64,000 nt of DNA from Leptolyngbya sp. NIES-3755 (GTDB taxonomy: Bacteria > Cyanobacteriota > Cyanobacteriia > Leptolyngbyales > Leptolyngbyaceae). Below the pieces are notes generated by a model. The model was not told where the DNA came from. It did not search any database and worked only from the letters and a program-made list of their open reading frames with translations. Shown in pieces: positions 1-64,000 of this stretch. The stretch covers positions 2,551,030 through 2,615,029 of the forward strand of contig AP017308.1 of NCBI GenBank assembly GCA_001548435.1, given 5' to 3'. The position numbers were made by a program, and so were the translations under genes. The stretch's first letter is position 1. Every line of letters starts with the position of its first letter.

Positions 1-1
1 G

Positions 2-235
2 CAAGCCGTTTTAATGGTTACTCATCGATCGTATGCGACGAAAGGAATTACCAATGATCTAGAACTCGCAATGCAACTTAAAGCGCAGGGCTATCGAAGA
101 GGTGAGTATCGGCATTATGTGTTTAATCGCGAGAATCGTCCTTGTTTTGTTTGTGGGAATGCGATCGTTAAAGAAATTCTCGCAGGACGAAGATTATACT
201 ACTGTCCGCATTGTCAAGCCAGAACTGACATTTGA
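2..235 (+). CDS. Fpg/Nei-family DNA glycosylase, C-terminal end (partial)
   Basis: The frame is open from the window edge, so the gene starts upstream and only about 77 C-terminal residues are visible. The tail carries the C-terminal zinc finger of the Fpg/Nei base-excision glycosylases: CFVC, sixteen residues, then CPHC, with the usual GRRLYYCPHCQ. In this family the finger inserts into DNA while the missing N-terminal proline does the chemistry, removing oxidised bases. MutM/Fpg and endonuclease VIII share this finger, so the tail alone cannot separate them. An ATG at position 14 is internal to the frame and is not a convincing start. Confidence 0.85.
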   Translation, partial: QAVLMVTHRSYATKGITNDLELAMQLKAQGYRRGEYRHYVFNRENRPCFVCGNAIVKEILAGRRLYYCPHCQARTDI

Positions 236-270
236 ACTGTGACTGAAACTTCAATCGATGCGGTTGTTCA

Positions 271-570
271 TTAGGTATCAGTTGGTAACACTTCAACGCG
301 AACTTTCATGCCTGCATTTGTCAGCATCGAAACAAGTCGCTCGATCGAGAATTGCTCAATTTCTCCATTAATCAAATCCCCGATTTGAGATTCGGATGTT
401 TTGAACTGTTGGGCGGCTTGTCCAATCGACCAATGATGCACTTCAATCAAATGTCTCAGAGACAACATCAGATCTGCTCGAATTCTCAAAACCTCAGCTT
501 CTTCAGCAGAAAAGCCTAAGTCAGCAAAAATATTTTCATTCGATCGACTAATTTGGTGTTTACTGGTCAT
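271..570 (-). CDS. XRE/HigA-type helix-turn-helix protein
   Basis: A protein of about 99 residues. An N-terminal arm (FADLGFSAEEAEVL) is followed by a helix-turn-helix at residues 40-70 (WSIGQAAQQFKTSESQIGDL) and a short C-terminal strand. This is the layout of HigA-like antitoxins and small XRE regulators. I chose the ATG at 570 because AGGAAG lies just upstream; a TTG at 588 would add six residues but would place that Shine-Dalgarno inside the gene. No RelE/HigB toxin gene lies on either side, so it is either an orphan antitoxin or a free-standing regulator. A perfect inverted repeat 31-50 nt upstream of the start is a likely self-operator. Confidence 0.75.
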   Translation of the reverse strand: MTSKHQISRSNENIFADLGFSAEEAEVLRIRADLMLSLRHLIEVHHWSIGQAAQQFKTSESQIGDLINGEIEQFSIERLVSMLTNAGMKVRVEVLPTDT

Positions 571-600
571 CGTTTCTTCCTGTTTCAAACTTTTTTCTAA

Positions 601-620
601 TTTAGTACGCTGGTACTAAA
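601..620. promoter_or_regulatory. Inverted-repeat operator candidate
   Basis: TTTAGTAC and GTACTAAA form a perfect 8-bp inverted repeat around a 4-nt spacer. It lies between the divergently read HTH gene (start at 570) and the DUF2721-type gene (start at 666). The position suits autoregulation by the HTH protein, possibly also controlling the divergent gene. The symmetry is directly visible; the binding protein is inferred. Confidence 0.5.
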
Positions 621-665
621 AATCTGTGTTATCCTCTTTTTCGTGATTAGAGTATCAGAGGCGGC

Positions 666-1187
666 ATGAGTATAGACGATCCAACACAATTGATTCAACT
701 CATTCTCAATTCGGTGCTGATGTTGCTTGCCTGTGCCTTTGTGCTCGGTGGGCTACTGCTGCGACGAAGCGTGATTGAAAATCGCCTGCAAATTACCAAT
801 GTCGAATATTTTCAGATCTTAGACCGATTTGATCAATCGAATCGATCGCTAATGCTACAAAAGCAGATTCGTCATCTTCAACAGCGAGTGAAGTCTGCGA
901 ATAACGGCATTTTAGTGATGTATTACGCACTAGGATTGTTTGTTTCAAGCACATTTATTTTGTCAATTCGCACTGTGTTGAGCGTGGAATGGCTTGTCAC
1001 TGGATCGATGGCGCTATTTGTCGCGGGCACTGCGATTTTGCTGTTTAGTGTCGCGATCGTACTGGTCGATTTACATCACAGCGATCGACCTTTTTGGCAA
1101 GAAATGAGAGATATTCTCGCCTCGGATTTGCCGAAAAAACGCCGGATCAAAAAGATTCGGACTCGTCGGAAAGTGGTGATTCGTTAG
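666..1187 (+). CDS. DUF2721-like integral membrane protein
   Basis: 173 residues. There is one hydrophobic segment near the N-terminus (about residues 13-33), then a charged soluble stretch with RLQITNVEYFQILD and a basic amphipathic helix, then two hydrophobic segments near residues 90-140 and a strongly basic tail. Topology and central motif resemble the DUF2721 family of bacterial membrane proteins, whose function is unknown. The start has AGAGG upstream. The gene runs convergently into its neighbour and the two stops share TTAG. Confidence 0.6.
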   Translation: MSIDDPTQLIQLILNSVLMLLACAFVLGGLLLRRSVIENRLQITNVEYFQILDRFDQSNRSLMLQKQIRHLQQRVKSANNGILVMYYALGLFVSSTFILSIRTVLSVEWLVTGSMALFVAGTAILLFSVAIVLVDLHHSDRPFWQEMRDILASDLPKKRRIKKIRTRRKVVIR

Positions 1188-1459
1188 GATTCGGGGGCGA
1201 TGACTCTGGCTTGTTTCCCGGAAGCATCGACCACGATCCAACCTGTTTTGGTGTCACTTGGCTCGGATTGTGTGACCCGGAATGCGGTCTTTTCGCCTTT
1301 CGTACTAATGGCAAAATCGGCATTTTGGGCGGATTGCACCATGAAACCTCGATCGCGTAAACAAAACATTGCCCAGCCTTTCAAGGTTTGATTGGCGGGA
1401 TTGTATGGGACAGGAGGACGATCGAAAACACTTTGCATCACTTGGATTAACTGCGACAT
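1184..1459 (-). CDS. Conserved hypothetical protein
   Basis: About 91 residues, no membrane segment and no recognised domain. A predicted mixed alpha/beta fold runs from an N-terminal helix (MSQLIQVMQSVF) to a C-terminal strand region (TGWIVVDASGKQARVI). The ATG at 1459 follows TTGGGGAAT; an upstream TTG at 1468 would add only three residues. It overlaps the convergent upstream gene by four bases at the stops. No function can be assigned. Confidence 0.55.
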   Translation of the reverse strand: MSQLIQVMQSVFDRPPVPYNPANQTLKGWAMFCLRDRGFMVQSAQNADFAISTKGEKTAFRVTQSEPSDTKTGWIVVDASGKQARVIAPES

Positions 1460-1682
1460 ATTCCCCAATTGATCTCACTCGTTTCAGCGTAAACCGAATG
1501 GGCATACACCGTCAGTTTTCGGCTGAATTTGGTACATTGGTATTGGGGTGTGAAATTGGAGTGCGAATTTAACCTGGCTCTATATCTGGGGACGATTGGG
1601 AAAAATCTTTCAAAAAATTTGTAGATATAGCGCTCAGGATCGGTTACTCTTAGACTCATTCCTTCGCGTGAGTTGAGTGATT

Positions 1683-4292
1683 ATGTCTTTCGTCGGTCTG
1701 CATATTCACAGTGATTACAGTTTGTTGGACGGAGCGGGACAGCTATCGAAATTAGTCGATCGCGCCGTTGAACTCGAAATGCCCGCGATCGCACTCACGG
1801 ATCACGGGGTGATGTATGGCGCGATCGAACTGATTAAAACCTGCCAAGGGAAAGGAATCAAGCCGATCATCGGGAATGAAATGTATGTGATCAACGGCGA
1901 CATCACGAAGCAGGAACGCCGCCCGAAGTATCACCAGGTTGTTTTGGCGAAGAACAATCAAGGCTATAAGAATTTAGTCAAACTGACGACAATTTCACAC
2001 CTTCAAGGCGTTCAGGGTAAAGGAATTTTCTCGCGTCCTTGCATCAACAAAGATTTACTAGCGGAATATCACGAAGGCTTGATCGTGACGAGTGCTTGCC
2101 TCGGTGGAGAAGTGCCGCAAGCGATTCTGCAAGGAAAACCTGAGATTGCGCGAAGAATTGCAGCTTGGTATAAAGAACTCTTTGGCGATGATTACTATCT
2201 TGAGATTCAGGATCATGGATTGTTAGAAGAACGATTCGTCAATCCTGAGATCATCAAAATTGCAAAAGAGTTAGACATTAAGATCATTGCAACGAATGAT
2301 TCGCATTATGTTTCTTGCTTTGATGTGGAAGCGCATGACGCTTTGTTGTGTATTCAAACTGGAAAGCTGATTGTTGAAGAAAAACGGCTGAGATACACCG
2401 GAACTGAGTATCTGAAGTCAGCGGATGAAATGCGATCGCTCTTCCGAGATCATTTGCCGCAGGACATTGTTGAAAGTGCGATCGCAACCACAGTCGAAGT
2501 CGCTAACAAAGTTGAAGAATATAGCTTGCTCGGAGGTGAATCTCGCTTACCAGACTATCCAATTCCGCCTGGATTTACAGCAGATAGTTATATTGAAAAG
2601 ATTGCTTGGGAAGGACTGATCCAGCGTCAGAAGCGGAATTCGCGGGATGAGATTAGTCAGGAATATTGCGATCGCTTAGTCTATGAGCTAAACATGCTCA
2701 AACAGATGGGATTCTCAACCTACTTTTTGGTGGTTTGGGACTACATCAAATATGCACGAGACAATAAGATTCCAGTTGGACCCGGACGCGGTTCGGCTGC
2801 TGGATCATTGGTCGCTTATGCACTGGGAATCACGAACATTGATCCAGTGCATCATGGATTGTTGTTTGAGCGATTTTTGAATCCTGAGCGGAAATCGATG
2901 CCGGACGTAGATACCGATTTTTGTATCGATCGACGGGATGAAGTGATCAAATATGTGACTCAAAAGTATGGCAAAGAGCGAGTCGCACAGATCATTACCT
3001 ACAACCGGATGAACTCGAAAGCGATTCTTCGAGATGTGGCACGAGTGTTGAACATTCCATTGAGTGAAGCGAACTCGATGGCAAAGCAGATTCCAGTATT
3101 TCGCGGTAAGTCTACTAAGCTGATAAAAATGGTGTCTCCGACTGAAACGCCATCGAAAGAATTCAGTCAAAAATACCAGCAAGATCAAGTTATTCCAGGT
3201 ACAAATCCGCCGATTACCTACCGCCGTTGGCTTGATATGGCGATGCGAATCGAAGGAACTAACAAAGCAGTTGGCGTTCATGCTGCGGGTGTGGTGATTG
3301 CAGCAGAACCTTTAGATGAGATCGTACCATTGGAAATTACTAAAGATGGTGGCATCGTGACTCAGTATGCAATGGAAGACATTGAAGCACTGGGACTGTT
3401 GAAGATGGACTTCTTGGGATTGAAAAATCTCACGATGATTGAGAAAACGATCGAGCTAATTGAACAAAGCCGTAAAGTGAAGCTTGATCTCGATAGCTTG
3501 CCGCTGGATGATCCAGAAGTCTACAAACTCTTATCAAAAGGTGAACTTGAAGGCATCTTCCAGCTTGAATCGTCTGGAATGCGTCAGATTGTGCGCGATC
3601 TGAAACCAGATGGAATTGATGATATTTCTTCAGTTCTAGCGCTGTATCGTCCGGGTCCACTCGATGCAAAACTGATTCCAAAATTTATCAATCGCAAACA
3701 CGGACGCGAAAAGATTGACTACGCTCATGAGATTCTGCAACCGATTCTGAAAGAGACTTATGGAATCATGGTCTTCCAAGAGCAAATCATGAAAATTGCT
3801 CAGGATATGGCAGGCTATTCACTCGGACAGGCGGATCTGTTGCGAAGAGCAATGGGTAAAAAGAAAAAGTCCGAAATGGAAAAGCATCAAGCATTGTTTG
3901 TGAAAGGTGCAAAAGAGCGCGGTGTTTCTGCCAAAATTGCAGAAGAACTATTCGAGCAGATGGTCTTGTTCGCGGAATATTGTTTGAGCTACGATACGAA
4001 GATTCTGACCGTCGAATATGGCGCGATCGCAATCGGAAAAGTTGTAGAAGAGAAACTTCAATGCACAGTCTACAGTGTAGATAGAAATGGCTTTGTCTAT
4101 ACTCAATTGATCGCTCAGTGGCACGATCGAGGAAATCAGGAAGTCTTTGAATATGAACTAGAAGATGGTTCGATCATTCGCGCCACTGCTGATCACAAGA
4201 TGATGACCACGGATGGCAAAATGGTGTCGATCGACGAAATTTTCGCTCAAGGCTTAGAGTTAAAGAAAGTGCAAGTTCCGATCTTGGTCTAA
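1683..4292 (+). CDS. dnaE: DNA polymerase III alpha subunit, N-terminal part fused to split-intein N-half
   Basis: 869 residues: an N-extein of 766 residues followed by a 103-residue N-intein. It opens with the PHP domain ([14 protein letters not shown]). The polymerase core includes [19 protein letters not shown] and the catalytic acidic motif [13 protein letters not shown], then [18 protein letters not shown]. The extein stops at FAEY and the frame continues into a class-1 intein beginning [10 protein letters not shown]. After trans-splicing with the downstream C-half it should give the replicative polymerase alpha subunit of about 1,171 residues, the usual cyanobacterial size. I prefer ATG 1683 to an in-frame GTG at 1677, because [13 protein letters not shown] is the family start. 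Confidence 0.97.
3981..4289 (+). other. DnaE split intein, N-terminal half
   Basis: 103 codons at the 3' end of the first dnaE gene. Residue 1 is the nucleophilic Cys. Block B is visible as RATADHKM, the TxxH motif, and the stretch [19 protein letters not shown] matches the cyanobacterial DnaE intein family, of which Npu DnaE is the best known. The half ends at VPILV just before the stop. It has all features needed for trans-splicing with the C-half at 4948-5055. Confidence 0.96.
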
Positions 4293-4304
4293 GGGAGGCA
4301 GATA

Positions 4305-4934
4305 ATGACGATCGCAACATCCTCAAAACTCGGAGAACAGCGTGTAGTCTTTCATGCGCTTTCTTGGCAACAGTATGAACAGATTTTGTCAGCACTGCCA
4401 GAGTCTCGATCGACCAAATTAATCTATGACCAAGGCACGTTAGAAATCACAATGCCGCTAGAAGACCACGAAAGCTTTGCAGAATGGATTGGGTTACTCA
4501 TCCGTGTGCTTGTCGAAGAGCTTGGGCTTGAAATGAAATCAATCCAATCCACAACGCTGAACTATCCATCGTTGAATAAAGGTGCAGAAGCGGATAAAGC
4601 TTATTACATTCAGAACCAATCGAAAGTAGCAGGTCGAAACATTGATTTGTCTCAAGATCCACCGCCAGATTTAGTGGTTGAGGTCGATATTACTCATACT
4701 GACATCGACAAAAATCGACTGTATGCGAGCATGGGTGTTCCTGAGTTTTGGCGATTTGATGGGCAAGCTCTGAAAATTTATCAGCTTCAGAATCAACAGT
4801 ATCTCGAAGTCGATCGCAGTCCAACTTTCCCGACTTTCCCTAAATCTCGCTTCTATCAGTTCTTAGAAGACTGTGCTTTAGGAGAAGTGCAAGCGAGTCG
4901 ATCGTTACGATCGTGGTTTCAGCAAAATCATTAA
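4305..4934 (+). CDS. Uma2-family (DUF820) PD-(D/E)XK nuclease-like protein, between the split dnaE halves
   Basis: 209 residues, with the Uma2/DUF820 layout: an N-terminal strand-helix region ([14 protein letters not shown]), GTLEITMPL, then the nuclease-like core EADKAYYI...[12 protein letters not shown] and the typical [13 protein letters not shown]. The family has a restriction-endonuclease-like fold; activity is unproven for most members. GGGAGG lies directly behind the dnaE-n stop, 6 nt before this ATG, and the stop lies 13 nt before dnaE-c, so the three genes probably share one transcript. Uma2 genes are abundant in cyanobacteria, and another lies at 23969-24634. Its position inside the split intein, where an endonuclease domain would sit in a contiguous intein, is striking. 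Confidence 0.9.
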
Positions 4935-4947
4935 TGGAATTATTACT

Positions 4948-5055
4948 ATGGTCAAGATTATCAATCGCAAATCTCTAGGTGTTCAGCCCGTCTATGACAT
5001 TGGTGTTGAGCAGGATCATAATTTTTTGCTTGAAAATGGTGCTGTTGCTTCTAAT
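4948..5055 (+). other. DnaE split intein, C-terminal half
   Basis: 36 codons. Block F reads [14 protein letters not shown] and block G ends GAVASN, with the cyclising Asn at 5053-5055 followed by the +1 Cys (5056-5058) and the conserved CFN extein start. The penultimate residue is Ser rather than His, as is normal for cyanobacterial DnaE inteins. Confidence 0.96.
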
Positions 5056-6273
5056 TGCTTCAACAAGTCACATTCAATGGCTTATGGGTATGTCACATTC
5101 CAAACCGCTTATCTGAAAGCGAACTATCCCGTCGAATACATGGCAGCAATCTTGACCATCAACAGTGGTGAACAAGATAAAGTGCAGCGATACATTGCAA
5201 CCTGTCATAGTCTTGGCATTAAAGTATTGCCCCCGGATATTAATCGATCGGGCATTGACTTTACACCGATCGGGGATGCGATCTTGTTCGGATTGTCTGC
5301 GGTACGGAACGTGGGAATGAGCGCGATCGAAGCAATTCTCGAAGCCCGAAACGAAGGCGGTAAGTTCAAATCAATGGCGGATTTATGCGATCGAGTTGAT
5401 TCTCGTGCGGTGAACAAACGAGCCTTAGAAGCCTTGATTCACTGTGGTGCATTTGATTCGATCGATCCGAATCGTCATCAACTCGCACACAATCTCGAAA
5501 TGGTAATGGATTGGGCACAATCGAGGGCACGCGATCGGGCGAGTGGACAAGGCAATTTATTTGATTTGTTTGGTGGTGCAACTCAGAAAAATAGCTTTGA
5601 AACGGCTCCAAGAGGTACGATCGTTGCTGATTATCCGTCTCAAGAAAAGCTCCGTCTCGAAAAAGAAGTGCTTGGTTTCTACATCTCTGATCATCCGCTA
5701 AAACAACTACAAGATTCTGCACGGGTATTAGCTCCCATCAGCTTAGGAAGTTTAGCCACTTGTCGAGAAGGATCAACGGTTAGCGCCATCATTATGATCA
5801 CTGCGGTGAAACGGGTGACAACCAAAAAAGGGGATGCAATGGCAGTCATTCAGATCGAGGATCTAACAGGTCGATCGGAAGCGGTTGTTTTTCCAAAATC
5901 CTTCGATCGCATTGGCAGCTTGATCGAACCGGATGCACGACTGATGATTTGGGGCAAAATTGACAAGCGGGATGAAGACCAGTTTCAGTTCATTGTGGAA
6001 GATGCAGAACCGATCGACGATGTGAAAATGGTGATGGTTGAACTAGATCCGAAAGTCGCTGATGATGCAGTTCAACGCCATCGATTGAAAACGGTATTGC
6101 AGGAAAATGGCGATCGAGATCATGCAAAAGTTCCGGTTATTGCGATCGTCGGCTCATCTGTTCGGAGTCAAATTGTTCGATTCGGTTCACAGTTCCGCGT
6201 TCAAGATGAGCAGGCAACCGTGACCGCTCTAGAGAAAGCAGGATTCAAAGCAAGAGTGTCATCGCTGGTTTAG
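4948..6273 (+). CDS. dnaE: DNA polymerase III alpha subunit, C-terminal part preceded by split-intein C-half
   Basis: 441 residues: a 36-residue C-intein followed by a 405-residue C-extein that starts [21 protein letters not shown]. The extein holds the end of the polymerase domain, the helix-hairpin-helix/thumb region (NRSGIDF...[14 protein letters not shown]), an OB-fold ([22 protein letters not shown]) and a C-terminal region ending ARVSSLV. In most cyanobacteria this gene is described as lying far from the N-terminal gene; here it follows 655 nt downstream on the same strand. No clear Shine-Dalgarno precedes the ATG, so translation may be coupled to the Uma2 gene. The stop overlaps the convergent MBL gene by four bases. 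Confidence 0.97.
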
Positions 6274-7112
6274 TGTGCTGTTTCAAGCGATCGCTGTTCA
6301 ATTAACTGCTTGAACTCGATCGCATCATGACTACAGAACAATCGAACTTCATCGGAATGATTGAGCGCAAGCTGTCGAAGTCGGTCTTGATTCAGCAATC
6401 GTGCTTTACGATCGACTTCCATCATCCATTGATACGCTTTCAATCCAGGAGTGCAATTTGGATTCGGCTTCATCTCATCCCGATAGAAGTAAGCATCACC
6501 CGCATGAAGTAGCCAACCTTCGGAAGTCTCGATCGCAACTCCCGCATGTCCCCGTGTATGTCCTACCAATGGAATAAATAGAATCTCTGGCGGTAATCCT
6601 TCTAGCTCTCTGACTGCTTCAAATCCAAACCACGGTTCGCCATTCGGATTGTAAAACTTCCAAGATTTCACTTCGTCCCATTGTTCCGGACGATAGCGAC
6701 GACGAGTGATAAAACCTTCGCGATCGTGTACCGCATTATATTCATTCTGCATCACATGAACGGTTGCATTAGGAAAGTCTTCTAAACCTCCCGCATGATC
6801 AAAATCGAGGTGCGTTAGAACAATGTGACGAACATCTTGGGGAGAAAATCCCAGCTTTTCGACTTGTTCGATCGCGCTATATTTACGATCGAATTGAATG
6901 TTATTAAACGTGATAAAAAATGGACTGAGCCGATTTAACGGCGCTTGAATATCACGCAGTCCAAACCCTGTATCGACTAGAACTAACCCTTGATTCGTTT
7001 CAATTAATAAACAGTGACACACAAGATGAGATTTAATACCGCGACTGAAGCCATCAAACAAAGCTCCCCCAACCGGACACATACAGCCACAGTTTAGATG
7101 ATGAATTCGCAT
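6270..7112 (-). CDS. MBL-fold metallo-hydrolase
   Basis: About 280 residues. The metal-binding motif [10 protein letters not shown] (HxDxDH form) is present, with a following conserved His in GHTRGHAGV, a downstream Asp in LLHAGDAYF and a late His (SHD). The substrate is unknown; family members include lactonases, glyoxalase II-like enzymes and other hydrolases. The ATG at 7112 (MRIHHLNCG) follows GAGAGAAA. A start at 7190 would add a basic N-terminus unlike the family, so the shorter form is preferred. The stop shares TTAG with dnaE-c. Confidence 0.85.
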
Positions 7113-7236
7113 AGCATTTCTCTCGGTCACGACTGTCTGAATCCTAGAGAGAACGCGATCGATTTCCGTCTTTCTAATGAGAGATAACAAGCTTCAGTGA
7201 TAGCATTGCTGAAACCGTGCGAAAGGAGCTTAATTT

Positions 7237-7446
7237 ATGGCAGATTTAGTTGTCCGAAATATTGATGCAGCAATCGTCAAAGCGCTCAAAAAGCGAGCCA
7301 GTCGGAATGGTGTGAGCGCTGAAGCTGAACACCGAAAAATTCTAGAACAAGCATTGCTGCAACCTCAAAGAAAATCTTTTGCAGAGGTACTTTCCCAGAT
7401 TCCGAATGTAGGCAATGATTCAGATTTCGAGCGAGTCCGAGATTGA
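7237..7446 (+). CDS. FitA/VapB-like ribbon-helix-helix antitoxin (orphan)
   Basis: 69 residues. MADLVVRNIDAAIVKALKKR is the ribbon-helix-helix beta strand and first helix of FitA-type antitoxins, followed by GVSAEAEHRKILEQAL. AAAGGAG lies before the ATG. Normally a PIN-domain VapC/FitB toxin follows, overlapping or within a few bases; here the next gene is on the opposite strand and no PIN motif is readable downstream. The antitoxin therefore looks like an orphan, possibly the residue of a lost module. Confidence 0.8.
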   Translation: MADLVVRNIDAAIVKALKKRASRNGVSAEAEHRKILEQALLQPQRKSFAEVLSQIPNVGNDSDFERVRD

Positions 7447-7471
7447 TAGAGGTTTCAGACAAAATGAACTT

Positions 7472-7810
7472 TTAGGGACCTACCTCTCTCATCTCAGAAA
7501 CTACCTTCACCACTGCATTATTCTCAAAGAAAACATAAACGTGCCAGACACGAACAAATATAAAGCCATCAATTCTCTCCCCGCTCAAATAGTTATATTT
7601 GTTTCCTTCCTCTTCGTTAAACGGTTTATTGATATTTGTGATGACATTAAAACCCTCAGATCCAAGAACTTGACGCGCCCGTTCCACTGGCATTCCTACT
7701 GTAATTCGCTGCGTGAAATATTGCTGCATTTGCTCTGCTCGATCGAACCACCGAGTTTGAGAACAAGAGGTGAGCAGAATAATGCAGGGAACTAAGTAGC
7801 GAAATGCCAT
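7472..7810 (-). CDS. Small putative lipoprotein
   Basis: 112 residues with a lipoprotein signal peptide: MAFRYLVPCIILLTSC, giving a lipobox LTSC with Cys at residue 16. The mature part (FTQRITVGMPVERARQVLGSEGF) recalls the SmpA/OmlA/BamE-type fold, in which a GM..ee...lG motif starts a small alpha/beta domain. The similarity is too short to name it. Probably anchored to a membrane. It is followed on the same strand by the methylase gene only 12 nt away on its upstream side, so the two may be co-transcribed. Confidence 0.6.
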   Translation of the reverse strand: MAFRYLVPCIILLTSCSQTRWFDRAEQMQQYFTQRITVGMPVERARQVLGSEGFNVITNINKPFNEEEGNKYNYLSGERIDGFIFVRVWHVYVFFENNAVVKVVSEMREVGP

Positions 7811-7821
7811 AAAAGTTTATG

Positions 7822-8673
7822 TCAGTAATTTGTTACCAGCACTTCTGTAATTTTGCCGCGCTTTTCTGCATTGCAGTTAATGTTGCGAGTTGCATAAATT
7901 GTATGAATGTTGAACTCCTTATACAGTTCTTGAATGAATGGACAATCAGAATTCGAGAGCATGACTTTTACACCTCGATCGCTTAATTCCCTGACAGCAT
8001 CCCGCAACTGAATCTGCTGAGCTTCACTGAATGAATAGCGATTGTAAGCTGTAAAGTTACTGGTTGAACTAATCGGATAGTAAGGCGGATCAAAGTAAAC
8101 AAAGTCTTCTGAACTTTGAGCGTGTTGTAGCACTTGATCAAATGATCCAGGTTCAATGTTTGCAGACTGAAGCGCGATCGAGTCTGCTCTTAAAATCTCT
8201 GGATCATAAATCGCGGGCTTTTTGTAGCTCCCGATCGGGACATTGAAATGCCCTTTAGAATTCTCGCGATACAATCCGTTAAAGCAAGTTTTATTGAGAT
8301 AAATGAGTCTTGCGGCTCGATCGACATTATTTCCCTTATAAAACCAATCATCATTGGGTGCAAGCTGTCCGCGAACTTGATAGTAATGATCGGGACTATG
8401 TTGCTGATGATGATGTTCTAATCGATCGATTAAATCCTCGACTCGATCGCGTACAGTGCGATAAACGTTCACCAACTCAAGATTAATATCAATTAATAAA
8501 GACCGCTCAGGCTGGAGGTGAAAAAAAATCGCCCCACCGCCCACAAACGGCTCATAGTAATTCTGATAGTGTTTCGGGAAATAAGAAACGTACTGCGAAA
8601 TCAACTGACTTTTTCCACCCGCCCATTTAATAAACGGACGGGGCAACACCGGGGACTGTACTTGAGTAATCAT
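7822..8673 (-). CDS. Dam-family DNA adenine N6-methyltransferase (D12 class)
   Basis: About 283 residues. FIKWAGGKSQLISQY is the SAM-binding motif I, YEPFVGGGAIFFHL the following FxGxG region, and FVYFDPPYYPIS the catalytic DPPY motif IV; NKTCFNGLYRENSKGHFNVP is typical of Dam/DpnM enzymes. The likely target is GATC, which forms the core of the HIP1 octamer abundant in this genome. I favour ATG 8673 (MITQVQ) over 8700 by family alignment, though the Shine-Dalgarno AGGTG is then rather distant. No cognate restriction enzyme is adjacent, so it is probably a solitary methylase. Confidence 0.9.
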   Translation of the reverse strand: MITQVQSPVLPRPFIKWAGGKSQLISQYVSYFPKHYQNYYEPFVGGGAIFFHLQPERSLLIDINLELVNVYRTVRDRVEDLIDRLEHHHQQHSPDHYYQVRGQLAPNDDWFYKGNNVDRAARLIYLNKTCFNGLYRENSKGHFNVPIGSYKKPAIYDPEILRADSIALQSANIEPGSFDQVLQHAQSSEDFVYFDPPYYPISSTSNFTAYNRYSFSEAQQIQLRDAVRELSDRGVKVMLSNSDCPFIQELYKEFNIHTIYATRNINCNAEKRGKITEVLVTNY

Positions 8674-8702
8674 GTTTTTTATTAAACACCTAAAATACAT
8701 TT

Positions 8703-8760
8703 GATCTGATCAGTTTAAGTATTACAGAAATTACAGTTTGATCAGGTTTTGTAATTGATC
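8703..8760. promoter_or_regulatory. GATC cluster upstream of the Dam-type gene
   Basis: Four GATC sites lie within 58 bp (8703, 8708, 8740 and 8757), one of them in the 8-bp palindrome CTGATCAG at 8706-8713. They sit directly in the presumed promoter of the methylase gene, so methylation could feed back on its expression. GATC is common in HIP1-rich genomes, so the clustering alone is weak evidence. Confidence 0.3.
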
Positions 8761-8808
8761 GGCTCCCGCTTCTCGATATGATGGAATTGAGTTTAGAAAA
8801 TAACCTTT

Positions 8809-9009
8809 ATGATTCAAGACCTTTGGAACACCGTCTCTAAATATCCCAAATTTGTCATCGCGGTCGTAGTAGGCGTAATTTTGAACGCATTAGCGCCTCT
8901 TGTCCCACTGTTTAAGCGCCCTGTCACCGCGATCGCGCTGGTCGGAATTTTCGTCGGCGGCTTTGCATTTCTTTCTTTTACCTTAAGAGCGATGCTGGGC
9001 TTGAGTTAG
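8809..9009 (+). CDS. DUF751-family small membrane protein
   Basis: 66 residues with two hydrophobic segments (about residues 15-34 and 41-60) separated by FKRPVTA. The sequence pattern, with KYPKFVIAVVVGVILNALAPLVPL, fits the DUF751/Ycf33-type family of cyanobacteria and plastids. It lies 43 nt upstream of rbfA, an arrangement I associate with this family. Function unknown; thylakoid or plasma membrane location is inferred. Confidence 0.75.
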   Translation: MIQDLWNTVSKYPKFVIAVVVGVILNALAPLVPLFKRPVTAIALVGIFVGGFAFLSFTLRAMLGLS

Positions 9010-9052
9010 CACTTGCTAGAATGAATCACTTGTATCGATAGGAATAAATTGT

Positions 9053-9439
9053 ATGGCGACAGATCGAAGACAAGCTCGTGTCTCAGAATCTATCCGCCGC
9101 GAGGTCAGTCTGATGTTACTCAATGGCATCAAAGACGATCGCGTTGGAACGGGAATGGTGAGCGTCACGGATGTGGATGTTTCAGGCGATTTGCAACACG
9201 CCAAAATCTTTGTCAGCATCTACGGGGATGCCGAAGCCAAAGCTGAAACGATGGCAGGTTTGAAATCTGCGACAGGATATGTTCGGAGTGAACTGGGTCA
9301 ACGGATTCGACTGCGGAGAACACCTGAAGTCATCTTTATCGAAGATAATTCGCTGGAGCGAGGTGATAAAGTTCTAGGGTTGATTAATCGCCTCAGTCAA
9401 GAGCGTAAACATGATGAAGACGTTTCTCCCGAATCTTGA
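9053..9439 (+). CDS. rbfA: Ribosome-binding factor A
   Basis: 128 residues, the normal RbfA length. The single KH-like domain is recognisable from [14 protein letters not shown], through [17 protein letters not shown], to the C-terminal [18 protein letters not shown]. RbfA binds the 30S subunit and assists late maturation of 16S rRNA, notably under cold conditions. Its 3' end overlaps the following glycosidase start by 29 nt, which suggests translational coupling. Confidence 0.95.
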
Positions 9440-11069
9440 TGGGTTGACGCTGCAACAGCAAGTGGCTCAAATGGTGGTCGTGAGAGCTTCGGGCTTTCTG
9501 TTCGACCATGAGATTCAGTATCCAGTCTGGGAGCCACCTGCGGCAACGTTGCGCCACTGGGTCGAAGATTTGGGAGTGGGGGGCGTGATTTTGCTGGGTG
9601 CGAGTGCGGGAGAAATTGCCCTCAGAACTCAGCAGTTGCAATCTTGGGCAGCGATCCCTTTATTGATTTGTGCGGATGTCGAAGAAGGAGTCGGACAGCG
9701 ATTTTCGGGAGCAACTTGGTTTCCGCCACCCATGTCGATCGCTGAAATTGCAAAACGCGATTTACCTCTCGCCTGCCACTACGCGGAACAGATGGGACGA
9801 ATTACAGCCGAGGAAAGTTTAGTGATCGGCTTAAATTGGCTCTTGTCTCCTACAGTCGATGTCAACAACAATCCAGACAATCCGGTGATCAATGTCCGGG
9901 CATTTGGTGAAACTCCAGAGATTGTCGGTGAACTTGCAAAAGCTTTTATTCGTGGTGCACATCAGCACCCAATTTTAACCACTGCAAAACATTTTCCGGG
10001 TCATGGAGATACCGCGATCGATTCTCATCTAGAACTCCCTGTGATTTTGCACGATCGCGATCGCTTAGAACAAATCGAATTCCCACCTTTCAAAGCTGCC
10101 ATCTCCGCAGGTGTTGATGCAATTATGAGCGCTCACCTGCAAATTCCTGCACTCGATCCGAACTATCCCGGAACACTCTCTTCAAAAGTTCTGACCGATG
10201 AACTAAGACACAATCTGGGATTTGAAGGATTAGTGACAACAGATGCGCTAGTCATGGGCGCGATCGCGAATCGATACGGAACTGAAGAAGCCTGTGTGTT
10301 AGCAGTCGAAGCTGGAACCGATATTTTACTCATGCCACTGGAGCCAGAGAAAGCAATTACAGCCGTTTGTGAAGCGGTGGAAAGTGGACGAATTCAGCAC
10401 GATCGCATCCAAGCTTCAGTCGAAAGAATCTGGAGAGCAAAACAAAAAGCTTGTGCGATCGCGCTTCCATCCGAAGAAGGTCACGCTTGGGAAAATCCAC
10501 CTGAACCCGTTTTGCAGACTGATAGCTTAACCGAGAAGATAGCTCAACCCGAAGCATTATCTATCAATGCTGAATTGTTGCGCCATTCAATGAGAGCAAA
10601 TCATCCAAACCCCTCTCGCTTAGCGTCCTTAGAAGGTGTGGGTCGCAATTTAGTCATTGTTAATAGCATTCTCGATTGTGATTTTCTTGGACGAACTGCT
10701 CCTGCGATCGCACTTCCCGCACAGTTCGGATTTACGCAAGTCGAGATTGTCGATCGACATACGCCACACATTGACTTAAACGATCGCGATTCGAGTCCGA
10801 CTCTATTGCAATTGTTCATTCGTGGTAATCCTTTCCGTGGCATTGCGGGATTAACTCAAGCCGCACAGGATTGGTTTACGCATCTATTAAGTACTGATCA
10901 GCTTTATGCGATCGCGCTTTACGGCAGTCCTTATGTTCTCGATCGCTTTTTGCCGAGCTTGCCTTCTGATATTCCTTATGTGTTTAGTTATGGACAAATG
11001 CGAGAGGGACAAGCGATCGCATTAGAAACCCTGTTTCAAACCTTCCTCAACAACCAAAACCCGGTGTAA
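9411..11069 (+). CDS. Glycoside hydrolase family 3 (beta-N-acetylhexosaminidase-like)
   Basis: 552 residues. The GH3 N-terminal barrel is clear: [19 protein letters not shown] and the hallmark [18 protein letters not shown], followed by the nucleophile region [13 protein letters not shown] with Asp in TTDA. The KHFPGHG motif is typical of NagZ-type enzymes that use the His/Asp dyad and act on N-acetylglucosamine linkages, for example in peptidoglycan recycling. It is longer than NagZ (about 340 residues) because of a C-terminal domain from about residue 380 of the GH3-C type. No signal peptide is evident. It overlaps rbfA at its start and the convergent gene by 34 nt at its end. Confidence 0.88.
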
Positions 11070-11500
11070 GTTATTCCGGAATCATCTGGCTCAACCAATA
11101 GGAAATGTAATCGATCGCTCTCCTTCTTGCGCTGTTCAAACAATTGGGCAGCGCTTCGCACTTCCGGATCTTCAAACGTCGCGACAATCCAGCGATCGAC
11201 TTCTCCCGCATTCAAAATCAATCCATCCGGCGCACCTGCGATCGCATCGAGTGACACAGGCTGATTTGCCTTTAACCATCGCGCTAACTGCATCGATCGT
11301 CGCCCCCCATCAATCACGACCCCTGGAATCTGCACTATCGATGCAATGCCTAAATTGACCGGATACAAGGCTTCGGGCATTTCTACGATCGGGATCGTGC
11401 GATTGGCGATCGACTCGACTAAATCACTCGATCGTAACGATGCAAATCGCCATTGTTCTCCCCACAAATTTTCGGGCAACGGCTGAGGAGGATTTCGCAT
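11036..11500 (-). CDS. Tab2/Atab2-like (DUF1092) C-terminal-domain protein
   Basis: About 154 residues. The order of motifs follows the C-terminal half of the Tab2/Atab2 family as I know it: LWGEQWRFASL, a central IPGVVIDGGRRSMQLARWL, then LILNAGEVDRWIVA and a terminal RLHFLLVEPDD...GFWLLR. Tab2/Atab2 proteins promote translation of photosystem I mRNA in chloroplasts, and cyanobacteria have full-length homologues of about 290 residues. Only the C-terminal half is present here, so this is either a short paralogue or a remnant. ATG 11500 is preferred to an upstream TTG at 11512. No strong Shine-Dalgarno. Confidence 0.55.
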   Translation of the reverse strand: MRNPPQPLPENLWGEQWRFASLRSSDLVESIANRTIPIVEMPEALYPVNLGIASIVQIPGVVIDGGRRSMQLARWLKANQPVSLDAIAGAPDGLILNAGEVDRWIVATFEDPEVRSAAQLFEQRKKESDRLHFLLVEPDDSGITYTGFWLLRKV

Positions 11501-11759
11501 AAATCGACACAATGCAGAACGAACTCTATTTTATGAGATCTGGAGTCAGTGACATTGCGGAATTGGCGATCGCGAAATCAATCCATTCTCGAAATCAGTA
11601 CAAGTGCTTTTTCTCTACTTGATGATTTCCATACGAACGATCGTAAGTTTTTTACGTTAATTCCGTTTTTTGACCGGGCATTCTGGGAGAGAACAATCAA
11701 TCCGTAGCTGAAATACGTAAGTACTCTAGCACTGTGCTTAGCCCCGAAGGAGATAGACG

Positions 11760-12410
11760 ATGGCGTTACAAGGAACGGAAGCTCAGGCAAAAACCCGCTT
11801 TTTGCTGGCATTGTGGGATGTGAGCGATCGACAATCTGAAATCAAGAAAAGCAATCTATTCAAACAGTTGACGCGCACCAAAGAAAAACAATCTGACTAT
11901 AAGCCGATCTATCAGGCATTGATTGAGGCAAAAGCGATCGAGGATGTCAGCAGTTTCCTCAAGTTGACGGTGATCGGTCAACAACTCTTATCCGAAGGCT
12001 TGAAATCAGCAGAGTTTAAGTTTGACGATCGTGCGACCAGTGCAACAACAGCCAATCCTTTACTGAGATGGATTCGCCAGAACTGCTTGGCGAGTGCGCC
12101 TGTGATGAATGGCAATGGAAAGAAAAGCTCGATCGCATCCTACGAAGAATTTAAGCCTGTGGCGTTGGAAGTGTTCGATCGATTGAATCGCGACTATAAC
12201 CTCGATAACTTAGTGCCGATTTATCGGATTCGGCGGGAAATTGGGGAACGAGTTGAGCGATCGAGCTTTAACGAATGGATGCTGGATTTACAAGCAAATG
12301 AAGTTTTTCAGCTAATTGGTGGAGAAATGCCGAGTTTAACTCTTGACAAAGCCGAGGACTCAATTAGCACTCCGCTCGGTGGCGATCGATTTTACGCAAA
12401 ACGTCTGTAA
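11760..12410 (+). CDS. Putative winged-helix protein, first gene of a nuclease cassette
   Basis: 216 residues, not recognised. AAGGAG stands 7 nt before the ATG. The N-terminal 75 residues (TRFLLALWDV...LFKQLTRTKEK...YQALIEAKAIEDV...LTVIGQQLLSEGL) read as a winged-helix-like regulatory or adaptor domain. A second helical domain spans about residues 100-180 (FKPVALEVFDRLNRDYNLDNLVPIYRIRREIGERV) and the end, GGDRFYAKRL, resembles the end of the nuclease encoded two genes downstream. It lies 46 nt before the ATPase gene on the same strand, so the three genes appear to form one operon. The role is unknown; a DNA-binding or specificity subunit is an inference from context. Confidence 0.6.
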   Translation: MALQGTEAQAKTRFLLALWDVSDRQSEIKKSNLFKQLTRTKEKQSDYKPIYQALIEAKAIEDVSSFLKLTVIGQQLLSEGLKSAEFKFDDRATSATTANPLLRWIRQNCLASAPVMNGNGKKSSIASYEEFKPVALEVFDRLNRDYNLDNLVPIYRIRREIGERVERSSFNEWMLDLQANEVFQLIGGEMPSLTLDKAEDSISTPLGGDRFYAKRL

Positions 12411-13987
12411 CCACGAATCTTCCTCTTAACTTTTGTACTATTGTTGACATACAACCATGAGCAGTTCAGTTTCCTCTTCTATTCAAGAAGTAAATGATGC
12501 ACTTCTGAGCCACAACCCTTTTGCTCAACCTCCTTTTCTGAAGGCGCAGCACGTCTGGGAAAAAGGATTTCCTGATGTCAAATCTTTAAATGCTCATGCG
12601 TCAAACGTAGTTTTTCAAGCTTTAGAGCAGATTCGACAGGGGCAGTACTCATCGACTTCCATTCTGATTACGGCTCAAAACGGTACGGGAAAAACTCATG
12701 TTATTAGCCGAATTCGACATCAACTTCAGTCTCAGGGTGGCGCACTTTTTGTTTATACCGAAGCGTTTGACGACTTGAACAATGTTCGGCACTCATTCCA
12801 GCAATTGCTTGCAGACAGCTTAAGCAAGACTGGGAGCCAAGGAGTGACACAATGGCAGGAACTTGCAACTGAAATGGCTAATCAAGCGCTGAGAGGCGTT
12901 AATTCAGATGCAAAAACGATCATTCCGAAAACACTATTGAATCAATTTGAGAAAAAGGGTGAAGAGCCATGCGGCGAAGAGAAGGTCAGAAGGTGGATCA
13001 GCCAACTTTCTAAGGCATTCTGTAGAGCTAGACCTGTCAAAGATCCAGATGTTGTACAAGCGATTTTCTGGACACTTTGCCCTGATCAAGCCTCCTATGC
13101 TACTAATTGGCTGGGTGGAAAGGAACTCGCTCAGTTCAAAGCAAACGAATTGAGACTACCAGCACAGCGTCAATCTTTTGATGCCACTCTTCAAATTTTG
13201 GAACTCATCAGCTACTACAACGAACTGGTCATTTGCTTCGACAATCTTGATTTAGACCAATTCAGTGATTCGGGACTGCATAAATCTCAAGTTGTTGTAG
13301 GGTTTGTGAAGGAGTTGTTCGAGAACATTCATCGAGGTGTCATTCTAACAGTCATGATGCCCGGTACTTGGACTGAGCGGGTAAAACAGCTCCCAGCAGG
13401 AGTTTGGACAAGAGTAAGAGCGCAGGGCGAACCGCTGAATTTGAAGTACATGAATGGCGATTCGATTGTCGAGCTAGTCTCGCTATACATGGATGCCTTT
13501 TACGCTGGCAAAAATCTGACCCCTCCTTACCCAACATATCCTTTTGAGGAAGCTCAACTTAAACAACTTGGTAGAGAAGGGCTAACAATTCGCCAAGTTC
13601 TTTCTTGGTGTCACGATCACTGCTCTCCTCAAAAGCCTGGCGGTGATCCTGTTGAAGTTGAGCCTCCAAAACTTCCTGACCCTGTTGAACTGGCATTTAT
13701 TAGTGAGTTGGATGCAAACATCAAGAATCGACTAGATGATAACTACTTCTTAGCTGAAGCAATTCTGTTTGGATTTCAATCGATCGTTGGGCAAGAAATT
13801 GACGGTACAACGATTACAGAGGTTACAACAGGAGTCGATAAGAAAGGGAAGAAAGATCCTTATCTCAATTTCAAAGTTCTGTGTGAGGATGATGAGTACT
13901 GGCACAGTATCGGAGTTGCTGTCTTACAGTATGATGGCGGACAGGTGTTAGGAGCGGGTTTTAGGAGGCTCCGAGATTTAGACGGCA

Positions 13988-14014
13988 AATTTGAAAGGGA
14001 GCGTGTCACCTTCT
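13988..14014. repeat. Left target duplication and left terminal inverted repeat of the IS
   Basis: 13988-13996 is AATTTGAAA, the left copy of the target duplication. 13997-14014 is the 18-bp left terminal repeat. The ATPase frame reads through the repeat and stops at 14014-14016. Confidence 0.92.
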
Positions 14015-14064
14015 GAGGAGAAAAATGAGAATAAAGGAAACCGATTCCTGAAGAGGTTCCCGCG

Positions 14065-14274
14065 ATGACTCCTGAAGACCAACAAGCGCTGAATGCCCAT
14101 GTTCAAGCGATTGCAAAAATCTTGTACAACGATGCTGACAAAAGCCAGATAACGAATTTGGCAGAAATCGAAGCGATGGTGCGAACTCAAGTGCAACAGC
14201 ACGTCACACCAGGATTAGGGAGTTTTTTATCACAGCAGTTACCGCCACAACTGAAGGCTACCCGCGACGGTTGA
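14065..14274 (+). CDS. Transposase, N-terminal reading frame
   Basis: 69 residues (MTPEDQQALNAHVQAIAKIL...), helical, matching the N-terminal region usual for ISKra4-type transposases. GAGG precedes the ATG. It ends at a TGA inside the start of the second frame. A slippery heptamer at 14223-14229 would move ribosomes into the -1 frame and give a fused 366-residue transposase. Alone it probably lacks catalytic function. Confidence 0.75.
   Translation: MTPEDQQALNAHVQAIAKILYNDADKSQITNLAEIEAMVRTQVQQHVTPGLGSFLSQQLPPQLKATRDG
14223..14229 (+). promoter_or_regulatory. Candidate -1 ribosomal frameshift site
   Basis: The heptamer T TTT TTA is in the correct register for the first transposase frame (codons TTT at 14224 and TTA at 14227). 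Slippage by one base places ribosomes in the frame of the second open frame, which is open from before this point to 15164. This is the classical X XXY YYZ form. Only a short possible stem (CAGTT/AACTG) lies downstream, so efficiency cannot be judged. Confidence 0.5.
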
Positions 14275-15164
14275 AAAGTATCTTAGGAGAACTGCAATTG
14301 ACGAGTGAACAAGCGACACGATTAGGGGTATCTGCGAGAAGCCAAATGAGTCCTTACTTGGAAGCGTGCTGTTTGAGAGCGAGTGCAACGGTTTCCTATG
14401 CCCGCGCAGAACGAGACATCGCGGTGTATACAGGAATGCGCGTCAGCGCCAAAACGCAACAACGATTAGTCCAGCGACAACCGTGGGAAGAACTTGAACC
14501 CGAAGCGCCAGAGCCGATTCTGGAAATCAGTATTGATGGCGGCAATGTGAAGTTAACCAGTGGCACTCAAGACGAACCGGACTGGCGACAGTACAAAGCC
14601 GTTCGCATCAATGGCAAGGGAGAAAGTCGAGCTTGGTTTCAGGACAATGAGGCATTGGTCGCAACAGTGAGCGCGCGTCCGATGGCAGAGGTCGTTGTCT
14701 GTCTGGGCGATGGACACGACGGCATCTGGAACTTGCATCAGCAGATCGTCGCGTTGAGCGAGCAACGGATTGAGATTCTCGATTGGTATCATCTCAAGGA
14801 GAACTTGTTCAAGTTATCGAGCGACGAAATCGACCGAGAACAGATAGAAGCTCAGTTATGGAAAGGAGATGTGAGCGCTGCTCTAGCCCAATTAGCGGCG
14901 TGTCCCTCCGATGAGGCAGAGCGGTTTTGCAACTATCTGCTGAAGCATCAACATCGGATTGTGAACTACGACTACTACGCGGCTGAGGAGCTATGTTCGA
15001 TTGGGTCAGGAGCCGTGGAATCGTTGGTCAAACAAATTGATCAACGGTTGCAGATTGTTGGAGGTCGGTGGAAAGCGGAGCATATTCCGAAAGTGCTGGC
15101 ACAACGCTGTGCTTATCTCAATGAGCAACTGAATCCCACGACATCTATTCTCTCAAGAAGGTGA
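14271..15164 (+). CDS. Transposase, catalytic reading frame (ISKra4-like)
   Basis: 297 residues from a TTG at 14271, but the frame is open upstream and is more likely entered by -1 frameshifting near 14229. The sequence carries the acidic residues of a DDE/RNase H-type core: ISIDGGNVKL (first Asp), EILDWYHLKENLF (second Asp) and a late Glu in GSGAVESLVKQIDQR. This pattern, with DWYH, is characteristic of ISKra4-type transposases. The stop lies in the right terminal repeat. Confidence 0.85.
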   Translation: MKSILGELQLTSEQATRLGVSARSQMSPYLEACCLRASATVSYARAERDIAVYTGMRVSAKTQQRLVQRQPWEELEPEAPEPILEISIDGGNVKLTSGTQDEPDWRQYKAVRINGKGESRAWFQDNEALVATVSARPMAEVVVCLGDGHDGIWNLHQQIVALSEQRIEILDWYHLKENLFKLSSDEIDREQIEAQLWKGDVSAALAQLAACPSDEAERFCNYLLKHQHRIVNYDYYAAEELCSIGSGAVESLVKQIDQRLQIVGGRWKAEHIPKVLAQRCAYLNEQLNPTTSILSRR

Positions 15165-15182
15165 CACGCTCCCAATTTGAAA
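15156..15182. repeat. Right terminal inverted repeat and right target duplication of the IS
   Basis: 15156-15173 is the exact complement of the left terminal repeat, and 15174-15182 is the second copy of AATTTGAAA. The transposase stop codon (15162-15164) lies inside the repeat. Confidence 0.92.
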
Positions 15183-15554
15183 TCACCCGTGGTTGTCTCG
15201 TGCGCTCCAAAGATAAGCTGCTCAACTCTCATTTCAGAAAAACTCATCTTGAACCTTTGATTGAGGAAGGAGGTGAATTTGTCGAACTGATAGAACAACA
15301 AATTAAACCTCTTGTCGCCATTCGCTCTGTTTATCAAAAACGTGAATCTGAGTACCGTGTAACCGAGGAACAAGTTTCGCAGTTCATTCGCGAAAAGGGC
15401 GATCGATATTGGCTTGGAGTTCACAATCCACTTCTGAAGGAGATCCTAAGTGAGCCATCTTATGAAGTTCCTGATGATATCGAAACTGAGCCAGAGTGTT
15501 CAGAGGAGTTTGATGCTGATGTCTCGACAACAGACGATCTAGAAGAGTTGGTTC

Positions 15555-17012
15555 ATGCTTGAGATGGTTTTATTGGACAAGGCTTTGTGCCTGCCTGCTG
15601 CTGATATTGCGGCTTTACTGAGTGGGAAACTGATTGCTGCACTCCCTAGAGTGCCTGTACAAAAAGGATGGACATTTGCGCTTTATCCGTACATTGAGGC
15701 AACACGACAACAGGAGAATTCTCATCGCTCAAATTGTACAGTCTCGACAAGTACAGCGATCGCGCAAGCATCGACAATTGAAGCATGGGCAACCTGTGAG
15801 CAATGTGTGATGCTGCATAGCTTAGAGCAGGTAGAAGCCTTGTCTCGTTCAACTATTTGGCAGAGAGAAGCCCTGAAATTAGCTCTAGAACAAAGGCAAC
15901 ATCTGTTTTTAGCTTTCTTGCGTGTTCATCGAACTCCTGAATTGATCAAGGTGAACTGCAAAAGTTTGAACGCTGATAAGTTCGGAAAATTCGTTGGATT
16001 ATCGAGCTTAGATGAGCGATTTAACCAACCAGAAAAGATAACGCAGAAACTACCTGTTTTGAGCGATCGCACTTTCGCCCAGCGCAGACAAAAACTCGAA
16101 AACCTAGAGCCTCCAGATCATCCAGAACTAGAAGAATTGCACGACACGATCGCTCAACTCGCCAACCCAGCAGCAGTCCATCTCAAACAAGATTTGAAAT
16201 ACTTTCTGGGTTGGGCGGAAACTGCGATCGTCGATCGACCCCAACCAAAATGGATTCAGGAAATTGCTAAAGCAGGCAACTCCAGTGATGGTGACTACTT
16301 TGAAAAGCTTGTTCGGAAAAGCTTCATCGAATTAGGCTTCACGAACTCACAAAACAACCCCAAAATGAGCCTAGACCCAGAAGCAACTGGAGGAGCAGGA
16401 GGAATTGATTTTTTCTGCGATGCACCTTATCGAATCATTGGCGAGTGCAAAGCAAGTAAAAGCCAAAAAGTAGCCGACCACAAAGACGGAGCGCCCGCAC
16501 AGTTGCTCAAATTTGGAGGATCTTACCTGAAACCCGAAGAATTTGCAGATTCCATCAGAATCATCATGGCTCCGGGGGAAATGACAGACTACGCAAAACA
16601 AACCGCGATCGGACATCAGATGAACGTACTGCAACCAGAAACACTCCAACGTTTAGTGGAACTCAAGCAAGCCTACCCTGGAGCAATCAACCTTTGGGAG
16701 CTTAAATCTTGCCTGTCTCAATTGCCTTTTAGTCAAGCCGCAGATGACAAACTAAATCAACACCTCGATCGCATTCAGCAAGAAATTCAAGTGCGATCGC
16801 GAATTGTTGAAGTTCTTCAATCCAGAGCACCCAAAGAACTAGGAATCGATTTCATCTGGGGAACTTACGAAGCACTCAATCCTCCTCGTTCACTGACTCA
16901 AGCAGAACTGAAAGATATTTTAATTGAACTGTCTTCTCCCTTGACCGGATTCATTGGGCGCAAAGACAGCGATCGCTTCTACTTTCTCCGTCCGCTCAAT
17001 CTCGAATCCTAA
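15555..17012 (+). CDS. PD-(D/E)XK nuclease-domain protein, last gene of the cassette
   Basis: 485 residues. The N-terminal 150 residues are helical and unrecognised. From about residue 230 a restriction-endonuclease-like core is readable: DGDYFEKLVRKSFIELGF (first acidic helix), GGAGGIDFF (catalytic Asp) and RIIGECKASK (the ExK half). The C-terminal 80 residues (RSRIVEVLQSRAP...AELKDILIEL...DRFYFLRPL) look like a winged helix. The start overlaps the ATPase stop by 8 nt, a sign of translational coupling. With an ATPase and a small putative DNA-binding protein upstream, a role in defence against foreign DNA is plausible, but no known system is recognised. Confidence 0.7.
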   Translation: MLEMVLLDKALCLPAADIAALLSGKLIAALPRVPVQKGWTFALYPYIEATRQQENSHRSNCTVSTSTAIAQASTIEAWATCEQCVMLHSLEQVEALSRSTIWQREALKLALEQRQHLFLAFLRVHRTPELIKVNCKSLNADKFGKFVGLSSLDERFNQPEKITQKLPVLSDRTFAQRRQKLENLEPPDHPELEELHDTIAQLANPAAVHLKQDLKYFLGWAETAIVDRPQPKWIQEIAKAGNSSDGDYFEKLVRKSFIELGFTNSQNNPKMSLDPEATGGAGGIDFFCDAPYRIIGECKASKSQKVADHKDGAPAQLLKFGGSYLKPEEFADSIRIIMAPGEMTDYAKQTAIGHQMNVLQPETLQRLVELKQAYPGAINLWELKSCLSQLPFSQAADDKLNQHLDRIQQEIQVRSRIVEVLQSRAPKELGIDFIWGTYEALNPPRSLTQAELKDILIELSSPLTGFIGRKDSDRFYFLRPLNLES

Positions 17013-17054
17013 TTCCGCTGCGATAAGCTAGTCATACACATACGATCCCAGACT

Positions 17055-17264
17055 ATGCCAAATCCATCGCCCACGCAACGCACTGTACTACTCTACCCTG
17101 ACGAAAATGGCTACGTCATTGCAGAAGTTCCAAGCCTGCCGGGATGTGTCAGCCAAGGAGAAACCCGCGACGAAGCACTTCAAAATATTCAAGAAGCGAT
17201 CGCTCTTCACATTGAAGTTCTACAAGAGCGTGGGCAACCTGTTCCAGACGATCGGGTTGAATAA
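17055..17264 (+). CDS. HicB-family antitoxin (orphan)
   Basis: 69 residues of the HicB partial RNase H-like fold: YPDENGYVIAEVPSLPGCVSQGETRDEALQNIQEAI. This stretch is diagnostic. No HicA toxin (a small dsRNA-binding-like protein with a catalytic His) is readable immediately upstream or downstream. A twelve-codon frame from a GTG at 17281 is too short to be one. Free-standing HicB-like proteins are frequent in cyanobacteria, so this may be a regulator rather than a broken module. Confidence 0.85.
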   Translation: MPNPSPTQRTVLLYPDENGYVIAEVPSLPGCVSQGETRDEALQNIQEAIALHIEVLQERGQPVPDDRVE

Positions 17265-17330
17265 AACGTTGTTCGACAGGTGAAATTAACCGTAGACGAA
17301 TTTATTGATTTGCTGTGAGCGCGATCGACA

Positions 17331-18092
17331 TTACTCAAGCAAAACCGGAATCAATCGTCGCTCAATCTCTTCAAGATAAGCGGTTAATCCGGTCTCTTGT
17401 CCTCTTGCTCGTAGCAGTTCCAGACTGGTTTCTTCCCAGCATTGCTGCTCACGAGAATAATCGCCACGGGTCAGCGAGTCGATCACCACTTTGGGATTTC
17501 TTTGTCGATCGGGTTCCTCAAAAGAGTTCGACTGTAACCGATGTGCCCTCTCACAAGGATCAAAATTCAGTTGATGCCGAATCTCCTTGAGCATCTGTTT
17601 TTCCTTTGCATCTAATGGCTGAAATCCATTCAGCACCCAAGCTTCTCGCATTCGATCAGCCACACCGACGATAATCTCTAAGTTCGACTGTTGATTTTGA
17701 TAGTCTGAACGTGCTTGCTCAATGTAATCTCTGCGATCAGATCTGCCATCCAAATCACGGATTAAAATGACTGCTTGAATGTTTCTACCTAATTTACGTT
17801 GTAAAAAGTTAATCAGCAGCATTACTTTTCTGGCTGACTTACCATCCGTTTTTAATCGATCGTGGGATCTGATTTTTGGAAACTTGAATTCGCTAGAAAA
17901 GTGTTCAACAATATCATTGATATTTTTCCAGCAAGAATGCTCCGAACCTGGGACTAGCCCGCTCCAACAGAACAAATATTGAAACAACTCAGGCTCGAAC
18001 TGATTTCCTTTTTCAGCCAGAACACGCTCAGCCAACTTCGTCGCAGTTCGGGCATCTGCACTACTTTCAACAATCACAACAAACTCAAACAT
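17331..18092 (-). CDS. TOPRIM-like protein paired with an ABC-type ATPase
   Basis: 253 residues. The N-terminus FEFVVIVESSADARTATKLAERVL reads as the Glu-bearing first strand and helix of a TOPRIM fold, and QAVILIRDLDGRSDR near residue 120 supplies the DxD motif. These acidic positions coordinate metal in TOPRIM nucleases. ATG at 18092 overlaps the 3' end of the ATPase gene by 8 nt and is preceded by GGAGAGG. ATPase plus TOPRIM in adjacent genes recalls the OLD-like defence modules and the AriA/AriB pair of PARIS; which branch it belongs to is not clear from sequence. Confidence 0.65.
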   Translation of the reverse strand: MFEFVVIVESSADARTATKLAERVLAEKGNQFEPELFQYLFCWSGLVPGSEHSCWKNINDIVEHFSSEFKFPKIRSHDRLKTDGKSARKVMLLINFLQRKLGRNIQAVILIRDLDGRSDRRDYIEQARSDYQNQQSNLEIIVGVADRMREAWVLNGFQPLDAKEKQMLKEIRHQLNFDPCERAHRLQSNSFEEPDRQRNPKVVIDSLTRGDYSREQQCWEETSLELLRARGQETGLTAYLEEIERRLIPVLLE

Positions 18093-19242
18093 TCACCTCT
18101 CCAGCACTCACCCAGTCTTCTCCCTCAGCATCCCAAAATTCTCCAGTCGTTAAAGTCTGCTTTGCCCACTCCACATCAGGATGCTCATCTAACCGTTTAC
18201 ATCGAGTAAAGCCTGAGTTTGTGTTACTCAAAACATGAACTTGAGACGGGTTTAGCTCATCCACAATGTAAGGAGAGTGAGTCGAAAAGATAATTTGTAA
18301 GTTCGGATTGGCTTGAATAATTTGCTTAAAAACAGTCATTAACTCTCGTTGCGCTTTGGGATGCAGTCCTTGTTCAACATCATCGAGTAAGACTAAATTG
18401 GGTTGTTCAGGACTCATTAGAACAGTCAGCAATCCCAGAGCTAACAGTGTTCCTTCACTAATCGCATGGGCAGGAATGCGATCGCCCGTATTCATATCTA
18501 AAACCACTTCTTGTCCTACGACTTCCTGACTTTCCTCATACGGAATAGTTTTTCCACCAACCTCAATCAATCGCTGACGATCGATAGTTACCTTAGCGCG
18601 TCTTACTCCTATCTCATAAACTCCTGGAATAACTTGTTTCAACAGTTCCTGTAAAGCTTGAAATCGACGTGGTGCTTCGTTGCGAAGATAATCTAATGTA
18701 GGTGCTAATCCTGAACCATCAAATCCAACTTGTGGGGTAACAGCCTCACTGTAAGACGCTTTTGCAAGATTAGCTGCAACTGGCTTAAGGGTAATTGTGT
18801 GTTTCAAATCTTTAACTATTGGACTTGGAGCATTGCTAAGAGAATAGTGCCATGAAGGATGTTCTGGAATAAATTCGTATTCTGGTATTGCTTCAGCATC
18901 CCATGATACGAACGGTGACCAGGAATTATTACTATCTTTTCTAAAGTCGTAACAAGCTTCCCATGATCTCTGAACATTCTCGTCTTTATCTTGCCAGGAA
19001 CCGTATCCAGCCACAGAGAATTCATTCTTCCCTCTTGTTACGATGAACTCAGGTGAGCTTTCACGTGCAAAAACAGTTCTAAAGTCAGAATTAGCAAGCT
19101 GACTGAGATAATATATTGCTTGCAAAATAGAGGTTTTGCCAGAACTATTCTGTCCTACTAATGCGTATAGGCGCGAGCCATCAAAATTAAGTTGCGTCGA
19201 TCGATGACTCTTAAAATTCACCAGTTTTACGTTTGTCAGCAT
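18085..19242 (-). CDS. AAA/ABC-type ATPase (OLD-like, AAA_15/AAA_21 type)
   Basis: 385 residues. Walker A is GQNSSGKTSIL at about residue 30, after NFKSHRSTQLNFDGSRLYALV, the usual start of SMC/RecF/OLD-like ATPases. The ABC signature-like ISEGTLLALGLLTVL is near residue 270, Walker B is PNLVLLDDVEQGLHPKAQREL, and the H-loop is IIFSTHSPYIVDEL. No nuclease domain is fused to it; the TOPRIM-like protein downstream probably supplies that activity. Together they look like a two-gene anti-phage or DNA-processing module. Confidence 0.82.
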   Translation of the reverse strand: MLTNVKLVNFKSHRSTQLNFDGSRLYALVGQNSSGKTSILQAIYYLSQLANSDFRTVFARESSPEFIVTRGKNEFSVAGYGSWQDKDENVQRSWEACYDFRKDSNNSWSPFVSWDAEAIPEYEFIPEHPSWHYSLSNAPSPIVKDLKHTITLKPVAANLAKASYSEAVTPQVGFDGSGLAPTLDYLRNEAPRRFQALQELLKQVIPGVYEIGVRRAKVTIDRQRLIEVGGKTIPYEESQEVVGQEVVLDMNTGDRIPAHAISEGTLLALGLLTVLMSPEQPNLVLLDDVEQGLHPKAQRELMTVFKQIIQANPNLQIIFSTHSPYIVDELNPSQVHVLSNTNSGFTRCKRLDEHPDVEWAKQTLTTGEFWDAEGEDWVSAGEVNV

Positions 19243-19359
19243 TGGCGCGTCTGCACTCTTTTGTCAAATGGTATCAGCAATGAACAGACCGTTTCACCTT
19301 GCACACAAAAATAAGGACACGGATCACCGCGCCCTTACTAACCTCAAACTAAATTAATC

Positions 19360-20394
19360 CTAGAAGCCTGCAAAGTTATAGCCGACTCCAAGCATAATCC
19401 CGACTGCGGATTGCCCTGTCACAGAAGCATTCACCGAAGCGGTCGCCGTGAACTGGGAAGAAATCGGCACATCAACGCCACCGGTCAACAGCAAGCCCAC
19501 ATCGCCGCCATCACCTGTAGAAATTGCTGCACCAACGCCCAAGAAAGGAGCCGCTGTAAATCCAAGCCCACCGGTCGGACCTTCACCAAAACTGAAGTCG
19601 TAAGTGATAGGAACCAGAATTGCAACATCGTCGTTAATCAGAACCGATGGGCGAACCGAGATGTTACGAGTTAAGCCAATTTTACTCAGAACCGTAAAGC
19701 TGCCTTGACCTAAAGAAATGTCGCCATTTCCAATTCCAATGTTGCCACCAATCCCAACATAGCTCGAACCCGATCGAGTTGCCCGACCCGGTGCGAATTC
19801 CTGAGTCGTTCCAGGAGTCGTTGGCGCGGTGGTATCTGGAGTAACAGGAGTGGTGGTATCTGGAGTGGTTGGCGTAGTGGGAACTGTGGTGCCTGGCGTG
19901 GTGGGTGTTGTGCTGGGAGTGATTGGAGTTGTCTCCGGAGTGGTTGTCCCTGGAGTGCTGCTGGGAGTAATTGGAGTTGTCCCTGGTGTATTACTTGGCG
20001 TGATTGGAGTGCTTCCTGGCGTGGTTGTGCTAGGAGTGGTTTGAATGGTGCTGGGAGTCGTGGTACTCGGTGTCACATCTGCGGGATTTGAGGGAGTGCC
20101 AGACGGAGTGCTTCCAGGAACCGCACGACCCGGAACCGTTTCGCTCGGTGTGGTCGTGCTTTGGGCAAGAGTAAAGCGAGAATCAGTGGAAAATTCGCGT
20201 CGAACTTGAGTTTGATTAATGTCGATCGACGGTTGCCCTAATAAAGCAGCACCTTTCGTCGTCACTACATTGTTCTGAACCGTGCTGGGTTCTTTTGCAT
20301 TCGCCTTGAGTTCGCCTGCGACGAGCGCGATCGAAACTGAGATCAGCGGTAAAAAGAGTTTTAGCGCTGTTTTAGGTCGTGAATTCAAAGTCAT
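19360..20394 (-). CDS. Secreted protein with Thr/Pro-rich linker and barrel-like C-terminal domain
   Basis: 344 residues. A signal peptide is visible (basic start, hydrophobic core FLPLISVSIALVAG, cleavage near ANAKE). Residues about 95-200 form a Thr/Pro/Ser-rich low-complexity stretch with repeated TTPSTTP and TPITPS units. The last 130 residues have alternating strand patterns rich in Gly (YVGIGGNIGIGNGDISLG, GVDVPISSQFTATASVNAS) and end in Phe, consistent with an outer-membrane barrel or surface domain. Function unknown. The linker resembles wall- or sheath-spanning segments. Confidence 0.65.
   Translation of the reverse strand: MTLNSRPKTALKLFLPLISVSIALVAGELKANAKEPSTVQNNVVTTKGAALLGQPSIDINQTQVRREFSTDSRFTLAQSTTTPSETVPGRAVPGSTPSGTPSNPADVTPSTTTPSTIQTTPSTTTPGSTPITPSNTPGTTPITPSSTPGTTTPETTPITPSTTPTTPGTTVPTTPTTPDTTTPVTPDTTAPTTPGTTQEFAPGRATRSGSSYVGIGGNIGIGNGDISLGQGSFTVLSKIGLTRNISVRPSVLINDDVAILVPITYDFSFGEGPTGGLGFTAAPFLGVGAAISTGDGGDVGLLLTGGVDVPISSQFTATASVNASVTGQSAVGIMLGVGYNFAGF
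19806..20085. repeat. Short imperfect tandem repeats encoding a Thr/Pro linker
   Basis: On the plus strand, variants of GGAGTGATTGGAGTTGTC and GGAGTGGTTGTC recur many times. They encode Thr-Pro-Ser units of the surface protein on the minus strand. Such tracts vary in length between strains by slippage. Confidence 0.7.
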
Positions 20395-20526
20395 AGTCGA
20401 ATGGTTAAATTGATTTATTTCAATGCTTGCTTCTTGAGCGTAATAACCAGAGTTGTGAACTACGTCCTACTAAAGACGAAGTCATTCCGAGAACGCATAC
20501 CTCGCAAGATAGAATTTTTCGCGGTG

Positions 20527-21858
20527 CTAGGATTTTAGGCGGGTGGCAAAATTCTGCGATCGAGTGGGGGAAAGCGATCGGGCTTTCAGAATTGCCGCAG
20601 CGAGAAACGCATAAGAAATCATGCCGACTAAAGCGAGTAGAATTTCGCTGACACTGCCCATCACATTCCAAAGCGCATGAAGTCCAGAAGCAGTTAGATA
20701 ACCGATTAGAAGAATTAACCAACTTTGTCGAGGTTTGAGAACCGCAAGCCCAATGAAGTACCCAAAATAGCCGCTGTACGCCATGTGTCCTGAGATTGCA
20801 CCTAACAATCGTGGAATCAGAACTTGTAAGCCGCGAAGCTGATCCCAACCTGTTCCCAATTGCAATGAGGTGGTTTGGATCATGTCTGGCACATATTGTC
20901 CCAAGGTTTCAATTAAAGTGAATCCGACGGCTGATGCTGCACCAAGAAGAATTCCATCTAATGGCTCCCAAATCCCGACTCGATCGTTCCACGGTGCAGG
21001 CAAAAATCGTCCAATGAAGAACAGCACTGCTAACGGAATCGCTTTAAGCAATTCTTCCATTAGTCCCGCTCCAAAGAACATCCGAATTAGTAACTCCAAG
21101 AGATTGATCGGCTGTCCAGGTATGGGAACTTGTCCCGGTAGAATTTCTCGAAAGATTTGGATAAACAGAAGTAAAACAGGGCTGCGGAGTAAAAAGTAAG
21201 TTCCCATTGCAGAGAGAACCATCACCCACCAAGGTTTTCGCTTGCCGCAGAGTTGATATACAAAATAGAACCCAACTAGCGCAATGTATCCTGCTAACAG
21301 TCGATTGAAGAGTAACGGCTGTCCGACTGCAACGAAGAGAGCGACCACAAAGATAATGGTGATAATTCCTGGAACGAGATAAGCTTTGCGGGTGAGTTCT
21401 CGCCCAGTCGAAACGATCGGGAAAAGCTGCGTTAACGTGACCGAATCTGATGGAGTGGGAATTGGAACAGCAGACTCAACTTCTCGATCGACTTCCCCCA
21501 CATATTCAAAGATAAATTCAGGTCCATCATTGCCCAAAGTCACTCGATCGCCCGATCGCAAAATTCGACATCCACGCAATCGCTGACCATTCAGATACGT
21601 GCCATTAGAACTATTCAGGTCACAGATCCACCAACACGGACGATCGTGCTCTTCACTCGGATCGCAGGGGCGGACTTCTGCATGACGACGCGACACAGAC
21701 GCAAACAACAGTGGATCGATGACGATTTGACAGCGCGGATCACGTCCGATCGCGGTGACATCATCGATCGATAAAGGATATACCAGTAATTTTGCTTCGG
21801 AAGGATTGCCGATCGAAACTTGTCGAAGGCAGGCTATGGCACTAATATCGCCCGTCAT
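20527..21858 (-). CDS. FHA domain fused to PrsW-family intramembrane protease
   Basis: 443 residues. Residues about 35-110 are a forkhead-associated phosphothreonine-binding domain (TAIGRDPRCQIVI, SVSRRHAEV, DLNSSNGTYLNGQRL). From about residue 145 come multiple membrane segments with PrsW-type motifs: FGAGLMEELLKAIPLAVLFF (paired Glu), SGHMAYSGYFGYFIG and SGLHALWNVMG (conserved His). PrsW proteases cleave membrane-bound anti-sigma factors. The fusion suggests recruitment by Ser/Thr-kinase signalling, which is an inference. Confidence 0.85.
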   Translation of the reverse strand: MTGDISAIACLRQVSIGNPSEAKLLVYPLSIDDVTAIGRDPRCQIVIDPLLFASVSRRHAEVRPCDPSEEHDRPCWWICDLNSSNGTYLNGQRLRGCRILRSGDRVTLGNDGPEFIFEYVGEVDREVESAVPIPTPSDSVTLTQLFPIVSTGRELTRKAYLVPGIITIIFVVALFVAVGQPLLFNRLLAGYIALVGFYFVYQLCGKRKPWWVMVLSAMGTYFLLRSPVLLLFIQIFREILPGQVPIPGQPINLLELLIRMFFGAGLMEELLKAIPLAVLFFIGRFLPAPWNDRVGIWEPLDGILLGAASAVGFTLIETLGQYVPDMIQTTSLQLGTGWDQLRGLQVLIPRLLGAISGHMAYSGYFGYFIGLAVLKPRQSWLILLIGYLTASGLHALWNVMGSVSEILLALVGMISYAFLAAAILKARSLSPTRSQNFATRLKS

Positions 21859-22001
21859 GTGAGGGGTTCCTGTGGGCGTTCGCGCTAGACATACGGTGGA
21901 AACAGGGAAACAAAGTTAATTTCTAGCGCAACATTCTATACGTATCTTGGGATCATTATCGCGTTTGGATTGAAACAACCGGGAAAACTCAGAAATCTTC
22001 A

Positions 22002-22205
22002 CTATTGATTATTGGCTCTAGCATCTGCGACTGCTGCAAGAAAGCAAATCACCGTTAACGGAGCGCTGATTGCCAAAATAATTCCGGTCGTCAAAGCGCC
22101 ATATTCTGGATTGCCCGAAGTCAGTTCAAACACGCATCCCACAGCCGCGATCGCTGCGACACAAGATCCACCGAGAAATAAACCGCTTTTGGGGGTCATG
22201 ATCAT
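22002..22205 (-). CDS. Small membrane protein
   Basis: 67 residues with two hydrophobic helices (about residues 8-27 and 36-60). AAAGGAG precedes the ATG at good spacing, which supports translation. No family recognised. It lies just downstream of peptide deformylase on the same strand. Confidence 0.6.
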   Translation of the reverse strand: MIMTPKSGLFLGGSCVAAIAAVGCVFELTSGNPEYGALTTGIILAISAPLTVICFLAAVADARANNQ

Positions 22206-22264
22206 AAGTTGTTCTCCTTTAAGACGGAAAAACCGCCAGTCTCCTGACGGTTCACTGAGTCTTA

Positions 22265-22828
22265 TTATCGGACGGCGCGGACATCATTGGTAGAAAAGCC
22301 GCGTTTTTTCAATTCTTGAGTGAGAGCAAGCTGGTTATCGACTCGATCGACAAATAAAACGCCATTCAAGTGGTCAATCTCGTGCTGGATGCAACGGGAC
22401 AATAACCCATCAGCCGTGATCGTTCTCATGCGTCCAGTTTCGTCTTTAAAGGAAACCTCGATCGTTTCAGGTCGATCGACATCTAGATAAACTCCTGGAA
22501 TACTGAGACAGCCTTCTTGACCGCTACAGGTCGCCGTACCGAACTTTTTAATCACTGGATTAATCAACACCAGCGGTTGAGCTTCAGGTTTCTCCGGTTC
22601 GAGATCGATCACGATAATTTGTTTATGAATCCCAACCTGAGGCGCTGCAAGCCCGATCCCATCTTCGCTGTACATCGTTTGCAGCATTTGACGGACAGTT
22701 TCGCGCACTTCGTCATCCACCTTCGCCACTCGTTTCGCAGGCTGACGCAACACGCGATCGCCCATGTGGTGCATCTTTAACGGCGGATTGTCTAATTTTT
22801 TCTTCTCGACCAGAACGACAGAGGGCAT
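22265..22828 (-). CDS. def: Peptide deformylase
   Basis: About 187 residues. The three deformylase motifs are present: GIGLAAPQVG, GQEGCLSIPG (metal-binding Cys) and QHEIDHLNGVLF (HExxH). It removes the formyl group from the N-terminal methionine of nascent proteins. I chose ATG 22828 (MPSVVLVEKK), with AGGTG upstream; a GTG at 22840 is possible. The gene is transcribed away from the divergent ftsX. Confidence 0.95.
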   Translation of the reverse strand: MPSVVLVEKKKLDNPPLKMHHMGDRVLRQPAKRVAKVDDEVRETVRQMLQTMYSEDGIGLAAPQVGIHKQIIVIDLEPEKPEAQPLVLINPVIKKFGTATCSGQEGCLSIPGVYLDVDRPETIEVSFKDETGRMRTITADGLLSRCIQHEIDHLNGVLFVDRVDNQLALTQELKKRGFSTNDVRAVR

Positions 22829-22978
22829 GGGAGGTTTCACCTAAAAATGAAATAGAAGGTCGGATTGATTCCGTGTTAGCTCTATTTTAGCGAATCCGGT
22901 GCGAATTCAGTGGATGCTCCGGATGCTGGTTTTGATTTCCGATGCTACAAGGGTTTGGCGCATTGAGGGGGAAAGCAA

Positions 22979-23878
22979 ATGGTTCGGTTCTTCACCAAGT
23001 TGGATTATTTGTTCCGCGAAACGTTGTTAGGGTTACGACGAGGCGGCTGGATGAATTGGGCGGCAGTCAGTATGGTGACGGTGCTGCTGTTTCTGTTTGG
23101 CATTAGTTTGCAGGCTTCCTGGCAGTTGGAAAGTTTGCTCACTCAGTTTGGCAGTCAGTTGGAAGTCTCAGCTTATCTTGAGACCGGAGTTTCAGCGGAT
23201 ATTTTACGATCGACCGTCGAACGTTTGCCCGAAGTTGCCTCCGTTCAAGATGTCTCGAAAGAGCAAGCCTGGAGCAATCTAGTAAAAGAATTGGGACTAT
23301 CAAATTTGACCGATGCGACTCAACAGCTTGAAGGGAATCCGCTGGTCGATGAATTGAAAGTGAAAGCGCGATCGTCGGAACAAGTGCCGATTCTGGCTGA
23401 GAAATTGAAGAAAATTCGTGGTGTCGAAGAAGTTCAATATGTAGGAGAAGCGGTTCAGCGAATTGCTCAGTTGAATAAGGGATTTAATTGGATTAGTACC
23501 GCGACGATCGGGATTTTAACGGCAACAGCGATCGCGGTGATTAATACAACGATTCGATTTATTGTGTTAGCGCGACGGAAAGAGATTGAAATTATGCAGC
23601 TTGTGGGGGCGACTCGAAGCTGGATTTATTTGCCGTTTTTAACTCAAGGTGTGGCGTTTGGGGTTGTGGGATCAGCGATCGCGTTTTCGTTGATTCAAGC
23701 GATTCAGAAATTCATTCGCCATCAATTGAGCGGACAGGCGGAATTCGTACAGTTTTTAACAACGGGAACCGCAGGCTCAATTCATTTCATTGCATTGCCG
23801 TTGATTCTATTAGCGTTTGGTGGAATGGTCGGATTTGTGGGAAGCGTGTTGGCAGTGCGGCGATTCGCTAAGGTTTAA
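22979..23878 (+). CDS. ftsX: FtsX-like permease, cell division ABC transporter
   Basis: 299 residues. Four membrane segments are readable: near residues 25-50, then after an extracellular loop of about 115 residues at 170-195, 220-245 and 268-292. The N-terminal WMNWAAVSMVTVLLFLFGI and the late RRKEIEIMQLVGATRSWIYLPFLTQG are typical of FtsX. With FtsE it regulates septal peptidoglycan hydrolases. ftsE is not adjacent. The last eleven codons (VLAVRRFAKV) recur in altered form at 28153-28188. Confidence 0.9.
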   Translation: MVRFFTKLDYLFRETLLGLRRGGWMNWAAVSMVTVLLFLFGISLQASWQLESLLTQFGSQLEVSAYLETGVSADILRSTVERLPEVASVQDVSKEQAWSNLVKELGLSNLTDATQQLEGNPLVDELKVKARSSEQVPILAEKLKKIRGVEEVQYVGEAVQRIAQLNKGFNWISTATIGILTATAIAVINTTIRFIVLARRKEIEIMQLVGATRSWIYLPFLTQGVAFGVVGSAIAFSLIQAIQKFIRHQLSGQAEFVQFLTTGTAGSIHFIALPLILLAFGGMVGFVGSVLAVRRFAKV

Positions 23879-23968
23879 TCGATCGTAAGTTCAATTGATC
23901 ATCGATCAAGCGATATACGCGATCATTAAGCTAATCACAAAAAACATTTCTGAAAACGGATTGACATC

Positions 23969-24634
23969 ATGACGCTCACAATTCCAGTTAATGCGATTCA
24001 ACTCGCTCCAGGCAGCACCGTCAGCATTCACAATCTATCCTGGCAAGACTTTGAAAGGCTCCTTGCTGACTTAGGTGAAAACCGCAACACTCGCATTGCT
24101 TACTATCAAGGCACTCTAGAAATTATGTCCCCGCTTGCGATTCACAAACGCCGTCACCGCATCATTGCTTATATTGTGACAACCATCCTTGAACTACAGG
24201 GACGCGACTGGGAAGATTTCGGCTCCACAACCCTTAAACGTCCCGAAGTCGCTGGCATTGAGCCTGATACTTGTCTTTACATCGACAATGCTCGCTTGGT
24301 TCAAGGCTGTACCGATCTCGATCTAGACACCTATCCGCCACCCGATCTCGCGATCGAGTCTGATGTTACTTCAATTACTACAGTCAGCGCCTATCAAGCA
24401 ATGCGAGTTCCTGAGATTTGGGTCTATCGCAATCAAGCTCTAAAAATCAGCGTATTGGATAGCGAACGCGAAGCGCCACATAGTGTTCGCTACATCGAAT
24501 CTTCGAGCAGTCCAACCTTTCCCGATTTGCCCATTACAAGCCTGGTTCCTCAACTCGTGCAAACTGCGATCGAGCAAGGAACTAGCCGAATGCTTCGAGA
24601 TCTCAGAACCCAGTTCAGTCAATCTAACCTTTAA
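23969..24634 (+). CDS. Uma2-family (DUF820) nuclease-like protein
   Basis: 221 residues with the family layout: LSWQDFERLLADL, YYQGTLEIMSPL, EPDTCLYID and PPPDLAIESDVTS, then MRVPEIWVYR. The acidic and polar residues of a PD-(D/E)XK core are mostly present, though the VEVD form seen in the other copy (4305-4934) reads IESD here. It follows ftsX on the same strand and precedes a stable hairpin. Its role is unknown; Uma2 genes occur in many copies in cyanobacteria. Confidence 0.88.
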   Translation: MTLTIPVNAIQLAPGSTVSIHNLSWQDFERLLADLGENRNTRIAYYQGTLEIMSPLAIHKRRHRIIAYIVTTILELQGRDWEDFGSTTLKRPEVAGIEPDTCLYIDNARLVQGCTDLDLDTYPPPDLAIESDVTSITTVSAYQAMRVPEIWVYRNQALKISVLDSEREAPHSVRYIESSSSPTFPDLPITSLVPQLVQTAIEQGTSRMLRDLRTQFSQSNL

Positions 24635-24636
24635 AT

Positions 24637-24669
24637 TTATCCCGATAATCTATTTGATCATCGGGATAA
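24637..24669. terminator. Strong hairpin, possible terminator
   Basis: TTATCCCGAT and ATCGGGATAA form a perfect 10-bp stem around a 13-nt loop, just after the Uma2 stop. There is no T-tract, so it may act as a weak bidirectional terminator or mRNA-end stabiliser. Confidence 0.5.
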
Positions 24670-24680
24670 GAGCCGAATCG

Positions 24681-24945
24681 CTACACCTTCTTCAGCCAGC
24701 TAAACATCGATCGCAGATCTTTACCGACTTCTTCGATCGGGTGTTCTGCTTCTCGTCTCCGCATTGCCATAAATCCAGCCTTACCCGACTGATTTTCCAA
24801 CACGAATTCCCGCGCAAATTGTCCGGTCTGAATCTCTTCGAGAATCTTCTTCATTTCTGCACGAGTCACATCCGTTACGATTCGAGGTCCACGAGTGAGA
24901 TCACCGTATTCAGCAGTATTGGAAATGGTGTCGCGCCAAGATTTA
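24681..24945 (-). pseudogene. ilvC 3' fragment (duplicate of the ilvC end at 29555)
   Basis: This segment encodes the last 86 or so residues of ketol-acid reductoisomerase, from [15 protein letters not shown] to MFSWLKKV, and is nearly identical at DNA level to 29555-29819; I see about ten differences. Upstream of that point similarity ends abruptly and no N-terminal domain or start follows. The fragment cannot make a working enzyme, as both the NADPH-binding domain and most metal ligands are absent. It marks one end of a rearranged segment. Confidence 0.9.
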
Positions 24946-24977
24946 AGAATAGATTCGGAAAGGGTGCCTGCGATTCA

Positions 24978-25877
24978 TCACTGCTCTCGGTAGGCTTTTG
25001 GTGTCATTCCGGTGGTTTGACGAAAACTCTTAGTGAAGTGAGTTTGATTCGCAAAACCGCAGTCTAAAGCAATATCCGCGATCGTCATCTCCCGTTGTTT
25101 CAGCAATCCTTTTGCTCGTTCGAGCCGCTGTTGTTGGACATAACGATGAGGAGTGATTCCCAGTGATTGCTTAAACGATCGCAGAAAATAATACTGGCTC
25201 ATCCCAATCGTTGCCGCTAAATCTGTCAATGGAATGTCCTGAGCAAGATGAGTCTGAACATACTCTAAGACTTGATTCAGCTTGTATCGAGGTAGACCCT
25301 CTTTGTAAGAGGGAAGTTTTTGAGCGCGATCGCAGTAGTTTCGCAACAGGTGCACTGAGAGCGCACTCACTAACGAATCGATATAAAGCTGATCACCAGG
25401 TTTCGGAGCATCCAACGCTAACTTTAAGGATTGCCCAATCCCATAAATGAGCGGATCAGCTTGAGTAAAGGTGGGCAGCAATTCGAGACGATCGCGCTCA
25501 GCAAATTCATAAGCACTTTGGGCAAATAAATCAGGAGCCAGGGTGATGATTAACTCTTCAGTCTCATAGGAATGTGAGACAAAATGTTTGGCGTGTGCGG
25601 GAACAATGAAGATATCGCCCGTCTGGATCGCCGTTTGCTCAAACTGAGTGCCAATCTGTCGTTTCAGCGTCTGTTCTTCTCGCAAGTGAATCATCACGGC
25701 ATGATCGAGAGAATAATGCGCTGGCGTATCGTTTGGCAGAAACCGCAAGTGCCGAACGCCAACGCTCCCCAAAGTAGCACCGCGATTCAGAAGTACTACC
25801 GTTGGATCAGGCACGGTTTTGAGAAACGAATCGTCCTGGCTGAAGTGTACCCTCTCTAGCTTGCCATCCTGAATCAT
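24978..25877 (-). CDS. AraC/XylS-family transcriptional regulator
   Basis: About 299 residues. The C-terminal 100 residues hold the two helix-turn-helix motifs: PLTDLAATIGMSQYYFLRSFK and MTIADIALDCGFANQTHFTKSFRQTTGMTPKAYR, a full AraC signature. The N-terminal part is a cupin-like sensor (TGDIFIVPAHAKHFVSHSYE). ATG 25877 follows GGAGAG at good spacing; the upstream ATG at 25892 is less likely. It is read divergently from the 26.1-28.2 kb genes, which include an SDR oxidoreductase that it may control. Confidence 0.9.
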   Translation of the reverse strand: MIQDGKLERVHFSQDDSFLKTVPDPTVVLLNRGATLGSVGVRHLRFLPNDTPAHYSLDHAVMIHLREEQTLKRQIGTQFEQTAIQTGDIFIVPAHAKHFVSHSYETEELIITLAPDLFAQSAYEFAERDRLELLPTFTQADPLIYGIGQSLKLALDAPKPGDQLYIDSLVSALSVHLLRNYCDRAQKLPSYKEGLPRYKLNQVLEYVQTHLAQDIPLTDLAATIGMSQYYFLRSFKQSLGITPHRYVQQQRLERAKGLLKQREMTIADIALDCGFANQTHFTKSFRQTTGMTPKAYREQ

Positions 25878-26126
25878 ACTGTCTCTCTCCATCCGCTTCA
25901 GAAGTGAATAAGCATGGGAGTTTTAGTACAGATTTTTTATACGATTGCGACGATTTTACAGGCGAATCCTCAGTCCTCTCAGCCCTTCAAACCATTCTTA
26001 ATTTCTGTCTCCAGAGAGATGTAGTCATCTTCTCGCAACTTTTGGCTAATTCAAGCAAGAATTGGCGAGACGCGAGGGCAAGCCAACTTCTAGGATACAG
26101 TCATCGTTCGAGTTCAACAGGTTTCG

Positions 26127-26771
26127 ATGAATCCTCAATTACAGGTTAATTCGATGAATTCTACACTTGCTATCCAACTTCCCGACTTGCCGATCGAGAA
26201 CTACAAGATTGTTCATGCCACGATCGGTCGATTCCGGTTCCGCATTCCCCGCTTTGCACAAGACTCAATCTATACACAGCGCCTCGAAGACTGTGTTCGG
26301 AGCCTGGAGTTTGTCACAGAAGTGCGAATCAATCGGATTGTTTGCTCACTCATCGTCTGTTACGAAACGAGCTAGGTTTCGATGGCAATGGTTCAAACAA
26401 AACTGATTGAAGCGATTCAAAAAATCAGTCAAACCCCGAAATTTTTGGGTGCAGAATTGCATGGATTCAAAGATGTTGACCGCGTTGGGGAGTATTCCTC
26501 GATTAGCGCAAAGCGCAACTCCGAAGGAACCGCGCAACAACTCAGCCCACCGATCGCTGCGGTCAAACCTTCAAAAGACAAGATGGTTTGGCTCACCTGG
26601 TTAGCACTTTATCCACTGGTGGTGGGCGTTTCCTTGCTATTGGAACCGTGGCTTGTTTTCCTTTCTCTGCCGTTACGAACGCTCGTGGTGACAGGGGTTG
26701 TAGTTCCCTTGATGGGCTATTTTGCAATGCCGCTGATGACCGAGATCTTTCAAGAGTGGTTATCAACCTAG
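26127..26771 (+). pseudogene. HMA2-like domain and membrane-tail protein split by an in-frame TAG
   Basis: Two open frames of 82 and 129 codons lie in the same frame, separated only by TAG at 26373-26375 and two further codons. The first reads as an HMA2-like domain (YKIVHATIGRFRFRIPRFAQD...VTEVRINRIVCSLIVCYE). The second continues naturally (VQTKLIEAIQKI) and ends in two membrane segments (WLTWLALYPLVVGVSLLL and LPLRTLVVTGVVVPLMGYF) of a type I associate with the tails of monooxygenase-like membrane proteins. The intact product would have 214 residues. I read it as one gene with a nonsense mutation; readthrough or two separate proteins remain possible. Confidence 0.65.
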
Positions 26772-26826
26772 CGATCGTTTTCATGTCCAAGTCTGCATCT
26801 AAATCAATGAAATAGAGGACACTTCA

Positions 26827-27267
26827 ATGAGCAACAATAGCCAAGATATTCAAGCCAAACTGACAGAACTGGGTGGATCAATGATCGGTGGAGCAACTGG
26901 AGAAATGGCAGGCGCTATGGTCGGTGGTGCTATCATCACTTTGGTTACAGGACCATTGGGGCTATGTACGAGTGCTGTGATGCTGACATTCGTGGCTGGA
27001 GTCTTAGGCAGTAAGCTAGGGGGAGCGATCGCCAACACCGTCAATCAAGTCAGTGAAGTTTCCAGCACTCAAGATCCTGATTCCCTCCAAGAGACTGCGG
27101 CAGAAGCATTTCAAGAGAGCGCAGCAGAGAAGTTGGAGGAGGGATACGGTGAAGTGATTGGCGGACTGACAGGATTACTGCTAGCTGGACACAAAGGAGA
27201 GCTTGTTGGGACGATTGTGGGCGGAAACATTGCTCGTCAATTCCGAGGAGAGACAGCAAATCTATGA
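26827..27267 (+). CDS. Glycine-zipper protein, hypothetical
   Basis: 146 residues, rich in GxxxG patterns (GGSMIGGATGEMAGAMVGGAIITLVTG). Two glycine-zipper membrane or pore-like hairpins, at residues 15-70 and 110-135, are separated by an acidic linker. No named family recognised. It sits between the HMA2-like remnant and the SDR gene on the same strand. Confidence 0.55.
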   Translation: MSNNSQDIQAKLTELGGSMIGGATGEMAGAMVGGAIITLVTGPLGLCTSAVMLTFVAGVLGSKLGGAIANTVNQVSEVSSTQDPDSLQETAAEAFQESAAEKLEEGYGEVIGGLTGLLLAGHKGELVGTIVGGNIARQFRGETANL

Positions 27268-27301
27268 GTTCCATTGCTAAATTCAATCAAGGAGAAATAG
27301 A

Positions 27302-28162
27302 ATGGCTACGAATTCAAAGGTTTGGTTAATCACAGGGAGTTCAACTGGGTTTGGACGGTCTTTAGCAGAAGCGATATTGAAGCATGGCGATCGTGTGATT
27401 GCGACTGCTCGCAAACCTGAACAACTGAATGACTTGGGCGCTCAGTATCCCAACACTGTAAAAGCAATTCGCCTTGATGTTACACAACCTCAAAACGTTC
27501 GCGAAGTTGTAGATGCAGCGATCGCTGCCTTCGGACGAATTGATGTTTTGGTGAACAATGCAGGTTATGCCTTAATTGGTGCGTTGGAAGAAGTCAGCGA
27601 TGAGCAAATTCGACGGAACTTTGACACCAATCTATTTGGCTCTATCGACATGATGCGGGCAGTACTACCAATCATGCGACAACAGCAAAGCGGTCACATC
27701 ATCAATATGTCTGCGACCGCTGGCTTCTCCAATGAACTTGGCTTCTCGATTTACGGTGGAACAAAATTTGCACTCGAAGGCGTATCTGAAGCGGTCTATG
27801 GAGAGGTTCATCCATTGGGAATCAAGGTGACGATCGTTGAACCAGGTCCGTTTCGGACAGACTTCGCTGGACGATCGCTCGATCGAGCAGCAATTAGCAT
27901 GGAGGCTTACCAAGGAACTGTTGGCAAGTTCGTGCAATTTCTCAACCAATTTGAAGAGACTCGGAGTCAACCGGGTGATCCAGACAAGGCAGCACAGGCG
28001 ATCATTCAAATCGTTAATACTGAGAATCCGCCCCTGCGATTGGTGCTGGGTCAGTATTCTTATCGCAAGTTTCGCGCAAAAATCGAGTCTCTTACTCAAG
28101 AACTCAATGAGTGGGAAGCGATCGCAGCGAACACTGATTTTGCAACTACGGAGGCGTATTAG
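27302..28162 (+). CDS. Short-chain dehydrogenase/reductase (SDR)
   Basis: 286 residues. The NAD(P)-binding GSSTGFGRSLAEA is at residue 11, the structural NNAG in VLVNNAGYALIG, the catalytic Ser in IINMSATAGF and the YxxxK pair in YGGTKFAL. An Arg in TARKPEQ after the second strand suggests NADP(H). Substrate unknown. AAGGAG lies 7 nt before the ATG. The close AraC regulator, divergently read, is a likely controller. The last codons overlap the ftsX-like tail. Confidence 0.9.
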   Translation: MATNSKVWLITGSSTGFGRSLAEAILKHGDRVIATARKPEQLNDLGAQYPNTVKAIRLDVTQPQNVREVVDAAIAAFGRIDVLVNNAGYALIGALEEVSDEQIRRNFDTNLFGSIDMMRAVLPIMRQQQSGHIINMSATAGFSNELGFSIYGGTKFALEGVSEAVYGEVHPLGIKVTIVEPGPFRTDFAGRSLDRAAISMEAYQGTVGKFVQFLNQFEETRSQPGDPDKAAQAIIQIVNTENPPLRLVLGQYSYRKFRAKIESLTQELNEWEAIAANTDFATTEAY

Positions 28163-28188
28163 CTGTGCGACGATTTGTTAAGGTTTGA
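28153..28188 (+). pseudogene. Short ftsX-like 3' remnant
   Basis: Read in one frame this stretch gives VLAVRRFVKV and a stop, matching the ftsX end VLAVRRFAKV and its stop. The DNA is 28/36 identical to 23843-23878. It begins inside the last codons of the SDR gene. With the ilvC fragment at 24681 it suggests that the ftsX-ilvC interval was once duplicated. The match is short, so chance cannot be excluded. Confidence 0.5.
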
Positions 28189-28264
28189 TCGCCACACTTA
28201 CAGGACCAAGTTGCGGAAAACGGGTAATAATAGACTTGGCTCAGCTATCGTTGTTTAGGCTTTC

Positions 28265-28543
28265 ATGCAGTTTGAGTGGGATGAAGCGAAAAATCTAGAA
28301 AACATTCGTAAACACGAAATTGACTTCGCAGATGTATCGGAGATGTTTGAAAGCCCAATGTTAATCGAGCCAGACGACCGTTTTGATTACGGCGAAGACC
28401 GTTGGTTTGGTATCGGGTTTCTCGGTAACGGCATCGCGATCGTCGTATGGACAGAGCGGAATGATGATGTGATTCGAGTCATTTCAGCACGAAGGGCAAA
28501 TCGGCATGAACGACAAAGATTTGAAAAATACCTCTCGGACTAA
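28265..28543 (+). CDS. brnT: BrnT-family ribonuclease toxin
   Basis: 92 residues, the usual BrnT size. Diagnostic motifs are FEWDEAKNLENIRKHEIDF, then DYGEDRWFGIGFLGNGIAIVVWTER, and the final ISARRANRHERQRFEKY. BrnT is a RelE-like RNase that arrests growth until neutralised. Its 3' end overlaps the antitoxin gene by 38 nt. Confidence 0.93.
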   Translation: MQFEWDEAKNLENIRKHEIDFADVSEMFESPMLIEPDDRFDYGEDRWFGIGFLGNGIAIVVWTERNDDVIRVISARRANRHERQRFEKYLSD

Positions 28544-28784
28544 CTGGGCAGCGCTTGAGGCGATGGAAGATGAGGATATCGACTATTCTGATATTCCCCC
28601 GTTGACGGATGAGTTTTTTGAGAGAGCAACGCTGAGAATCCCGGTGAAACAAGCGCATCGGTTTGTTCAGATAGATCCAGATGTTCTCGAATGGTTTCAA
28701 GCTCAGGAAGGAGAGCATAGAGCGTTGATTAACTCAGTTTTACGTCATTACATTGAGAATGGCGATGAACGGTCAGCCGTGTAA
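28506..28784 (+). CDS. brnA: BrnA-family antitoxin
   Basis: 92 residues with the BrnA arrangement: an acidic N-terminal linker (AMEDEDIDYSDIPPLTDEFFERA) that wraps the toxin, followed by a ribbon-helix-helix-like C-terminus (VQIDPDVLEWFQAQEGEHRALINSVLRHYI). It probably represses its own operon as a complex with BrnT. The module appears complete. Confidence 0.92.
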   Translation: MNDKDLKNTSRTNWAALEAMEDEDIDYSDIPPLTDEFFERATLRIPVKQAHRFVQIDPDVLEWFQAQEGEHRALINSVLRHYIENGDERSAV

Positions 28785-28817
28785 TGTTCTGGCTGAGCGC
28801 ACTGGTAAGAAGAACGC

Positions 28818-29444
28818 ATGACAGAAATTGCAGCTTGGAATCTTGGGGCTTCGATTATCATCCGCGAAGTTTGGGATCAAAGAATTTGGACAGTTCGTCC
28901 GGTGACAGTTGTGGAAGACACACCGGAATTGATCGCGCTCTACATAATGCCAGGAACAATCTGCAAGCACCCGCAGGCGATAGACGGCTCGCCCGTGCCA
29001 CATTTTCTTCCTGATTGCTGGGTGCTGCAAGATAAAGTCTGGTGGGGCGGAGGAGCGTTGTATCTGACTTATCCAGGTTCATGGTATGTCACGATCGGGT
29101 TTTTCAGAGACAATACAACGGTCTCAGAATGGTACGTCAATCTCCAAACCCCTTATCAACGAACAGAACTGGGCTTTGATTATCTAGATCAAGAACTCGA
29201 TATTATCATCAACTCAAGCTTAACGGCATGGTCATGGAAGGATGAAGAGAAGTTTCTGGACGCACAGAAACGTCATCGGATTTCGATAGAACAAGCGGTG
29301 TGAGTGAGGCAGGTTGGAGAAGACATTCTGCTTCAACTTGAGAATGAAAAATTTATGCTTCCCATTGATTGGATGAACTGGAAGCCTCAAGCTAGTTGGA
29401 CAATTCCTCGTTTACCCGAAACGTGGCAAAAGGTGTTGACTTAG
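28818..29444 (+). pseudogene. DUF402-domain protein gene with an in-frame TGA
   Basis: The first 161 codons (28818-29303) encode a DUF402-like domain: PVTVVEDTPELIALYIMPGT, SWYVTIGFFRD, FDYLDQELDIII. After the TGA at 29301-29303 the same frame stays open for 46 more codons to 29442-29444. Those codons read as the natural family tail: a RQVGEDILLQLE helix followed by WMNWKPQASWTIPRLPETW. The intact protein would have about 208 residues. I read this as a single nonsense mutation; the first part might still fold as a truncated protein. The function of DUF402 proteins is a nucleotide-phosphatase-like role at most. Confidence 0.7.
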
Positions 29445-29473
29445 CACGTTCTGATTGAAATCGACAGTAGAGA

Positions 29474-29525
29474 GACAGAATCCCCGAATTGAGGCGATCG
29501 AAACCCCAACGCGAAAGATTCTGTC
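29474..29525. terminator. Long-loop inverted repeat downstream of ilvC
   Basis: GACAGAATC and GATTCTGTC form a perfect 9-bp stem around a 34-nt loop, between the DUF402 remnant and the 3' end of ilvC. It may be a terminator for either convergent unit. No T-tract. Confidence 0.35.
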
Positions 29526-29554
29526 CCTCTAATCACTGAGAATCGCGATTTTTA

Positions 29555-30622
<1,068 letters not shown>

Positions 30623-32101
30623 CTACCAATCGTCGTAATTCGCTTCGCCTTCTGCGGCTCTGGGGATCACGGTGGGCGGTGGCGAGTAAGGAACGAGTTC
30701 GAGTTGGCGATTCGTCGATCGAGGTTTCGTTTTCTGATTCGGTTTTCGTCGTTTTGATACGCCTTCTTCGTTCGTATCTTCTGCCACAACTTCGTAGAGA
30801 ATGGCTAATTTTGTAGGATCTTTGCTCTTTCTAAGAATCCGCCCCATGCGTTGAATGTATTCGCGGGCTGATCCGGTTCCTGAAAGTACGATCGCAATAC
30901 TCGCGTCAGGCACGTCTACACCTTCATTGAGAACACGCGAGGCAACGAGCGATCGATAATCTCCTTGCTTAAATTTAGTCAGAATCTCATGACGCTCTTT
31001 TACAGGGGTTTGGTGTGTGATTGCGGGAATCAATAGATCTTGAGAAATCCGATAAACAGTAGCATTATCATCCGTAAAAATTAGAGTGCGTTCGGGATAA
31101 TGACGAGCGAGAAGATCCGAGAGAACTCTAAGTTTTCCTTCAGTTCCGAATGCGATCGACTTGGCTTCCCGGTGAGCTAACATTGCTTTTCGTCCAGCTT
31201 TCGATCGCGCACTTGCTTGAACAAATCGCTGCCATCCTTGAGCATTACTAAGATAGATATTTGCTTCTTTTAGAAATGCGTTGCGAATTTGAATCAGTTG
31301 ATCATAGCGTTCACGTTCCTGTTTAGAAAGCGATACTTTAATTTCGATCGCTTCGTGTTTCGCTAGAGCCGATCCTGATAATTCCTCTGCGGTTTTTCGA
31401 TAAATTTCTTCACCAATTAAAAGCTTTAGATCTTCGTGTTTACCGTCACTGCGTTCTGGTGTTGCGGTTAAACCTAATCGATAAGGCGCGATCGCATATT
31501 CCGCAATTACTCGATTAAAATCACTCGGCAAATGATGACATTCATCGAACACTAATAGCGCGTATTGATTGCCTAATGTTTCAGCGTTAATTGCGGCACT
31601 GTCATAGGTTGAAATCAGAATCGGAGTACGATCGCGTGATCCTCCGCCTAACAATCCAATCTCTGTATCGGGAAATGCTGCACAGAGATTTGCATACCAT
31701 TGGTGCATGAGATCCAAAGTTGGAACCATGATCAATGTGCTGCGCTGAGTCGCTTGAATTGCCAGTTGAGCAAGATAAGTTTTTCCTGCTGCGGTGGGGA
31801 GAACAACAACGCCTAATCGACCTGAATTTTTCCAAGCTGCGAGGGCTTCTTTTTGATGGGGGTAAGGTTCCATTTCGACAGCGGGAACAAGCTCGATCGC
31901 ATCAAATCCTTTCGCTCGATCGTCGATTTCAGTTCCTTCCGATCGCAATGCCAAAACCAACTCCCGATACTGATTGGCGGGAATGCGAAACTTTTCGATG
32001 CGATCGTCCCACACCGCAAATTCGACCCAAGCTTTACCTCTGGGTGGCGGGTGAAGAATGAGCGTACCGCGATCGTATGTCAGGCAAGACATTCTCGGCA
32101 T
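30623..32101 (-). CDS. XPB-like superfamily 2 DNA helicase
   Basis: 492 residues. Helicase motifs are VVVLPTAAGKTYLAQLAI (Walker A), LLVFDECHH (DEAH-type Walker B), GLTATPERSDG (motif III), LIFTDDNATVY (IV), VASRVLNEGVDVPDASIAIVLS (V) and YIQRMGRILRKS (VI). An N-terminal domain of about 85 residues precedes them, as in archaeal and bacterial XPB-like repair helicases. Some of these are paired with a DUF790/Bax1 nuclease gene; no such gene is adjacent here. The tail is basic and disordered. Confidence 0.85.
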   Translation of the reverse strand: MPRMSCLTYDRGTLILHPPPRGKAWVEFAVWDDRIEKFRIPANQYRELVLALRSEGTEIDDRAKGFDAIELVPAVEMEPYPHQKEALAAWKNSGRLGVVVLPTAAGKTYLAQLAIQATQRSTLIMVPTLDLMHQWYANLCAAFPDTEIGLLGGGSRDRTPILISTYDSAAINAETLGNQYALLVFDECHHLPSDFNRVIAEYAIAPYRLGLTATPERSDGKHEDLKLLIGEEIYRKTAEELSGSALAKHEAIEIKVSLSKQERERYDQLIQIRNAFLKEANIYLSNAQGWQRFVQASARSKAGRKAMLAHREAKSIAFGTEGKLRVLSDLLARHYPERTLIFTDDNATVYRISQDLLIPAITHQTPVKERHEILTKFKQGDYRSLVASRVLNEGVDVPDASIAIVLSGTGSAREYIQRMGRILRKSKDPTKLAILYEVVAEDTNEEGVSKRRKPNQKTKPRSTNRQLELVPYSPPPTVIPRAAEGEANYDDW

Positions 32102-32156
32102 AGTACGTTTGTAGCTCTTAACCTTTGCTCATCGTACAAGGTTTTTGAGTTGTAGT

Positions 32157-33143
32157 CTAACCGCCGATCTGTGACATGGTTCGCTGATACTTGCCAGTCG
32201 TGCCTGATTCGCGTTGTTTATAGTTAATTTCTGGCTTTAAGTTTAATAGTTCGCTGACTTGTTCGCGGAGTTCTTTCGTTGAAATGCCCGATCGTAGTTG
32301 TGTTCTCAAATCAATTTGTCCAATCTCATTCAGCAAACAAGGACGCAACCAACCATCCGCAGAAAGGCGCATTCGGTTACAGCGATCGCAAAAACATTCT
32401 GACATTTGACTAATAAATCCGAGCGTTCCTTTTGCACCTGGAATTCTAAAAACATCAGCGGGACCATTTCCTCTCACATTCGCTTCAGTCAGTCCCCAAC
32501 GTTCCCGAATCTGTTGACGAATCGTTTCTGAGTTGATCCAACCTTGTTGATTGAATAAGTTATCGTTTCCAATTGGCATAAATTCGATAAATCTAACGTG
32601 CCATTCTCGATCGACACTCAATGCCGCTAACTCTAATACTTCGTGGTCATTCACACCAGGAATCACAACTACATTCAGTTTGAGCGGATCAAATCCAATT
32701 CGATGCGCTGTTTGAATTCCGCTCCAGACTTGCTGCCAGCGAGATTTGCCGCGATTTCCGATAATACGATCGAACGTTTCTGGCTCTAATGAATCCAAGC
32801 TGATATTAATTCGTCTCAGCCCCGCAACATAGAGATCTTGAGCCATCGAGTCAAGCAAAAACGCATTCGTCGTCATCGACAAATCTTGAGTTTCGGGAAA
32901 TTGTGCGATCGTTCTAACAATGTCCACAACTCCCGGACGGATCAGCGGTTCGCCTCCGGTCAATCGAAACCGAGTAAATCCCACCGGAATAAACACTTCT
33001 CTGAGCAACGTCGTCAATTCCTCCTGGGTGAGAAGGTTTTGCTGCAACACATATTCGAGATCGCTTCCTTCCGGCATACAGTACTGACACCGGAAATTAC
33101 ATCGATCGACCAAACTAATCCGCAAATAATCGACTTGATTCAT
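32157..33143 (-). CDS. moaA: GTP 3',8-cyclase, molybdopterin synthesis
   Basis: 328 residues. The radical SAM cluster motif CNFRCQYC is at residue 14, and the second Fe-S site [20 protein letters not shown] near residue 255. The C-terminal GG (SQIGG), needed for activity in this family, is present. It performs the first step from GTP towards cyclic pyranopterin. moaE lies 5 kb away on the other strand. The divergent GST gene starts 75 nt upstream. Confidence 0.96.
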
Positions 33144-33218
33144 AGTTTTATTCTGCCGGATTCGCTCTCAAGCATCAAACCAGTTTCTACAATTGAGGCA
33201 TTGATTCGCGGAGTCACT

Positions 33219-33917
33219 ATGATTGATCTCTACTACTGGACAACGCCGAACGGTCATAAGATTACGATGTTTCTCGAAGAGGTTGGATTATCTTACAATC
33301 TTGTGCCGATCAATATTGGCAAAGGTGATCAGTTTCAACCGGACTTTCTGAAGATTGCTCCAAATAATCGAATTCCTGCGATCGTCGATCGTGATCCCAC
33401 TGGCGGCGGTGAACCAATTTCGATCTTTGAATCGGGCGCAATTTTGCTGTATCTCGCTGAAAAAACAGGTCAATTCATCCCGTCTGATTTGCGCGATCGA
33501 ACCGAAGTATTGCAATGGTTATTTTGGCAAATGGGTGGTTTAGGTCCAATGGCGGGACAGAATCATCATTTCAGCCAGTATGCGCCTGAGAAAATTCCTT
33601 ATGCGATCGATCGTTATGTGAATGAAACTGGACGATTGTATGCAGTGTTGAATAAACGGTTGAGCGATCGAGAATTTGTTGCAGGTGAGTATTCGATCGC
33701 GGATATGGCTTCTTACCCGTGGATTGTGCCGTATGAGCGACAAGGACAGAAGCTCGAAGATTTCCCGAATTTGAAGCGATGGTTCGAGGCGGTTCAATCT
33801 CGTCCAGGCACGATTCGAGCTTATGAGAAGGCGGAAGCATTCAAGGCAGATCAGATTAGTCCTGATCAAGCAAGAGAACTATTGTTCAATCAATCGGCAG
33901 GAACCGTGAAACATTAA
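33219..33917 (+). CDS. Glutathione S-transferase, YfcG/Ure2-like
   Basis: 232 residues. The thioredoxin-like N-domain starts IDLYYWTTPNGHKITMFLEE, with NNRIPAIVD (cis-Pro) and FESGAILLYLAEK (glutathione gamma-glutamyl site). The helical C-domain has WQMGGLGPMAGQNHHF and YSIADMASYPW. This fits the YfcG/Ure2p-type disulfide-bond reductases. Start chosen at ATG 33219; the frame is open far upstream over the moaA gene, but that part is not coding. Confidence 0.9.
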   Translation: MIDLYYWTTPNGHKITMFLEEVGLSYNLVPINIGKGDQFQPDFLKIAPNNRIPAIVDRDPTGGGEPISIFESGAILLYLAEKTGQFIPSDLRDRTEVLQWLFWQMGGLGPMAGQNHHFSQYAPEKIPYAIDRYVNETGRLYAVLNKRLSDREFVAGEYSIADMASYPWIVPYERQGQKLEDFPNLKRWFEAVQSRPGTIRAYEKAEAFKADQISPDQARELLFNQSAGTVKH

Positions 33918-33931
33918 TCATCTCAAGCAAT

Positions 33932-33970
33932 CTGTAGAGACGCGAACAGCTTTTAATTGCGTCTCTACAG
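33932..33970. repeat. Palindromic intergenic element
   Basis: CTGTAGAGACGC and GCGTCTCTACAG form a perfect 12-bp inverted repeat with a 15-nt loop. Elements with this TGTAGAGACGC core are familiar to me from cyanobacterial intergenic regions. It sits between two convergent genes (GST and membrane protein) and may serve as a bidirectional terminator. Confidence 0.65.
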
Positions 33971-33991
33971 TGAAAGTTGATCACAATTAAA

Positions 33992-34765
33992 TCACGCCGA
34001 TTTAAAGAACCGAATAATTTCCCGAACATTCTCTAGAAATTGCCCATCTGTAGACAATTGTGCGATCGCATTTCTCGCCTCTCTCGACAATCGTTCATGC
34101 TCTGCCTGATTTGTCGATCGTAAATCTTCCTGAATTGCTGCAACTCTTGTCAAATCCTGCCGCAACGCATTCACCTCACGCTGTTGTGATGCCACCCAAG
34201 AGTTCACATTCTCCACATTCAATTCAAACTGCAATTGTTCCGTTAATCCTTCTAAGGTCAACACTCGATTTCTCAGTTCCAATACATCTTGTCGCGGATA
34301 TTTGAACTGTTGGCGTAGCATTGCAATCCGAGTCGCAAAGTAGCGATAAGTTGCGATCGCAGGACGCAATCCAGTCAACAACAAAGCCGCACCAGAGCCA
34401 ATGTAACCAATTGACGTAATATTTGCGATCGCGAGTCCATACAATGCGATCGCAGAAATTCCATGCAGCAACAGAACAATCCACAGCGATCGCACAATTA
34501 ACAATCGAATATAGTCTACTTGTCTTGAATCAACCGTAATTCCTTGCTCGATCGAATACTCTGCTTCTGCTAGTGCAGCTTTCGCTTCAAAATGAATGTT
34601 CCACGGAACAGTCACAACAATCAGCAACCAGCCAAAAATTGCAACACCAATCACCCAATCGAGAAAGCTACCTGTTGGAATATCCAGCCATTGCAACCCG
34701 GCAAAACTTAGAAGTAATAAAACAACGATCGAGAAACCAACACCTAAATACGTGGACATAACCAC
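33992..34765 (-). CDS. Membrane protein with C-terminal coiled coil
   Basis: 257 residues. Hydrophobic segments lie near residues 5-27, 33-55, 90-112 and 118-135. The last 110 residues are charged and heptad-like (VLELRNRVLTLEGLTEQLQFEL...EVNALRQDLTRVAAIQEDL), a probable cytoplasmic coiled coil. No family recognised. Confidence 0.6.
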   Translation of the reverse strand: MVMSTYLGVGFSIVVLLLLSFAGLQWLDIPTGSFLDWVIGVAIFGWLLIVVTVPWNIHFEAKAALAEAEYSIEQGITVDSRQVDYIRLLIVRSLWIVLLLHGISAIALYGLAIANITSIGYIGSGAALLLTGLRPAIATYRYFATRIAMLRQQFKYPRQDVLELRNRVLTLEGLTEQLQFELNVENVNSWVASQQREVNALRQDLTRVAAIQEDLRSTNQAEHERLSREARNAIAQLSTDGQFLENVREIIRFFKSA

Positions 34766-34857
34766 TTACCAATCACTGTGGTTTGATTGTGCTGGATCAA
34801 ACTCTGAAGCATTCAAAAACTTGTGACGGTTCCCAAATCGATCAAAAAGAGCGATCG

Positions 34858-34890
34858 AAAAAGGGTGAAGCCAATTGACTCCACCCTTTT
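34858..34890 (-). terminator. Rho-independent terminator after psaB
   Basis: On the minus strand, AAAAGGGTG and CACCCTTTT form a 9-bp stem around a short loop, extended by partial pairing inside, and a T-run follows. It lies just past the small ORF downstream of psaB, so the transcript probably ends here. Confidence 0.75.
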
Positions 34891-34902
34891 CTAGATCATC
34901 GC

Positions 34903-34986
34903 TCAGGGATTGATCGCACCGTAATAAATTGCAGCAACAATCAATAAACCGAGCAAACTCAATGTGACGATCGCTCGAAATGCCAT
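34903..34986 (-). CDS. 27-residue membrane peptide, possibly PsaX-like
   Basis: Starting at ATG 34986, 17 nt after the psaB stop, this codes for MAFRAIVTL followed by a single hydrophobic helix and VAAIYYGAINP. The AFR start and the VAA-YY-G-I end recall PsaX of photosystem I (YAFR...LVAAYYFGI), but it lacks the usual N-terminal extension. It lies between psaB and the terminator, so it is transcribed with psaB if translated. The upstream GGCGAG is a weak ribosome site. Resemblance is short. Confidence 0.45.
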   Translation of the reverse strand: MAFRAIVTLSLLGLLIVAAIYYGAINP

Positions 34987-35002
34987 ACAGCCAAACTCGC
35001 CG

Positions 35003-37219
35003 CTATGCGAATTTACCTGTTGTTGCCGCAATCAAGAAGGCAGCATACGTCAGAATGTAACCCACCGTAAAGTGAACTAACCCGACTAACCAACCTTGTA
35101 CGATCGACAATGCGACTGGCTTATCTTTGAACCGAATCAAGTTCGCCAACGGAGTGCGTTCATGTGCCCAAACCAGCGTTTCAATTAGCTCTTGCCAATA
35201 TCCCCGCCAGCTAATCAGGAACATAAAGCCCGTTGCCCAAACTAAGTGACCAAAGAGGAACATCCACGCCCAGACTGAAAGATTGCTAGTTCCGTAGACG
35301 TTATACCCGTTGATCAACGGTGCTGAATACTGCCAGAGATAGTCTCGCAACCAGCCCATCAGATAAGTAGAGCTTTCATTGAACTGAGCCACATTACCCG
35401 ACCAGATCGCCAAATGCTTCCAGTGCCAGTAGAAAGTCGCCCAAGCAATGGTATTCAACATCCAGAAAATCGCGAGATAGAAGGATTGTTCCCAAGAAGC
35501 GATTTGACATGTACCGCCCCGTCCAGGACCATCACATGGGAAGTTAAATCCAAAGTCTTTCTTATCGGGCATCAACTTACTACCACGAGCATCTAACGCA
35601 CCTTTGATGCAAATTAGAGTTGTCACGTGTAAGCCAAGTGCGATCGCATGGTGAACCAAAAAGTCCCCAGGACCGATCGTGAGGAACAATGAGTTCGCCC
35701 CACTGTTAATCGCATCCAACCAACCCGGCAGATAAGGCGCTCCTGGATTCGATGCAATACTATCCGGGTTAGACAGCAGCGCATTAAATCCGTATAGTGC
35801 TTTACCATGCGAAGCTTGAACAAATTGAGCAAACACAGGTTCGATCAAAATTTGCTTCTCTGGCGCTCCAAACGCAACTTGCACATCATTGTGAACGTAC
35901 AAGCCGAGCGTGTGGAATCCAAGGAACAGCGACACCCAACTGAGGTGCGAAATGATTGCTTCCTTGTGTCCTAACAATCGTGCCAAAACATTGTTCTGGT
36001 TCGTGTCAGGATCATAGTCTCTCACCCAGAAAATTGCTGCGTGAGCGAATGCGCCTACCATAAAGAATCCAGCAAGATACTGATGGTGCGTGTACAACGA
36101 TGCCTGAGTCGTGAAATCCTTCGCCATAAACGCATACGGCGGCATCGCATACATGTGTTGAGCCACAACAGAAAGCGCTGTACCCAATGCAGCTAAGTGA
36201 ATCCCTAACTGGAAGTGCAGCGAATTGTTGTAGGTGTCATACAGTCCAACGTGCGGCAAATTGCCTTGACCGTTGATTGTTTTACCAAAGAAATTCTTTG
36301 CGTTGAGAATATCTTTGATGCTGTGACCAATCCCAAAGTTGGTGCGGTACATGTGACCTGCAATGATGAAGATTACCGCGATCGCTAAGTGGTGATGCGC
36401 CATGTCAGTCAACCACAGCGATTCTGTTTGCGGATGAAATCCTCCCAAGAAGGTCAAAATTGCAGTTCCCGAACCTTCTCCTGTTCCAAAAATATGGTTC
36501 GCAGTATCTGGATTTTGAGCATAAGCCGCCCAATCTCCAGTAAAGAAAGGTTTCAACCCAGCAGGGTGTGGCAACGTGGTTAAGAAGTTCTCCCAGCCGA
36601 CGTGCTGACCACGAGATTCAGGAATTGCTACGTGAATCAAGTGACCTGCCCAAGCGAGTGAACTCACACCGAACAAACCTGCCAAGTGGTGATTTAGTCG
36701 CGATTCAGCATTCTTAAACCAAGCCAAACTCGGACGGAATTTCGGTTGCAAATGCAGCCAACCTGCAAACAAGAACAATCCAGCAATCAAGAGCAAAAAG
36801 ACTGCGCCTTGATACAGATCCGCATTGGTTCTCATGCCGATCGTGTACCACCAGTGATACACACCCGAATAAGCGATGTTAACGGGATAGTCTACGCCGC
36901 CCTGAGTGTAAGCCTCGATCGCAGGTTTACCAAACTGAGGGTCCCAAATCGCATGAGCGATCGGGCGAATATGCAGCGGGTCTTTAATCCACTGTTGGAA
37001 ATTGCCCTGCCATGCCACGTGAAACAGGAGGCTAGAAGTCCATAAGAAAATAATCGCAACGTGACCAAAGTGAGTCGCAAAAATCTTTTGATAAAGCTTC
37101 TCTTCGGTCATGCCGTCATGACTTTCAAAATCATGTGCGGTCGCAATCCCATACCAAAGTCGTCGCGTTGTGGGGTCTTGCGCGAGATCCTGGCTAAATT
37201 TCGGAAATTTAGTCGCCAT
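35003..37219 (-). CDS. psaB: Photosystem I P700 apoprotein A2 (PsaB), divergent solo copy
   Basis: 738 residues, with the eleven-helix PsaB pattern: [52 protein letters not shown], the FX-cluster loop [12 protein letters not shown] with both Cys, and the P700 region [18 protein letters not shown]. Several positions depart from the usual sequence, for example [17 protein letters not shown] where TCDISAWDAFYLAMFW is standard, and a shortened loop before [11 protein letters not shown]. psaA, normally directly upstream, is absent: the upstream neighbour is on the other strand. It is therefore probably a second, specialised PsaB. Paralogues encoded apart from psaA are known in some cyanobacteria. 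Confidence 0.93.
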
Positions 37220-37513
37220 ATAATTTGACTACTCTCATCTCTAGGGAAATCAAAGTGAGGTGTAGATTGAGGGTTAACAAAGCTCGATCGATAGTTCAAT
37301 AGATTAATAAAAGTCCGACTTGCAGAAATACGACCTAAGGTAGAGAATCGATTTTATAAATCTTGCGTTTTTTATCGGAATTTCTGATGACAATTTAATC
37401 TGTCTCAGGATTGTCCCGATTTTGGTGCTGAGTTGCAGAATTTGAGAGAGGTGAGATTAAAAACCTCTGGGGAACTCTAGGGGGCATCTAGGGTCTACCG
37501 GAGGAGAGAAATC

Positions 37514-38317
37514 ATGGAGTCGAGGATTGCAGAACGGATGAGTCGGATTTTGACGCTGACAGGTGCAATATCTTTGGGAGTGTTGGCGGCGGGTGTTGGT
37601 CGATCGCTCACGGCAAAATCCTTTGATTCGATGGGCGGCGGTTCGATCTCCTCGAATGTTCCTGTTTCTCAACCAAAGCAGCTTCAACAGTTCAAAACCA
37701 TTCGCTCTAATTCTGCATTTTCCCAAGCTCAGATTGATTATTTTATGGAAGTTGCAATGGGTTCGGAGTACAACCAGCAAGGTACACCCAGAATCCGTAA
37801 ATGGAGCGGAGACATTCGCGTTCAAACCTTTGGCAGACCAACCAGCGAAGACCTGAGAAGCTTACAAGCTGTTGTGAGTGAAATCAATGGATTAACTGGT
37901 GGCGCGATTCGGATGCAGTTAGTAAATAGCAATCCGAATGTCACTATTCACTTTGTTCCAGAACCACAATTTCGCACGATCGAGCCTGCTTACATTCCCG
38001 TAAATTTCGGTTTTTTCGTGACTCGTTGGAACAATCAAGGCATTATCAATCGAGCAAATGTTTTAATCACAACAACTGGAGTCACTCAGAAAGAGCGATC
38101 GCATTTAATCCGAGAAGAGCTAACTCAGGCACTGGGTTTGATGCGCGACTCTTATCGCTATGCCGATAGTATGTTCTATCAACCTTGGACAGATGTGACG
38201 CGCTTTTCTGAACTAGATAGAACCTTGATCCAAATGCTTTATCTACCACAGATTAGACCTGGAATGACTCAAGCAGAGGTTCTGAGGACACTGAATTCGA
38301 TCCGAGCAAACCGTTAA
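37514..38317 (+). CDS. DUF2927-like secreted protein
   Basis: 267 residues. A signal-like segment (ILTLTGAISLGVLAAGVG) follows a short basic start. The central part resembles DUF2927: TFGRPTSEDLRSLQAVVSEIN, NVTIHFVPE, and the SHLIREELTQALGLMRDSYRY segment, a metalloprotease-like helix without the His pair. Strong ribosome site GGAGGAGAG before the ATG. Function unknown; likely periplasmic or exported. Confidence 0.7.
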   Translation: MESRIAERMSRILTLTGAISLGVLAAGVGRSLTAKSFDSMGGGSISSNVPVSQPKQLQQFKTIRSNSAFSQAQIDYFMEVAMGSEYNQQGTPRIRKWSGDIRVQTFGRPTSEDLRSLQAVVSEINGLTGGAIRMQLVNSNPNVTIHFVPEPQFRTIEPAYIPVNFGFFVTRWNNQGIINRANVLITTTGVTQKERSHLIREELTQALGLMRDSYRYADSMFYQPWTDVTRFSELDRTLIQMLYLPQIRPGMTQAEVLRTLNSIRANR

Positions 38318-38346
38318 CATAGAAATGCACTGTTAAGCGAAATTCT

Positions 38347-38823
38347 ATGTTGGCTTCTTCGTTGGGTTCTCAGTCGATCGCTGTTCATCCGAATGATCAT
38401 TTTGTGATTACGATCGCGCCGTTGTCGATCGAGGAAGTATACAAACAAGCGGATGATGCAGCGAATGGTGCGATCGTGCTGATGAGCGGAATGGTTCGCA
38501 ACAATAGTGAAGGGTTTTCAGTGCTGCATCTGGAATATCAAGCGTATGAACCGATGGCAGTTCAAGTGTTTAGACAAATTGCTACGGAGATTCGACAAAC
38601 TTGGAGCGATGTCACTCATGTCGTCATTCACCATCGAGTGGGACGTTTAGAAATTGGTGAAATTAGTGTATTGATTGCGGTGGGCTGTCCGCATCGCAAG
38701 GAAGCATTTGAGGCGTGTCAATATGCGATCGACACTCTAAAACATCGTGCACCAATTTGGAAAAAAGAATTCTACTACGGCAAATCGGGTGAAGTGTGTT
38801 CGAGTTGGGTGAAATGTTGCTAA
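38347..38823 (+). CDS. moaE: Molybdopterin synthase catalytic subunit
   Basis: 158 residues. MoaE motifs: ANGAIVLMSGMVRNNSEG, LEYQAYEPMA, VVIHHRVGRLEIGE, VGCPHRKEAFEACQYAID and KHRAPIWKKEFY with the catalytic Lys. With MoaD it inserts sulfur into precursor Z. It starts 29 nt after the DUF2927-like gene and may be co-transcribed. moaD is not in the window. Confidence 0.95.
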   Translation: MLASSLGSQSIAVHPNDHFVITIAPLSIEEVYKQADDAANGAIVLMSGMVRNNSEGFSVLHLEYQAYEPMAVQVFRQIATEIRQTWSDVTHVVIHHRVGRLEIGEISVLIAVGCPHRKEAFEACQYAIDTLKHRAPIWKKEFYYGKSGEVCSSWVKCC

Positions 38824-38921
38824 TCACAGTTCGATCGTGACGAAGATCACCTGATTTATCAAGCTTTGACAAAGTGAAGCGGGAACTCTGGAGGCATTGT
38901 TCCTGATGAATTTGTCAAAGT

Positions 38922-40769
38922 ATGGCTTCTACTTGGAGCGCCATTGCTCAACCAACGGATTTAATTGCCTCCAATTTCGCCACAGGTGAAACGAATTGGT
39001 TCGCGATCGCAGAAAATCGCATTGTCAATCGCGCTTCCCTTCCCATTTCTGATCCGAATCTTCAAGTCGTTGATATTTACGATTACGATCGTGATGGTCG
39101 ATCTGATCTACTTTGGAACGATCGACGCGATAATTCTCTGTATTTTTCAACAAATGGACAGCGTATTCATCTCCATACTTTGAATGATTTGAACTGGCAA
39201 ATTCAGAGGATTGGCGATTTCGATCGAGACCACGATCGAGATATTCTTTGGCGCAATCAAAGCACCGGACAGATTGCACTCTGGCAATTAAACGGGATGC
39301 AAACAGAAAGCGGGCAAATTCTCGCAACAGTCGATCGGGGCTGGAAAATTGCTGATGTGCAGGACTATGACAATGATGGCGATTTAGATTTATTGTGGCG
39401 ACACGATCGCTCTGGTGAAAACGTGTTTTGGCAGATGAATGGAGCGATGATCGAGCGTGGATTTGCGATCGCGTCTGTGCCCGATCCAACTTGGAAAATG
39501 ATTGGGAGTGGCGACTTTAACGGCGATCAAAAGTTCGATCTGTTCTGGCGACATGAACGATCTGGACAGATTGTCATTTGGCAAATGAATGGAATGAGCA
39601 TCGAGCAAGGAACTTCTTTGTCGATCGCAGTGGATTCAAGCTGGCAAGTCAAAGGTATTCATGATTACAACCAAGATGGAACCGATGATATTCTCTGGCA
39701 GCACGTTCAATCTGGAATGATTCAATATTGGGAAATGGAGCGATCGCAACCTCAACGATCGACATTTCCAACAACCTTCAACAATTGGCAAATTCAATCA
39801 TTCAAACAATCAGAATTCACAGCAAAGATACCAACGTATAATCCAAATTCTGGCTATGGAATTGTGAATGCTGGAATTGCAGTTGCGGCAGCGATCGGAC
39901 AAGCTCCATTTGCTCAAGTTCAAAATACTTCTTGGGCAGTGGATATGATGAATGTTCCAGAAGTTTGGGCGCGTGGATATACAGGTCAAGGAATTACGAT
40001 CGCGGTGATCGATTCTGGAATTGATCTAACACATTCGGATCTTCGATCGAATCTTTGGACGAATTCGCGAGAAATTGCTGGAAATGGAATAGACGACGAT
40101 CGAAATGGTTTTGTCGATGATATTCACGGCTGGAATTTCAGCTTAAATAATAACGATGTTTCTCCTTCTAGCGCACATGGAACCGCAGTCAGTGGGATCA
40201 TCACAGCCGCCCGAAACAATTTTGGAATCACAGGAGTCGCCTACAATTCCAATCTGATGCCAATCCGTGTGACGAACGCCCAAGATAACTGGAACGGTAA
40301 TTTAGCCAATGCAATTCGATACGCTGTCGATAACGGTGCGAAAGTGATTAATTTATCACTCTGGTGGGCAGATTCACCACAACTAAGAGATGCACTTGCG
40401 TATGCTGCCAGTCGAAATGTAATCACGGTAACAGCAGCATTGAATGAAGGATCATCACAGCCGAGTTATCCTGCTCGATATGCGACTCAGTTTGGAATTG
40501 TTGTAGGAGCCGTGGATCGCGATCGACGTTTTAGTCCTTTTTCCAATCGATCGGGTGCTGATCCTCAAATGCGCTATGTTCTTGCTCCCGGTCGTGACAT
40601 TGAAACCACGATTCCAGGCAACACATATCAATCCGGTTGGTGGGGCACATCAATGGCGACCCCTTACATTTCTGGAGTAGTTGCATTAATGCTCAGTGCC
40701 AATCCGAATCTCACGCATGATCAGGTGCGGCAGATTTTGATCGAATCGACAACGGATGCGATCGTGTAA
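38922..40769 (+). CDS. Subtilisin-like S8 protease with N-terminal FG-GAP/VCBS-like repeats
   Basis: 615 residues. Residues about 40-300 hold five to six FG-GAP-like units (YDYDRDGRSDLLWNDRR, GDFDRDHDRDILWRN, GDFNGDQKFDLFWRH), Ca-binding beta-propeller blades. From about residue 345 comes a complete S8 catalytic domain: ITIAVIDSGIDLTHSDL (Asp), SSAHGTAVSGII (His) and WWGTSMATPYISGVVALM (Ser). The propeller stands before the protease. No classical signal peptide is visible, so export would need another route. A calcium-dependent extracellular protease is the best guess. Confidence 0.88.
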   Translation: MASTWSAIAQPTDLIASNFATGETNWFAIAENRIVNRASLPISDPNLQVVDIYDYDRDGRSDLLWNDRRDNSLYFSTNGQRIHLHTLNDLNWQIQRIGDFDRDHDRDILWRNQSTGQIALWQLNGMQTESGQILATVDRGWKIADVQDYDNDGDLDLLWRHDRSGENVFWQMNGAMIERGFAIASVPDPTWKMIGSGDFNGDQKFDLFWRHERSGQIVIWQMNGMSIEQGTSLSIAVDSSWQVKGIHDYNQDGTDDILWQHVQSGMIQYWEMERSQPQRSTFPTTFNNWQIQSFKQSEFTAKIPTYNPNSGYGIVNAGIAVAAAIGQAPFAQVQNTSWAVDMMNVPEVWARGYTGQGITIAVIDSGIDLTHSDLRSNLWTNSREIAGNGIDDDRNGFVDDIHGWNFSLNNNDVSPSSAHGTAVSGIITAARNNFGITGVAYNSNLMPIRVTNAQDNWNGNLANAIRYAVDNGAKVINLSLWWADSPQLRDALAYAASRNVITVTAALNEGSSQPSYPARYATQFGIVVGAVDRDRRFSPFSNRSGADPQMRYVLAPGRDIETTIPGNTYQSGWWGTSMATPYISGVVALMLSANPNLTHDQVRQILIESTTDAIV

Positions 40770-40839
40770 CATTCCTTAGACTTTCTAATTCGTGCCCGCG
40801 ATCTAGAATAAAAACAGTCGCGTTAGGCAAAGTCTAGTT

Positions 40840-42525
40840 ATCGAAACCGTCTACGGAAACCTCAACGGCTTAAAAGCAAGCCAAATCAAACAGCTACAGC
40901 GGTTGTATCACCAACGCTTACCGGGCGATCGTATTACGACTGCCGAGTTCGCCCAACGGATTGCCGCAATTAGCTCAGAGATCAGTCAGCCCGTCTGCAC
41001 CTATGTGAATCGTCGCGGTCAAGTGATTCGCGTCGGAGTCGGAACCCTCAGACAGACTCAGATTCCGATGCTAGAGCTTCCACGCTACGGGGCAGAACGA
41101 CTCTGCGGGATTCGCTGTATTGCCACCCAACTGAAGCAAGACCCGCCCGGTGAATCGATGTTGACGGTGATGGCACTTCAGCGATTAGATGCGTATGTGG
41201 CATTAACGTTAACTGGAGGCGGTTTTGAGCGTCGAGGGGGTGGAGCAACTGGATACGTTAGAAGTGCCTATTTATCCCACTTAGTGCCGCATCCAGAAGC
41301 AAACTGGACAATTTCACCTCCGTTAAGTTTGGACATTATTTCTGAGCAGGATTTTCTGGCACTCGTTGAAGGGCTTGAAGAAGAATTTCGCCGAGAATAT
41401 GTCGCGCAACAAGTCGATCGAGATCATGATCAAGTTCTCATCGTCGGACTACATACAGATAATGAATCGCCACAAGTCTTCAAAACAGGATTGCAAGAAC
41501 TCGCACGATTGGTCGAAACCGCTGGCGGTGAAGTTTTGCAAACGATGACTCAAAAGCGTCCCCGTCCACATCCTCAAACCGTTGTAGGAGAAGGGAAAGT
41601 TCAAGAAATTACCTTGGCGGCTCAAACCGTTGGGGCAAATTTGATTGTGTTCGATCGAGATCTTTCCCCCGCTCAAATCCGTAATTTGGAAATGCAAATC
41701 GGCATTCGGATTGTCGATCGTACTGAGGTAATTCTCGATATTTTTGCCCAACGTGCTCAGTCCGGAGCCGGAAAACTCCAAGTCGAACTCGCACAACTCG
41801 AATACATGCTGCCAAGACTGACGGGACGCGGGCAAGCCATGTCTCGACTCGGTGGCGGGATTGGAACACGAGGACCTGGAGAAACGAAATTAGAAACCGA
41901 ACGTCGATCAATTCAGCGTCGAATTACTCGACTTCAACAAGAGGTGAATCAATTACAAGCACATCGCGCCCGATTGCGACAGCGCAGACAGCATGAGGAA
42001 GTTCCCTCGATCGCAGTTGTCGGTTATACCAACGCTGGAAAATCCACGTTATTGAATGCGCTCACAAATGCGGAAGTTTACACAGCGGACCAATTATTCG
42101 CAACGCTTGATCCAACAACTCGTAGATTGAATGTAGCCGATTCAGAAACGCAAAAAACAACGCAATTACTTTTAACCGATACCGTTGGATTTATACACGA
42201 GTTACCACCCTCGCTAATGGATGCGTTCCGAGCAACCCTCGAAGAAGTGACCGAAGCGGATGCCCTCTTGCATGTGGTGGATTTATCGCATCCTGCTTGG
42301 CAAAGTCAAATTCGAGCCGTCATGCAAATTCTATCTGAAATGCCAATTACTCCAGGTCCTGCACTTCTGGCATTTAACAAGATTGATCAAGTCGATGCAG
42401 AACAGTTGGCGATCGCACGTGAAGAATTTCCACAAGCGGCATTCATTTCAGCCTACGAATGTCTAGGACTAGAAACCCTCAGACAACGATTATGTCACCT
42501 AGTCCGGTATGCGATGTCAAATTGA
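40840..42525 (+). CDS. hflX: HflX-family ribosome-associated GTPase
   Basis: About 561 residues. GTP-binding motifs: VVGYTNAGKSTLLNAL (P-loop), LFATLDPTTR (switch I), LLTDTVGFI (G3) and LAFNKIDQVD (G4). The N-domain glycine-rich loop GRGQAMSRLGGGIGTRGPGETKLE is diagnostic. HflX binds and splits ribosomes after stress. The family N-terminus ETVYGNLNGLKASQIKQLQRLYHQRLPGD is in frame from 40843, but no ATG, GTG or TTG precedes it back to the stop at 40804. I start at the ATC (40840); the first ordinary start is a TTG at 40903, with no ribosome site, which would cut off 21 conserved residues. Confidence 0.93.
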   Translation: METVYGNLNGLKASQIKQLQRLYHQRLPGDRITTAEFAQRIAAISSEISQPVCTYVNRRGQVIRVGVGTLRQTQIPMLELPRYGAERLCGIRCIATQLKQDPPGESMLTVMALQRLDAYVALTLTGGGFERRGGGATGYVRSAYLSHLVPHPEANWTISPPLSLDIISEQDFLALVEGLEEEFRREYVAQQVDRDHDQVLIVGLHTDNESPQVFKTGLQELARLVETAGGEVLQTMTQKRPRPHPQTVVGEGKVQEITLAAQTVGANLIVFDRDLSPAQIRNLEMQIGIRIVDRTEVILDIFAQRAQSGAGKLQVELAQLEYMLPRLTGRGQAMSRLGGGIGTRGPGETKLETERRSIQRRITRLQQEVNQLQAHRARLRQRRQHEEVPSIAVVGYTNAGKSTLLNALTNAEVYTADQLFATLDPTTRRLNVADSETQKTTQLLLTDTVGFIHELPPSLMDAFRATLEEVTEADALLHVVDLSHPAWQSQIRAVMQILSEMPITPGPALLAFNKIDQVDAEQLAIAREEFPQAAFISAYECLGLETLRQRLCHLVRYAMSN

Positions 42526-42571
42526 GATCAGGTTCAGTGCCCAATGGCAGACAATCCAGGGCACAGCTTGA

Positions 42572-43360
42572 TTATCTTAAACCAGCATTGGATAGCTCTG
42601 CGCTAAGGACATGACTCGCAGCAGGCGCGTACTTCACCAGCGTTCCGATCTCTGTTTGGATCGGCAACACGCTTAACGAATCCAAGGTTGAACAGTACTT
42701 CAAATCTTCCAAACAGTTCAACCGCAACAAGCGCTTTCCGTGGCTTGCGTGACACAGCAAACTCAAAAGATTATCCTGCCACTGTTGATACAGCGCCACT
42801 GCACCAACCATCTCATCATTCTCGACCAATTCATCGAGCGGCACACCCAACCGATCTGCCACACTTTGGACGATCGCACCCGCACAAACGGTATCTTCCA
42901 GGGCAAATGACCCTTCCCAACCTGCTCCCACAATCCAAACCGTTTCCGGTTGATGCTCGACCAAGTAATCTACAACGGTGTGACGATTGATCAGAGCAGC
43001 CGCTAACACGGTTGGAGAAGCTTGGATCTTTTGCAGAGCACGAGTTCCATTCGTCGTACTGATAAACAAGCGTTTGCCGCCCATCAGTTCTGGAGTGCAA
43101 TCAAGCGGAGAATTCCCTAGCTCGCAGCCTGCCACCTTACTGCCGCCTCGTTCTCCGGCTCGTAAGCGCTTTTCAGGAGGAAGCAGTTCGCTTTCATGAA
43201 TCAGCTTATCCATATCGCTGAAAACCTGGACAGCCTCCGCTCCTGAATGTAAAGCAGTCGCGATCGTGCTGGTTGCCCGAAGCACATCAATCGCGATCGC
43301 ACAATCAGCAGAGTTCTGTACGGGCGTGAGTTCGGGCGTGTGGAAAACAGAAAATTTCAT
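42572..43360 (-). CDS. comB: 2-phosphosulfolactate phosphatase-like protein (ComB)
   Basis: 262 residues from ATG 43360 ([10 protein letters not shown]). Motifs: [52 protein letters not shown] and [19 protein letters not shown], all of the ComB family. The enzyme dephosphorylates 2-phosphosulfolactate in coenzyme M synthesis in archaea; in cyanobacteria its role is unclear. It converges on hflX with a 46-nt gap. Confidence 0.92.
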
Positions 43361-43630
43361 AATGGGTAGTGTAGAGAGACTGCGGAAATCCAAACAAAGT
43401 TGAAGGGGGGTCGCAGCCTTCAGAATACTAAATGCAGCCCCAAACTGCGAAATATATCTTAACGGCTAACCATAGATTTAAGTCGATGATAGACCAAACT
43501 GGCTATTGGGTATATGGTATGAGCAGTTTTTGATTCGAGAAAAGAAACATTGTAATGATTCTTGAACAAAACCAACTCAATAGACCGCTTAGGATAGTTT
43601 CTATCGTTAAAGTCTCTTAGGAATCTGATC

Positions 43631-44563
43631 ATGTCACAGCGCCCGATCATTCTTGGCATCGTTGGAGATAGCGCGGCGGGAAAGACAACCCTGACACGCG
43701 GAATTGCTCAAGTTCTGGGCGAAGAGAATGTGACAATCATTTGCACCGACGATTATCACAAATACGATCGTAGCGATCGCGCTCAAATTGGGATTACTGC
43801 GCTTCATCCTGACTGTAATCATTTAGACATCATGCAGCAGCATTTATCCCTGTTGCGATCGGGTCAACCGATTTTGAAACCAAACTATAGTCACAAGACC
43901 GGAACTTTTGAAGCGCCGACTTACATTAAACCGAATCGCTTTGTCATTATCGAAGGCTTGCTGGGTTACTCGACTCGACTTGCACGAGACTGTTATGACG
44001 TGAAAGTGTATCTTGCGCCACCCGAAGATGTCCGCGCTCAGTGGAAGGTTAAGCGCGACACTCAGAAGCGTGGATACACTGAGGAGCAAGTTTTAGAAGA
44101 GTTACGCAAACGAGAACCGGATTCATCCGAATTCATCCGTCCGCAACGGGCTTGGGCAGATATGATTGTGAGTTTTTGCCCGCCCACTTCTACACCGAGT
44201 CCGAACGGTCATTTAGATGTGAAATTGGTGTTGCGCCCAACGATTCCACATCCAGATTTAACTCAAGTGGTGGGCGATGATGCACCGACGCGATCGGCAA
44301 TTCGATTAGGACTCGATCGAGATATGGGCAAGCCTGTCGATGTGCTGGAAATTGACGGACATGCGACAAAAGAGCAGGTTGTCCACCTAGAGCGGTTTAT
44401 CTGCGATGAACTTCCCGCCTTATCTAATGTCTGCAATCCGACAGGCGATACCGAACTGGGCAAAGTCTCAGGAACGACTGGGGAAATGATTCAAAGTTAT
44501 CCGCTGGCAATGACACAGTTAATGATCGTGTATCACATGATCAAGGCAACGAAAGCGCTTTAG
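43631..44563 (+). CDS. Phosphoribulokinase/uridine kinase-family protein (non-canonical)
   Basis: 310 residues. P-loop: IVGDSAAGKTTLTR. ICTDDYHKYDRSDRAQIGI, HPDCNHLDIM and FVIIEGLLGY match PRK family motifs. The Calvin-cycle PRK has a P-loop Cys in GDSGCGKST that pairs with a second Cys for redox control; here the first Cys is Ala while the second (ICTDDYH) remains, so that regulatory disulfide cannot form. The sequence looks like a second, divergent cyanobacterial PRK-type protein. Substrate not known. Confidence 0.8.
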   Translation: MSQRPIILGIVGDSAAGKTTLTRGIAQVLGEENVTIICTDDYHKYDRSDRAQIGITALHPDCNHLDIMQQHLSLLRSGQPILKPNYSHKTGTFEAPTYIKPNRFVIIEGLLGYSTRLARDCYDVKVYLAPPEDVRAQWKVKRDTQKRGYTEEQVLEELRKREPDSSEFIRPQRAWADMIVSFCPPTSTPSPNGHLDVKLVLRPTIPHPDLTQVVGDDAPTRSAIRLGLDRDMGKPVDVLEIDGHATKEQVVHLERFICDELPALSNVCNPTGDTELGKVSGTTGEMIQSYPLAMTQLMIVYHMIKATKAL

Positions 44564-44592
44564 ACTTCATCAATGACGAATAAATGCCGTGG

Positions 44593-44701
44593 CGAATAGA
44601 ATTCGCGGCTATACAAACGAAGTCCGTCTACACGGACTAAGAAAACACGGCTGTTAGTGTGCGAAGGCACACTTTGTTTGTGTAGCCCCGAATTCCATTC
44701 G
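44593..44701. repeat. Cloverleaf-like palindromic intergenic element, MITE-like
   Basis: The outer arms (GCGGCTATACAAAC on the left, GTTTGTGTAGCC on the right, with EcoRI-like GAATTC on both sides) can pair. Two perfect 7-bp hairpins lie inside: AGTCCGT/ACGGACT at 44621-44638 and AGTGTGC/GCACACT at 44656-44673. The whole could fold as a three-way junction. Closely similar sequences are familiar from many cyanobacterial intergenic regions, so it is probably a dispersed, non-coding repeat. Confidence 0.75.
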
Positions 44702-44759
44702 GTCGGTATCCTCAATCATCCACAGAATTCAATTCGGTCAGTATTTTCGATCATTCACA
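44690..44759. repeat. Two tandem 35-bp direct repeats
   Basis: 44690-44724 and 44725-44759 are direct repeats, 29 of 35 positions identical, starting at GAATTC and ending CACA. They begin at the right arm of the palindromic element, as if that arm had been duplicated and then diverged. The second copy reaches into the last codons of the deacetylase gene. Confidence 0.75.
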
Positions 44760-45618
44760 CCGCTGGACGATCGGGACTTTGCTGAAATTTCCACAAGGTT
44801 TGATCGATCAGCCGCCAGTGATCGAGTCCGCCTCCGACTAAAAGTCGAAACATCCACAATCCTTCACCTCCCTCCACTTTAATGCGGGGCAGATAGAACC
44901 GATTCAAGGGCGACTCCCGCTCTGAAATCGAACCATGCTGAGACGTAAACGCATACTGATAGTGACTATTCTGCAAAACAGTTGCAGTGGTCGCATTAAA
45001 ATCAGCCAGCGTTCCAAATGGATAGGCAAACGCGGTGACTGGATTGCCTAATTTTTGCTCCAGCATTTTTCGCGATCGCAGAACTTCGACTTGCATTTCC
45101 TCAAAGCTAATCTTGCCCAGCGATCGATGCGTCCATCCGTGCGATGCCACTGTGATATGAGATGCCAACTCTCGAACTTGATTCCAAGTTAAGTGCGGCT
45201 CTGCATCTTCGTGGTGATCGATCGCGCTCACCGTCACAAATACAACAGCGGGAATATTGTACTTTTTCAGAATCGGCAGCGCGAAATCATAAACGCTTTG
45301 ATAACCATCATCGATCGTCACCAGCACTGATCCGTTAGGAAGATCAATTTCGCCCCTCAAAAATCGCTCGATCTGCTCCAAGGAAACCGCCCGTTTATGA
45401 CGAGCAAGCCAAGCCATCTGAGTTTCAAAATCCTTGGGCGTGACACAAAACGGATCACGGGGCTGATACCCAAAACGGTGATAGGTCAAAACTCGAATTT
45501 GCGATCGTCGATCGTGACCAAACTGGAATCCTCTCAAGACCAGACTAGAGAGAATCATCAGCCGACGTGCCAATTTTTTCAGATGCCAGCGAAGGGGGCT
45601 AATTGAGGTTGAGTTCAT
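44755..45618 (-). CDS. Polysaccharide deacetylase (carbohydrate esterase 4)
   Basis: 287 residues. The NodB domain shows VLVTIDDGYQS (motif 1, TxDDG), SHGWTHRSL (motif 2, HxxxH) and FAYPFGTL (motif 3). An N-terminal hydrophobic stretch (RLMILSSLVLRGF) may anchor it. It deacetylates N-acetylated polysaccharide, probably an exopolysaccharide or peptidoglycan. Start overlaps the upstream glycosyltransferase stop by 4 nt (ATGA), indicating an operon. Confidence 0.9.
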   Translation of the reverse strand: MNSTSISPLRWHLKKLARRLMILSSLVLRGFQFGHDRRSQIRVLTYHRFGYQPRDPFCVTPKDFETQMAWLARHKRAVSLEQIERFLRGEIDLPNGSVLVTIDDGYQSVYDFALPILKKYNIPAVVFVTVSAIDHHEDAEPHLTWNQVRELASHITVASHGWTHRSLGKISFEEMQVEVLRSRKMLEQKLGNPVTAFAYPFGTLADFNATTATVLQNSHYQYAFTSQHGSISERESPLNRFYLPRIKVEGGEGLWMFRLLVGGGLDHWRLIDQTLWKFQQSPDRPAV

Positions 45619-46436
45619 CGCATTCTTTTACGGTTGAATTTAGCGGCTAAATCGAGATCGGGTCTCCAATACAGAACGGCATTCAGCAGAAAAGTAAAGT
45701 TACCGACGAGATAACGCTGCCATTTTTTGGGCTGTTGAATCAAGAGTTGGAGCCATTCAAACCCGAAATATCGCACCCAGCGAGGCGCACGTTTCAGATT
45801 TCCGCCCCAATGATCGAACAGTCCACCGACTCCGATCGCGAGTGGAACTTGATCGGGTTGATAGCGATCGATCCAAGTTTCTTGAATCGGATTGCCCATT
45901 CCGACCAGCAACACATGAGGTTGAGCGGCTTTAATTTGTTCGATCGCTTTCTCTCTAGTTTCGGGATTGGTCAGATATCCGTGGTGATATCCCACTAATT
46001 CCCAGCCTGGAAAGCGTTTTTTAGCATATCGAGCCGCACGTTCGATCGTGTCTGGATCTGCACCCAGTAGAAAGTAACGGTAGCCTCGATTTGCGGTGGC
46101 GTGGAAAAAGTCTGGAACGAGATCAGTTCCGACCAGATTCGCCTTCATTTTGACTCCTCGCATCCGAGCAGCAATCCGAATTCCAGCCCCGTCCCCAAAT
46201 CGGTAAGTGGCACGATTGAGAACAGCGTGATAGTTCGGATCAGACATCGCTAAATTTAGCGTGTGAGCATTCGGAAGAAAGATTTGGGAAGGAGTCGATC
46301 GTTGAATCAGTTCCTCCATGATGTTGATCGCTTCTGACCGGGTAGCATTGGCGATCGGGATACCGAAAACTGAAACAGGTGAAATTGAGCGCCCAGAGGT
46401 GCGCGAGAGCGTCAGAGTGAATGGTTGCGGAATCAT
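45615..46436 (-). CDS. WecG/TagA/CpsF-family glycosyltransferase
   Basis: 273 residues. Family motifs: FLPNAHTLNLAMSDPNYHAVL, RFGDGAGIRIAARM, NLVGTDLVP, YFLLGADPDTIERAA and VLLVGMGNPIQETWI, with VGGLFDHWGGNLKRAPRW. Family members transfer ManNAc or a related sugar onto lipid-linked intermediates in surface-polymer synthesis. First gene of the two-gene operon with the deacetylase. Confidence 0.92.
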   Translation of the reverse strand: MIPQPFTLTLSRTSGRSISPVSVFGIPIANATRSEAINIMEELIQRSTPSQIFLPNAHTLNLAMSDPNYHAVLNRATYRFGDGAGIRIAARMRGVKMKANLVGTDLVPDFFHATANRGYRYFLLGADPDTIERAARYAKKRFPGWELVGYHHGYLTNPETREKAIEQIKAAQPHVLLVGMGNPIQETWIDRYQPDQVPLAIGVGGLFDHWGGNLKRAPRWVRYFGFEWLQLLIQQPKKWQRYLVGNFTFLLNAVLYWRPDLDLAAKFNRKRMR

Positions 46437-46865
46437 CTAAAATAGGATATGGAAGCTCAGTTTTTTCGTTACCTAGTAGAAACCGAGAAAACCGACATGT
46501 TTTCCCAAGATGAGCACCCGCGTAACAAGAGTCCTACTCAGTGTAAAAATACACAGATGTAAATTGAAATTTGTTTCCGCATTTTCACCGTGGGATTACA
46601 TTCATACCTGTGAATATAAAGCGTTTATAAATTAGCAAGCACCAGAACGTTGCGTTAAGCCACTTAGAAGAAGTGGTAACTTTATGTATCTAGGACGATC
46701 AAATCTGCATATTTACAGGTTTCAGTTCAGTAATTTCATCCGACACGCGAAATCTTGTAGAGCAAAATCGCGCCTCTACCATTGATGGGTAAATGCAAAC
46801 TTTGTCACACTAATTTTGTCGATCGAATCTGATCGACATCCGTATCGTCTGGAAAACTCAGCAAT
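46437..46865. other. Intergenic region without a gene
   Basis: 429 bp, AT-richer than its neighbours. No coding frame of interest and no tRNA. At 46654-46680 a 10-bp imperfect stem with a two-base bulge is seen (GTTA..CCACTT / AAGTGGTAAC). The upstream part is presumably the promoter of the exopolysaccharide pair on the minus strand. Confidence 0.5.
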
Positions 46866-47792
46866 CTAGGGCGTGCTCAAATTCGCGATCGCACGATTCA
46901 CCCATTCAGATAGCGCCGCTTGCTCTTCCGTTGAAATTCCAGTCATCATTGTTTGAGCCAGCGACATCGCCACCGGAGGCAAAGTCGTCTTCAATTCTTC
47001 TCCAGCTTCCGTCAGCCAAATTCGCCAAATCCGTCGGTCTTGCGTATCCCGCTCTCGACGAATTAACCCTCGATCGCACATGCGATCGAGCACTCCAGTC
47101 AGCGTTCCACCGACCTGCTGAAGCTTTTCGCCAATTCCAGAAGTTGCTTGTCCGTCTTCTTGCCAGAGACAGCACAAAACCACCCAGTGAAACGGCGTAA
47201 GTTCAAACGGATCGAGCCGTTCCTGAAATCGACGGGTTCCAAGTTGGGCAATGATTTTGATGCGGTAGCCCAAATTGTGAGGCGCAAGAAGCGACTGCCA
47301 CCCCTCTGGAGGACTCACTGGAGTTGTATTCGCGAAATTTGCAATAATGCGATCGACAATATCCGAAAATTGTTCGCGCTCTGCATACGAGATCCCCTGT
47401 AGCGCTGCTTCCCGAACTTCAACTGCAATCGGGGGCAAAATGTCTTCAAGTTGCCGCCCTGCATCGGTAAGCCAGATCCGCCAAATTCGTCGGTCTTGGG
47501 TATCTCTTTCGCGACGAATCAAACCGCGATCGCACATTCGATCTAAGACTCCGGTTAAAGTGCCGCCAACCTGTTGTAATCGATCGCCAATACTCGAAGT
47601 TGCTTGACCATCTTCTTGCCACAAGCAGCAGAGAACGACCCAATGAAAAGGGGTTAATCGATAGGGGTCAAGGCGTTCCTGAAATCTACGACCAAGGAGT
47701 TGGGAAAGGAGTTTAATGCGATATCCGATACCGTGGGGGGCGAGTAATCGGTTGAGGTTCGCTGGGATTGGTTCAGTTTGGGAAGAGAGCAT
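46866..47792 (-). CDS. Tandem double-MarR regulator (two MarR domains in one chain)
   Basis: 308 residues made of two repeats of about 150. Each has a MarR winged helix: repeat one near residues 20-140 and repeat two near 170-300. Both contain LTPFHWVVLCCLWQEDGQAT, then VGGTLTGVLDRMCDRGLIRR and RDTQDRRIWRIWLT, nearly identical in protein but differing in codons. MarR proteins normally dimerise; a covalent tandem would form a dimer within one chain and allow its halves to diverge. No Shine-Dalgarno is clear at the start. The target is unknown. Confidence 0.85.
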   Translation of the reverse strand: MLSSQTEPIPANLNRLLAPHGIGYRIKLLSQLLGRRFQERLDPYRLTPFHWVVLCCLWQEDGQATSSIGDRLQQVGGTLTGVLDRMCDRGLIRRERDTQDRRIWRIWLTDAGRQLEDILPPIAVEVREAALQGISYAEREQFSDIVDRIIANFANTTPVSPPEGWQSLLAPHNLGYRIKIIAQLGTRRFQERLDPFELTPFHWVVLCCLWQEDGQATSGIGEKLQQVGGTLTGVLDRMCDRGLIRRERDTQDRRIWRIWLTEAGEELKTTLPPVAMSLAQTMMTGISTEEQAALSEWVNRAIANLSTP

Positions 47793-48001
47793 CTACGTTA
47801 CGAAAAGAGCGTTTAACAGAATCAGATCAAGAAGCTCGGAGCAGGTAGACCGTGGACAAAAACACGAGGTAGAAGAATTCTAGCTTAAAGTAATTTTTCT
47901 AAAACGAAATTTTGTGGATTTTCACCTTCATCCGTATCGTAAGTGATGGTTGCAGCACCGAATTGCACCTTCTTACAATTTCTTACGAAGTTAATTTAGA
48001 T

Positions 48002-48490
48002 TCACAATAGAAATTTGGGGGGAGTTAACCAAAAAAGTTGGCAGTTCGCAAGTATTGTTCCGCCGTCTGGAACTTCAATGCCAATCGCGCCCGCTTTTTT
48101 GAGAATAATACGATCGCGCACTGATCCCCAAATGAGTAGTTCTGTCCAATTACTTAAACCAGGCTCATGTCCAACTAACGCGAGGGTTTTCTCTGGATTG
48201 CGCCACGACTCAAGCCAGGATAACCAAGTTTGAATATCTCCACTCGGTGCAAGATAGCCCTCGACTTTCAAATCATCAGTCAAGTGAGCCGCTTCGAGAA
48301 TTTCAGCCGTTTGTTTGGCACGAACAAGTGGACTCGTCAGAATGAGATCAAACTTCAATCCCAACTCCCGAAGCCGTTTTGCCACCTGTTCGGTCTTGCG
48401 CTTACCTTCTGAAGTTAGAGGGCGCTCGTCGTCGTTGGGATAGTCGCCGTGTTGTCCTGCGAGTCCATGTCGAATCATGTAGAGCTTCAT
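48002..48490 (-). CDS. sixA: Phosphohistidine phosphatase SixA
   Basis: 162 residues. Histidine phosphatase motif LYMIRHGLAG with the nucleophile His and RHG, a second Arg/His in SPLVRAKQTAEIL, and VGHEPGLSNW with the second catalytic His. It removes phosphate from phosphohistidine, for example on the phosphotransfer domain of a sensor kinase. Confidence 0.92.
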   Translation of the reverse strand: MKLYMIRHGLAGQHGDYPNDDERPLTSEGKRKTEQVAKRLRELGLKFDLILTSPLVRAKQTAEILEAAHLTDDLKVEGYLAPSGDIQTWLSWLESWRNPEKTLALVGHEPGLSNWTELLIWGSVRDRIILKKAGAIGIEVPDGGTILANCQLFWLTPPKFLL

Positions 48491-48560
48491 AGCGATCGAG
48501 TGAAATAGAGCTACCTGGATCTTTACTCGATTTTTCGCTCTACAGACTTCTTGCTTTAGA

Positions 48561-49853
48561 TTAATTGACTCCTTTCGGATAGTTCTGTTCTGGATTCACC
48601 AGTCGCAGCAATTTTTGTTTCACCTGAGAATCGAACACTGACCATTTGGTTTTGGCGTATTCGCTGTTTTCAGTGAAGCCTGAGAGAAATCCCATCGGAA
48701 TTTCAAATCCACCTGCTTGCGATCGACCGCCTCCAAAAAAGCGCCCCTGAGCATCTTGCCCAAAGGCTTCTTTGATAAATTCATCGGGGTCGAGCGTCAA
48801 CTTGTTCGTTCGGAGCGATCCCACAACGAATTCGAGTTCTTCATCTTCGTCGTGGACAATGCCGTAAACGACTGCCGTATGGACATTCTCTTCAGTCACA
48901 AGGAAATCAGCCGCCTGCGGGATCGCATCCCGATCGTCGTATCTCAAATAACCTACACCTGCGATCGAAAAATTATTGTGAACGGTTCGATTTTTCAGCG
49001 ATCGTTCAATCACATCCATCACTTGCTTCGATCGTGAGGACTGCATGACCGCGTTCAACAACTGCGCGTCGTAGAAACGGCTCAAAAATGCAGCCGCGAG
49101 AAAATCTTCTTCCTGTGCCTGCATCAAGCGATTCGTATCCGATCGTAATCCGTGCATTAAGGCGGTCGCACATTTTACGTGTTCGGTCGTACTGGTATCA
49201 AACTTGAGCAATCCCGCTTGAATATACTGCGTCAAGATCGTCGCAGTTGCACGAGTGTAAGAGCGAATATCGACAAATTCAGCCTTGAGTTCGTCTTGCA
49301 TACTGTGGTGATCAATCACAACCGTAATCGGGATATTCGCCTGTTGCACGGACGTAAGCAACTGACTGGTTGTTCCCTGGTTGTCAATCAGCACACAGCC
49401 TTTATAGAGCGAAAAATCTTTTGTCTTTGCAGTTTGAGTAGTCAACCGTTGCAGCGGAAGCGAGGTCAATTTCACCAGTGCAATGTTTTCTTGGTGTGAA
49501 AGCGTTCCCGCATAAACAATTTCAGACTGAATCTCGAACTTTTGAGCAATTAACTTGTATGCCCAAGCGGAAGAAAGTGCATCGGGATCAGGAAAGTCTT
49601 GTAGGATGATTAACTGTCGATCGCCTCTGTGCCGCTCCAGAACTTGGCGAAAAGCCTCAATTTTTTGTTCTTGTTCGGGGGAACGCATCACATCGTAGGG
49701 AAAACGTCCTCGATGGTCATAACTCGCACCATTCGACGAAGGTTTAGAAGGAACCTCGATCGAGTGGATTTCAGTTGGATTCAGCCCAGAAATGCCGGAG
49801 TCTGGTTCCATTGTGATGAGTGAAGTGAATGGCACAGTTGAATCGGATTGCAT
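48561..49853 (-). CDS. DHH-family phosphoesterase
   Basis: 430 residues. The DHH motifs appear as LQDFPDPDALSSAWAYKL, VLIDNQG, TVVIDHHSM and the DHHA1 region GRFFGGGRSQAGGFEIP. It resembles NrnA-type oligoribonucleases and PAP phosphatases, which degrade short RNA or 3',5'-bisphosphate nucleotides. The N-terminal 60 residues, before the conserved domain, look disordered. Confidence 0.85.
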   Translation of the reverse strand: MQSDSTVPFTSLITMEPDSGISGLNPTEIHSIEVPSKPSSNGASYDHRGRFPYDVMRSPEQEQKIEAFRQVLERHRGDRQLIILQDFPDPDALSSAWAYKLIAQKFEIQSEIVYAGTLSHQENIALVKLTSLPLQRLTTQTAKTKDFSLYKGCVLIDNQGTTSQLLTSVQQANIPITVVIDHHSMQDELKAEFVDIRSYTRATATILTQYIQAGLLKFDTSTTEHVKCATALMHGLRSDTNRLMQAQEEDFLAAAFLSRFYDAQLLNAVMQSSRSKQVMDVIERSLKNRTVHNNFSIAGVGYLRYDDRDAIPQAADFLVTEENVHTAVVYGIVHDEDEELEFVVGSLRTNKLTLDPDEFIKEAFGQDAQGRFFGGGRSQAGGFEIPMGFLSGFTENSEYAKTKWSVFDSQVKQKLLRLVNPEQNYPKGVN

Positions 49854-50023
49854 ACTTGAAGTTGTGCGAAAAAATAGAACCAGCCTGATCGATTAAAACA
49901 AGTCGATCGAAGGCACTTCTTGATCTTCGCAAAAAACTTCAAAAAACGGCAGAGCGATTTATCTAGTTTCCCTCATTTGATAGAGAGAATACCGATCCGC
50001 ATCAGAAAATCTCTATCAAAAGC

Positions 50024-50533
50024 TTATTCTTCGCGGACTCCCCCGATGACATATTTCTGCCATTCCTGGTTCACGCCGTTCTTCACATGCTTCGTCACTT
50101 CAAAGTAGAGACTACTATGCGGACGATGAGGCGGATTTCGCAGTGGCATTGCGGCTTCTTTTGGGGTACGATTGCCTTTCTTGACGTTGCAGCGGACGCA
50201 AGCCGTGACAATATTTTCCCAAGAATCACCACCGCCTCTCGATCGAGGAATCACGTGATCCAGTGTCAGATCGTCTCCGGTGTAGCCGCAGTACTGACAG
50301 GAATGCCCATCGCGGTGTAAGAGATTCTTGCGAGTGAGCGGAATCTCCTTGTAAGGAACGCGCACGTAATGGCGCAGGCGAATCACTGTGGGGAGTGGAA
50401 ACCCCGAATAAACAAACTTTCCATTATGCTCGACTTGCTCAGCTTTGCCTTTGATTAGCAGTACAACTGCCCGCCGCCAACTGGTGATATTGAGCGGTTC
50501 ATAAGAGGCATTGAGCACCAGAACCTTTCCCAT
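50024..50533 (-). CDS. HNH endonuclease-domain protein
   Basis: 169 residues. The HNH motif is CQYCGYTGDDLTLDHVIPRSRGG, with the zinc-binding CxxC (CQYC and CVRC) pair and the HV catalytic His. The N-terminal VLVLNASYEPLNITSWRRAVVLLIKGKAE is usual in the large cyanobacterial family of small HNH proteins. Function unknown; a repair or phage-derived nuclease is possible. Confidence 0.92.
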   Translation of the reverse strand: MGKVLVLNASYEPLNITSWRRAVVLLIKGKAEQVEHNGKFVYSGFPLPTVIRLRHYVRVPYKEIPLTRKNLLHRDGHSCQYCGYTGDDLTLDHVIPRSRGGGDSWENIVTACVRCNVKKGNRTPKEAAMPLRNPPHRPHSSLYFEVTKHVKNGVNQEWQKYVIGGVREE

Positions 50534-50601
50534 TCGGATTGTTTTAAGACGCGCTTATTTGCACTGATGCTAACATATCCATTCGATTCGATGCTTGCAA
50601 C

Positions 50602-51120
50602 TTAGTACGAAACGCCACGATAAATGCGGGTGCGGGGTGCGGGGTGTGGGGTGCGGGGTGTCAGGGTGTCAATAAATTCAGAAATTTGCAGAAGTGTGCC
50701 CATTTCTTCGAGTTTGGCGAAAATCTTTTTGTCTAATTCGGGATTTTTGAGGTGATCGCTCAAAAGTTCAGGCGTAATCGGTTGTTTTCGGGTCAGGACT
50801 GCTTCGATCACTTGATCAATCGAGAACGCAATCAAGTTAGACATTTCATCTGAGTCGATCAATGAATCTTCTGGAATCTCTTCTTCAACAACGATTTCAG
50901 GTCGCTTAATTTCACGCCAGACGAAATAGCCGCCATTCATATCAACGACAAGGCAAGTTGTTGAATCGTCTTCTGCTCGGAGATTTTCAATCACTCGATC
51001 GTAAACTCGTTCCGAAAACGCGTCGCCTTTAACGTAGGTTTTGTCCTGAAAAACCAATTGATCTGCGCGGTTTTTATTCAGCGTTTCAAACTCACGTAGG
51101 CTCAGATGGAAAATTTTCAT
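50602..51120 (-). CDS. Conserved hypothetical protein with a repeat-derived tail
   Basis: 172 residues, no recognised domain. Residues 1-150 are a mixed alpha/beta acidic protein (DSTTCLVVDMNGGYFVWREIK). The last 20 residues (TPRTPHPAPRTRIYRG) come from a G-rich heptamer repeat at 50628-50672, an unusual tail likely produced by repeat insertion. It follows the cyclase gene on the same strand (3 nt apart), so the two probably form an operon. Confidence 0.6.
   Translation of the reverse strand: MKIFHLSLREFETLNKNRADQLVFQDKTYVKGDAFSERVYDRVIENLRAEDDSTTCLVVDMNGGYFVWREIKRPEIVVEEEIPEDSLIDSDEMSNLIAFSIDQVIEAVLTRKQPITPELLSDHLKNPELDKKIFAKLEEMGTLLQISEFIDTLTPRTPHPAPRTRIYRGVSY
50628..50672. repeat. G-rich heptamer tandem repeat (STRR type)
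   Basis: About six units of GGGTGCG/GGGTGTG in a row on the plus strand. Runs of three or four G could form a G-quadruplex. Short tandem heptamers of this kind are known from filamentous cyanobacteria. Here the array forms the 3' end of a coding region. Confidence 0.8.
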
Positions 51121-51123
51121 GAT

Positions 51124-52494
51124 TTAAACGGTGGGAACAAGTTGCTTTTTACCTTTCAACCAATAGGTTGCCATTTCTCCGCGTCCTTTTACCTGAATGA
51201 TTCCACGCGGCTCAAAAAGATGCGTATCGGTTAATCGTTTATAGGTTGCTTCGGTCACTTGAATTCCACCAGCGACCCCGTGAGACTCCATTCGACTCGC
51301 AATATTCACGGTATCGCCCCAGAGATCGTAGATGAATTTTTTAATGCCAATCACTCCTGCAACCACGGCTCCCGTATTCATCCCAATCCGAATACTAAAG
51401 GCTTCTCCGGTATCTCGATTAAATTGATTAATTGCATCTTGCATATCGATCGCCATATTTGCAACCGCGATCGCATGGTCATCACTCGGATGGGGCAGAC
51501 CTCCCACGACCATGTAAGCATCCCCGATCGTTTTAATCTTCTCTAATCCGTGATGTTCCGCTAAGCGATCGAACCGAGAAAAAATCTGATTCAATAAGGA
51601 AACGAGTTCTTGGGGAGAAGTCCGAGCAGAAATATCCGTAAAGCCAACAATATCGGCAAACAGAACTGTGACATCGCCAAATCCATCAGCAATATGGGGC
51701 TGAGTCGTTTCGTCTGTACACTTGAGCCGTTCCGCGATCGGGCTTGGCAAAATGTTCAATAACAACCGCTCGGATTGGGCTTGTTCAGCAGCGAGTTGAG
51801 CCGCAGTCTCTTGAGTCGTGGAAAGCGCGATCGCTAATTCATTCAAAGCCACTTGCAGCTTATCCACCGCAGGACGAAACACCAAAATCCCTTCCAGTAA
51901 CAGAATCAGAAGCAATAATCCGAACAGTCCAAATTCAACCATTCGTAATTGTGCAATTCCCGCTTGAGCTTGATGATTGTACGTAAGAATGAGTTGATTA
52001 ATCCCATCTGCAAATTCTTTCCCCGCTTCTCGAATTTCTCGCAAATCGTTTAATGTTTGTTGAGGATTCGATCTACGAGACTCAGACGCAATAATCGATC
52101 GAGCGGCGGTTTGAATTCTTAGATGAGAAGGCGCAAGTGCATCCGCCTGTCGTTTGATTTCAGAGCGATCGTGATTAAAGATCATTGCTTTCTGAATCGC
52201 GGTTTGAACTTTGCGATCGGCAGCATCCCACGCGGTTAGAATATCCTGAATTTCCCGAATCTTAAGTGCATTTTCACGATCGCGTTCCACTTTCAGCGCG
52301 AGTGCTGCCTCCCGGAGTTGCCAGCTTAGAATTTTTTGATGCGTGGCAATCTCAATCACTTTTGAATCGCGGGTTTGTTGAGATAACATCGATTGCACGA
52401 TCGCTTGACCTAAGAGGGCGAGAAATGCCACTGTACCGAGTGAAGCGATATAAAGTGAAGTCAATCGACGAGTCGAGGATTGGGGTGTCGGCAT
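51124..52494 (-). CDS. Class III adenylate cyclase with membrane sensor region
   Basis: 456 residues. Two membrane segments (about residues 12-33 and 186-206) bound an extracytoplasmic helical domain; IEIATHQKILSWQL resembles the PilJ-type sensor helix. The C-terminal cyclase domain shows VTVLFADIVGFTDISA (first metal Asp), KIKTIGDAYMVVGG with the adenine-selecting Lys, IRIGMNTGAVVAGVIG and DLWGDTVNIASRM with the paired Asp. These residues favour ATP over GTP. It probably makes cAMP in response to a periplasmic signal. Confidence 0.92.
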   Translation of the reverse strand: MPTPQSSTRRLTSLYIASLGTVAFLALLGQAIVQSMLSQQTRDSKVIEIATHQKILSWQLREAALALKVERDRENALKIREIQDILTAWDAADRKVQTAIQKAMIFNHDRSEIKRQADALAPSHLRIQTAARSIIASESRRSNPQQTLNDLREIREAGKEFADGINQLILTYNHQAQAGIAQLRMVEFGLFGLLLLILLLEGILVFRPAVDKLQVALNELAIALSTTQETAAQLAAEQAQSERLLLNILPSPIAERLKCTDETTQPHIADGFGDVTVLFADIVGFTDISARTSPQELVSLLNQIFSRFDRLAEHHGLEKIKTIGDAYMVVGGLPHPSDDHAIAVANMAIDMQDAINQFNRDTGEAFSIRIGMNTGAVVAGVIGIKKFIYDLWGDTVNIASRMESHGVAGGIQVTEATYKRLTDTHLFEPRGIIQVKGRGEMATYWLKGKKQLVPTV

Positions 52495-52601
52495 TTTCAG
52501 GATCGAGAAATAAAGCTAATTTCTAGATTTCCCGATTCTGAGAGAATTGTTGAAATAGAGGTAGGAGTCGATTGAATTGGTGTGATCGAGGAGTGTAAGG
52601 A

Positions 52602-53807
52602 ATGTTGAGTTGGGATCAAAGTTCGAGTATTGCACTGATGCAGCGGGAACGCGCTTGGGTGGAGATTGATCTGGCGGCACTGTCTCATAATGTGCAGCAG
52701 ATTCTCAGCCTGATTTCACCCAAAACGGAATTGATGGCGGTTGTAAAGGCGGATGCGTATGGACATGGAGCCGTGACCGTGGCGCAAACCGTTCTGCAAT
52801 CGGGCGCAAGTTGGCTTGGAGTGGCAACGATTCCTGAAGGAATTGAACTGAGAGAGGCGGGAATTGAAGCGCCGATCTTGGTTCTAGGCGCAACTCATAC
52901 TTCTGAGCAGATTCGAGCGATCGAGCATTGGAATCTTCAACCCACGCTCTGTACTCCCAAACAAGCTTTGGTCTATTCAGAATCCGCCCGTCACATCTTG
53001 CCGATCCATCTCAAGCTTGACACGGGAATGTCTCGGCTCGGAACGTCTTGGGAACATGCGATCGAGTTTGTGAAATTGGTCAAAGGACTGCCAAATTTGT
53101 CGATCGCAAGTATCTATTCGCATCTTGCCACCGCTGAAGATCTCGATCCCACGATTCGTCAACAACAACAACAGCGATACGAAGCGGCAATTCGCGCCTG
53201 TGGATACGACTTGAATGGCAAACGTCCGCGCTTTCATTTAGCAAATTCGGCAGGTACGATCGTTGATTCAAGCTTGCACTATGACATGGTGCGAACTGGA
53301 CTGTTACTATACGGACTCTATCCCGCCGAACATCTGAGATCTGCTTTAGATTTGCGCCCTGTGATGCAAGTGAAAGCTCGTGTGACTCAAGTTAAAACGA
53401 TTCAAGCGGGAACAGGTGTGAGTTATGGATATCGATTTATTGCCGATCGGGAAACCCAAATCGCTGTGATCGGAATCGGTTATGCAGACGGAGTTCCCCG
53501 AAACTTATCGAATAAAATGACCGCACTCGTTCGGGGACAACACGCTAAACAAATCGGCTCGATCACAATGGATCAACTGATGCTCGATGTCAGCCATATT
53601 CCTGCTTTGCAAGAAGGGGAAGTTGTCACCTTGTTGGGTCAAGACGGCAACGAAAAGATTTTGGCAGATGATTGGGCAAATCTGCTCGGAACGATTTCTT
53701 GGGAAATTCTGTGTGGATTCAAACATCGATTGCCGCGAGTTGCCGTGGGAAAGCCTCTGGCGAAACGGGAAATGATCGATCGCTCCTCTCGCAAATTCTG
53801 GAGTTAG
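52602..53807 (+). CDS. alr: Alanine racemase
   Basis: 401 residues. PLP-binding motif AVVKADAYGHGAV, with the catalytic Lys, at residue 47. A second catalytic Tyr lies near GVSYGYRF, and IGYADGVPR follows. It converts L-alanine to D-alanine for peptidoglycan. The stop shares TTAG with the convergent neighbour. Confidence 0.96.
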   Translation: MLSWDQSSSIALMQRERAWVEIDLAALSHNVQQILSLISPKTELMAVVKADAYGHGAVTVAQTVLQSGASWLGVATIPEGIELREAGIEAPILVLGATHTSEQIRAIEHWNLQPTLCTPKQALVYSESARHILPIHLKLDTGMSRLGTSWEHAIEFVKLVKGLPNLSIASIYSHLATAEDLDPTIRQQQQQRYEAAIRACGYDLNGKRPRFHLANSAGTIVDSSLHYDMVRTGLLLYGLYPAEHLRSALDLRPVMQVKARVTQVKTIQAGTGVSYGYRFIADRETQIAVIGIGYADGVPRNLSNKMTALVRGQHAKQIGSITMDQLMLDVSHIPALQEGEVVTLLGQDGNEKILADDWANLLGTISWEILCGFKHRLPRVAVGKPLAKREMIDRSSRKFWS

Positions 53808-54256
53808 TACGGCTCACGTTCCCAAGACACAGCAATATTCAACTGTTTGAAGGTCTCTTCGACCATTGATCGAAATCCTTGGCTATATCCTCCAAATAGA
53901 TGAACTCTAGGCTTTCGGCTCGGAAAGCTCAGTGCATAGATCAGCACTTTAGCGCCGTCTTTCCAGTCTTTGACGTGCTTAATCTCGATGACATACTCAT
54001 CCGTCACGAGATCAATAAACCCAGTTGGAGTTTCAACCTCGCGCTCTCCTCCTTCTCGGCTTTGAAGCGCGATTTGGATCATTGATTCGCTCTCGATCGT
54101 AATTTCGGGTGCAACCATAATTCCTTGACGCTGAAGTTGGTTAAGGCAATTCTGACATATTTGAAACGGGAAGCTTTCCCAACGAACCAGATCATAATTT
54201 CGAGGAGAGAGCGATCGACGGCAAACATGGCAATAAATCCGAATCTGTGGACTCAT
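53804..54256 (-). CDS. Small protein with zinc-ribbon and PD-(D/E)XK-like core
   Basis: 150 residues. An N-terminal CHVC...CQNC zinc ribbon (residues 9-35) is followed by a strand-rich core with GFIDLVTDEYVIEIKHVKDWKDG, which reads as the D...ExK of a PD-(D/E)XK nuclease fold, then AKVLIYAL and HLFGG. The activity is untested and the family not recognised. It overlaps the following GST gene by 4 nt (operon of three). Confidence 0.6.
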   Translation of the reverse strand: MSPQIRIYCHVCRRSLSPRNYDLVRWESFPFQICQNCLNQLQRQGIMVAPEITIESESMIQIALQSREGGEREVETPTGFIDLVTDEYVIEIKHVKDWKDGAKVLIYALSFPSRKPRVHLFGGYSQGFRSMVEETFKQLNIAVSWEREPY

Positions 54257-54912
54257 TGCGGTTCAAAGGCTGGAATGATTTCAGGTTCTGCGATCGCACT
54301 TTCCAACCATTCCTGCATCGCGGGTAACGCCAGAATTGCTTCCGAATATGCCTGACAAACTGGCTCAAGCTTCACATCATAAGTACGAAATCTCAGAATC
54401 ACAGGAGCATAAACGGCATCTGCGATCGTAAATCGCCCAAATAAGAATGCTCCACCGGGACCATATCGCTCACGGCAATGCGTCCAGATTGTTGTAATCC
54501 GATCGACATCCTGTTGCACTTCTGGGCTAATTTCATAGTTTGGAAAATGTCTACGGCAGTTCATTCCCATCTGATTTCGCAGCGGGAAGAATCCACTGTG
54601 CATCTCCGCACAAATCGATCGAGCTACAGCACGTCCGGTTCGATCGCCTGTCCACCACGATCGCTCTGGATACATTTCGGCAAGATATTCAAAAATTGCC
54701 ATCGAATCCCAGATTGTGAGATCGTCATGAATCAGAATTGGAACTTTCCCGTTTCCGTCTGGACAATACTGGCGAATTTGAGCAGTCGAGTCTGGCGTAT
54801 AAAGCGGAATTCGGACTTCATCAAACGAGAAATCGAATTGCTTCAACGCCAGCCACGGACGCAATGACCAGGACGAATAGTTTTTGTTGCCAATCACTAA
54901 CGTAAAAGCCAT
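54253..54912 (-). CDS. Glutathione S-transferase-family protein
   Basis: 219 residues. The N-domain reads LVIGNKNYSSWSLRPWLALKQF, with GNGKVPILI (cis-Pro) and WDSMAIFEYLAEM; the helical C-domain has FGRFTIADAVYAPVI. The SSWSLRPW start resembles the GST group often annotated in proteobacteria and cyanobacteria with unknown substrates. Stop and start overlap the neighbours by four and one bases. Confidence 0.92.
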   Translation of the reverse strand: MAFTLVIGNKNYSSWSLRPWLALKQFDFSFDEVRIPLYTPDSTAQIRQYCPDGNGKVPILIHDDLTIWDSMAIFEYLAEMYPERSWWTGDRTGRAVARSICAEMHSGFFPLRNQMGMNCRRHFPNYEISPEVQQDVDRITTIWTHCRERYGPGGAFLFGRFTIADAVYAPVILRFRTYDVKLEPVCQAYSEAILALPAMQEWLESAIAEPEIIPAFEPQ

Positions 54913-56489
54913 TAGACTGTTTGAGCATCTGAAGGAACAGCTTCTAAGCTTTGATTCAGTTGTTGTCGAGCGAGATAGTCCGCCAACTGAGCCTCAATCT
55001 TGGTACGAACTTCTTCGCGATAGTCCAGGAAATGCTCATTCAGCGCACAGACAGCAAGGTAATGTTCTGCCACCTTTGGATTCTGTTTGAGAATGTTATA
55101 CAGATGATGCCAGAATTTCCAGCGTGTTTCTCTGACAACACCTTGTCGCCAGCAGACAATTAGGAATGCTTGAATAACTTTCCAGGTGAGTTTTCTAAGC
55201 TTTTTGGAGTGTCTTGGCGCACCTAGCTTCAAGAAATGGCGATAGGTTCGATCGAGATAGTTCACCGGGTCATACAGTCGCCAAAATCCATCAATGTACT
55301 CGCGGGTGACTTCTTCAAGTGGACGAGTCGGCACAAAGTTCATCAATGTCGATTGATTCAAGTTGGCATTGTTCTCAACCAAGCGACCTTCTCGTTTCAA
55401 ACGATGCCAGAGTGCCGTATCCGGTAAAGCTTGCAGCATCGAGAAAATTGCGATCGGAATGGTGGTCTGTTCCACAAATCGCACAATCCGATCGCCTGCT
55501 CCAGAGGTTTCATTGTCAAATCCGATGATGAAGCCTGCCATTACACGCAGACCTTTTCTAGCGATCGCATCTACCGCATCGGACAGAGAATTCCGAGTAT
55601 TCTGATGTTTATTCGTGAGCGATAAACTAGCCTCATCTGGTGTTTCAATTCCTAAGAACACTGCATTGAAGTTAGATTCCACCATCAATTCCATCAGTTC
55701 ATCATCTTGTGCCAAATCGACAGAAGCCTCAGTGCTGAGATGGAATGGATAGTTATGCTCTTCCATCCAATCTTTCATCGCTCTGAGGAGCAGTTTCACA
55801 TTGCGTTTATTGCCAATGAAATTATCATCGACCATGAAAATCGTGCGTCGCCAACCCAGTTCATATAATCGATCGAGTTCTGCTAACAATTGCTCTGGGC
55901 TTTTCGTCCGAGGTTTACGCCCATACAGAACAATAATGTCGCAGAATTCACACTGAAACGGACAACCGCGTGAGAACTGCACCGACATATTATCGTAAGC
56001 ATCAAAATCCAGCAGATCAAATCGAGGAATCGGCGTAATGGTCACATCCGGTCGATTACCATCCGATCGATAAGTTCCGTTCGTATCACCTCGCTCGATC
56101 GCTTCAATAAACTTCGGTAAGGTAATTTCTCCTTCATCCAAAATCAGATAGTCTGCTTCTGCCACTTCATTCGGCAGCGAAGTTGCATAAGGACCTCCGA
56201 TCGCAACTCGTTTTCCTCGTCGTTTTGCTTCTTGAATCTGTGCGAGAAGATCCTGCTTTTGCACAATCATCGCAGACATCAGCACTAAATCTGCCCATTC
56301 CCATTCTGCTTCAGTGACGTTGCGAAGATTACGATCGACCAGTTTAAATTCCCATTCTTGCGGCAAAATCGCAGCCACCGTAATCAGTCCCAACGGTGGT
56401 AACATGGCTTTTCGACCGACTAGCTCTAGCGCTTTTTCAAACGACCAAAAGCTTTGTGGAAAGACAGGATAGAGCAATAAAACACGCAT
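54912..56489 (-). CDS. B12-binding-domain radical SAM protein
   Basis: 525 residues. The N-terminal B12-binding-like domain (LLLYPVFPQSFWSFE...VAIGGPYATSLP) is followed by a radical SAM core with CxxxCxxC in SRGCPFQCEFCDII at about residue 190. The C-terminal region resembles the DUF4070 type common in cyanobacteria. Substrate unknown; enzymes of this class methylate or rearrange unactivated carbons. Head of the three-gene operon ending in the nuclease-like gene. Confidence 0.9.
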   Translation of the reverse strand: MRVLLLYPVFPQSFWSFEKALELVGRKAMLPPLGLITVAAILPQEWEFKLVDRNLRNVTEAEWEWADLVLMSAMIVQKQDLLAQIQEAKRRGKRVAIGGPYATSLPNEVAEADYLILDEGEITLPKFIEAIERGDTNGTYRSDGNRPDVTITPIPRFDLLDFDAYDNMSVQFSRGCPFQCEFCDIIVLYGRKPRTKSPEQLLAELDRLYELGWRRTIFMVDDNFIGNKRNVKLLLRAMKDWMEEHNYPFHLSTEASVDLAQDDELMELMVESNFNAVFLGIETPDEASLSLTNKHQNTRNSLSDAVDAIARKGLRVMAGFIIGFDNETSGAGDRIVRFVEQTTIPIAIFSMLQALPDTALWHRLKREGRLVENNANLNQSTLMNFVPTRPLEEVTREYIDGFWRLYDPVNYLDRTYRHFLKLGAPRHSKKLRKLTWKVIQAFLIVCWRQGVVRETRWKFWHHLYNILKQNPKVAEHYLAVCALNEHFLDYREEVRTKIEAQLADYLARQQLNQSLEAVPSDAQTV

Positions 56490-56663
56490 ATCGAAGCCTT
56501 GATAATTTCTTCTAGGAACAAGTGAAAAGCTGTCGCAAGCTTAACTTGTTCTATTCGATCGCTTCTTTGGACGTTTTATTTCGTAACGAAGATTCCACAA
56601 TTTAGTTAAGATTCTGCAACAGGAACAGCGATCGTACCGAAGCACGATCGCGCAACATTAATC

Positions 56664-57173
56664 TTATGCAAGCTGGCTCACAAAACTCGCTTGTTCCTCT
56701 GGACTCAGCGGTTGTAGCTCCATCAACAATTGAGTTGCTTCCGAGGACAGAGTTGCATCTGTTGGAATGCCACTCGCTAACTGTTGACCAAGTTGATACC
56801 AAAACGCCAAACGAGTGTTGCCATCCATTGCCTTGTAGCGATCGCCTCCTGAATTCGTAGGCTGCTTATTGCCAGGAATCAGTTCTACCATCGCTTTACT
56901 CGGATTCGGATCGAGTGCAATCTCATCGCCTGGTCCCGTTTTGCTTCTGAGGAAGCCGCCTAGCGTTTGAACTTGTTCGTCAGTAGACTGTGCCTGAATT
57001 TCTTGAATCAATCCAGTCATCTCACTGCTATTTGCACTACTGAATGCAGTTGCAGGAATTGAGCCAGAGAGATTTTTGAATAGCAGACCTAATAAAGCAA
57101 GTTGATCGTTCGCGGGCAAGCTTTGAAATTTAGCGATCGCTTGGTCGAGATCGCTGGCATTCATCGAAGTCAT
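56664..57173 (-). CDS. OCP N-terminal-domain-like protein (helical carotenoid protein type)
   Basis: About 169 residues. The sequence follows the all-helical OCP N-domain: AIAKFQSLPANDQLALLGLLFKNL, then NTRLAFWYQLGQQLASGIP and LSPEEQASF near the end, matching KLGFWYELG and related OCP positions. The C-terminal NTF2-like domain of OCP is absent. Stand-alone helical carotenoid proteins quench light energy or singlet oxygen. Whether the carotenoid ligands are kept cannot be judged here. Start ATG 57173 is preferred to an upstream TTG. Confidence 0.75.
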   Translation of the reverse strand: MTSMNASDLDQAIAKFQSLPANDQLALLGLLFKNLSGSIPATAFSSANSSEMTGLIQEIQAQSTDEQVQTLGGFLRSKTGPGDEIALDPNPSKAMVELIPGNKQPTNSGGDRYKAMDGNTRLAFWYQLGQQLASGIPTDATLSSEATQLLMELQPLSPEEQASFVSQLA

Positions 57174-57262
57174 AAAACATGTTTCCAAATCACCTACATT
57201 GTTAAGGCTATTTGTCTGAAGTCGAAGAAACGCCTACACAAGGAGAGATGATTCAATATAAA

Positions 57263-57335
57263 TGGGCGATGAGGGGCTCGAACCCCCGACATCCTCCTTG
57301 TAAGGGAGGCGCTCTACCAACTGAGCTAATCGCCC
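57263..57335 (-). tRNA. tRNA-Val (anticodon TAC)
   Basis: 73 nt on the minus strand. The acceptor GGGCGAT pairs with ATCGCCC, and the D-arm TAGCTCAGTTGGTAGAGC, anticodon stem-loop CCTCC-CTTACAA-GGAGG and T-arm GGGGGTTCGAGCCCC are intact. The anticodon TAC reads GUA and GUG. CCA is not encoded. Standard family. Confidence 0.96.
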
Positions 57336-57406
57336 GTGCCTGATTAATATAGCAGATAATTGATTCTCGATTACGATCTGATCCAGATTTCTCTTTAAAG
57401 TTTCCA

Positions 57407-57955
57407 ATGCCTTCTGGTCGTACTCATGACAGCATTACTCTCTGGAGTTTACCGATCGTAGCTCTCATCGCGTTCGGGCTGACTCAAAGCGGCAACCTCA
57501 CCTTACTCGTTTCCGGTGGATTTCTTTTTGCTGGCTTGATGTTTGGTCCCGATTTAGATATCTACTCACAACAGTACAAACGCTGGGGAATTCTGCGCTG
57601 GATCTGGTTGCCTTATCGTCGGAGTATGCGACATCGATCGATATTTTCCCACGGCGCAATCATCGGCACGATCGGACGAATTCTTTATCTCGGAGTTTGG
57701 ATTGCGCTATTCGCGATTATTGGAATTTTCATTAGCGCGATCGCTCAACAATTTCTCGGCGTGACGGCTCAATGGCAAACTGTTGCACAATCGGCGATCG
57801 CAGCAACAATTCAATTCTCGATCGTGCTGATCCAAAAAGCCTCGATCGAATGTTTAGCATTAATCATCGGACTCGAACTCGGTGCAATGAGTCACAGTTT
57901 GAGTGATTGGATTGGGTCTACGATCAAACGCTGGAACAAGCGACGGAAGCGCTAA
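57407..57955 (+). CDS. DUF2227-type metal-binding membrane protein
   Basis: 182 residues. SGRTHDSITLWSLP at the N-terminus, then GPDLDIYSQQYKRWG, RHRSIFSHG and the final LGAMSHSLSDW provide His and Asp residues for metal binding, with four or so hydrophobic segments between. It resembles the DUF2227 family, annotated as putative metal-binding proteins. The gene ends 20 nt before mazG. Confidence 0.85.
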   Translation: MPSGRTHDSITLWSLPIVALIAFGLTQSGNLTLLVSGGFLFAGLMFGPDLDIYSQQYKRWGILRWIWLPYRRSMRHRSIFSHGAIIGTIGRILYLGVWIALFAIIGIFISAIAQQFLGVTAQWQTVAQSAIAATIQFSIVLIQKASIECLALIIGLELGAMSHSLSDWIGSTIKRWNKRRKR

Positions 57956-57974
57956 AGTGTTGAGTGAACAATTT

Positions 57975-58784
57975 ATGAATGCTTCAATGTCTGAAACGTT
58001 AAAAGCGCTGCAAGAACTAATCGAAGTAGTCGCACAACTGAGAAACCCAGAAGGCGGGTGTCCTTGGGATTTAGCACAAACGCCACAAAGTTTGATGCCT
58101 TATGTGATTGAAGAAGCGTATGAGGTTGTAGACGCGCTTCGGAGTGGAGATGAAGCTGCGATCGCAGATGAACTCGGTGATCTCCTCCTCCAAGTCGTTC
58201 TGCAAGCTCAAGTCGCAAAAGATCAACAACAATTCGATCTAACAACGGTTGCTCAAAATATCACCGCAAAGCTAATTCGTCGTCATCCTCACGTTTTCAA
58301 TGATTTGGAAGTGCAGAGCGTTGATGAAGTTCATCAGAACTGGGAAAAGATTAAAGCAACTGAAAATGGTGAAGAACCAAAATTAAGCGACAAATTGAGA
58401 AAATACGCTCGATCGCTTCCTCCTTTGATGGCTGGAATGAAAATTTCTCAGAAAGCGGCGAAAGCGGGATTCGAGTGGGATTCGATCGATGGTGTTTGGG
58501 ATAAGTTCCACGAAGAACTAGCCGAATTCCAACACGCACTTCAACACGAAAGCAAAGAAAATCAACAAGCAGAACTTGGAGATCTCCTATTCACGATTAT
58601 CAATTTGGCTAGATGGGCAGACCTTGATCCAGCGGAAGCACTCCAGGGAACAAACGATCGCTTTATTCAGCGATTAGTCCAAATGGAAGCGGTGGTCGAT
58701 CGACCTTTATCAGAATATTCTCTTGAAGAACTTGAACAATTTTGGCAAGAGGCAAAGAAGAAATTGGCAAAAGAGCGATCGTAA
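57975..58784 (+). CDS. mazG: Nucleoside triphosphate pyrophosphohydrolase MazG
   Basis: 269 residues. Two MazG units: the first with PEGGCPWDLAQTPQSL and EEAYEVVDAL, plus DELGDLLLQVVL with the EExxE and DxxD metal ligands; the second with EWDSIDGVWDKFHEELAEF and ELGDLLFTIINLARW. It hydrolyses damaged or non-canonical NTPs and may lower ppGpp. ATG 57975 (MNASMSE) is chosen; the frame is open upstream over the DUF2227 gene. Confidence 0.95.
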   Translation: MNASMSETLKALQELIEVVAQLRNPEGGCPWDLAQTPQSLMPYVIEEAYEVVDALRSGDEAAIADELGDLLLQVVLQAQVAKDQQQFDLTTVAQNITAKLIRRHPHVFNDLEVQSVDEVHQNWEKIKATENGEEPKLSDKLRKYARSLPPLMAGMKISQKAAKAGFEWDSIDGVWDKFHEELAEFQHALQHESKENQQAELGDLLFTIINLARWADLDPAEALQGTNDRFIQRLVQMEAVVDRPLSEYSLEELEQFWQEAKKKLAKERS

Positions 58785-58811
58785 AACGACTCTTTCTCCG
58801 GTATGATTAAT

Positions 58812-59010
58812 TCAGTTTGAAGGGGAGTAGCTGCTGACTCGATCAGCCCGCTTGAATCAACATACTGGCAATAAGCCTGGTTCAAGCGACAAAGAATTAT
58901 CTCTTTGTAAGCGAGACTTTCACGAAGTTCACAAATTGGTGTGAGCTTGGTGGAGTCGTTTACCTCTCTCGCATCAAGCTCACTCAGTTCATCCCTACAC
59001 CGATCTGAGG
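58812..59010 (+). promoter_or_regulatory. yybP-ykoY-type manganese riboswitch
   Basis: The leader contains GGGGAGTAGC (58822-58831) followed by imperfect stems, a middle CGAGAC segment near 58910, and a late 9-bp stem (GTGAGCTTG/CAAGCTCAC) before the ribosome site GGAGAG. The GGGGAGTAG loop is the hallmark of the yybP-ykoY class, which senses Mn2+ and commonly precedes UPF0016/GDT1 transporter genes, as here. Confidence 0.85.
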
Positions 59011-59017
59011 AGAGCGT

Positions 59018-59668
59018 ATGCTAACAGCATTTACAGCAGGTTTATTACTGATCACTGTGTCGGAATTGGGCGATAAAACGTTCTTTATCGCGATGTGCCT
59101 GGCAATGCGGCATTCTCGTCGCTATGTTTTTCTTGGCTCGATTCTCGCTTTGGCAGCGATGACCCTTCTTTCTGTGGTGATTGGGCAGTTTGCGACGATT
59201 CTACCCAAACCCGCGATTCACTATGGCACGATCGTGCTTTTTATCGTGTTTGGTTTCAAGATGCTCTACGATGCGAGCAAAATGCCGATCGAATGTCGCG
59301 AAACCTCTTTAGCGACCAGTGGAGAGTGTGCGTCTGATGCCGAGAAAGAAGCCCTTGAAGCGGTTTCTCAAGCGGAGGCAAATCTTAGGAGGAAAACTCC
59401 ATTTGCGATTTCTTTAGAAGCTTTTACGCTGACTTTCATCGCAGAATGGGGCGATCGGACTCAGATTAATACGATGGTTCTTGCTGCCTCGAATAATGCG
59501 ATCGGGGTGACGATCGGTTCGATTGTGGGTCATGCGATTTGTTGTGCGATCGCAGTTTTCGGAGGTCGCCTGATCGCGTCTCGGATTTCAGAACGCACCG
59601 TCACACTGATTGGCGGAGTTCTATTCTTCGTCTTCGCGCTCCACACCTGGTGGTTTGAAAAGATTTAG
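59018..59668 (+). CDS. GDT1/TMEM165/UPF0016-family Mn2+ exporter
   Basis: 216 residues. The two E-x-G-D-K/R-T signature repeats are SELGDKTFF (residue 17) and EWGDRTQINT, in two hydrophobic halves joined by an acidic loop with two Cys. The family exports Mn2+ or Ca2+ in exchange for H+. In cyanobacteria it protects against excess manganese; the riboswitch in its leader fits that role. Confidence 0.93.
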   Translation: MLTAFTAGLLLITVSELGDKTFFIAMCLAMRHSRRYVFLGSILALAAMTLLSVVIGQFATILPKPAIHYGTIVLFIVFGFKMLYDASKMPIECRETSLATSGECASDAEKEALEAVSQAEANLRRKTPFAISLEAFTLTFIAEWGDRTQINTMVLAASNNAIGVTIGSIVGHAICCAIAVFGGRLIASRISERTVTLIGGVLFFVFALHTWWFEKI

Positions 59669-59674
59669 ATTGAA

Positions 59675-59746
59675 TGGGCGATACAAGATTCGAACTTGTG
59701 GCTTCATCCCTGTCAAGGATGCACTCTACCACTGAGTTAATCGCCC
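59675..59746 (-). tRNA. tRNA-Val (anticodon GAC)
   Basis: 72 nt on the minus strand. The acceptor GGGCGAT pairs with ATCGCCC; anticodon stem-loop CATCC-TTGACAG-GGATG gives anticodon GAC, and the T-arm is ACAAGTTCGAATCTTGT. It reads GUC and GUU codons. CCA is not encoded. The second tRNA-Val of the window. Confidence 0.96.
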
Positions 59747-59828
59747 GTAGATATTTACACTATCAAACCGATACGGATTTGTCCAGTGTTTTGAGAACTC
59801 CAGGTTGATTTAGAGTTCTCAAATTCAA

Positions 59829-60230
59829 TTAATTCGGCTTCTTCACTCGTTCTTCGATATCTTCTAGAGTCTGAAGGACAAGGCGTTTTGCCTGAAGTTG
59901 CCAACCGATTTTCTGAACTTGAAATGCGATCGCGCCTCCTGCGATCGTGGCAATAAAATCCAACGGCTGCGACATCGAAATTCCAAACAATAGCCCTAAC
60001 CCTGCAATTCCCCAGAACGGTAATGCAACGGTCTGACGCTGATCTGCGATTAGTTTATTGATCGGATCAGTCGGCATCTCTGCTAAAAGTTGCTCTTTAA
60101 CCTGTTTTTGTTCTGTCGCTGAGACGGACAATCCAATTTTTTGCCGCAATTTCTCAATTTTCCGGGCATCAGTGCTGTACTGCGTCAGTTCATCTTCTGC
60201 CATCAGAATTAAGCGATCGTACTGTCCCAT
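59829..60230 (-). CDS. Hypothetical membrane protein
   Basis: 133 residues. The N-terminal 65 residues are charged and helical (DARKIEKLRQKIGLSVSATEQKQVKEQ). Two hydrophobic segments (about 70-88 and 92-108) follow, then a charged helix. No family recognised. Its gene follows CPBP on the same strand. Confidence 0.55.
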   Translation of the reverse strand: MGQYDRLILMAEDELTQYSTDARKIEKLRQKIGLSVSATEQKQVKEQLLAEMPTDPINKLIADQRQTVALPFWGIAGLGLLFGISMSQPLDFIATIAGGAIAFQVQKIGWQLQAKRLVLQTLEDIEERVKKPN

Positions 60231-60264
60231 GCTTTTTCAATAACTCGCCTCTTCTATTCTTCCA

Positions 60265-61092
60265 TCAAATCCTCGTTCTCTTAAGTGCAGTTGATCGCAT
60301 CAAAATCGCGATCGTACTTAGCGCCAAAATTCCCATAATCCCAGCTAACGGATTGCGATCGATTCCTGTCACCCAAGCTGGTACTCGATTTGTGAATGTT
60401 ACTAATTGCCCTACATTGACAAGGTAATAGCCCCAAACGACTCCCGTATGAAAGCCGATCGACAATCCCAATCGTCCCCGTGTAGCTCGTTTTGCCCAGA
60501 CTAGAGTCGCTCCCAGAATTACGAGAGCAAAAATTTGTGGACGAATCCCATGCAATGCCGCATAAATGACGCTACTGACCAGGAGCGAAATTTGAGGAGA
60601 ATAATCGCGATCGAGTTCATTCAACAACCAGCCTCGAAACAGCAATTCCTCTACGAATCCAACTGCGATCGCCATGACTCCCCCTTCTAAAGCAATTCGC
60701 GCAAAGGTACTCGAAGGAATTTGCCACTGCACCCAGCCTAAAATTCCTTGAATCGCAAACATCAGAAGAAGACTTCCAAGCCCGATCGTTAATCCTTGCA
60801 AAACATTCCGAATCGTTTGGCGCGGCTGTCTCAGTCCATACGCTCTAAACAGCGGTTCATGATAAACAAATCGTCCCCAGAACCTTACAAGAAGAATGAA
60901 TTCTAAATACAGAACAATCAGCGTCAGAATTGAAGCTAAGTTCCGAGCCGCATCGTTTACGCCATAAAAGACACTGACTGCCCATTCGATCGGAATCTTC
61001 AGAGGCAGCCACATGAGAAACAGCATCAACACAAATAGCCCAATCCGGATTGGGGTTGGGCGGTGAGAAATTGCAGCAAAATTGAATTTCAA
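60265..61092 (-). CDS. CPBP-family intramembrane metalloprotease
   Basis: 275 residues, six to eight membrane helices. Motif 1 is FVEELLFRGWLLNEL (EExxxR); motif 2 has the conserved His in YAALHGIRPQIF, and a late GFHTG supplies another. The CPBP/Abi family processes prenylated or other membrane proteins. It lies 13 nt downstream of clpS and is likely co-transcribed. Confidence 0.9.
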   Translation of the reverse strand: MKFNFAAISHRPTPIRIGLFVLMLFLMWLPLKIPIEWAVSVFYGVNDAARNLASILTLIVLYLEFILLVRFWGRFVYHEPLFRAYGLRQPRQTIRNVLQGLTIGLGSLLLMFAIQGILGWVQWQIPSSTFARIALEGGVMAIAVGFVEELLFRGWLLNELDRDYSPQISLLVSSVIYAALHGIRPQIFALVILGATLVWAKRATRGRLGLSIGFHTGVVWGYYLVNVGQLVTFTNRVPAWVTGIDRNPLAGIMGILALSTIAILMRSTALKRTRI

Positions 61093-61105
61093 GTCGGGTT
61101 TAACG

Positions 61106-61387
61106 TTATTCGTCAGGCTCGATCGTACTATCCAAGCCCTTCATTTTTAGCGTTTCACTATAAAACTCCGCGTGTTCTTGAGCGCAGGTAATCACCAACC
61201 CAACTCCACTATTGTGAGTTTCCATCATGATATTGACGGCTTGGGGCTGAGTTAGACTTGGAACCGTTTCAATCAACGCCTGCACCACGTATTCCATCGA
61301 GTTGTAGTCGTCGTTATGCAGTAAAACTCGGTAGCGCGGTGCAAGTTTTCGGGTTGTTGAACGCTTTTCAATAGTTTCAACAGACAC
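61106..61387 (-). CDS. clpS: ATP-dependent Clp protease adaptor ClpS
   Basis: 93 residues. The core YRVLLHNDDYNSMEYVVQALIE is diagnostic (the NDD motif binds N-end substrates), followed by MMETHNSGVGLV and AQEHAEFYSETL. It delivers N-degron substrates to ClpC/ClpA. Cyanobacteria usually have two ClpS; this appears to be the canonical short form. Confidence 0.95.
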   Translation of the reverse strand: MSVETIEKRSTTRKLAPRYRVLLHNDDYNSMEYVVQALIETVPSLTQPQAVNIMMETHNSGVGLVITCAQEHAEFYSETLKMKGLDSTIEPDE

Positions 61388-61665
61388 AGTTCTATCCTCT
61401 CCGTTAGCGATTAGGGGACAATTTAGACAAGGGTTTCCGCCCTATTGATTTCAATGATTTCGATCGTGAACCGACAGATTTCAGTCCAACTCCAGATCCG
61501 GGCAGAAAAAGGATCGCACTCGCGTCTTAGCGTTTCTTCACGATGTGCATTATCGCTATTCTATCTAAACCGTCGAAAATCGATCAACCAGATGGGACAG
61601 TAGCAGGTTATCGCTCCCAAATTCTAGAATTAGAAAATGCTTTGATAAAACCTTCATATAAGTCT

Positions 61666-62043
61666 ATGGCTGCCGATTCTCAGCAGTTTCACTCTTCCCA
61701 AATCGTCTTTCTCGAACACAATGCCGCTCGTCTCTACGCTGAAGTGGTGCAATTTGTGGAATCGAGGGGACTCTGTTGGGTTCGCCCGATTGCGCTCGTG
61801 ACCTCTGAGGGAGATTGGACCGATGGAGATCGCTTAACGCTGCAAGATCTCCAAGATGGATCGGATCTAATGTGTCCTGCCGTTCTGTTTCGAGAAGCTT
61901 TAGACATGGAAGTTCTACCGGTTTTAGCCCGATTAGGAGCCGAATCGAAAGAGCGAAATCCGCTGTCACATCGTCATTTACATCAGTTCATTCAGCAGAT
62001 ATGGCAAGCGCGTCCAGAAGTATTCGAGAATAAAGCACCTTAA
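61666..62043 (+). CDS. Conserved cyanobacterial hypothetical protein
   Basis: 125 residues if read from ATG 61666; the frame is open to 61543, which would give 166. The shorter form starts MAADSQQFHSSQIVFLEHNAARLYAEVVQ. The mid part FVESRGLCWVRPIALV...DLQDGSDLMCPAVLF is strand-rich. No domain recognised. No Shine-Dalgarno for either start. Confidence 0.5.
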   Translation: MAADSQQFHSSQIVFLEHNAARLYAEVVQFVESRGLCWVRPIALVTSEGDWTDGDRLTLQDLQDGSDLMCPAVLFREALDMEVLPVLARLGAESKERNPLSHRHLHQFIQQIWQARPEVFENKAP

Positions 62044-62126
62044 AAATTATTGTTATAAATATTACAAGCAACGAAAAATCACTAAACGGCATCTCAGGAC
62101 TTTCACCAAATTTACACGATTGGGAT

Positions 62127-62146
62127 TATGTATATTTGCATACATA
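62127..62146. promoter_or_regulatory. Inverted repeat, possible regulatory site
   Basis: TATGTAT and ATACATA are perfect 7-bp arms about 6 nt apart, in the AT-rich gap before the STAS gene. Could be an operator; no factor can be named. Confidence 0.25.
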
Positions 62147-62217
62147 TTAGTGAAACTACTTACCGAAAAGTTTAAATAAGACACTCGATCGAATGAAGTT
62201 TTTGCGAAACCGCGAAC

Positions 62218-62246
62218 CTGCCCTAGTCGTTCTCAAGTCAGGGCAG
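62218..62246 (+). promoter_or_regulatory. Leader hairpin before the STAS gene
   Basis: CTGCCCT and AGGGCAG form a perfect 7-bp GC-rich stem around a 15-nt loop, 47 nt before the start at 62294. Possible leader structure. Confidence 0.3.
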
Positions 62247-62293
62247 TTATCGTCAGAGCGTCCACCGGAAAAACTTGTTTGAGATCGAAAGTT

Positions 62294-62629
62294 ATGCAGA
62301 GTTTGCTCGTCCGTCCACAAACTACCATCATTCGCCCGTGCGGTTCTCTCAACGCTGCAACCGCTTCCGACTTCCAACGCCAATTTCATGCCGCGATTCT
62401 TTCTGAACAAAATAGCGCTCTTCTCATCGATATGAGCCAGGTTGAATCCTTGGACAGCGCGGGTTTAATGGCGTTGGTTTCGACCCTAAATCTGGCGCAA
62501 GCGAACGGAAAACGGTTGAGCCTCTGTTGTGTTTCAGTCTCGATCCGGATCGTATTTGAACTGACGCAACTTGATCGAGTCTTTGAGATTTTCGAGAGTC
62601 TGTCCGCGTTTGAACTAGCAACCGCTTGA
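62294..62629 (+). CDS. STAS-domain protein, anti-sigma factor antagonist type
   Basis: 111 residues from ATG 62294. The STAS fold is seen in TTIIRPCGSLNAATASDFQRQF and in ALLIDMSQVESLDSAGLMALVSTL, where the Ser of DSAG is the usual phosphorylation site. The end has QLDRVFEIFES. Such proteins switch partner sigma or anti-sigma factors. The partner is not in the window. Confidence 0.88.
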   Translation: MQSLLVRPQTTIIRPCGSLNAATASDFQRQFHAAILSEQNSALLIDMSQVESLDSAGLMALVSTLNLAQANGKRLSLCCVSVSIRIVFELTQLDRVFEIFESLSAFELATA

Positions 62630-62713
62630 ATTCACTGATTCACCTTGCTTTTCATTCCGCCATCGGTCGCTATACTGGAAAGTCGATCGCGCTCAAGAAA
62701 GGCAAGGTGAACC

Positions 62714-64000
62714 GTGACAATTGCAGTTGAAAATCTCCTAAATACTGATATTCTGCGTCCGGCTCGATATCTTGGCAACGAACTCGGAGCCGTTCACAAG
62801 CCTTGGACTGATGCGACTGTTCGATGGGTCTTGACCTATCCCGAAATCTACGAAGTGGGGGCATCAAACCTCGGTCACATCATTCTTTACAGTATTCTCA
62901 ATACACAACCTCGGCAGTTATGCGATCGAGCTTATCTCCCTGCACCCGATCTCGCCGCTAAACTCCGAGAAACAAAAACGCCTTTATTTGCGGTTGAATC
63001 TCGTCGCCCGTTGACTGATTTCGATATTCTCGGATTCAGCCTAAGTTACGAACTTGGAGCGACCAACATTCTCGAAATGCTCGATCTTGCAGGAATTCCG
63101 CTGACTTGGAAAGCTCGATCGGAGACTGATCCCCTGATTTTTGCAGGTGGACAAACCGCTACTTCAAATCCTGAGCCGTATGCTGATTTCTTCGATTTCG
63201 TGGCTTTGGGCGATGGGGAAGAACTTTTGCCTGAAATCGGATTAGTGATCGAAGAAGGTAAAGCCGCAGGATTGAGTCGCGAAGAATTATTGCTTGATTT
63301 GGCTCAAGTTCCGGGCGTGTATGTGCCCAGATTCTACGATATGGCTCCAGATGGCTCGGTCCACCCGAATCGTCCAGGTGTGCCAAAACGAATTCTTAGA
63401 CGGGTGGCAACTCCCATTCCCGCTTATTCGATCGGGCTAGTTCCATACGTGCAAACGGTTCACGATCGATTAACGATCGAGATTCGTCGCGGTTGCACCA
63501 GAGGCTGTCGATTCTGCCAACCGGGAATGTTGACTCGTCCCGCTCGTGATGTCGAACCCGAACAGGTTGTAGACGCGATCGAGGAAGGCATGAGAGCAAC
63601 CGGATACAACGAATTTTCGCTTCTGTCGCTCAGTTGTTCGGATTATCTCGCTTTGCCTGCGGTCGGAGTCGAGATCAAGAATCGGCTAAAAGGGGAAAAT
63701 GTTTCGCTCTCTTTGCCAAGTCAGAGAGTCGATCGCTTTGACGAAAATATCGCCAATATCATCGGTGGAACTCGTCAGACGGGAATTACGTTCGCGCCTG
63801 AAGCTGGAACCCAACGGATGCGTGACATTGTCAACAAAGGGCTAACCAATGAAGAATTGCTACGAGGAGTGAAAACGGCATTCGAGCAGGGTTGGGACAA
63901 GATCAAGCTCTACTTTATGATTGGGCTTCCAGGCGAAACTGATCCGGACGTGTTGGGGATTGCAGACACGATTCGCTGGTTGCGTCGGGAATGTACGAAA
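62714..64000 (+). CDS. TIGR03960-type B12-binding radical SAM protein (cut at window edge)
   Basis: 429 codons are visible and the frame is open at the right edge. Start GTG 62714 has AAGGTGA upstream. The N-terminal part, with ARYLGNELGAVHKPW and VRWVLTYPEIYEVG, is a B12-binding-like domain. The CxxxCxxC radical SAM motif is IRRGCTRGCRFCQPGM near residue 260, followed by FAPEAGTQRMRD and KLYFMIGLPGE. This is the layout of the TIGR03960 family, about 850 residues long; some versions are fused to a DUF2344 domain. Substrate unknown. Confidence 0.92.
   Translation, partial: MTIAVENLLNTDILRPARYLGNELGAVHKPWTDATVRWVLTYPEIYEVGASNLGHIILYSILNTQPRQLCDRAYLPAPDLAAKLRETKTPLFAVESRRPLTDFDILGFSLSYELGATNILEMLDLAGIPLTWKARSETDPLIFAGGQTATSNPEPYADFFDFVALGDGEELLPEIGLVIEEGKAAGLSREELLLDLAQVPGVYVPRFYDMAPDGSVHPNRPGVPKRILRRVATPIPAYSIGLVPYVQTVHDRLTIEIRRGCTRGCRFCQPGMLTRPARDVEPEQVVDAIEEGMRATGYNEFSLLSLSCSDYLALPAVGVEIKNRLKGENVSLSLPSQRVDRFDENIANIIGGTRQTGITFAPEAGTQRMRDIVNKGLTNEELLRGVKTAFEQGWDKIKLYFMIGLPGETDPDVLGIADTIRWLRRECTK

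Follow-up and report, generated by a model that had tools for sequence, protein, structure and literature searches.

Sequence evidence for a single fusion and for concerted evolution of the winged-helix cores in a double MarR protein of Leptolyngbya and related cyanobacteria

MarR proteins are regarded as homodimers, in which a single gene encodes both halves and these are unable to evolve apart. In MarR structures, the end helices form the dimer interface and a part of the ligand pocket. EmrR/MprA, OhrR and SlyA are single-domain repressors of this fold, and the EmrR/MprA gene adjoins the EmrAB pump. Another design is that of SarS (SarH1), which regulates virulence in the pathogen Staphylococcus aureus. 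From the 1p4x alignments described below, we take it to be a natural single chain with two winged-helix domains in the MarR/SarA superfamily; SarU and SarY are two-domain relatives of it. Here, we describe a cyanobacterial MarR protein that also carries two domains in one chain. In the largely open part of the literature on tandem, fused or double MarR proteins, on conversion in such proteins, on this protein group in Leptolyngbya or Anabaena and on SarS (including PMC10112191, PMC4971617, PMC4379015, PMC4537247 and PMC8510525; subscription papers fell mostly outside its scope), we recognised no description of this double protein. The matched passages of these five papers do not describe SarS as having two domains.

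We analysed a 64,000-nucleotide stretch of Leptolyngbya sp. NIES-3755 DNA, called the window here. The double MarR gene occupies 46866..47792 on the minus strand, where a sequence-only reading of the window had correctly placed a 308-residue chain with two MarR domains. It starts with ATG, and the plus strand across the same interval is interrupted by stops. The Pfam MarR model (PF01047) matched the whole protein in two stretches with 100.8 bits (cut-off 24.6), and the SarA/Rot model (PF22381) scored 45.2 bits (cut-off 27). The protein missed the NCBIfam equivalog cut-offs of OhrR (112.5 of 200 bits), SlyA (96.4 of 120) and MprA (46.6 of 157). Taking an approximate boundary, the N half spans residues 1-156 (47325..47792) and the C half residues 157-308, most of the linker included (46869..47324). 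The winged-helix cores lie at residues 33-112 (47457..47696) and 185-264 (47001..47240), all on the minus strand. The two halves share 102 identities over 157 aligned columns, and the DNA holds a repeat of 233 nt with 76% identity and a spacing of 456. Both peptides that the sequence-only reading had quoted as repeated almost unchanged are present in each half as exact copies. Although the cores show 90% protein identity, the same codon is used at 26 of the 67 same-residue sites (M and W left out) and dS between the cores is saturated. Thus, the internal repeat is genuine and old, with constraint acting on the protein, which agrees with the earlier view of two constrained copies and a fusion that is not recent.

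We searched 115 genomes of relatives, own included, and found the same double gene as an open frame, with both halves matched, in 12 genomes besides our own. An architecture common to 13 genomes excludes a collapsed or mis-joined assembly of two neighbouring genes, which had been named as the result that would overturn the claim. In a class-wide sample of 388 genomes, 101 carried a homologue (E <= 1e-25) and 13 carried the double; the remaining homologues matched one half only, and this query detected no further double of the subfamily in the sample. Eight doubles belong to the genus of the window (g1, own included), two to g3, two to g5 and one to g8. All are in one family (f1), whose 42 sampled genomes divide into 13 with the double, 12 with a one-half match only and 17 with no match. 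Scanning 39 cyanobacterial genomes with the Pfam model (E <= 1e-9) gave 68 domain matches, and the two-domain frames were those of our genome and of G009, both of the double group. A 330-residue open frame of G281 was rejected as a double, containing a single MarR of 171 residues beside emrA. Eight of the 13 doubles are protein-identical to named records at loci L039-L046 and were counted once. They come from Pseudanabaenaceae cyanobacterium LEGE 13415, Leptolyngbya sp. Prado105, Cyanobacteria bacterium FACHB-63 and Phormidium tanganyikae FI6-MK23 in g1, Myxacorys almedinensis and M. californica in g3, and two Phormidesmis priestleyi in g5, the latter identical in protein to the doubles of G011 and G027. 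In the search of the relatives, each g1 genome gave one match at E <= 1e-10, which suggests that the double has taken the place of the single-domain gene in this genus.

The halves of the 13 doubles align gap-free over 138 positions, which we split, after viewing the alignment, into a head (1-16), a core (17-96) and a tail (97-138). Comparing N with C halves, the core amino-acid identity was 0.872 within genomes vs 0.824 between them, and the synonymous-codon identity was 0.61 vs 0.44. None of the 20,000 permutations of the N-C pairing reached these core values, a count that serves as a guide rather than an exact probability because related genomes are not independent. The head (0.673 within, 0.675 between) and the tail (0.342 and 0.349) showed no within-genome excess in amino acids; 11,478 to 17,100 of the 20,000 permutations reached their values. 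We also built trees with 27 of the 88 single-domain open frames that had the anchor for cutting (one of the 89 singles, L109, lacks it). The tree columns (30-94 for the core, the rest for the flanks) differ slightly from the permutation split, and being few they leave many forks unresolved. In the core protein tree, all double halves form one clade against the 27 singles (support 96/82), inside which N and C halves interleave by genus. A single clade of N halves in the core DNA tree was rejected (p-AU 0.0004).

The longest identical runs between N and C halves were 171 nt in G025 (codons 38-94), 74 nt in G005, 47 nt in G003, 42 nt in G007 and 13 nt in our gene. Over codons 57-95, the windowed identity of the two halves was 93-98% in G003 and 73-82% in our gene, despite the close kinship of the two genomes (93%). 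This difference is most simply explained if a conversion occurred since the two lineages parted. Taken together, the alignments and trees point to gene conversion as having repeatedly homogenised the cores in several lineages, with the two ends diverging as ordinary paralogues. The sequence-only reading had inferred constraint on both copies. Both halves are indeed constrained, but the near-identity of the cores needs gene conversion as well. Conversion may be restricted to the core either by selection or by the lack of homology between the diverged ends.

The trees of the ends of the gene place one fusion behind all doubles. In the flank protein tree, the N halves form one clade (94/84), nested among single-domain proteins, and the C halves form another (99/94), which stands apart. 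The flank DNA tree likewise separates N from C, with support of 100/99 for both. Close relatives are the single-domain cyanobacterial orthologues of Nostoc, Calothrix and others, which stand beside emrA-MFS-emrB, belong to the same subfamily and have a best identity to a half of 62-80% (89 singles). They share the sixA locus in some f1 genomes. Unlike the double, they have one domain, are mostly 155 residues long and are presumed homodimers.

Gene order suggests where the fusion arose. Within the same family, three genomes of genus g4 with a single-domain gene (L157, L158, L159) show HNH-DHH-sixA-marR-emrA-MFS-emrB; we take the HNH, DHH, sixA, emrA and emrB names from sequence resemblance, the family-library scan covering MarR. 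Two other singles have marR after sixA with no pump gene nearby (L155, L156), and one has it ahead of emrA and emrB without sixA (L160). The order HNH-DHH-sixA-double marR is found in six of the eight named double loci (L041-L046) and in the window, where the sixA-like phosphohistidine phosphatase gene lies at 48002..48490 on the minus strand. Most of the marR genes inspected in the family, whether single or double, have this gene as their upstream neighbour. The exceptions are L039, which ends at a contig edge after sixA, and L040, a double without a preceding sixA. At the double locus of G014 (L161), sixA is present with a different gene before it. Where fetched, the pump genes of the genomes with doubles are unlinked: emrA-MFS-emrB in the two Phormidesmis (L167, L173) and MFS-emrB in six g1 genomes (L165, L166, L169-L172). 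As the g4 singles sit at sixA-marR-emrA-MFS-emrB and doubles at sixA-marRmarR with the pump elsewhere, the simplest account is that marR duplicated in tandem at its own locus. Five of the 13 double genomes (G004, G005, G009, G025, G014) lack an EmrB homologue at E <= 1e-40. At L165 (G000:C1:348000-362000), MFS-emrB follows a gene for 649 residues and a GntR-like gene, and we saw no emrA homologue at this locus; the pump of our genome may have lost or exchanged its membrane-fusion partner.

Outside the cores, the halves have taken on different residues. At positions 6, 14, 123 and 131, the N halves have one fixed residue and the C halves another (in at least 11 of 13 in each), R111 is present in all 13 N halves and variable in C halves, and W129, absent from every N half, is found in 12 of the 13 C halves. 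Since the end helices, pocket-lining in MarR structures, differ between the halves, the two ligand pockets of the double chain probably differ. Within the core, residue 71 is E in all 88 singles and never E in the 26 double halves, which have A, C or S (10, 8 and 8). It sits in the recognition helix of the window model (residue 87, helix 79-88). The linker, as delimited, is 16 residues long in all eight members of the genus. The window gene has an in-frame GTG 16 codons ahead of its C-half anchor; the other 12 double genes have no counterpart there, and it was set aside. Helix 2 of each half carries adjacent cysteines (CC of LCCLW, at 47169-47174 and 47625-47630), which all 26 double halves and all 88 singles retain and which might conceivably act in redox chemistry or with a metal.

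AlphaFold2 modelled the window protein with a pLDDT of 85.8 and a pTM of 0.84, and the diverged G014 member (67% identical) with 83.5 and 0.82, from alignments of 13 rows. A pTM so high for 308 residues suggests that the two domains hold a defined arrangement, fitting a two-domain pseudo-dimer. Performing single-chain comparisons with Foldseek and VIA, we recovered the MarR fold in each half: the C half on OhrR 1z91 (Z 14.9 over 136 residues) and the N half on 8xu0_B (Z 14.3 over 137). The best Foldseek match of the whole model was SarS, 1p4x (282 columns, E 1.5e-6, TM 0.45 by query). By VIA, 1p4x had a Z of 12.8 with 227 residues over both domains and ranked 30, below MarR chains that mostly match one half; Foldseek and VIA both superpose the model on SarS only loosely (rmsd 10.1 and 5.0). 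The sequence-only reading had called a covalent tandem an unusual design, but SarS provides a natural precedent in the same superfamily. Identity to SarS in the structural alignments is 13-14%, and 1p4x is absent among the 60 PDB sequence matches listed of 65. We infer that SarS and the cyanobacterial double arose independently. Our analysis adds the domain-limited concerted evolution and the origin traced from a gene beside pump genes.

We then looked for operator-like sites. A strict pattern matched in 31 of 69 single-domain loci, where an imperfect palindrome such as ATATTACGTATGCTAAGTAAT has its TTACG beginning 23-28 nt ahead of the gene. Using a matrix built on these 31 loci, we found the site before marR in eight of ten loci (L155-L160, L162, L164) with scores of 11.9 to 23.0 (shuffled means 0.7 to 3.4); the single L163 and the double L161 scored 6.6 each. 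The second matrix combined the 31 sites with those of the eight loci, none of them from a double gene, and was judged against shuffles that keep base content only. With this matrix, the double genes of both Phormidesmis have a predicted 21-nt site of the single-domain class beginning 33-34 nt before the start, scoring 23.5 and 20.1 (shuffled mean 5.1). Their unlinked emrA genes have two sites exactly 46 bp apart with scores of 15.9-18.7 (shuffled mean 6.0-6.1), a spacing that could suit two repressor molecules. The pattern of these six sites, which match it by construction, has no other exact match in either genome. The unlinked emrA of the single-domain genome G020 has one site (12.9). The double of G009 has a weak site in the usual place (11.8, 2% of shuffles as high), and those of G004 and G014 score 11.2 and 10.7 at other places, with about 2% of shuffles as high for each. 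In the genus of the window, the ancestral operator was not detected before the double gene (5.8 for our own gene, against a shuffled mean of 5.6), and no site stood out before the other g1 doubles or that of G025 (7 to 50% of shuffles as high).

Building on the sequence, the single fusion, the gene order, the concerted evolution and the conserved operator-like sites, we propose, with a probability of roughly 0.7, that the double is an EmrR-like MarR whose tandem duplicate was joined in one chain, acting as an intramolecular dimer on a near-palindromic operator, with its heads kept alike by conversion and purifying selection. The copies, duplicated in place, are joined by a linker of about 16-30 residues. 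For the oligomeric state, DNA binding, repression and ligand, we infer the following. The single chain would close on itself, the specialised end helices (alpha1, alpha5, alpha6) of the N and C halves pairing together, and its two winged-helix heads would read the two half-sites of one operator. Conversion and purifying selection keep the two heads similar, which is what an operator close to symmetric would require. Two separate single-domain chains have to find each other, a step that the fused chain is spared, and the ends of the fused chain would be free to specialise. In Phormidesmis, the double would most likely repress its own promoter and, in trans, the unlinked emrA-MFS-emrB operon, until a ligand releases it from the operator. 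The operator-like sites argue for pump control by the double in Phormidesmis only, and this cannot be the function common to all doubles, given the five genomes without an EmrB homologue.

A different assembly, in which two double chains pair into a four-headed protein bridging two operators, would account for the paired sites before emrA in both Phormidesmis genomes. An E. coli MarR cysteine adjoining the position that is C, S or A in the doubles can link dimers, which would also fit. We consider this assembly unlikely, because the Phormidesmis double-gene promoter has a single strong site, the single-chain models reach their pTM values without a partner chain and the short linkers of our genus suit pairing within the chain. 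The likeness of the cores has a competing explanation too, namely parallel selection on the protein by shared operator half-sites without DNA exchange between the halves. Our own cores, whose proteins are alike while their synonymous codons agree no more than the background (26 of 67), look as this would predict, and the variable core positions mostly agree within genomes (71 in 11 of 13, 74 and 87 in 12 each, 82 in 8). However, the within-genome excess at synonymous sites and the identical runs of up to 171 nt go against it, and the head and tail, exposed to the same genome codon use, show no such excess. The synonymous sites refute parallel selection as the only cause, and we hold it very improbable, while it may act alongside conversion.

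We give the least credit to the idea that the second half is a spare part, with one half binding DNA and ligand and the other forming a structural lid free of DNA-binding constraint. The loss from C halves of residues fixed in all N halves, such as R111, and the isolated position of the C flanks in the tree are what it would lead one to expect. Yet, in seven genome pairs, the core dN was 0.011-0.069 in N halves and 0.011-0.057 in C halves at a dS of 0.29-1.76 (one value saturated), and it is the recognition-helix region that was homogenised between the halves.

Returning to the intramolecular dimer, we tentatively suggest a broader meaning. Freed of homodimer symmetry, the halves may have become obligate unequal partners that differ in their interface and pocket helices, and recurrent conversion confined to the winged-helix segment may keep the DNA readers in step with the operator. 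If so, fusion with domain-limited conversion would be a route for a palindrome reader to change its operator without a mismatched heterodimer stage. The 13 genomes provide a natural set of cases where a single chain most likely makes up the dimer, with ends diverged and heads kept alike, and the double MarR lets the symmetry needs of a dimeric repressor be tested within a single gene. They also warn that near-identical internal repeats of a protein may be younger than the founding duplication.

We finally inspected the regulatory regions of our own genus. The first operator pattern search in our genome gave 8 matches with two mismatches, against 47 for the reversed control, and our MFS-emrB promoter scored 2.2, below the shuffled mean of 4.8. 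A degenerate TTCGTAYACTRA precedes MFS-emrB in G001, G003, G006 and G007 (TTCCTATACTAG in our genome). By matrix, G007 alone stands out (10.6; 3 of 100 shuffles as high), and the candidacy of this degenerate element as an operator is uncertain. The second contigs of our genome and G006 share a TTCGTAYACTRA match, which overlaps an ArsR-like gene at its start and which we dismissed as coincidence. At these loci (L199, L200), the ArsR-like regulator lies beside a cation-efflux-like transporter, both named by sequence resemblance. The region upstream of the double gene (47793..48001, minus strand) has a candidate -10 element, GCTAGAAT, at 47877-47884, with GCTARAAT in six of six aligned congeners. 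Further upstream, ACTTACGATACGGAT (47930..47944, minus strand) is conserved in g1, TTACGAT being invariant in the six aligned congeners, and it occurs at one place per genome in the three genomes searched with one mismatch allowed. It is an uncertain candidate for a new regulatory element of g1; comparing it with the ancestral site in reverse complement, we counted 11 agreements over 14 positions, which is suggestive only. Exact copies of the 12-mer CATCCGTATCGT flank the double gene, one at 46837-46848 (17 nt past the stop) and one at 47929-47940, inside the conserved upstream element.
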